Source: a virus. Taken from it: DNA of 20,251 nt. Of the stretch, positions 1 through 20,251 are shown one piece after another. Location of the stretch: the IMG/VR virus record IMGVR_UViG_3300046822_000224, positions 1-20,251 of that record; one strand, written 5' to 3'. Each line of letters starts with the position of its first letter. The stretch's first letter is position 1. The translations under genes were made by a program, and so were the position numbers. Below the pieces are notes generated by a model that did not search any database, was not told the origin of the DNA, and saw only the letters and a program-made list of their open reading frames with translations.

Positions 1-1
1 C

Positions 2-136
2 GTCGTGACCGAAGAAAACGCCGACGGCAGCGTCGCGCTGCTCTGTCTCTACCGGCCGCACACGGGCGGGCGCGCGCACGTCGACTCGGCCGGTCCGTCG
101 GACGGCAAGTCCGTCGGCTGGCTGCCCAGGACGTAA
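2..136 (+). CDS. C-terminal end of an unidentified phage protein (partial)
   Basis: An open frame enters from the left edge and stops at TAA 134-136, giving the last 44 residues of a protein whose start lies outside the window. It ends in VGWLPRT and has a Gly/Asp-rich stretch before that. The tail resembles the small phage proteins often found near tail and lysis genes, which have a short beta-rich body and a Trp-Pro near the end, but there is too little sequence to assign a family. It lies 11 bases upstream of the next start codon, so it is probably the previous gene of the same late transcript. Confidence 0.6.
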   Translation, partial: VVTEENADGSVALLCLYRPHTGGRAHVDSAGPSDGKSVGWLPRT

Positions 137-147
137 GGACGCCATGA

Positions 148-390
148 ATGGGCGACCTGGTTGGGCCTGGCGCACCTTCTGGCGAGCTCTCGCCGTCGGC
201 ATCATCGTCGCGTCGCTCGCCAGCGGACGCCGCAGTCACGATCGCGGGGATCGCGGCGATCGTGGCGCTGGCGTTTCACCACGACGTCTCGGGGACAGCC
301 GCGCTGGCGGCGCTGGCGGCAGCCATGGTTCCCGAGGCATCCCCGCTTGGCCCAGCGAAGCGCTTGCTGGCGAAGCTGCTCAAGGAGTGA
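148..390 (+). CDS. small membrane protein, possible holin
   Basis: An 80-residue protein. Residues about 29-43 (VTIAGIAAIVALAFH) are hydrophobic, and a second Ala/Leu-rich segment covers about 48-61. The C-terminus is basic (AKRLLAKLLKE). Size, position at the end of the late genes and a lipoprotein gene directly after it suit a holin or lysis accessory protein, but no family is recognised. AAGGA at 135-139 lies 8 bases before this ATG and 4 bases before an alternative ATG at 144 in another frame. The first 28 residues are low-complexity Ser/Pro/Arg and look non-native, whereas the 144 frame there encodes a convincing hydrophobic segment (LAVGIIVASLAS). The real protein may therefore start at 144 and change frame near 220-240. 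The C-terminal half is the better supported part. Confidence 0.5.
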   Translation: MGDLVGPGAPSGELSPSASSSRRSPADAAVTIAGIAAIVALAFHHDVSGTAALAALAAAMVPEASPLGPAKRLLAKLLKE

Positions 391-394
391 TCCC

Positions 395-745
395 ATGAAG
401 TCGAAGCTGGAGAACATCCTCGTCCAGGCGCTGTGCCTTCTGTTCATGGTGCTAGTCGGCGCCCACGCACTGTTCGGCGTGACCGGCTGCGCGCACCTCT
501 CGCCGTCGGTCTCCGCGTGCAAGCCGGTCGCGTCCGACGTGGACCTGGTGCTGGCGGACCTGCAGTCCGACGGCTGGCAGGCCGCGCTCGAGCAGCTCGC
601 CGTCGCCAAGGGCCTCTGCCTGGTCAACGCAGCCGTCGATCAGGTGATCGCGGCGCTATCGCAAGCCGCATCGACTCGCGCGGTCCTGGCCGGCGCCGAC
701 GACACCCTGTCGCGAGCTCGCGCCTGGAGAGCCGCACACCCCTGA
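395..745 (+). CDS. small lipoprotein, function unknown
   Basis: A 116-residue protein starting at ATG 395, with AAGGAG at 382-387 overlapping the end of the previous gene. Residues 8-30 form a hydrophobic signal segment followed by a lipobox VTGC with the lipidated Cys at about position 32. The mature part is helical and Ala/Leu/Asp-rich with one further Cys. Its place right after a possible holin recalls spanin-type or other phage lysis lipoproteins, but it lacks the high proline content of Rz1-like proteins, so spanin is not claimed. The family is unknown. The secretion and lipidation call is fairly safe. Confidence 0.75.
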   Translation: MKSKLENILVQALCLLFMVLVGAHALFGVTGCAHLSPSVSACKPVASDVDLVLADLQSDGWQAALEQLAVAKGLCLVNAAVDQVIAALSQAASTRAVLAGADDTLSRARAWRAAHP

Positions 746-755
746 GTAGCTAGCC

Positions 756-790
756 GGGGCTCCGCGCGGCGCCAACCGCAACGGAGCCCC
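756..790 (+). terminator. strong GC-rich hairpin downstream of the lysis-region genes
   Basis: GGGGCTCCG at 756-764 pairs perfectly with CGGAGCCCC at 782-790, and an inner GCGG/CCGC (766-769 with 776-779) extends the stem. It begins 10 bases after the stop at 745 in a 130-base gap. There is no T-run after it, so it is not a standard intrinsic terminator. It may end transcription with Rho or stabilise the 3' end of the upstream message. Confidence 0.5.
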
Positions 791-875
791 TCACCGACAC
801 GTCCCGCGCGAACGGGACGCCCCGGCTGGTCGGGAGCATCGCCGCGCGCGCGGGCTTGACACAAGGAGCCCGCCC

Positions 876-1589
876 ATGATTCGCAAGCTGCTACCCTTTA
901 TCGTCACCGCCATCCTCACATGCGCCTGTTCGCCGCCGCCCGAGGCGCCAGCCGCGACCGCGTCGCCGCTCTACGTCGACCAGACCACCGGCCACGGCCC
1001 CGTCCCATGCTCAGGCGCGACCCCTGACCACGGCTACCTCGACGTCTGGCACGACAACGGAACGTGTGGGCGCGTGCGCGGGGACTTCATGGGGGACAGC
1101 ACCAACGACCCATCGCACCCCGGCTACATCTTCGCGCCCGGGACCGACGCGCACTGGTTTTGGATGAGCCCCAATCAATATACCAGCGGATGGGTCTGCT
1201 CGCACCCGGCGACCGGACCAGCGTGGGCGCCGTGTCAAGGACAGAACCCGCCTCAGCAATTCCTCAATGCCGGCGACTGGACCTTTGTCCCGTTCACGCC
1301 GGCTGCAGTCCTCCTGCGCTACCTGCCGTTCTGTCCGAACACGCCGGGGATGACGCGGCTGCATCAGTGCTCGGGCGCGTACACGCCGATCGACGGGAGC
1401 GGCTACGCCACAGCCGTCATCGACGATGGCACGCCGGCGCATGCGCTGAATCTGCCCAACCCGCCGATCAACGCCGGGGACTGCTTCATCGAGCTATCCA
1501 GCTACTCGACGGCGCTCGCCGCGCAGTTCGTGCCGCCGCCTGGCTACACGCACGGGACGCGCGTAGTGGCTGTCTACACCTGCCCCTGA
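876..1589 (+). CDS. Cys-rich exported lipoprotein-like protein, unknown function
   Basis: A 237-residue protein with AAGGAG at 863-868, 7 bases before ATG 876. The N-terminus MIRKLLPFIVTAILTCACS is a short signal peptide with a possible, non-ideal lipobox around C17/C19. The mature part starts with a Pro/Ala linker and then has eight more cysteines, an even number that fits four disulfides, plus many Gly, Pro, Trp and Tyr. It therefore looks like a compact extracellular domain. No catalytic motif or known family is recognised. It is the last gene before the strand switch and is separated from the lysis genes by a hairpin. That isolation suits a lysogenic-conversion (moron) gene that changes the host surface, but this is inference. 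Its 3' end overlaps the convergent gene at 1574. Confidence 0.7.
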   Translation: MIRKLLPFIVTAILTCACSPPPEAPAATASPLYVDQTTGHGPVPCSGATPDHGYLDVWHDNGTCGRVRGDFMGDSTNDPSHPGYIFAPGTDAHWFWMSPNQYTSGWVCSHPATGPAWAPCQGQNPPQQFLNAGDWTFVPFTPAAVLLRYLPFCPNTPGMTRLHQCSGAYTPIDGSGYATAVIDDGTPAHALNLPNPPINAGDCFIELSSYSTALAAQFVPPPGYTHGTRVVAVYTCP

Positions 1590-1726
1590 TCGTCGTCGAG
1601 CAGCGTCGCGCCGGCCATGGCCGCCAGCGCCGCCAGGACGCCGAACAAGGGGCCGCCGCCGGCCTCCGCGCATAGTGCGAGGAGGCCGGCCATGACCAGT
1701 GCCAGGCCGGCGGTCACTTCGTTCAT
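1574..1726 (-). CDS. tiny two-helix membrane protein
   Basis: A 50-residue protein. Its ATG (1726-1724) overlaps the TGA of the nuclease gene (1725-1723), so it is the last gene of the reverse operon. Nearly the whole length is hydrophobic: VTAGLALVMAGLLALCA, a Gly-rich turn (EAGGG), then LFGVLAALAAMAGATLL, followed by an acidic tail DDDQGQV. This is a helical hairpin in the membrane. No family is recognised. The 3' end overlaps the convergent lipoprotein gene by 16 bases, and no terminator is visible between them. Confidence 0.65.
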   Translation of the reverse strand: MNEVTAGLALVMAGLLALCAEAGGGPLFGVLAALAAMAGATLLDDDQGQV

Positions 1727-2001
1727 TTCAGCACGCCCACGGCGTAGAGCGCGCCCTCTGGCGTCGTCACCACGGCGCGCTGGCCGCCCCAGGTGCGATG
1801 CCAGTCCTTCTGTCGGGCATTGAGCCTGCGCCCGTCGATCTTCACCTCGAGCATGTAGTTGCGGCCGCAACGTCCGACCAGAAGATCGGGGCACCCGTCG
1901 CCAACCCGATGGAGGCTGACGACGGAGCACCCCGCCGCGCGCAGCACGCGGACGATCTCTGCCTGGTTGGCGTCGGTGCGCGCCGCGATCAGGGTGCTCA
2001 C
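1723..2001 (-). CDS. VRR-NUC/PD-(D/E)XK-type small nuclease
   Basis: A 92-residue protein starting at GTG 2001-1999, which overlaps the TGA of the upstream gene (GTGA). A start 15 codons earlier would run into that gene. The sequence follows the minimal PD-(D/E)XK fold: helix with E15, then GDGCPDLLVG with D39, then YMLEVK with E52 and K54, then Q64 in LNARQKDWH, and a final beta-strand region (ALYAVGVLK). This is the pattern of the stand-alone VRR-NUC proteins common in phages, proposed to cut branched DNA in the manner of Holliday-junction resolvases. All expected catalytic residues are present. It sits in a reverse-strand cassette with a zinc-ribbon protein and a DUF3850 protein rather than next to the ERF recombination genes. 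Confidence 0.85.
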   Translation of the reverse strand: MSTLIAARTDANQAEIVRVLRAAGCSVVSLHRVGDGCPDLLVGRCGRNYMLEVKIDGRRLNARQKDWHRTWGGQRAVVTTPEGALYAVGVLK

Positions 2002-2255
2002 AGGCGCACCCGCGTACCGACGCGCCCGCAGCCGTGGCAAGCGCACCCGTATCCGCCTTCGTCCTGGCAGAACTTACAGGCGGCGCTGATGACGCCGCGC
2101 CCGTCGCCGAACACAGCGTTCGACGGCGCCGCGTCCACCGCGCGCGCCTTGGCGATCGCCTGGGGCGACATCAGATCGAAACGCCGCGGGCAAGTGATGG
2201 CGTCGCCGGCGCAACTGGGGCGAAGGCAGTGAGGGCAGAGATCGCCGGTTTCCAT
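1998..2255 (-). CDS. small double zinc-ribbon-like protein
   Basis: An 85-residue protein. I chose ATG 2255-2253 because it follows the DUF3850 stop by 8 bases. Two Cys clusters are seen: C7-x2-C10 with C15 and C22 near the N-terminus, and C60-x2-C63 followed by CxCxxC (C71, C73, C76) near the C-terminus. The second is a typical phage zinc ribbon ending in GCGRVGTRVRL. Between them is a conserved-looking stretch (MSPQAIAKARAVD). The function is unknown. Nucleic-acid or protein binding is the usual inference for such proteins. It is co-transcribed with the flanking genes, and its stop overlaps the nuclease GTG. Confidence 0.7.
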   Translation of the reverse strand: METGDLCPHCLRPSCAGDAITCPRRFDLMSPQAIAKARAVDAAPSNAVFGDGRGVISAACKFCQDEGGYGCACHGCGRVGTRVRL

Positions 2256-2263
2256 GGCTTGCC

Positions 2264-2710
2264 TCAGCGCGCGCGTTTGTAAGCGCCGGTCATCGCCCCG
2301 TTCATCTCCGGGACGCCCATCGGCTCGCCGTAGGTCAGCGCGAATGCGCACCAACCCGCCGGGTAGGGCGCGCCGCGCCCGAGATAACCGATCGCACGCG
2401 TCGTCGAGCGGCCGGTGTGCTGCTCCGTCGCCGGGTCATACTCCACCAGGACGACGGTGTCGCCGGTGGCGAAGTCGCGATCGTCTTTCCGGACCTCGAA
2501 CACCTTGGCGCCCTCGATGACGTCCTGAAACTGCCGGGGCTCCGACTTCAGCACGTGCCCGATCGGCTGGCGCGGCTGCTTCGGGCCGGGACATCCTGCT
2601 GCGACGTGAGATGTGCTGCCGCAGTCGACGCATCCCCTGGGCAGCGTCGCTCGATCGTGCGCCGCCTTCATCTCCGCCTCTGCCTTCTCCTTCGCTGCTC
2701 GCTCTCTCAT
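2264..2710 (-). CDS. zinc-knuckle plus DUF3850 (ASCH/PUA-like) protein
   Basis: A 148-residue protein with an excellent AGGAGG 7 bases before ATG 2710-2708, the first gene of the reverse cassette. Residues 1-20 are a charged helix (RERAAKEKAEAEMKAAHD). Residues 27-40 match the CX2CX4HX4C zinc knuckle exactly (C27, C30, H35, C40). Residues about 50-135 match DUF3850: HVLKSEPRQFQDVIEGAKVF, then EVRKDDRDFATGDTVVL, a strand, and a GWCAFAL ending. DUF3850 has the ASCH-like beta-barrel fold thought to bind RNA or modified nucleotides. The role in phages is unknown. The knuckle fused in front strengthens the case for single-stranded nucleic acid as a ligand, by inference. It is divergent from the helix-turn-helix gene at 2741, with only 30 bases between the starts. 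Confidence 0.8.
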   Translation of the reverse strand: MRERAAKEKAEAEMKAAHDRATLPRGCVDCGSTSHVAAGCPGPKQPRQPIGHVLKSEPRQFQDVIEGAKVFEVRKDDRDFATGDTVVLVEYDPATEQHTGRSTTRAIGYLGRGAPYPAGWCAFALTYGEPMGVPEMNGAMTGAYKRAR

Positions 2711-2730
2711 GCTCGATCCTCCTGTGATAG

Positions 2731-2738
2731 GTTGCTAC
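2731..2738. promoter_or_regulatory. GTTGCTAC box between divergent genes
   Basis: One copy of the 8-mer GTTGCTAC (GTAGCAAC on the other strand) lies in the 30-base gap between the reverse cassette start (2710) and the helix-turn-helix gene start (2741). The same 8-mer recurs at 2877, 2889, 3208 and 3224, with near matches at 3156, 3180 and 3196. A box placed here could act on both divergent genes. Confidence 0.5.
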
Positions 2739-2740
2739 AC

Positions 2741-3151
2741 GTGACCCCGGCTCAGATCCGCCGCTCCCTGGCCGCTGCCGAGGCCCGCGCCCAGCGCTTG
2801 CGCGATGAGGCAGGCCTGGCCGAGAGGGAGGCGGAATTGATGCGGCAGCTTCTGGCCTTGCACGACGGGCCGAATCGTAGCAACATCGGTAGCAACATGC
2901 AAGCCGATGCGCTAGCCGGGAAATCGCGAGAGGTGAAGATCTCCGCGAACCGCACGCGCAAGGAATCACCCTCCCGCGCCGCTGCCGTCGCCGCGAACCT
3001 GCCCGACGGCGCAATCGCCAAGCTGCTCAAGGTCGGACGCTCGTCGGTGAACGCCTGGCACCGAGGGACCCGCGCCATCCCCGCGGCCTGCGCCGCCGCG
3101 CTCGAAAAGCGCGGAATAGACCGCTCGGTCTGGCCCAAGGTCGACTACTGA
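2741..3151 (+). CDS. helix-turn-helix regulator with N-terminal coiled coil
   Basis: A 136-residue protein from GTG 2741. Residues 5-41 form a charged helix with a heptad-like pattern (SLAAAEARAQRLRDEAGLAE), followed by a linker. Residues about 80-115 look like a Cro/YdaS-type helix-turn-helix: AAVAANLPDGAIAKLLKV, then GRSSVNAWHRGTRAIP. The tail ALEKRGIDRSVWPKVDY is typical of YdaS-like phage regulators that end in a Trp-Pro. Codon third positions are G/C-rich from 2741 on, which supports this start, but no Shine-Dalgarno precedes it. A second possible start, ATG 2897, follows directly on two GTAGCAAC boxes. The protein likely acts as the repressor or Cro-like switch for the divergent operons and its own gene. 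That role is inferred from position and the box cluster. Confidence 0.7.
   Translation: MTPAQIRRSLAAAEARAQRLRDEAGLAEREAELMRQLLALHDGPNRSNIGSNMQADALAGKSREVKISANRTRKESPSRAAAVAANLPDGAIAKLLKVGRSSVNAWHRGTRAIPAACAAALEKRGIDRSVWPKVDY
2877..2896. promoter_or_regulatory. two direct GTAGCAAC boxes inside the regulator gene
   Basis: GTAGCAAC occurs at 2877-2884 and again at 2889-2896, a 12-bp direct repeat (GTAGCAACATCG then GTAGCAACATGC), immediately before an in-frame ATG at 2897. The repeats are read as NRSNIGSNM in the protein, so they could be intragenic operators or mark an internal start. Confidence 0.5.
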
Positions 3152-3155
3152 GTTT

Positions 3156-3232
3156 GTAGCAATATCGCCGGCTTGCGGCGCTGCTACACTTTCGTGTTGC
3201 AACGTTTGTAGCAACATCGTAGTGTTGCTACA
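3156..3232 (+). promoter_or_regulatory. operator cluster and probable promoter of the early operon
   Basis: The 80-base gap after the regulator holds GTAGCAAT at 3156-3163, GCTGCTAC at 3180-3187, the palindrome GTTGCAAC at 3196-3203, GTAGCAAC at 3208-3215 and GTTGCTAC at 3224-3231. The last two form a perfect inverted repeat, TGTAGCAACA (3207-3216) and TGTTGCTACA (3223-3232), with a 6-base spacer. TGCTACACT at 3182-3190 resembles an extended -10 element (TGN plus TACACT). No good -35 is seen at the usual distance. The layout fits a repressed early promoter. Confidence 0.6.
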
Positions 3233-3534
3233 TGGCAACCGAACAACAGTCTTCCCAGTCGTTCTGCGCTCGCCCGGGTTGCGGCATCGCCAAGTCGCTG
3301 CACGGCTACTCGGCGAGCGCCTGCGCCAACTTCATCGCGCCCGGCTCGAAGGAAGCGCACGAGCTGAGGCGCGCGCACCTGTCGGTGGTCGAGACGCCGC
3401 CGCCGTTCATCGACACGCCGCCCTATGTCGAGTTCGACGTCGACGAGCCGACGCAGGTCGATCGCACGCTCAGCGACGCCGAGATGTTCGAAGAGTGGAA
3501 GGCGCGCGCGCTGGTGCTGGGGGCGCTCTCGTGA
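3232..3534 (+). CDS. small Cys/His protein, first gene of the early operon
   Basis: A 100-residue protein from ATG 3232. The N-terminal part has the spacing C12-x4-C-G-x4-KSLHG with a further Cys at 31 (CARPGCGIAKSLHGYSASAC). This short metal-binding-like motif is common in uncharacterised phage proteins. The rest is acidic with a Pro-rich linker (ETPPPFIDTPP). No family with a known function is recognised. The start codon overlaps the right arm of the operator palindrome and no Shine-Dalgarno is visible, so translation may be leaderless or weak. The stop overlaps the next GTG. Confidence 0.65.
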   Translation: MATEQQSSQSFCARPGCGIAKSLHGYSASACANFIAPGSKEAHELRRAHLSVVETPPPFIDTPPYVEFDVDEPTQVDRTLSDAEMFEEWKARALVLGALS

Positions 3535-3698
3535 GCCGCTTCTATGAGCCGTCCGAGTGGGAGGCGCTCTGCTGGGAGCTGGCAGATCGCGACGCGGAGC
3601 GCGAGCGCACCATGATGGAGCTGGTCGCCGCGATCGGCCCGCGCCCTTCCGTGGCGTCCGTGCTGCGCGGCCTGCGCCTGCGTCGGGGGCGACGATGA
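3531..3698 (+). CDS. small hypothetical protein
   Basis: A 55-residue protein starting at GTG 3531, which overlaps the preceding TGA (GTGA). It is charged and helical (FYEPSEWEALCWELADRDAE), with an Arg-rich end (GLRLRRGRR). No domain is recognised. Real status rests on the stop/start overlaps at both ends and G/C third positions. A longer reading from further upstream would overlap the previous gene completely and is rejected. Confidence 0.6.
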   Translation: MSRFYEPSEWEALCWELADRDAERERTMMELVAAIGPRPSVASVLRGLRLRRGRR

Positions 3699-3925
3699 GC
3701 TGCCCGACGTGCATCTACCGCAAGGTGCTCGCGCTCCAGTTCTGGCCGCAGCGGCGCCCGCTGTACGTGCGCTGCCGCCCGTGCAAGGATCGGAGGCGCG
3801 CGCGCTGGTACATCGCGAGCCGGCTGGCGATCGTGCTGGTCAGCGCGGTGCTGGCGGTCGCGGCGATCAAGATCGAGGCGTTGTGGTTCACGCGCGCTGA
3901 CCAGGCGGCGGAGCAGCGGCCATGA
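3695..3925 (+). CDS. zinc-ribbon protein with one membrane helix
   Basis: A 76-residue protein with an ATGA overlap with the previous gene. Two CxxC pairs (C3/C6 and C27/C30) surround a hydrophobic-basic stretch and would form a small zinc ribbon. Residues about 39-62 (YIASRLAIVLVSAVLAVAAI) are a single transmembrane helix. The Arg/Lys cluster KDRRRARW before the helix predicts the ribbon on the cytoplasmic side. Function is unknown. A membrane-tethered zinc ribbon in an early phage operon is unusual. Confidence 0.65.
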   Translation: MSCPTCIYRKVLALQFWPQRRPLYVRCRPCKDRRRARWYIASRLAIVLVSAVLAVAAIKIEALWFTRADQAAEQRP

Positions 3926-4224
3926 CGTTCGCCGCGTCCAGCCCGCGTCCGAACCACTGTCCGTCGTGCACGTGCGGCGCGAAGAACCCGCTGCTCGTCG
4001 AAGCGCGGCTGCGCCTCCAGGCCGCCGAGTACGCATCGGCGCTCGCCGACGGCAGCAACATCGACGGCGATCCGGGCGGCATCGATGCGGAACACATCGC
4101 GCCGTTCGCCGACTACCTGCCCGAGGCGCTGGTGCAGGCGGGCTTCCGACTGACCGCCACGTTCGACGACGAACTGCGGCGGCTGATCACGACGGTCTAC
4201 AAACGAAAGGACGTGGGCACATGA
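3922..4224 (+). CDS. hypothetical protein with a short Cys motif
   Basis: A 100-residue protein starting at ATG 3922 inside the previous stop (ATGA). C13-x2-C16-x-C18 (CPSCTC) is near the N-terminus, followed by a helical, acidic body with no recognised domain. It overlaps the next gene in the same way. The coupled start and stop and G/C third positions support it as a real gene. Confidence 0.6.
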   Translation: MTFAASSPRPNHCPSCTCGAKNPLLVEARLRLQAAEYASALADGSNIDGDPGGIDAEHIAPFADYLPEALVQAGFRLTATFDDELRRLITTVYKRKDVGT

Positions 4225-4481
4225 ACGAGTTGGTGGAATTGCTCAGGCTGGTGGTTGCCATGGATGACACGGTCAAGGGCATCGAGTTCGCCGAGCGCGG
4301 CGCGAAGATGCTGACGGCTGACCCGTGCAAGTGCGGCAAGGAAGGCTGCGGCATGGCGCGGCTGCAGGTCAAGGCCAAGGAGTTTCTCGACGTGCTGGCC
4401 GAGGTCCGCGCGGAGATGAACGCCAAGCTGCAGGCCGAGCGCGCCGTCAAGGAGATGGGGAAAGCGGCGGTGCAAGCATGA
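4221..4481 (+). CDS. hypothetical helical protein with a CxC-x4-C motif
   Basis: An 86-residue protein with ATGA overlaps at both ends. It is mostly alpha-helical and charged. The motif C36-x-C38-x4-C43 (DPCKCGKEGCGM) sits between two helices, the second of which has coiled-coil character (KAKEFLDVLAEVRAEMNAKL). A metal site or a turn between helices is possible. No family is recognised. Confidence 0.6.
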   Translation: MNELVELLRLVVAMDDTVKGIEFAERGAKMLTADPCKCGKEGCGMARLQVKAKEFLDVLAEVRAEMNAKLQAERAVKEMGKAAVQA

Positions 4482-4687
4482 AACGGGGTATCGCGAAGCA
4501 GATTTCGATTCAGAGGACGGTGACCTACTCATTCACGCGCGAGGACCTGATCGCGCGTCTGCGCCTGCCCGAGGACGCGCAGCTGTCGTTCGACGGCGAG
4601 ACGGTCCAGGGCGAGTTCGCGCTCACCGTCGAGGTGAAGGAATCGGTCACTCGCAAGCCGAAGGCGGAAGCGGAGCGTGCGGCATGA
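4478..4687 (+). CDS. hypothetical protein
   Basis: A 69-residue protein with ATGA overlaps at both ends. It has a beta/alpha pattern (KQISIQRTVTYSFTREDLIA, then LSFDGETVQGEFALTVEVKE) and a basic, Ala-rich tail. Its position directly upstream of the ERF gene suggests a recombination accessory role, but nothing in the sequence shows it. Confidence 0.6.
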   Translation: MKRGIAKQISIQRTVTYSFTREDLIARLRLPEDAQLSFDGETVQGEFALTVEVKESVTRKPKAEAERAA

Positions 4688-5412
4688 GCGACGAACCTCA
4701 GGTCAAAGCGGCGCCACCGCCGGCGTTCCGCATTGATGGCGATCGCGCGCTGCTGTTCGGCGCGCTGGCGAAGGCACGCGCGGCCTTCAAGGTGCTGGCG
4801 AACAACCAGACGGGCGTCGTCGAGAAGGACGGCCGCAAGCTCTACGAGTATGACTACGCCGACCTGGCGACCGTCCAGGACGCGACGACGGCGTCGCTGT
4901 CGGCCAACGGCCTGGTGATCACGCAGCCCTGGTGGTCGGATGGCGACGGCTACGTGTCGCTGACGATGCTGGCCCACGAATCGGGCGCGTACATGTCGAC
5001 CGAGACGTGGTTTGCCAAGCCGGCCGACTGGCAGAAGCTCGGGAGCGCGCTCTCGTACGTCCAGCGCTACCAGTGGCGATCGATCCTCGGCATATCCGCC
5101 AGCAAGGAGGACGACGACGGCGCGACGGCCAGCAGGGGCAACGGGAACGGCGCAGCCGCACCGGCGCGCCCGTCGACGCGCGCGCCGCAGTCCGCGGCGA
5201 AGCCGGAGATCAAGCGCGGCACCGTGACCGACGCCCAGTTGCACGACATCGTCGAGCTGGCCGAAGAACTGCACTGGGACGGCATCACGGGCGCGACGTT
5301 CATGAAGGCCACGATCGGCTACAGCTGCAAGCTCGAGGCGCTCAACGAGCCCGACGCCAAGAAGCTGATTGAGGCGATGGTGGCCGAGCAGAGCAAGGCG
5401 GTCGCGTCATGA
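4684..5412 (+). CDS. erf: ERF-family single-strand annealing protein
   Basis: A 242-residue protein. Residues about 20-146 carry the ERF pattern: FGALAKARAAFK, a strand, then KLYEYDYADLATVQDATTAS, GLVITQPWW, YVSLTMLAHESGAYMSTE, WQKLGSALSYVQRYQWRSIL and KEDDDG. ERF proteins such as P22 Erf anneal complementary single strands in phage recombination and genome circularisation, and they bind ssDNA as oligomers in the cytoplasm. A flexible Gly/Ala/Pro linker (about 147-178) leads to a C-terminal helical domain (about 180-240), as in P22 Erf. The next gene is an exonuclease-like protein with a 4-base overlap, the usual nuclease/annealase pair. The length is normal for the family. Confidence 0.92.
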   Translation: MSDEPQVKAAPPPAFRIDGDRALLFGALAKARAAFKVLANNQTGVVEKDGRKLYEYDYADLATVQDATTASLSANGLVITQPWWSDGDGYVSLTMLAHESGAYMSTETWFAKPADWQKLGSALSYVQRYQWRSILGISASKEDDDGATASRGNGNGAAAPARPSTRAPQSAAKPEIKRGTVTDAQLHDIVELAEELHWDGITGATFMKATIGYSCKLEALNEPDAKKLIEAMVAEQSKAVAS

Positions 5413-6167
5413 CAGTCGTCCCGATCAAGGGTCCGCCACCGCTGCGACACAGCCGACTCAAGCTCATGGCCGAGGCGCCGGCGAAGTTCCTCGCCAACGA
5501 AGAGAAAGAGGGGCAGGCGTTCGAGAAGGGCACGGGCGCCCACTCCGTACTGCTGGGCGGGAAACGCCTCGTGGTCTACGACAAGAAGTCGGAGAACGGC
5601 AACCAATGCCCGCGGCGCGGCAAGGACTATGACGCGTTCGCGACGCTCAACGCCGGCTCGCTGATCTTGCTGCCCGACGAGTACGACCAGGTGCAGGGGA
5701 TGGCCGAGGCGGTCCAGAAGAACGCCGACGCAATGGCGCTGCTCGCCGGCCGCAAGGAGCGCACGCTGTTATGGACGCTCGCCGGGCGTCCGTGCCGCGG
5801 CACGCCCGACGTCGACAACGGCATCAGCATCGTCGAACTGAAGACCACGAAGAGCAGCAACCCGCGCGACTTCTACTGGGACGCGCGGCGCTTCTGCTAT
5901 CCGGGGGCGCTCGCCTGGTACATGGACGGCGCCGCGCTGCAGTTCGGGCGGCGGACGATGCCGGAAGAGGCGTACATCGTCGCGGTGGAATCAGCGCGGC
6001 CGTACATCGTCACGGTGTTCCGAGTTCCGCAGTCAGAGTTGGACGAAGGACGGCGACAGAACCGCACCTGGTTCGAGCGCCTGCTTTGGTGCGAGGCCAA
6101 CGACGTCTGGCCTGGCTACGCGACCGGGATCGTCGACCTGGAGCGCCAGGCGGCCGAGGCGGCATGA
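5409..6167 (+). CDS. PD-(D/E)XK exonuclease-like protein (RecE C-terminal/Cas4-like)
   Basis: A 252-residue protein coupled to erf by ATGA. The sequence runs through the fold of phage RecB-family exonucleases: GTGAHSVLLGG with H45, a helical insert, then GRPCRGTPDVDNG with D134, then ISIVELKTTKSSNP with E143 and K145, and a later tyrosine-rich helix (RRFCYPGALAWYMDG). These are the expected metal- and DNA-cleavage residues. In such pairs the nuclease resects double-stranded ends to give 3' overhangs for the annealing protein. I read a 5'-to-3' dsDNA exonuclease by analogy with RecE. The exact polarity is inference. Confidence 0.88.
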   Translation: MTVVPIKGPPPLRHSRLKLMAEAPAKFLANEEKEGQAFEKGTGAHSVLLGGKRLVVYDKKSENGNQCPRRGKDYDAFATLNAGSLILLPDEYDQVQGMAEAVQKNADAMALLAGRKERTLLWTLAGRPCRGTPDVDNGISIVELKTTKSSNPRDFYWDARRFCYPGALAWYMDGAALQFGRRTMPEEAYIVAVESARPYIVTVFRVPQSELDEGRRQNRTWFERLLWCEANDVWPGYATGIVDLERQAAEAA

Positions 6168-6358
6168 GCATCCCGGCAACGCTGAAGGCGGTCCGCAAGG
6201 ATCTGGGCGAGCTGCGCGCAGACAGCAGCGCGGCGGGCGAAGCGCTCGCCGCCATCCTGCACAAGCTCGATCGCGTGCTGAAGCTGCTTCGTGATCGCGG
6301 CCCCTCAGGTCCAAGCAGTAAGGGAAAAGTGCGGGACGCGGCGCGCACCAATCGCTAG
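6164..6358 (+). CDS. small coiled-coil protein
   Basis: A 64-residue protein with an ATGA overlap with the exonuclease. Residues 4-45 form one long amphipathic helix (LKAVRKDLGELRADSSAAGE, then LHKLDRVLKLL), followed by a basic flexible tail. No function is recognised. It is the last gene of the early operon before the integrase gap. Confidence 0.6.
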   Translation: MSIPATLKAVRKDLGELRADSSAAGEALAAILHKLDRVLKLLRDRGPSGPSSKGKVRDAARTNR

Positions 6359-6360
6359 CG

Positions 6361-6401
6361 GTTTCGAAACTGACGCAGTTCCCCGGATGTTGACCATCCG
6401 G
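6361..6401. promoter_or_regulatory. palindrome and hairpin upstream of the integrase
   Basis: The 74-base gap between the early operon and the integrase holds a perfect 10-bp palindrome GTTTCGAAAC at 6361-6370 and a hairpin with arms CCGGATG (6383-6389) and CATCCGG (6395-6401) and a 5-base loop. There is no T-run. They may be an operator and an RNA structure controlling integrase expression. That is inference from position only. Confidence 0.45.
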
Positions 6402-6432
6402 CAACAATCACCGGCTCTGAGGGGAGGGCTGA

Positions 6433-7419
6433 GTGGACGAATCCGATCGCGCGCTGCTGGCGGCGATGGCGCGACAGATTGCCGAGCTGAGCGAGCGCCT
6501 TGCGCCGGTAGCGCCGTCTACGCTCACGTTCGGCGCCCTCCACGGCCTCTACGAGGCCGCGAAGAAGCGCGGAAAGAGCTGGAAGACCGTCCAGTACCTA
6601 CTCCGCCCGCCCGCGCGGGAATGGCACGAGCGCTCGGCGGCGGGCCTGCGCGTGAGCGACTGGACCGAGCTGCGCACGAAGCATGAAGAGCACTACGCGC
6701 CGACGACGCTCAATCAGATCTTGGACTGGGTGAAGGCGCTCCTGCGCTGGGGCGTCGAGCAAGGGCTGCTGCCCGATGAGCCGCACGTCTGCCGCGCGAA
6801 GTGGGCGAAGTGCAAGCGCGCGCGAGAGACGGCGCCGTCGGAGGCTGACATCTCGGCGATGCTCGCCCTGCGGAGCTGCGACGCCAAACGCCGCGTCGTC
6901 GTGCTCTGCGACTGCGACGCGGGGATGCGGGTCTCCGAGATCAAGCAGCTGCAGTGGTCGTGGCTGAATCGCGAGCGGATGGAGATCCACATCCCGAACT
7001 GGGCAGCGAAGGGCGGCTCAGGCGGCGTCACGCAGATGACCCGCCGGTTGCTCGACGCGATCGAAAATATTCCGCGCGACCTCCGCAGTCCGTTCGTGCT
7101 GCTTCACTCGAGCAACGCGGGGCCGAGGCTCTACACGCGCCAGACGCTCAGCGACTGGTGGAAGGAGCTCGCGTGCGAGGCCGGCATCCAGGCCGTTCCC
7201 GGCGAGCGGCGGGTGCATGCCCACGACGGCCGCGGAGCGTTTGCGACCCGAGCCGCCGATCGCGGCGTGCCCGTCGAGGTCATCCAGGGGATGCTTCGGC
7301 ACAAGCGGCTCGAGACGACGATCATCTATCTGCGCCGCCGTCGCCAGCGGCAGCTCCAGGGCATCGCCGCCGCCCGCGAAGCGTTCGAGCTCGGCACCGA
7401 GAAAGAACGGTCCCGATAG
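6433..7419 (+). CDS. int: tyrosine recombinase (phage integrase)
   Basis: A 328-residue protein from GTG 6433 with GGAGG at 6423-6427. The N-terminal part (about 30-130) matches a SAM-like core-binding domain (TLNQILDWVKALLRWGVEQG). The catalytic domain has all expected residues: R166 in DAGMRVSEIKQL, K193 in the beta-turn, H264 and R267 in HAHDGRGAFATRAA, H290 in GMLRHKRLETT and the nucleophile Y299 in IIYL. It performs site-specific integration and excision at attP/attB. The N-terminus has a short coiled helix but no obvious long arm-binding domain, so it may be a simple type. The downstream region holds repeats that could be its binding sites. HDGR replaces the more common HxLR. Confidence 0.93.
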   Translation: MDESDRALLAAMARQIAELSERLAPVAPSTLTFGALHGLYEAAKKRGKSWKTVQYLLRPPAREWHERSAAGLRVSDWTELRTKHEEHYAPTTLNQILDWVKALLRWGVEQGLLPDEPHVCRAKWAKCKRARETAPSEADISAMLALRSCDAKRRVVVLCDCDAGMRVSEIKQLQWSWLNRERMEIHIPNWAAKGGSGGVTQMTRRLLDAIENIPRDLRSPFVLLHSSNAGPRLYTRQTLSDWWKELACEAGIQAVPGERRVHAHDGRGAFATRAADRGVPVEVIQGMLRHKRLETTIIYLRRRRQRQLQGIAAAREAFELGTEKERSR

Positions 7420-7587
7420 CTATCTCGCGCCGAAACGCAAGGGCGAATCTAATTTATTTTCGCCTGCTGAACATCCGCGCAAGTATCTATAGGCACTCGT
7501 GTTTCCGAGTATCTTACATGTCGGCAGAAGAGTAAGCGGCGGAACATTTCGTTGACGACGAAACTCGGCTCAGGCATAGATACTGGA
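7420..7587. other. non-coding AT-richer region after the integrase, candidate attP
   Basis: No convincing gene lies in 7420-7713. The first part is clearly AT-richer than its surroundings. It holds AGTATCT at 7482-7488 and 7508-7514 (direct) and AGTATCTAT at 7482-7490 matched by its reverse complement ATAGATACT at 7576-7584. The 10-bp palindrome GATAGCTATC covers the integrase stop (7415-7424), and ACTCG/CGAGT arms flank 7495-7510. Direct and inverted short repeats next to an integrase gene are what an attachment site looks like, but the core cannot be fixed without attB. TTGACG at 7552-7557 could be a -35 element. Confidence 0.45.
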
Positions 7588-7653
7588 CCCCCGATGAGCC
7601 TCGCAACGACGATCCAAGAAGGCGGCTGCGCGCTCCTCACTACTCATCGGGGG
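7588..7653. repeat. 11-bp perfect inverted repeat with a 44-base loop
   Basis: CCCCCGATGAG at 7588-7598 and CTCATCGGGGG at 7643-7653 are perfectly complementary. The loop contains further pairable GC-rich segments (GGCGGCTGCGCGC). As RNA this would be a stable stem-loop of 66 bases, and a TTGACG -35-like element lies about 30 bases upstream. It could be a small RNA, a transcription barrier between integrase and the next cassette, or a protein-binding site. It does not fold as a tRNA. Confidence 0.45.
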
Positions 7654-7713
7654 CGATGTTTCCAGGGTTGCAGCGCGCCGTCTCCTTGGGTTGTCGGACA
7701 GAGGGAGTGATTC

Positions 7714-8016
7714 ATGCGGCGGCGTACCACGTCTTATGACAAGTCATATGTCGGGTCTTCGGGCCCAGGACTGAAGTCGGGCAATCTCCGGAAACGTGCG
7801 CAGGGCCCCGCCTCGGCCATCGAGCGCGCGGATAACCTGGCGCAGCTCGCGGTGGCCCGCCGTGGCGCCGGCTTCGTTCGCGACCTAATCGCGCAGCGGA
7901 CTCCCATCGCAGCCCGGCGCGACGCGGTCATGGAGGGCAAGGCGCTCGCACTCGATGTTTTCGAGGGTCGGCTGTCGCTGACCGAGGCCATCGGCCAGCT
8001 CAGGGGCGCGGCGTAG
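7714..8016 (+). CDS. hypothetical basic protein
   Basis: A 100-residue protein with GAGGGAG shortly before ATG 7714. The N-terminus is basic and Ser/Gly-rich (MRRRTTSYDKSYVGSSGPG), and the rest is helical and Ala/Arg-rich (AIERADNLAQLAVARRGAGF, ALALDVFEGRLSLTEAIGQL). No domain is recognised. It opens a cassette whose genes each have their own ribosome-binding site and are not overlapped, unlike the rest of the window. Confidence 0.6.
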   Translation: MRRRTTSYDKSYVGSSGPGLKSGNLRKRAQGPASAIERADNLAQLAVARRGAGFVRDLIAQRTPIAARRDAVMEGKALALDVFEGRLSLTEAIGQLRGAA

Positions 8017-8054
8017 CCGCGTAGCCACTCAACCATCAACTAAGGAGCCACATC

Positions 8055-8360
8055 ATGAATCTGTTCGCGAGGCAGGGAGATCTGGTCATCGAGAAGCTGG
8101 CAAAGCCGTTCGCCGGCACCGTCGAGAAGGTCACCAACCATGTGTTCGCTGGCGATTCCAGCGGCCACCCGCACACGCTGCGCGGCACCGTGCAGTTGCA
8201 GCGCGAGGGCGCGACCGCCCGCGTGCGGGTCGCCGAAGAGCTCACGCTCGAGCACGGCAAGCCCGACGGGCACCGCGCCGTGATGCTGCCGCCCGGCGAT
8301 TACGAGGTCCGCCCGCTGCGCGAGCGCGGCGACGGCAGCGACCGCGCCGTCGAGGACTGA
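8055..8360 (+). CDS. small protein of the DUF6745 cassette
   Basis: A 101-residue protein with AAGGAG at 8042-8047 before ATG 8055. It is beta-rich (LVIEKLAKPFAGTVEKVTNH, LRGTVQLQREGATARVRVAE) with a C-terminal PPGDYEVRPLRERGDGSDRA segment. From memory, proteins with this shape and ending occur directly upstream of DUF6745 proteins in several bacteria, which fits here. Function is unknown. A partner of the next gene's product is the natural inference. Confidence 0.65.
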   Translation: MNLFARQGDLVIEKLAKPFAGTVEKVTNHVFAGDSSGHPHTLRGTVQLQREGATARVRVAEELTLEHGKPDGHRAVMLPPGDYEVRPLRERGDGSDRAVED

Positions 8361-8367
8361 GGTCGAA

Positions 8368-8403
8368 ACGCGGGGCAACCCGCGTCGGCGTGTGTTGCAC
8401 GCC
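8368..8403 (+). other. two tandem hairpins before the DUF6745 gene
   Basis: ACGCGGG (8368-8374) and CCCGCGT (8379-8385) form a 7-bp stem closed by a GCAA loop, a stable GNRA tetraloop. Two bases later GGCGTG (8387-8392) and CACGCC (8398-8403) form a second stem with a 5-base loop. They sit in the 66-base leader between the small protein and the DUF6745 gene and could limit or protect the message. No T-run follows. Confidence 0.45.
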
Positions 8404-8426
8404 CTGACGAGACCAAAGGAGCGAAC

Positions 8427-9746
8427 ATGTCGAACGCAACGAAGAAGTACAGCCTGACCGACGAGCACCGAGCGCAGCTGAAGCCGTGGGCCGATCGTTG
8501 GATTGCGAATGCCCTCAACACGCAGGCGATGGATGACTCGGATCGCGATGCGATGCGCGTCGCGATCAACGGAATGTATGACGCCGCAAAGCTGGAGCGG
8601 CCCGGCCGGATCGTGTTCTGCGCTTCTCCAATTGGGGCCGCCTTCGCGGCTTCGGTTGCGGCCGGCGTCTGGTATCTCCGTCGAAATCCGGGCCAGTACA
8701 AGAAGCTCTTCGGCGCGATTTTGACCGAGCGCGAACTCGTGAATGCAATTGGGCCAGCGATAGCGCATCTCGTGCGCCATGGCACGCACCGCGCCCTTAC
8801 GCTGGAGAATCTTCCGGCACCGAAGGCAAAGGCCACGGGCGCCGCCACGGGCGCCGCCACGGGCGCCGCCACGGACGCCGCCACGCGCGACGCCACGGAC
8901 GCCGCCACGGACGCCGCCACGTACGACGCCACGGACGCCGCCACGGACGACGCCACGGACGCCGCCACGGGCGACGCCACGTACGCCGCCACGGGCGCCG
9001 CCACGGGCGACGCCACGTACGCCGCCACGGGCGCCGCCACGGGCGCCCGGCTCATACGGTTTCTCGTTGGCTGCTCCGCGTACTGGGATCGCTCTTGGAA
9101 CGGGGGGAACCAATGGAGCGGATGGGTCGCATACCTGTCGTTCTTCCGCCACGTCGCGAAGCTCGATCTGCCGGTTTACGGGAAGTTCGCGCATTACGAG
9201 GCGGCGGCGATCCATGGCGGGCCTCGCTTCCTGCACGACAAGTTCGTCATCGTCGCGGACCGTCCGACGGTGATCGCACGCGATGACCGCAGCCTGCCTC
9301 ACTCCATCAAGGGCCCGACTATCGCCTGGCGCGATGGTTGGAAGCTCTATACGTGGCACGGCACCCGCGTCCCCGAGCGCGTGATCATGGCGCCGCGGTC
9401 GTACACGCGCGACGAGTACCTGGCGATCCGCAACACCGAGGTGCGGCGCGCGCTGGGCGAGGCCGCCGGCTGGGATTGGATCTGCCAGCTGCTCGGCGCC
9501 TCGCCGGCCGATGCTTGGACCGACGCTGAGACGGGCCTTCGGTACGAGCTGCTGATGGCGCCGTCCGGCGAGCGCTGGCTACGCAAGCAGTCGCCTGCGC
9601 TGAAGCTCGGCGATCAACCTCTCTACGTCGAGCCCGTGCATGAGGAGCTGCGCTCGGCGCAAGCCGCTCGCAAGTGGCAGGCAACGCGGCTCACGCCGGC
9701 GGAGTGCGAGCGCGACCCGGTTCTCACGTACGGGACGGAGGCCTAA
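8427..9746 (+). CDS. DUF6745-like protein with an internal tetrapeptide-repeat tract
   Basis: A 439-residue protein with AAGGAG just upstream. The N-terminal 130 residues match the DUF6745 start as I remember it: a Trp-containing helix, AINGMYDAAKLERPGRIVFC, then ASPIGAAFAASVAAGVWYL. The C-terminal 230 residues continue with GGPRFLHDKFVIVADRPTVI, RDGWKLYTWHGTRVPERVI, RNTEVRRALGEAAGWDWICQ and a final region ending EPVHEELRSA. The family is of unknown biochemical function and is often accompanied by a small upstream protein. Residues 136-207 are eighteen copies of a four-residue unit A-T-x-x, with x being G, D, R or Y and then A or D, inserted between the two conserved parts. The gene is cytoplasmic by appearance, and its role in the phage is unknown. 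Confidence 0.75.
   Translation: MSNATKKYSLTDEHRAQLKPWADRWIANALNTQAMDDSDRDAMRVAINGMYDAAKLERPGRIVFCASPIGAAFAASVAAGVWYLRRNPGQYKKLFGAILTERELVNAIGPAIAHLVRHGTHRALTLENLPAPKAKATGAATGAATGAATDAATRDATDAATDAATYDATDAATDDATDAATGDATYAATGAATGDATYAATGAATGARLIRFLVGCSAYWDRSWNGGNQWSGWVAYLSFFRHVAKLDLPVYGKFAHYEAAAIHGGPRFLHDKFVIVADRPTVIARDDRSLPHSIKGPTIAWRDGWKLYTWHGTRVPERVIMAPRSYTRDEYLAIRNTEVRRALGEAAGWDWICQLLGASPADAWTDAETGLRYELLMAPSGERWLRKQSPALKLGDQPLYVEPVHEELRSAQAARKWQATRLTPAECERDPVLTYGTEA
8832..9047 (+). repeat. 18 x 12-bp in-frame minisatellite
   Basis: Eighteen uninterrupted 12-bp units of the form GCCACG-xx-CG-(C/A)-C... fill 8832-9047 exactly (216 bases). The first six bases are invariant. Variation occurs only in codon 3 (GGC, GAC, CGC, TAC) and codon 4 (GCC, GAC), so every difference changes an amino acid and none is silent. 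Copy-number change would keep the frame. The tract also keeps other frames and the opposite strand open, which creates false long ORFs. Confidence 0.95.
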
Positions 9747-9748
9747 CC

Positions 9749-10939
9749 GTGGGCAAGTCGAGCGCCGCCGGAATCCTGATCGAGCACATCCGCCGCGACG
9801 GAGGAACGCAGATCCGCGCGGCGCTCGACGAAGACACCGTCACCGAATATGCGGAGGCCTACCGGGCGAAGACCGCCCTGCCGGCCCTGCGGATCTTCTT
9901 CGATGGCACCGACAACTGGCTCGTCGACGGCTTTCATCGCGTCGAGGCGGCGCAGCGCGCGGGGCTCAAGCGGCTGCCCGCGAACATCGAGAATGGCGAT
10001 CGTCGCTCCGCGATCCTCGCCGCGTGTGGGGCGAACAAGGAACACGGTCTGCGCCGCTCGAACGCGGACAAGCATCGTTCGGTCGAGACGATGCTTCGCG
10101 ACGCCGAGTGGTCCGGGTGGCCCGACCGGCGCATCGCCCGGCAGTGCGGCGTCTCGCATCCGATGGTCAGTGAAGTTCGGGCCAAGATGACGCAGCGAGT
10201 GGTAACGGTTACCACCTCGCAGAGCGCCAAGCCCGCGAAAGCTTTGAAAAGTGGGCAGACCGGCGAGGGCGCGGATGCCGGTCCGGGCGAAAGCTCGCCA
10301 GCGCCCGAAAAAGGCGACGAGGGGGCGGGCGATCAGCCGCTGCGCGTGAAGGGCGACGGTGTCGTCGTTCAGTCGCCCGCCCCCTCCAAGTCTGCGCGTC
10401 CACGCCTGGAGATGGACCTGCTGGGTCTCGAGATCGGCGATGAGATCGTGGTGGACGCCTGGGAGCTGACAGAGACCGTCCTCACGGCGTTCGACAACCA
10501 CCTACGCCAGGCGCAGGCGGCGCTGGCCAGTGCGATCGGCAGGGGCGGCCAGGACAGCGTGAAGCTACAGGGACTCCGCCAGGCGACGCACGAGCTCGCA
10601 GCCCGGGCGCGGATGACGGCGGTGCCCCGCACGGTCTGCCTCTACTGCAAGGACCCCGACGGCAGCGCGCATCGGCGCTCGAAGTGCAACGGCTGCGGCG
10701 GCATCGGCTACCTGGTCGAGGAGCAACTGAGCGCGGTGCCGCGCGAACTTCAGGCGCGGGGCGCGGACGCGAAGGTGGTTGATCCGGCGGCCGGCGGGTT
10801 CGTGGCGCGCGATAGCGGATGGCCCACGCCGAAGGCTCCGCCAGCGCGAGCGAAGCGGTTGCAGATCCAGGACGACGCCGGGCGCGAGCTGGTCACGGAG
10901 CGCGACGACGATGAAGAAGCGGACGCGGGCGGCTGGTGA
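9749..10939 (+). CDS. ParB/sulfiredoxin-fold DNA-binding protein with C-terminal zinc ribbon
   Basis: A 396-residue protein. GGAGG lies 7 bases before GTG 9749, so I prefer this start to one inside the previous gene. Residues about 10-100 carry a ParB/Srx-like domain with the signature NWLVDGFHRVEAAQRAGL (G61-F-H-R64). Residues about 123-145 are a helix-turn-helix (GWPDRRIARQCGVSHPMVSE). A long flexible linker (about 150-215) follows, then a helical segment (LTETVLTAFDNHLRQAQAAL) and a zinc ribbon with C297, C300, C313 and C316. Chromosomal ParB proteins are CTPases that spread from parS. Phage versions like this are common in replication regions and may be transcription regulators or replication factors. 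The first residues of the linker, MTQRVVTVTT, are encoded by a 28-bp sequence repeated at 18557. Confidence 0.8.
   Translation: MGKSSAAGILIEHIRRDGGTQIRAALDEDTVTEYAEAYRAKTALPALRIFFDGTDNWLVDGFHRVEAAQRAGLKRLPANIENGDRRSAILAACGANKEHGLRRSNADKHRSVETMLRDAEWSGWPDRRIARQCGVSHPMVSEVRAKMTQRVVTVTTSQSAKPAKALKSGQTGEGADAGPGESSPAPEKGDEGAGDQPLRVKGDGVVVQSPAPSKSARPRLEMDLLGLEIGDEIVVDAWELTETVLTAFDNHLRQAQAALASAIGRGGQDSVKLQGLRQATHELAARARMTAVPRTVCLYCKDPDGSAHRRSKCNGCGGIGYLVEEQLSAVPRELQARGADAKVVDPAAGGFVARDSGWPTPKAPPARAKRLQIQDDAGRELVTERDDDEEADAGGW
10187..10214 (+). repeat. 28-bp repeat with 15-bp palindrome, copy 1 (inside ParB-like gene)
   Basis: The sequence starts ATGACGCAGCGAG and ends in the palindrome TGGTAACGGTTACCA (10200-10214). 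It is identical at 27 of 28 positions to 18557-18584. Here it encodes MTQRVVTVT in the ParB-like protein right after its helix-turn-helix. The palindrome is a plausible operator or centromere-like site. Confidence 0.7.
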
Positions 10940-11148
10940 TGTTGTCTCGTACGACGACTTCCGCACTGGCCTCACGTTCCGCGAGGTCCGGCAGATGCTG
11001 TGGGTCAACAACGACGACCCCGAGACGTGGCGCTACAAACGGCGCCGCACGGTGCTCGGCTTCTGGCACCAGCTCAAGCTCCAACTCTGGGCGCAGTACC
11101 TCGACGCGGTCGATGGCGATCGCCGGCGGGCCACGGGGGGGGGGCTGA
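10911..11148 (+). CDS. small conserved phage protein, frame disrupted at a G10 tract
   Basis: Starts at ATG 10911, overlapping the ParB-like gene by 29 bases. The protein reads SYDDFRTGLTFREVRQMLWV, NNDDPETWRYKRRRTVLGFW, HQLKLQLWAQYLDAV, a recognisable but uncharacterised phage-protein pattern rich in Trp and Arg. At 11135-11144 there are ten consecutive G. As written, the frame passes the expected stop and runs on to 11408 inside the helicase gene in a clearly non-coding-like sequence (Arg/Gly/Ala-rich). With nine G the frame would end at TGA 11146-11148, giving 78 residues and a TGAATG junction with the helicase, like the neighbouring genes. I list that end. Either the tract is miscounted or the gene is really frameshifted. 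Confidence 0.6.
11135..11144 (+). repeat. G10 homopolymer at a gene junction
   Basis: Ten consecutive G, four bases before the helicase ATG (11149). It is the only run of that length in the window. It lies where the helicase Shine-Dalgarno should be and also sets the reading frame of the upstream small gene. Confidence 0.95.
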
Positions 11149-12843
11149 ATGATCGCGCTCTACGACGCCGATCTCCGTCAGGCCGCGCTCAATTACGGGG
11201 CGCGCGCCTACCAGGCGGACAAGTGCGTCGACATCATGCGCGAGTTGCGCGTGCACCGCTCGACGCTGGCAGTGATGGCGACCGGCCTCGGCAAGACCTA
11301 CCTGTTCGCGGTGCTCGCCGCCCTCTGGCCTGGGCGCGTGCTGGTGCTGGCCCACCGCAAGGAGCTGATCCAGCAAGCCTGGCAGAAGTTGACCGAGCTT
11401 ACCGGTGAGCGCGTCGGCATCGAGAAGGCCCACGAGCACAGCTACGGGGCCCGCATCGTCGTGGGCTCGGTCCAGACGCTCAAGGAACACCGGCTGCGCG
11501 GCATCTCGGAGCCGCCGTTCACGCTGATCATCGTCGACGAGGCGCACCACTGCACGGCGAAGAGCTACCGCAAGATCTTGGCCGCGTTCCCTGAGGCGAA
11601 GGTGCTCGGCGTGACGGCGACGCCGAAGAGGGCCGACAAGAAGGCCATGGGCCGCGTGTTCGAGAGCGAGGCCGGCGCGCCGCTCGACATGTTGTGGGGG
11701 ATTGAGAACGGATGGCTCACGCCGCTGCGGTCGGAGTCGATAGAGACGGACATCGACTTCGCCAAGCTGAAGGTGGCGAAGGACGGAGAATTCGACGAGG
11801 CAGCGCTGGACGACGCGATCTCGACGTGTGCGGTGCAGATCGCCGACGCTGCGCTGGAGCTCGCTGGCGACATGCGGATGGTGGCGTTCGCCCCTGGCGT
11901 GAAAACGGCGCACGTCACCGCGGAGACCATGAACCTGCGCCAACCCGGCAGCGCGCGCAGCCTCGACGGGAAGACGCCCGACGACGAACGCACTGCCATC
12001 CTGCGCGGGCACAAGGGCGGCGCCTTCCCGCGGCTGGCGAACATGCTGGTGCTCACCGAGGGCTACGACGATCCGCAACTCCAGGTCATCCTGAACGCGC
12101 TGCCGTGCAAGTCGCGCGCGCGCCTGGAGCAGATCATCGGCCGCGGCGCGCGGCTCTGGCCGGGGATCGAAAAGCTCGCGACGGTCGAGGAACGCAAGAC
12201 CGCGATCGCGGCCTCGCCCAAGCCTTACAACAACGTCTTCGACCTGGCCGGCAACAACATGGAAGGCTGCTGCGCGAGCCCTGTAGACATCCTGGGTGGC
12301 AGCTACAGCGACGACGAGAAGGCGAAGGCCAAGAAGAAGCTGCGCGAGGAAGGCGGCGACGTCCTGCAGGCGCTGCAACAGGCGCGGCGCGAGATTCGGG
12401 AGGCGGCGGAGCGAGCCGCGTTGTTGAAGTCGCGGATCGCGGCGCGGCGGCCACAGGACCCGTTCAAGACCATGGGCGTGGCCAATCCTGAGCCGATGCA
12501 TGTGCTCAAGCCGGAGAATGCCGCCACGCCGGAGCAGTTGCGCATCCTCCGCGATGAGCTGTACTTCGACATCCCGCCGAACTGCAGCAAGAAGCAGGCG
12601 AAGAAGCTGATCGAGATCGGCGACGCTCGCATCAAGGCCGGGCTCTGCAACTACCGCCAGATCCGCTGGCTCGACCGGTTCGGAATCAACGGGCGCCAGC
12701 TGCCTGAGAACATCGGACGCGCGATCGCCGAGGCCTACAAGGCCAGCGGCCCCGAGGGCGCGCGGCAGATGCCGCCGCGCCAAGAGATCGAGCGAATCAT
12801 TGGACAGACGTCCGCAAAGGCACAGGAAGGAGTGGCCGACTGA
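11149..12843 (+). CDS. SF2 DEAD/DEAH-box helicase (phage replication type)
   Basis: A 564-residue protein. Motif I is ATGLGKT (44-50), motif Ia-like LVLAHRKELIQQAW, motif II DEAHH (130-134), motif III TATP (156-159), motif V GYDDPQLQVILNALP and motif VI LEQIIGRGARLWPG (Q329...R336). All ATPase residues are present. It would translocate on or unwind duplex DNA using ATP. Phages commonly carry such RecQ/UvrB-like SF2 helicases in the replication region. Residues about 395-435 form a coiled coil. The C-terminal 80 residues (ATPEQLRILRDELYFDI, KKQAKKLIEIGDARIKAGLC, NYRQIRWLDRFGI) are a helical add-on seen in phage helicases of this kind. The start ATG is preceded only by the G-run as ribosome-binding site. 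Confidence 0.92.
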   Translation: MIALYDADLRQAALNYGARAYQADKCVDIMRELRVHRSTLAVMATGLGKTYLFAVLAALWPGRVLVLAHRKELIQQAWQKLTELTGERVGIEKAHEHSYGARIVVGSVQTLKEHRLRGISEPPFTLIIVDEAHHCTAKSYRKILAAFPEAKVLGVTATPKRADKKAMGRVFESEAGAPLDMLWGIENGWLTPLRSESIETDIDFAKLKVAKDGEFDEAALDDAISTCAVQIADAALELAGDMRMVAFAPGVKTAHVTAETMNLRQPGSARSLDGKTPDDERTAILRGHKGGAFPRLANMLVLTEGYDDPQLQVILNALPCKSRARLEQIIGRGARLWPGIEKLATVEERKTAIAASPKPYNNVFDLAGNNMEGCCASPVDILGGSYSDDEKAKAKKKLREEGGDVLQALQQARREIREAAERAALLKSRIAARRPQDPFKTMGVANPEPMHVLKPENAATPEQLRILRDELYFDIPPNCSKKQAKKLIEIGDARIKAGLCNYRQIRWLDRFGINGRQLPENIGRAIAEAYKASGPEGARQMPPRQEIERIIGQTSAKAQEGVAD

Positions 12844-13154
12844 TGACACAGAAGGAGAGAAAGACAGCGAACGCCAAGAAGCAATACGCCGCTCGCGTGG
12901 CCGCCGGCATCTGCGGGCGCAACGGCCGGCACGGCGCCGCGGAGCCAGGGAAGAGCTGCTGCATTCAATGCCTGAGGGAGATGGCCGCGCGCCACGGACC
13001 TAGGCGGCAACTTCCCCGTCGCCCGCCGCTCGCGCCGCCCCTCGCCCCGCCGAAGAAGGACGCCGGCGGCTGCACCGAGTGCGGTCGGTACGAGCCGATG
13101 AGTTGGTCCTCTGTGTGCTGGGTCTGCGCGAACCAGGCGGCGCAGGCGGCATGA
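12843..13154 (+). CDS. Cys-rich small protein with two zinc-binding clusters
   Basis: A 103-residue protein starting in a TGATG overlap with the helicase stop. Cluster 1 has C24, C39, C40 and C43 in a segment (KKQYAARVAAGICGRNGRHG) resembling the short zinc motif of HNH- and VSR-adjacent phage proteins. Cluster 2 has C77-x2-C80 and C92-x2-C95. A Pro/Arg linker (RPPLAPPLAPP) joins them. Function is unknown. DNA binding is likely for such a pair, by inference. Confidence 0.65.
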   Translation: MTQKERKTANAKKQYAARVAAGICGRNGRHGAAEPGKSCCIQCLREMAARHGPRRQLPRRPPLAPPLAPPKKDAGGCTECGRYEPMSWSSVCWVCANQAAQAA

Positions 13155-13597
13155 GCCAGCACGACGACGCGATCGCCGTCTGGCTAAAGGAGGCCGCTGC
13201 AGATCTGACGGCGCCGACGGCGCTCGCGCGAATGGCGGCGGCGCTGCGTTGGACGGCGCGCGTGGCGAAGTTGAAGGCGCAGGCGGCCAACGCCGAGCGG
13301 GCGCTGCGTCTGCTGGAGGCGCAGCGCGAAGCCACGCGCGGTTGGTTGATGGTCCACAACCCGACGGCGCTGGCGCTGATCGACTTCCCGGGCGGCATCG
13401 AGCTCGGGGCGCCCGATCGCGTGCTGGTCGACAACGCGCGCGTCGAATGGACGCACCTTGCAGAGGAATTGGAGCTCGCGGAGCGGATCGCGCGCCTGCT
13501 CGAGCGACCGCGCGCCAGTGCTGCCCCGAAAGCTGCGGCAAGCCCGACGGCGAAGCCGGCGACACGATTCGGCGTCACACAGGGAGGCAAACGCTGA
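13151..13597 (+). CDS. hypothetical helical protein
   Basis: A 148-residue protein with an ATGA overlap with the previous gene. Residues 5-60 are helical with heptad character (KLKAQAANAERALRLLEAQR). The middle has LMVHNPTALALIDFPGGIEL, then a second helical stretch (HLAEELELAERIARLLERPR) and a Lys/Ala/Pro tail. No known domain is recognised. It is possibly a scaffold or partner of the helicase group, but nothing shows this. Confidence 0.6.
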   Translation: MSQHDDAIAVWLKEAAADLTAPTALARMAAALRWTARVAKLKAQAANAERALRLLEAQREATRGWLMVHNPTALALIDFPGGIELGAPDRVLVDNARVEWTHLAEELELAERIARLLERPRASAAPKAAASPTAKPATRFGVTQGGKR

Positions 13598-13755
13598 TGG
13601 CGATGTGCCAGGGCAAGAAGAAGTTCGGCACCGAGGGGCTGGCGCGCGCGGTCGCGGCGCAGCCGCTCCGTAGCGGCAAGCGGAAGCCGCAGCTTTTCGT
13701 CTATCAGTGCCCGGCATGCGGATGCTGGCACCTCTCGCGAAGGGAGAGCCGGTGA
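13597..13755 (+). CDS. small single zinc-ribbon protein
   Basis: A 52-residue protein at a TGATG overlap, with GGGAGG upstream. The pattern KKKFGTEGLARAVAAQPLRS, then FVYQCPACGCWHLSRR, is the common phage mini zinc-ribbon (C-x2-C-x-C-W-H-L). It typically sits beside HNH endonucleases or replication genes, as here. Its function is not established. An ATG at 13603 is an alternative start giving a two-residue shorter protein. Confidence 0.7.
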   Translation: MAMCQGKKKFGTEGLARAVAAQPLRSGKRKPQLFVYQCPACGCWHLSRRESR

Positions 13756-14129
13756 CAAAGCACCAAGAGCGGAACCAGGAGCACGCCGAGTACCTGGCGT
13801 GGGTGCACACGCGGCCCTGTGCGGCGTGCGGGACGCGAAAGAACATCCAAGCGGCGCACGTCGGGCGCGGCGGAATGGGCATGAAGCACGGCAGCGACGC
13901 GGAGGTGATTCCGCTGTGCGGGCCGCACTGGGACGACGTCGGCAGTTCGGCCATGTTAGCAGACTTCACGTACTACCCGAAGGTCCTGCAGGGATGCCAC
14001 TCTGAGCATGACCAGCGCTCGGGCCGCTTCGCGCAGCAGGACCTACGCGATTGGGACGCGCACCAAATCGCCGTCCACCGCGGGCTATTCGCGATCCGCA
14101 ACGTCGGCGCGCAGGTGGTGCCATTTTAG
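13752..14129 (+). CDS. HNH-type nuclease (DUF968/Ref-like)
   Basis: A 125-residue protein from GTG 13752, which overlaps the previous TGA (GTGA). The motif order is HTRPCAACGTRKNIQAAHVG with C23/C26 and H36, then GGMGMKHGSDAEVIPLCGPH with C56 and H59, then GCHSEHDQRSGRF with C82, H83 and H86. The GGMGMK block followed by IPLCxxH and CHxxHD is what I associate with the DUF968/Ref-type phage nucleases. These are ββα-metal DNases related to HNH proteins, and P1 Ref cuts DNA at RecA displacement loops. About 20 residues (61-80) sit between H59 and C82, longer than I would expect, so the domain may be interrupted by an insertion. It lies among replication genes. Confidence 0.78.
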   Translation: MTKHQERNQEHAEYLAWVHTRPCAACGTRKNIQAAHVGRGGMGMKHGSDAEVIPLCGPHWDDVGSSAMLADFTYYPKVLQGCHSEHDQRSGRFAQQDLRDWDAHQIAVHRGLFAIRNVGAQVVPF

Positions 14130-14603
14130 ATGCTGCGCACCGTGCCCATATCGCTCCGCGCGGCCAACGCCTTTGTGCGTGATTTGCACCGGCACAACAA
14201 GCCGTGTCGTGGTCACAAGTTCTCGTTTGCCGTCTCCGACGGTGACGTGATCGTTGGTGTCGCAATCTGCGGTAGGCCAGTCGCGCGCGGCCTGGACGAT
14301 GGACGAACCCTCGAGGTGAGCAGGACGTGCACGAACGGATATCTCGGCGCCAATTCGAAGCTCTACACGACGGCGCGCGTGATCGCGAAGGCGATGGGTT
14401 ACCGGCGCCTGGTGACGTACACGCAGGGCGACGAGGAAGGGAAGTCGCTCAAGGTCGCCGGGTTCGTCCAGGCCGCAGAGCTTGAGCCGCGCGGTTCGTG
14501 GGCCGAGTCCACCACCGGAACGCTCAAGGCCATGCGCGACCCGATCGGAAACGGCGGGGTGGCCAGGAAGCGCTGGGAAATCGTGTTCGAGGGAACCGCG
14601 TGA
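14130..14603 (+). CDS. XF1762-like phage protein (GNAT-like fold)
   Basis: A 157-residue protein whose ATG follows the previous TAG directly. The sequence LRAANAFVRDLHRHNKPCRG, HKFSFAVSDGDVIVGVAICG, RTLEVSRTCTNGYLGANSKL and YTTARVIAKAMGYRRLVTYT matches the XF1762 family found in many phages. Its central part resembles a GNAT acyl-CoA transferase core (VGVAICGRPVAR, then a RxxxG-like ANSKLY loop), but no activity is proven. The end WEIVFEGTA and the length agree with the family. It would act in the cytoplasm on an unknown substrate. Confidence 0.8.
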   Translation: MLRTVPISLRAANAFVRDLHRHNKPCRGHKFSFAVSDGDVIVGVAICGRPVARGLDDGRTLEVSRTCTNGYLGANSKLYTTARVIAKAMGYRRLVTYTQGDEEGKSLKVAGFVQAAELEPRGSWAESTTGTLKAMRDPIGNGGVARKRWEIVFEGTA

Positions 14604-14776
14604 TCCGCTACTGCGAGCACCCACCCTGCTACACGCTGCTGCTCACCACGGTCGGCGCGAGGCGCACGCGAACGTGCACCGCCCACGCTGGGCAGCGACC
14701 GCCCGAAGAGAGCGACGCGGAGATTGCGGAGCGCACGCGCAAGGCGATGGGCTGGGCGAAGCCGATGGCGCGATGA
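14600..14776 (+). CDS. small Cys/His protein
   Basis: A 58-residue protein at a GTGA overlap. C5, C10, C26 and H29 (RYCEHPPCYTLLLTT, TCTAHAG) are arranged like a minimal zinc-binding site. An acidic helix follows (ESDAEIAERTRKAMGWAKPM). No family is recognised. The overlaps on both sides support it as real. Confidence 0.6.
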   Translation: MIRYCEHPPCYTLLLTTVGARRTRTCTAHAGQRPPEESDAEIAERTRKAMGWAKPMAR

Positions 14777-15000
14777 CGAGCAACCTGCGACTTATGGGCC
14801 CGCGCGGGTTCATGGAGTTCATGGTCGACGAGGTAGGGCAACGACTGCGCTGCAGGTGCGGGTGGTGGATCGACACGCGCCACACGGATCCACGCGACGC
14901 GCAATGGGAAGCCGTGACGCACGAGTGCGCAGCGCCGTGGAAAGGCTTCGCTCGCTACACGATCAGACCCGATCGACCAAAGGGTCGCAGAACGGATTGA
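14773..15000 (+). CDS. small Cys-containing protein
   Basis: A 75-residue protein at an ATGA overlap, the last gene of the early/replication run. C27-x-C29 and H50-x-C52 (LRCRCGWWIDTRH and WEAVTHECAAP) could bind a metal. The tail is basic (RPDRPKGRRTD). No family is recognised. A 272-base non-coding gap follows. Confidence 0.6.
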   Translation: MTSNLRLMGPRGFMEFMVDEVGQRLRCRCGWWIDTRHTDPRDAQWEAVTHECAAPWKGFARYTIRPDRPKGRRTD

Positions 15001-15272
15001 AACCGGGGCCAATGAATACGACTCACTGTCAGGCGACGGCGGGGCCTTCCGCAATCGCACGCGAGGCGCAGCCGCAACGGGGCTTGGGCGCGCCGGCAAA
15101 GGTGGTCGGGCTCCGCTGACATCACCGGGCGTCGCGCGCTGACAGCGCCGGCAAACGGACCGCTCTCATGGCCTCTGGTGCTCAGACCCAGAGATCGCCC
15201 CGGCTGCTGCCACGAAGTTTCAAGTTATTTTGAAAGTATTGAACGTTCTGAAAGTTCTGATAGAACTGAAAC
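15001..15272 (+). promoter_or_regulatory. non-coding region upstream of late genes
   Basis: This gap separates replication genes from terminase genes. It has a 35-codon open frame (15012-15119), the 13-mer AATACGACTCACT (15015-15027) identical to the T7 RNA polymerase promoter core, GCGCCGGCAAA as a direct repeat (15090-15100 and 15145-15155), and an AT-richer end from 15211. A possible sigma-70 promoter is TTGAAC (15239-15244) and TAGAAC (15261-15266) with a 16-base spacer. The late promoter and perhaps a packaging (pac/cos) site are expected here, but this is inference. Confidence 0.55.
15012..15119 (+). CDS. possible 35-residue peptide
   Basis: An open frame from ATG 15012 to TGA 15119, with only a weak purine-rich stretch upstream. 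The peptide has one Cys and a Gly/Ala/Arg-rich tail and no recognisable feature. Codon usage does not exclude it, but it lies in a region that looks regulatory, so I rate it as doubtful. Confidence 0.2.
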   Translation: MNTTHCQATAGPSAIAREAQPQRGLGAPAKVVGLR

Positions 15273-15275
15273 GTG
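15231..15275 (+). repeat. five 9-bp iteron-like repeats before the late genes
   Basis: Five units start every 9 bases at 15231, 15240, 15249, 15258 and 15267: TGAAAGTAT, TGAACGTTC, TGAAAGTTC, TGATAGAAC, TGAAACGTG. The centre holds the perfect palindrome GAACGTTC (15241-15248). The flanking GTTTCA (15217-15222) and TGAAAC (15267-15272) are an inverted pair with exactly the same centre of symmetry. The array overlaps the putative late promoter and the start codon at 15273. Confidence 0.65.
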
Positions 15276-15800
15276 AGCGCACCGACGGCCTCATGGGACG
15301 CAGTGCTCCAGGCGGAGGGCCTGGGCGAGCTGTCAGCCAAGAGCGCTCTCTCGAGCAAATTTAGGACGATGACCGCGGTGGAACTGGAGGCGTATACGAA
15401 GGCCGTCGAGGCGTGGCAGGCCTGGGCCTACCGCGTGCTGGCCGAGCACCTCTGGTGGAATGACCACGAGCGGGAGATCTGGCGCCTCTATGCCGAGGGC
15501 GTGCCAACCCGGGCGATACCCGCGCGCGTCGCCGCCACCGCGAGCCGCCGGCGCCGCCGCGACCCACGGTCCCAGCGCGTCGTGAGCGATGGGCGCCCGA
15601 GCTCGCGGTTTGCCATCCAGCGCATCATCGCCCGCGTCAAGGCCGAGCACCCCGGACCCACGAGTCCATGGAGACGCCGCCAGCTCGCCCCCGCCAGTGC
15701 GGAGCCGCCGCCCGCCGTCGGAACAATTCGAAGATTCGCAGCCGCCGAGTGCCGTGCGCTCGAGCGAGAAATCAAACCCGCACGAAAGGAACGTCCATGA
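15273..15800 (+). CDS. putative DNA-binding protein at the head of the late operon
   Basis: A 175-residue protein from GTG 15273, with no Shine-Dalgarno. The start coincides with the predicted transcription start of the TTGAAC/TAGAAC promoter, so a leaderless message is possible. Residues about 62-125 look like a sigma-70 region 4-type helix-turn-helix (ERE IWRLYAEGVPTRAIPA, then SRFAIQRIIARVKAEH) split by a basic loop (TASRRRRRDPRSQR). The C-terminus is Pro/Ala-rich then basic. Proteins of this type occur upstream of terminase genes in many phages. A late-gene regulator or DNA-recognition accessory for packaging is a reasonable inference. Confidence 0.6.
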   Translation: MSAPTASWDAVLQAEGLGELSAKSALSSKFRTMTAVELEAYTKAVEAWQAWAYRVLAEHLWWNDHEREIWRLYAEGVPTRAIPARVAATASRRRRRDPRSQRVVSDGRPSSRFAIQRIIARVKAEHPGPTSPWRRRQLAPASAEPPPAVGTIRRFAAAECRALEREIKPARKERP

Positions 15801-16009
15801 AGTCGCCGCCGTTTCGCTACAAGGTAATCTCGTTTCGCACCCCGATGGGCATCCCAGGCAACCGCATGCCGAAGGAGGCGATCGTAGACGTCGACGGCAT
15901 CCCGCACGCCGGCGGCATCGACGTGCGGTTTGACGACGTGGTGCGCACCTACGCCTGGCACCGCATCGACTACGCGGACCGGTCGCTGCCGGCGGAGGTG
16001 GCGCCATGA
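15797..16009 (+). CDS. small hypothetical protein
   Basis: A 70-residue protein at an ATGA overlap. It is beta-rich with aromatic residues (FRYKVISFRTPMGIPGNRMP, then IDVRFDDVVRTYAWHRIDYA). No family is recognised. It is supported by overlaps on both sides and G/C third positions. Confidence 0.6.
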   Translation: MKSPPFRYKVISFRTPMGIPGNRMPKEAIVDVDGIPHAGGIDVRFDDVVRTYAWHRIDYADRSLPAEVAP

Positions 16010-16155
16010 AGACCGAGACTCGCCAAGAGTGGGCGGCGCGCATCTTCAACGAGATGTTCCCTTCGCCGGCCCGGCGGCTGGACTGGCGCATCTTCGCGAT
16101 GCCGTCAGACCTAGTGGCCTGGATCAAACGGCGGGAAGCGGCGGTGCAGACGTGA
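16006..16155 (+). CDS. small hypothetical protein
   Basis: A 49-residue protein at an ATGA overlap (ATG 16006, TGA 16153-16155). It is helical and amphipathic (RQEWAARIFNEMFPSPARRL, then PSDLVAWIKRREAAVQT). Nothing is recognised. Its stop overlaps the next GTG. Confidence 0.55.
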   Translation: MKTETRQEWAARIFNEMFPSPARRLDWRIFAMPSDLVAWIKRREAAVQT

Positions 16156-16373
16156 CCGGCGCGCACCGCGAGGACCTGATTCGGGCCGCGCGCGCCGTTC
16201 TGAGCGTCAAGCCGACCCTGGTGGGCAAGCTGACCATTAACGAGAATGCCGGCACGGTCAGCGACCGCGTGACGGGCGAGGTGCATGCGTTCGTGGCGCC
16301 CGAGATGTCGGCCATGGGGCCGGGCGAGTTCATCGGCTGGTCGGCATGGCCGCGGAAGCTGCTGGCGGTGTGA
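16152..16373 (+). CDS. small hypothetical protein
   Basis: A 73-residue protein at a GTGA overlap (GTG 16152). The N-terminal helix REDLIRAARAVLSV is followed by a beta-rich part (VGKLTINENAGTVSDRVTGE, then FIGWSAWPRKLLAV). No family is recognised. It ends two bases before the TerS start (TGA 16371-16373, GTG 16375). Confidence 0.6.
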   Translation: MTGAHREDLIRAARAVLSVKPTLVGKLTINENAGTVSDRVTGEVHAFVAPEMSAMGPGEFIGWSAWPRKLLAV

Positions 16374-16374
16374 C

Positions 16375-16737
16375 GTGGCTGAGAGCAGGGAGCCTGAGCG
16401 ACCACGCGGCCGGCCATTCCCGCCGGGCGTGAGCGGTAACCCAGGTGGTCGGCCGAGAAAGCTTGTGGAAATCGAGCAGATGCTCGACGACGAGTTCCGT
16501 ACGGTCGAGGAGCTGCGCGAGACCTTCCGCGTGCTGAAGAAACTCGCCCTGCAGGGCGTGGAGAACGACGTGTTCGACAAGGAGGGCGCAGTCTGCGGCA
16601 GCAAGACCACCTATCACCCGGCCTACATGCAGATGCTGCTCGATCGGCTCATCGGCCCGGCGAAGGAGATCCCAGTCGACCTGTCGGGCGTATCCGAGGG
16701 CGCGCTAGCCGAACTGCGCCAGGTGCTGAAGCAGTGA
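16375..16737 (+). CDS. terS: terminase small subunit-like protein (DUF5681-type N-terminus)
   Basis: A 120-residue protein from GTG 16375. The N-terminal block PRGRPFPPGVSGNPGGRPRK is the DUF5681 motif that opens many phage TerS-like proteins. Helical segments follow (VEIEQMLDDEFRTVEELRET, then LKKLALQGVENDVF) and a C-terminal helix containing LLDRLIGPAKEIPVDLSGVS. TerS recognises the viral packaging site and forms a ring that regulates TerL. The following TerL gene and the size support the call. The sequence is diverged, so it rests on context and the N-terminal motif. Confidence 0.75.
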   Translation: MAESREPERPRGRPFPPGVSGNPGGRPRKLVEIEQMLDDEFRTVEELRETFRVLKKLALQGVENDVFDKEGAVCGSKTTYHPAYMQMLLDRLIGPAKEIPVDLSGVSEGALAELRQVLKQ

Positions 16738-16910
16738 TGCTCTTGCTCTGTCGCTGCATGGCGCCGCGAGCGCAGGACTGCGCCGGTAAGGCGCGCGCGA
16801 ACGGCCTTTGCGACATATGCGGCGCGGTCGGTACGACCCACTGGCTCGAGCACATGCGCGCAGCCATCGCGGCGATCTGGCGCCTCGCACCCAAGAAACG
16901 GACGCAATGA
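16737..16910 (+). CDS. small zinc-ribbon-like protein
   Basis: A 57-residue protein at a TGATG overlap with TerS. C5, C7, C15 and C25-x2-C28 (CRCMAPRAQDCAG, LCDICGAVG) form a possible zinc site, followed by a basic helix (MRAAIAAIWRLAPKKR). It lies between TerS and TerL. Function is unknown. Confidence 0.55.
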   Translation: MLLLCRCMAPRAQDCAGKARANGLCDICGAVGTTHWLEHMRAAIAAIWRLAPKKRTQ

Positions 16911-16978
16911 TGCGGGCGCTCTGGAGGTGGCTGCGCCGGGGCTACTGGTTGGTGGCCGGCCGGCCACTGCCGCCGTGA
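16907..16978 (+). CDS. 23-residue peptide coupling to TerL
   Basis: ATG 16907 overlaps the previous TGA and the frame ends at TGA 16976-16978, which overlaps the TerL GTG (16975). The product, MMRALWRWLRRGYWLVAGRP and three more residues, is aromatic and basic. It may serve mainly to carry ribosomes to the TerL start, which lacks its own Shine-Dalgarno. Alternatively TerL starts at GTG 16927 and this peptide is not made. Confidence 0.4.
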   Translation: MMRALWRWLRRGYWLVAGRPLPP

Positions 16979-18534
16979 CCCCCGCGCAGCTCCTGAAGGC
17001 GACGGAGCGCGAGATAGAGCGCCGGGCGCGAGCCAACGCGCCAGAGAAGCCCAAGTGGTCGCTGGAGGCCTATGCCGACGGCCACACGCAGCAGCTCGCG
17101 GCGATGCTGGACCGCTCATGCTGGCTGCACTTCCTGTGCGACCGACAGAGCGGCAAGACGTGGGCTGACCTCGGCATCCTGCTCGACAACGCGCTCGCGC
17201 AGCCGAACAGCATCAACGTCTTCTTGGGACTGGTATCGACGGGCCTCACGCTCTCGGTCTGGCCGAAGTGGATCGCTCTGCTCGAGCGGTTCGGCATCGA
17301 GCACCGGTCGGTGCAGGATGAGAAGCTCACGCGCTTCCCGAACGGCGCCATCGTCGCGTTCGGCGGCACCGACGACCTGAAGAACGTCCGCAAGTACCTC
17401 GGCAATCGCCTCGACAACTGCGTCTTCATCGTCGACGAGTGTCAGGACCAGCCCACGTCAGTGCTGACCTATATCCTCGACGTGCTGCTGGACCCGATGT
17501 GCACGCCGACGACGCGCGTGATCCTGAGCGGCGTCCTGCCGGACTTCCCATTCGGCCTCTTCCTCGACCTAGCGAGCCACGACGAGGCGTCGAAGACCGG
17601 CGGCACGCCAGCATCGCTGAAGTGGTCCCATCACTCGTGGGGCCGCCTCGACAATGTGCACACGCCCGAGGCCGCCGAGCGCCTCAAGCAGCTCCAGGCC
17701 GAGAAGGGCGTCAACCACCCGCAACTGCTGCGCGACTGGGGCCGCGTGCAGCGCGTGTGGACGGCCATCGCCACCGGCTACCACTACTCGCGCCCGCGCA
17801 ACGGCTACACGCCGACGGTGCCTGACTGGCTGGCGGGCGAGCGGGCGGCGCTCGAAATCATCGGCGTGCCGATCATGTCGCTCATGGCGGCCGTCCCGCG
17901 CGCTGGCATCGAGTTCGTGAGCGTGGGCATTGACCCGGGCGGTCGCGACCGGACGTCGCTGGTGGCGAACGGCTGGGGCACCGCAAGCCGCAAGGTGCAG
18001 CACCTGTTCGAGTGGTGCACGCCGCGCAACTCCATCGCCAAGCTGTCGCACATCAAGGCGGTCGCCATGATCGTGCAGGCGCGCTTCGGGCCGGCGTGGT
18101 GGTTCTGGGACACGCAGGGCGCGCTGGAAATCGACACGTGGACAATCGACAGCGGCATCCCGGCGGTGAAGGCCGCGAAGAAAGCCGACTTCGACGGCCA
18201 GGTCCGCCGCGTCAACGGCCTGCTCGAGGACAGCCAGTACGACGTGATGATTGGGAGCGCCGTCGAAGAGGACATGACGAAGGCTGCATGGGACAAGGAC
18301 CTGCTTGCCCGCGGAAAGCGCACGTGGTCGAAGGCCTGGCACCCAGACCCCGCCGAGTCATCGCGCTACTCGCTCGCGCCCTACTGGGACGCGTACAAAC
18401 CAGAGCAGCCGGACGCCTCCTACCTCGAATCCATCCGCCGCGCCGAAGAGCTCGCGCGCTCCCAGCGCGCCGCCGCGCACGAGTATGCGACCGACGAGTT
18501 CAAGAACGACGAATACGACGACATGTCGTTCTAA
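16975..18534 (+). CDS. terL: terminase large subunit (ATPase and nuclease)
   Basis: A 519-residue protein from GTG 16975, chosen because of the GTGA overlap. GTG 16927 in the same frame is an alternative. The ATPase has a Walker A-like CDRQSGKT (R57-T62), Walker B VFIVDE (D154, E155) and a coupling motif near ILSGVLP. The C-terminal nuclease of RNase H type shows D320 in SVGIDPGG, D379 in WFWDTQG and D472 near RYSLAPYWDAYK. TerL pumps DNA into the prohead and cuts it at the end of packaging. The acidic tail DEFKNDEYDDMSF may bind the portal. The length is typical. Confidence 0.92.
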   Translation: MTPAQLLKATEREIERRARANAPEKPKWSLEAYADGHTQQLAAMLDRSCWLHFLCDRQSGKTWADLGILLDNALAQPNSINVFLGLVSTGLTLSVWPKWIALLERFGIEHRSVQDEKLTRFPNGAIVAFGGTDDLKNVRKYLGNRLDNCVFIVDECQDQPTSVLTYILDVLLDPMCTPTTRVILSGVLPDFPFGLFLDLASHDEASKTGGTPASLKWSHHSWGRLDNVHTPEAAERLKQLQAEKGVNHPQLLRDWGRVQRVWTAIATGYHYSRPRNGYTPTVPDWLAGERAALEIIGVPIMSLMAAVPRAGIEFVSVGIDPGGRDRTSLVANGWGTASRKVQHLFEWCTPRNSIAKLSHIKAVAMIVQARFGPAWWFWDTQGALEIDTWTIDSGIPAVKAAKKADFDGQVRRVNGLLEDSQYDVMIGSAVEEDMTKAAWDKDLLARGKRTWSKAWHPDPAESSRYSLAPYWDAYKPEQPDASYLESIRRAEELARSQRAAAHEYATDEFKNDEYDDMSF

Positions 18535-18556
18535 GGCAGCGGAATCGCACGTAGGA

Positions 18557-18584
18557 ATGACGCAACGAGTGGTAACGGTTACCA
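18557..18584 (+). repeat. 28-bp repeat with 15-bp palindrome, copy 2 (between terL and the next gene)
   Basis: The sequence starts ATGACGCAACGAG and ends in TGGTAACGGTTACCA, differing at one base from 10187-10214. Here it lies in the 107-base gap after terL and opens a ten-codon frame, MTQRVVTVTS, ending at TAG 18587-18589. The base that differs is the third base of a Gln codon (CAA for CAG), so the nine shared codons encode the same peptide. Confidence 0.7.
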
Positions 18585-18608
18585 GTTAGGGAAAGCCTTT
18601 AACTAACT
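18584..18608. terminator. stem-loop after terL
   Basis: AGTTAG (18584-18589) pairs with CTAACT (18603-18608). Inside, AAAG/CTTT (18592-18595 with 18597-18600) can also pair. It follows the 28-bp repeat directly. There is no T-run, so it is only a weak terminator candidate, or a processing or regulatory structure between terL and portal genes. Confidence 0.35.
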
Positions 18609-18641
18609 CCAGAGACCGCGAGGCCGCTTGGCTATGGACAG

Positions 18642-18863
18642 ATGGATCCTCGTGTCCTTGGTGCGCTCCTCGCCGTCCTCCGTGATGCGGGCGTGTCGAG
18701 CGCGCGGGTCCCGGTGCAGATGGCCAATGAGGCGCTCACCATGGAGGTGACCTTCGGTCCGCGAGCCGGCACTGATGCGCCCGCCGGGCCAGAGCAGCCG
18801 GCCGATGAAGACCTTCCGCCCGGCGCCTACGACCCGATCGCGGCTCGCAAGAGGGCGCCGTGA
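18642..18863 (+). CDS. small hypothetical protein before the portal gene
   Basis: A 73-residue protein from ATG 18642. It has an N-terminal helix (MDPRVLGALLAVLRDAG), a strand region (RVPVQMANEALTMEVTFGPR) and a Pro/Ala-rich tail. Small proteins of this shape often lie just upstream of portal genes in such phages. No function is known. Its stop overlaps the portal GTG. Confidence 0.6.
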   Translation: MDPRVLGALLAVLRDAGVSSARVPVQMANEALTMEVTFGPRAGTDAPAGPEQPADEDLPPGAYDPIAARKRAP

Positions 18864-20251
18864 GCAATTCGCCCGACGGGCAGTCCCTCGCGCTCTGGGA
18901 AGAGGACATCGAGGACAGCGAGCGCGCGCGCCGCATGGTCGCGACGAAGAAGCTGATCAGCAACCTGTCGAGCGAGCGGGACCGCCGCGACTACGACCTG
19001 TTTAACCTGCGCCTGTACAGCAAGAACAACGACCTGATGCTGTACGACCTGTTCAATCAGCAGTTCATCGACGGCGGGCGCGGCAGCGTCGCGCCGACGG
19101 AGAACAGCAAGAACAACCGCGCGAAGGCGGCGATCGACACGCTGGCCTCGCAGGTGGCCAGCACGGACACGCGGGCGCGCTTCGAGGTGGTCAATGGCGA
19201 CTACCGGGTGCGGCGGCGCGCGCGGAAGATGCAGAACTTCGCCGATGGCCTGGCCGATGACCTCCAGTTCGCGCGCGTGAAGCGCCGCATGTTCATGGAC
19301 TCGGCTGTCTTCGAGAGCGGCGCCGGCGTGGCGCAGCTCTATCGGAGCGGCAACAAGGTCATGGAGCAGCGCGTGCTGCCGACCGAGCTCGCGATCGACC
19401 CGAGCGACGGCTTCGTCGATGGCCAGCCGCGGACCATCTATCGCGAGCGCCCCATGCCGCTGGCGAACATCCTGCGCGACTTCGGCGGGACGCCTGGGCT
19501 GGACGCGAAGATCCGCGCGGCGAAGAAGGTCAGCACCGGCGGCACACCCATCGATCAGCGCCTGGTGTACGAGTCGTGGACGCTGCCCACCGGCGAAGAG
19601 GCGGGCGACGGCTGGCACATCATCGCCGTGGACACCGACGGCGGCGATCTGGTCGTGGAGCAGTACGAGAAGCCGTTCCACTGCCTGGTGTTCTTTTGCG
19701 CCGAGGAGCGCTTCACGGGGGCGTGGGGCAACAGCCTCATGACGCAGGCGCGCGACCTGCAGATCCGAATCAACGCGAACGACTACCGCATCGAGCGCGC
19801 CACCAAGGTCTTCCATGCGCAGCACCTCTACACGTACACCGGGCAGAACCTGAAAAAGAGCAAGCTCACGAACGAGATCGGCACGCTCTGGGAGGGCACG
19901 ACGCCCGACCCGCCGAAGCAGATCACGTTCACGTGCGCGGCGCCCGAGCTCTACCAGCAGATCGAGCGCGATGGGCAGCGCATCTTCGAGGACCTGGGCG
20001 TCAACCTGCAGGCCTCGCAAGGCGCGAGCGAGGCTGGCCTGGACGCGTCGGGTTCCGCCCGGCGCGAGGCACGAAAGACCGTCGACGACCGCAACAGCCT
20101 GCGCCAGCAGCGCTATGAGGAGCTGCACATCGACTTGATGAAGGTGGCGCTCTCGATCGCGCGCGACATTGCGGAAGAGCCCGAGGATGAAGTGGCTGCG
20201 AAGCGCGACGGGAGAACCAAGTCGCGTGGTTACCAGGTCATCGCCCGCGAG
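18860..20251 (+). CDS. portal protein-like, C-terminus outside the window
   Basis: 464 codons from GTG 18860 (GTGA overlap), open to the right edge. The sequence has NLRLYSKNNDLMLYDLFNQQ, then NRAKAAIDTLASQVASTDTR, a central beta-rich section with AWGNSLMTQARDLQIRINAN, and ELYQQIERDGQRIFEDLGVN followed by ASGSARREARKTVDDRNSLR. The last helix with a SG-x-A-x-R-E pattern, the size and the place after TerL are what I expect of a dodecameric portal, which is the DNA entry channel and the TerL docking site. The family is inferred from these and not proven. Confidence 0.75.
   Translation, partial: MSNSPDGQSLALWEEDIEDSERARRMVATKKLISNLSSERDRRDYDLFNLRLYSKNNDLMLYDLFNQQFIDGGRGSVAPTENSKNNRAKAAIDTLASQVASTDTRARFEVVNGDYRVRRRARKMQNFADGLADDLQFARVKRRMFMDSAVFESGAGVAQLYRSGNKVMEQRVLPTELAIDPSDGFVDGQPRTIYRERPMPLANILRDFGGTPGLDAKIRAAKKVSTGGTPIDQRLVYESWTLPTGEEAGDGWHIIAVDTDGGDLVVEQYEKPFHCLVFFCAEERFTGAWGNSLMTQARDLQIRINANDYRIERATKVFHAQHLYTYTGQNLKKSKLTNEIGTLWEGTTPDPPKQITFTCAAPELYQQIERDGQRIFEDLGVNLQASQGASEAGLDASGSARREARKTVDDRNSLRQQRYEELHIDLMKVALSIARDIAEEPEDEVAAKRDGRTKSRGYQVIARE

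Follow-up and report, generated by a model that had tools for sequence, protein, structure and literature searches.

Copies of an 8-bp box lie around and inside a phage gene for a 136-aa helix-turn-helix regulator (2741–3151, + strand, GTG start), and sequence comparison makes them likely operator sites of this adjacent HTH_3-like protein, that is, candidate binding sites in a compact immunity and early-control region. We favor this reading because the regulator, the box, and the box positions are conserved together in a distantly related phage, while regulator and box are both absent from other related phages. The window, by which we mean the whole 20,251-bp stretch of DNA that was analyzed, is IMG/VR virus contig IMGVR_UViG_3300046822_000224, which is linear and probably incomplete. 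Its rightward genes encode the regulator, a 100-aa protein of unknown function, an ERF annealing protein, a RecE-type exonuclease, a tyrosine integrase (at 6433, 3.3 kb downstream of the regulator), a ParB-like protein, a DNA helicase, and TerL, a gene content that identifies the source as a temperate tailed phage. The phage, or one closely similar to it, is present in several samples, since its helicase is found at 100% amino-acid identity in three contigs from other samples (L004, L005, and, in part, L006). These three contigs carry no box and, judging from the position of the helicase, start downstream of the regulator.

Exact copies of GTAGCAAC/GTTGCTAC occur five times in the window, at 2731–2738 (−), 2877–2884 (+), 2889–2896 (+), 3208–3215 (+), and 3224–3231 (−), and no copy in either orientation lies outside the ~500-bp stretch from 2731 to 3231, so our count reproduced the five positions given in a first-pass annotation of this DNA. 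That annotation had also expected less than one copy by chance, in agreement with the 0.17 copies expected from dinucleotide shuffles, none of which (0/100) gave five. Among window 8-mers with at most four G/C, GTAGCAAC is the most clustered, and five copies of such an 8-mer within 502 bp were reached in 0 of 200 first-order Markov simulations of the window (maximum, three). GC-rich 8-mers cluster more strongly than GTAGCAAC because of a tandem repeat at ~8.84–9.05 kb; this GC-rich repeat (8836–9050) lies in an ORF with a DUF6745 domain (8427–9746) and encodes A-T-G/D-A-type units.

An in-frame start codon comes immediately, or almost immediately, after three of the five boxes: box 3 (2889) is directly followed by ATG 2897, box 5 (3224) by ATG 3232, and box 1 (2731) stands two bases 5' of GTG 2741. 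Box 2 (codons R-S-N) and box 3 (codons G-S-N) lie within the regulator gene, where the first-pass annotation had placed them. The degenerate copies that it had listed are likewise present, namely GTAGCAAT at 3156–3163 (+), 3' of the regulator stop codon, and GTAGCAGC at 3180–3187 (−), as is the related variant GTTGCAAC at 3196–3203, a perfect palindrome. Boxes 4 and 5 form the left and right arms of the palindrome TGTAGCAACA-N6-TGTTGCTACA (arms 3207–3216 and 3223–3232), which was rightly described as having 10-bp arms and covering the next start codon, its last base being the A of ATG 3232. The 8-mer unit is itself a near-palindrome, GTWGCWAC, and the spacings between boxes differ (12, 16, 21, and 24–26 bp), with no single dimer geometry; by analogy with the cluster A stoperators, the asymmetric box could possibly be bound by a monomer.

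We searched for related modules by scanning for GTAGCAACN8GTTGCTAC, which yielded 12 viral and 70 genome loci that were then ranked by box number. One of these, L013, is a 38,141-bp contig (IMGVR_UViG_3300045391_002484) with five boxes in ~370 bp beside a homolog of the regulator, and the whole record contains exactly these five, all in the module homologous to that of the window. The L013 box pair is present by selection, while the other three boxes, the box positions, and the homologous regulator are unselected. Amino-acid identities between the window and L013 (37% for the regulator, 39% for the exonuclease, 31% for TerL, 49% for the helicase, and 27% for the integrase) indicate that the two phages are distant from each other. 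The first-pass annotation had reasoned that a true operator box should be infrequent across the genome and that a related phage keeping the protein should keep the box; all five boxes lie in the module in each phage (20-kb window and 38-kb L013), and L013, the sole relative with the protein, has five boxes. Because only two phages carry the regulator, the co-conservation rests on one comparison.

The arrangement of the boxes is also shared. Both phages carry a pair of + boxes midway through the regulator gene (L013 counterparts of boxes 2 and 3 at 11134 and 11113); the spacing is 12 bp in the window and, three codons wider, 21 bp in L013. The second in-gene box runs directly into an in-frame ATG (window) or GTG (L013). 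In each phage CAA is the next codon after this internal start, which lengthens the conserved string to GTAGCAACRTGCAA (window 2897–2902). Downstream of the regulator stop codon, both phages have a degenerate box (GTAGCAAT in the window and GTAGCAAA in L013; GTTTGTAGCAATATCG against GTTTGTAGCAAATTCC), and the group ends with a + box and a − box 16 bp apart, boxes 4 and 5 and their L013 counterparts, the last of which runs directly into the ATG of the next gene. No counterpart of box 1 is present upstream of the regulator start in L013. The unit common to the ten sites of the two phages is the 8-mer plus a weak preceding T, where only the flanks are informative since the sites were chosen as exact 8-mers.

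In phages related to the window through the exonuclease, neither the regulator nor the cluster was detected. An exonuclease alignment search returned 17 loci, one of which (L111) is the record of L013 itself and another (L102) a part of the window's phage, starting downstream of the module; neither a regulator copy nor a box cluster was detectable in any of the 15 others. In eleven of the 15, the sequence on the upstream side of the exonuclease is at least 3.8 kb long and includes the place that the regulator occupies in the window and L013; L103, L106, L113, and L115 are too short to count. The sixteen loci other than L111 contain three isolated boxes in 170 kb. A single-protein homolog scan of IMG/VR and tblastn in named phages gave no usable regulator homolog: HTH matches in Arthrobacter phages (E 0.3–1) had only a short stretch in common, and in the Arthrobacter phage MargaretKali the two repressor genes are separated by another repeat, AGTACTTA. 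No regulator homolog was found, at limited sensitivity, in ~1,460 bacterial genomes sampled from the phyla of four seed genomes (Myxococcales, Actinomycetes, Aquibium, and Verrucomicrobia), and the weak match L101, confined to the helical region, was rejected as a homolog.

Among the loci with the box pattern, most of which were assessed by box count, only L013 has a module homologous to that of the window. Apart from the record of the window, possibly left out by the scan, no IMG/VR sequence contained the full 10-bp-arm palindrome. Three loci were set aside: L016, in which the repeats lie within a structural-type gene; L074 (Pseudomonas putida 31753), which has repeated perfect TGTTGCTASTAGCAACA palindromes at 2635–2742 and 5345–5382, one group standing just before an ATG with a Shine-Dalgarno sequence; and L078 (a Desulfuromonadaceae contig), where TGTAGCAACATACCCATGTTGCTACA at 6401–6436 follows the last of several phage-like genes, at the end of that block. 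A scan for box pairs abutting ATG or GTG identified L130, where a cluster of four exact boxes spanning 111 bp precedes a different HTH gene (2380–2769, −); the region 2784–2930 holds these four and several degenerate TGTAGCAAC boxes, and a further box lies at 4602, just past the start of another ORF. We did not count L130 as a member, given 32% identity of the HTH segments over 31 residues, an hhalign probability of 18.8%, and a poor model, but it hints that the box may be read by more than one HTH subfamily. L132 and L135 from the same scan were inspected and not counted as members; L132 has tandem or near-tandem, iteron-like TGTAGCA(A) units at ~6363–6490, between an ATPase-like gene and the next ORF. 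No regulatory use of GTAGCAAC was found in the literature among the matches listed.

The co-occurrence of regulator and box bears on whether the boxes could instead be operators of a different protein, either a host regulator or a second phage regulator encoded beyond the partial contig, with the HTH gene merely a target. The variable box spacing would fit such a protein, binding by the regulator is only inferred, and the 20-kb record is linear and probably incomplete. However, each of the two distant phages has the regulator together with the box, other related phages lack both, and no other HTH gene adjoins the boxes, so we consider a different protein improbable.

The structure of the regulator is in keeping with an operator-binding role. 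A model built from the two-sequence alignment (mean pLDDT 79.4, pTM 0.44) predicts a long N-terminal helix (residues 3–42), a low-confidence or disordered linker (48–72), and a helical HTH domain (77–122), and residues 46–52, encoded by the in-gene boxes, fall at the start of the low-confidence stretch. The L013 homolog passes Pfam HTH_3 (25.2 bits versus a cut-off of 23), while the window regulator matched no Pfam family above a cut-off, and the YdaS family (PF15943) gathering threshold was missed (15.8–17.4 bits versus 30). The best Foldseek matches of the window model were XRE, lambda, P22, and C-protein folds (E 0.08–0.9), and comparisons with PDB and BFVD structures gave XRE/Cro-CI-like HTH matches, none with E<0.001. 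The predicted class is thus clearly XRE/Cro-CI-like HTH, with the closer family less certain.

The boxes downstream of the regulator gene coincide with a putative promoter of the first early gene, which encodes the 100-aa protein (3232–3534, +) and whose ATG abuts box 5. The sequence upstream of ATG 3232 reads TTGCAA-N17-TAGTGT-TGCTAC-ATG in the window and TTGCGT-N17-TAAGGT-TGCTAC-ATG in L013, so that the candidate −35 (TTGCAA, 3197–3202, +), which GTTGCAAC overlaps, and the candidate −10 (TAGTGT, 3220–3225, +), 17 nt after it, keep their positions as TTGCGT and TAAGGT. TTGC at −35, TA--GT at −10, and the 17-nt spacer are thus kept outside the boxes. These elements are weak consensus matches that were not called as promoters in a promoter scan; the kept geometry would nevertheless put the expected transcription start on ATG 3232, making this a probable leaderless early promoter. 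The starts at 2741, 2897, and 3232 have no Shine-Dalgarno sequence, in contrast with the AGGAGG of the gene starting at 2710, which is suggestive of leaderless starts but only suggestive because several other window genes also lack one. Box 4 fills the −35/−10 spacer and box 5 the gap between −10 and +1, a placement that would be expected for a polymerase-occluding operator.

The sites are clustered beside the repressor gene at a predicted early promoter, as in HTH_3/Cro-CI-type systems, but the divergent layout of lambda-type repressor and early genes is not found, since the regulator and the early operon are co-directional and the gene to the left is a DUF3850 gene (2264–2710, −). The first-pass annotation had proposed a multi-site operator of the neighboring HTH protein that covers divergent promoters; co-conservation in L013 and absence elsewhere support the multi-site operator, whereas the divergent promoters hold up poorly, given that the leftward gene has its own AGGAGG Shine-Dalgarno sequence, its distance to the regulator start is only 30 bp, and box 1 is absent from L013. 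The DUF3850 gene probably stands outside the regulator/box system.

The promoter layout and the class of the protein also bear on a possible role of the boxes as iterons of a replication origin, to which the regulator or some other initiator would bind. The lambda O gene contains iterons in linker-coding DNA, and the boxes resemble these in being short repeats in linker-coding DNA, within an AT-richer stretch of a GC-rich phage; the tandem TGTAGCA units of L132 look iteron-like as well. Yet the boxes abut start codons and fit a −35/−10 layout kept in two phages, their orientation is mixed with no tandem array, and the XRE/CI-like HTH protein has no initiator domain, all of which make iterons very unlikely.

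Inside the regulator gene, the boxes are constrained at the DNA level. They are read as the codons NGT AGC AAC, and the codons preceding AGC AAC in the two phages (CGT, GGT, GGT, and AGT) are rare and encode different residues: T-ending codons make up 5.5% in the genes surveyed, with CGT accounting for 7 of 220 Arg codons and GGT for 12 of 218 Gly codons. When synonymous codons were resampled 20,000 times per gene, two in-gene boxes arose in 4 trials for the window and in 6 for L013; these results are not fully independent because the genes share ancestry. Since 26 of 46 other identical residues in the gene also share their codon, codon identity alone is weak, and the argument for DNA-level constraint is carried by the rare T-ending codons. 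That the in-gene pair reflects protein-level conservation of an S-N motif plus chance codons, leaving only the downstream group as an operator, is highly improbable: although S51, N52, and Q54 are identical in both regulators, AGC and AAC are common codons, and codons are also shared at 26 of the 46 other identical residues, the preceding codons are rare and encode residues that are not the same, and synonymous chance gives two boxes in only 2–3 per 10,000 trials per gene.

If the boxes are regulator operators, as we favor, the binding, repression, promoter use, roadblock, and short form that we infer would be arranged as follows. Regulator bound to the right operator (3156–3231) would cover the −35/−10 spacer and the stretch between −10 and the start of the leaderless rightward promoter, which would silence the operon for recombination and integration. 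These sites could likewise halt read-through of the regulator's own transcript, because the regulator gene points into the early operon and a scan predicted no terminator-like site between them. The in-gene pair at 2877 and 2889, in the DNA encoding the disordered linker, would be a second operator that most likely limits transcription through the gene, as a roadblock or loop anchor.

The in-gene pair may in addition control an internal leaderless start at ATG 2897, giving an 84-aa, HTH-only form (2897–3151, +) that lacks the N-terminal helical arm. This start is attractive because, at 2897 as at 3232, the start codon directly follows a box, an abutment that L013 preserves at the internal site, and because its product would be the HTH domain plus linker, in line with the domain boundary of the model. 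No convincing −10 precedes it in the window, and we consider an internal leaderless start producing the short form possible but rather doubtful. Use of the internal ATG as the sole start was rejected, since GC3 is coding-like over codons 1–52 in both phages and the two regulators have 13 of 45 N-terminal residues in common. Equally tentative is a two-form repressor in which the box doubles as positions −8 to −1 of leaderless starts, gating both the internal start and the early gene. The HTH-only product would then be an antagonist or weak repressor, and the full-length and short forms would compete for the very sites that govern their production.

The module resembles known systems in parts. 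In mycobacteriophage BPs, a full gp33 operator pairs two short, near-palindromic half sites across a spacer of variable length (12-bp unit CGACATATGTCG), O_R lies between the −35 and −10 of the early promoter, another operator adjoins the repressor gene, and repressor isoforms arise via integration at attP (PMC4557955). The window shares with BPs a small phage repressor, paired half sites with variable spacer, a site in the −35/−10 spacer, and degenerate half sites alongside exact ones. In contrast, BPs has a divergent repressor and early gene, with sites across the genome in intergenic regions, while the window genes are co-directional, the sites fall in one 500-bp module with two in-gene, and an isoform would come from the candidate internal start. 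BPs-type integration-dependent immunity places attP inside the repressor gene, beside the integrase; the integrase of the window is at 6433, 3.3 kb downstream of the regulator. Streptomyces phage phiC31 makes three repressor isoforms from a repressor co-directional with its surroundings and has repeated, dispersed sites, at least 18 in number (PMC4557955); the window likewise combines a co-directional repressor with repeated sites, with isoforms only predicted, but its sites are not dispersed and no homology was seen.

The stoperators of cluster A (L5-like) phages are short asymmetric sites at which elongation, and not just initiation, can be blocked, and the cluster A repressor places two DNA-binding domains on one site, with sites genome-wide (PMC9283540). 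The window boxes are similarly short and asymmetric, and an elongation block is possible there, but the box is different and all sites lie within ~500 bp in both phages (for the window, in a 20-kb, probably partial record). Shigella VirF21 is an N-terminally shortened autoregulator translated from a leaderless mRNA that a gene-internal promoter produces (PMC5101355). It offers a precedent for an internal leaderless short form such as that predicted in the window, although VirF is an unrelated AraC-type regulator. The window module, co-directional and confined to a single 500-bp stretch with two in-gene sites, fits none of these systems.

For phages that metagenomes alone have revealed, the box and the regulator supply a brief, well-defined DNA site and a small protein through which lysogeny could be controlled. 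Should the in-gene boxes give rise to a short form, one operator sequence would control initiation, read-through, and isoform choice, and the module would then be a compact switch held at the DNA level in coding sequence over a large evolutionary distance.
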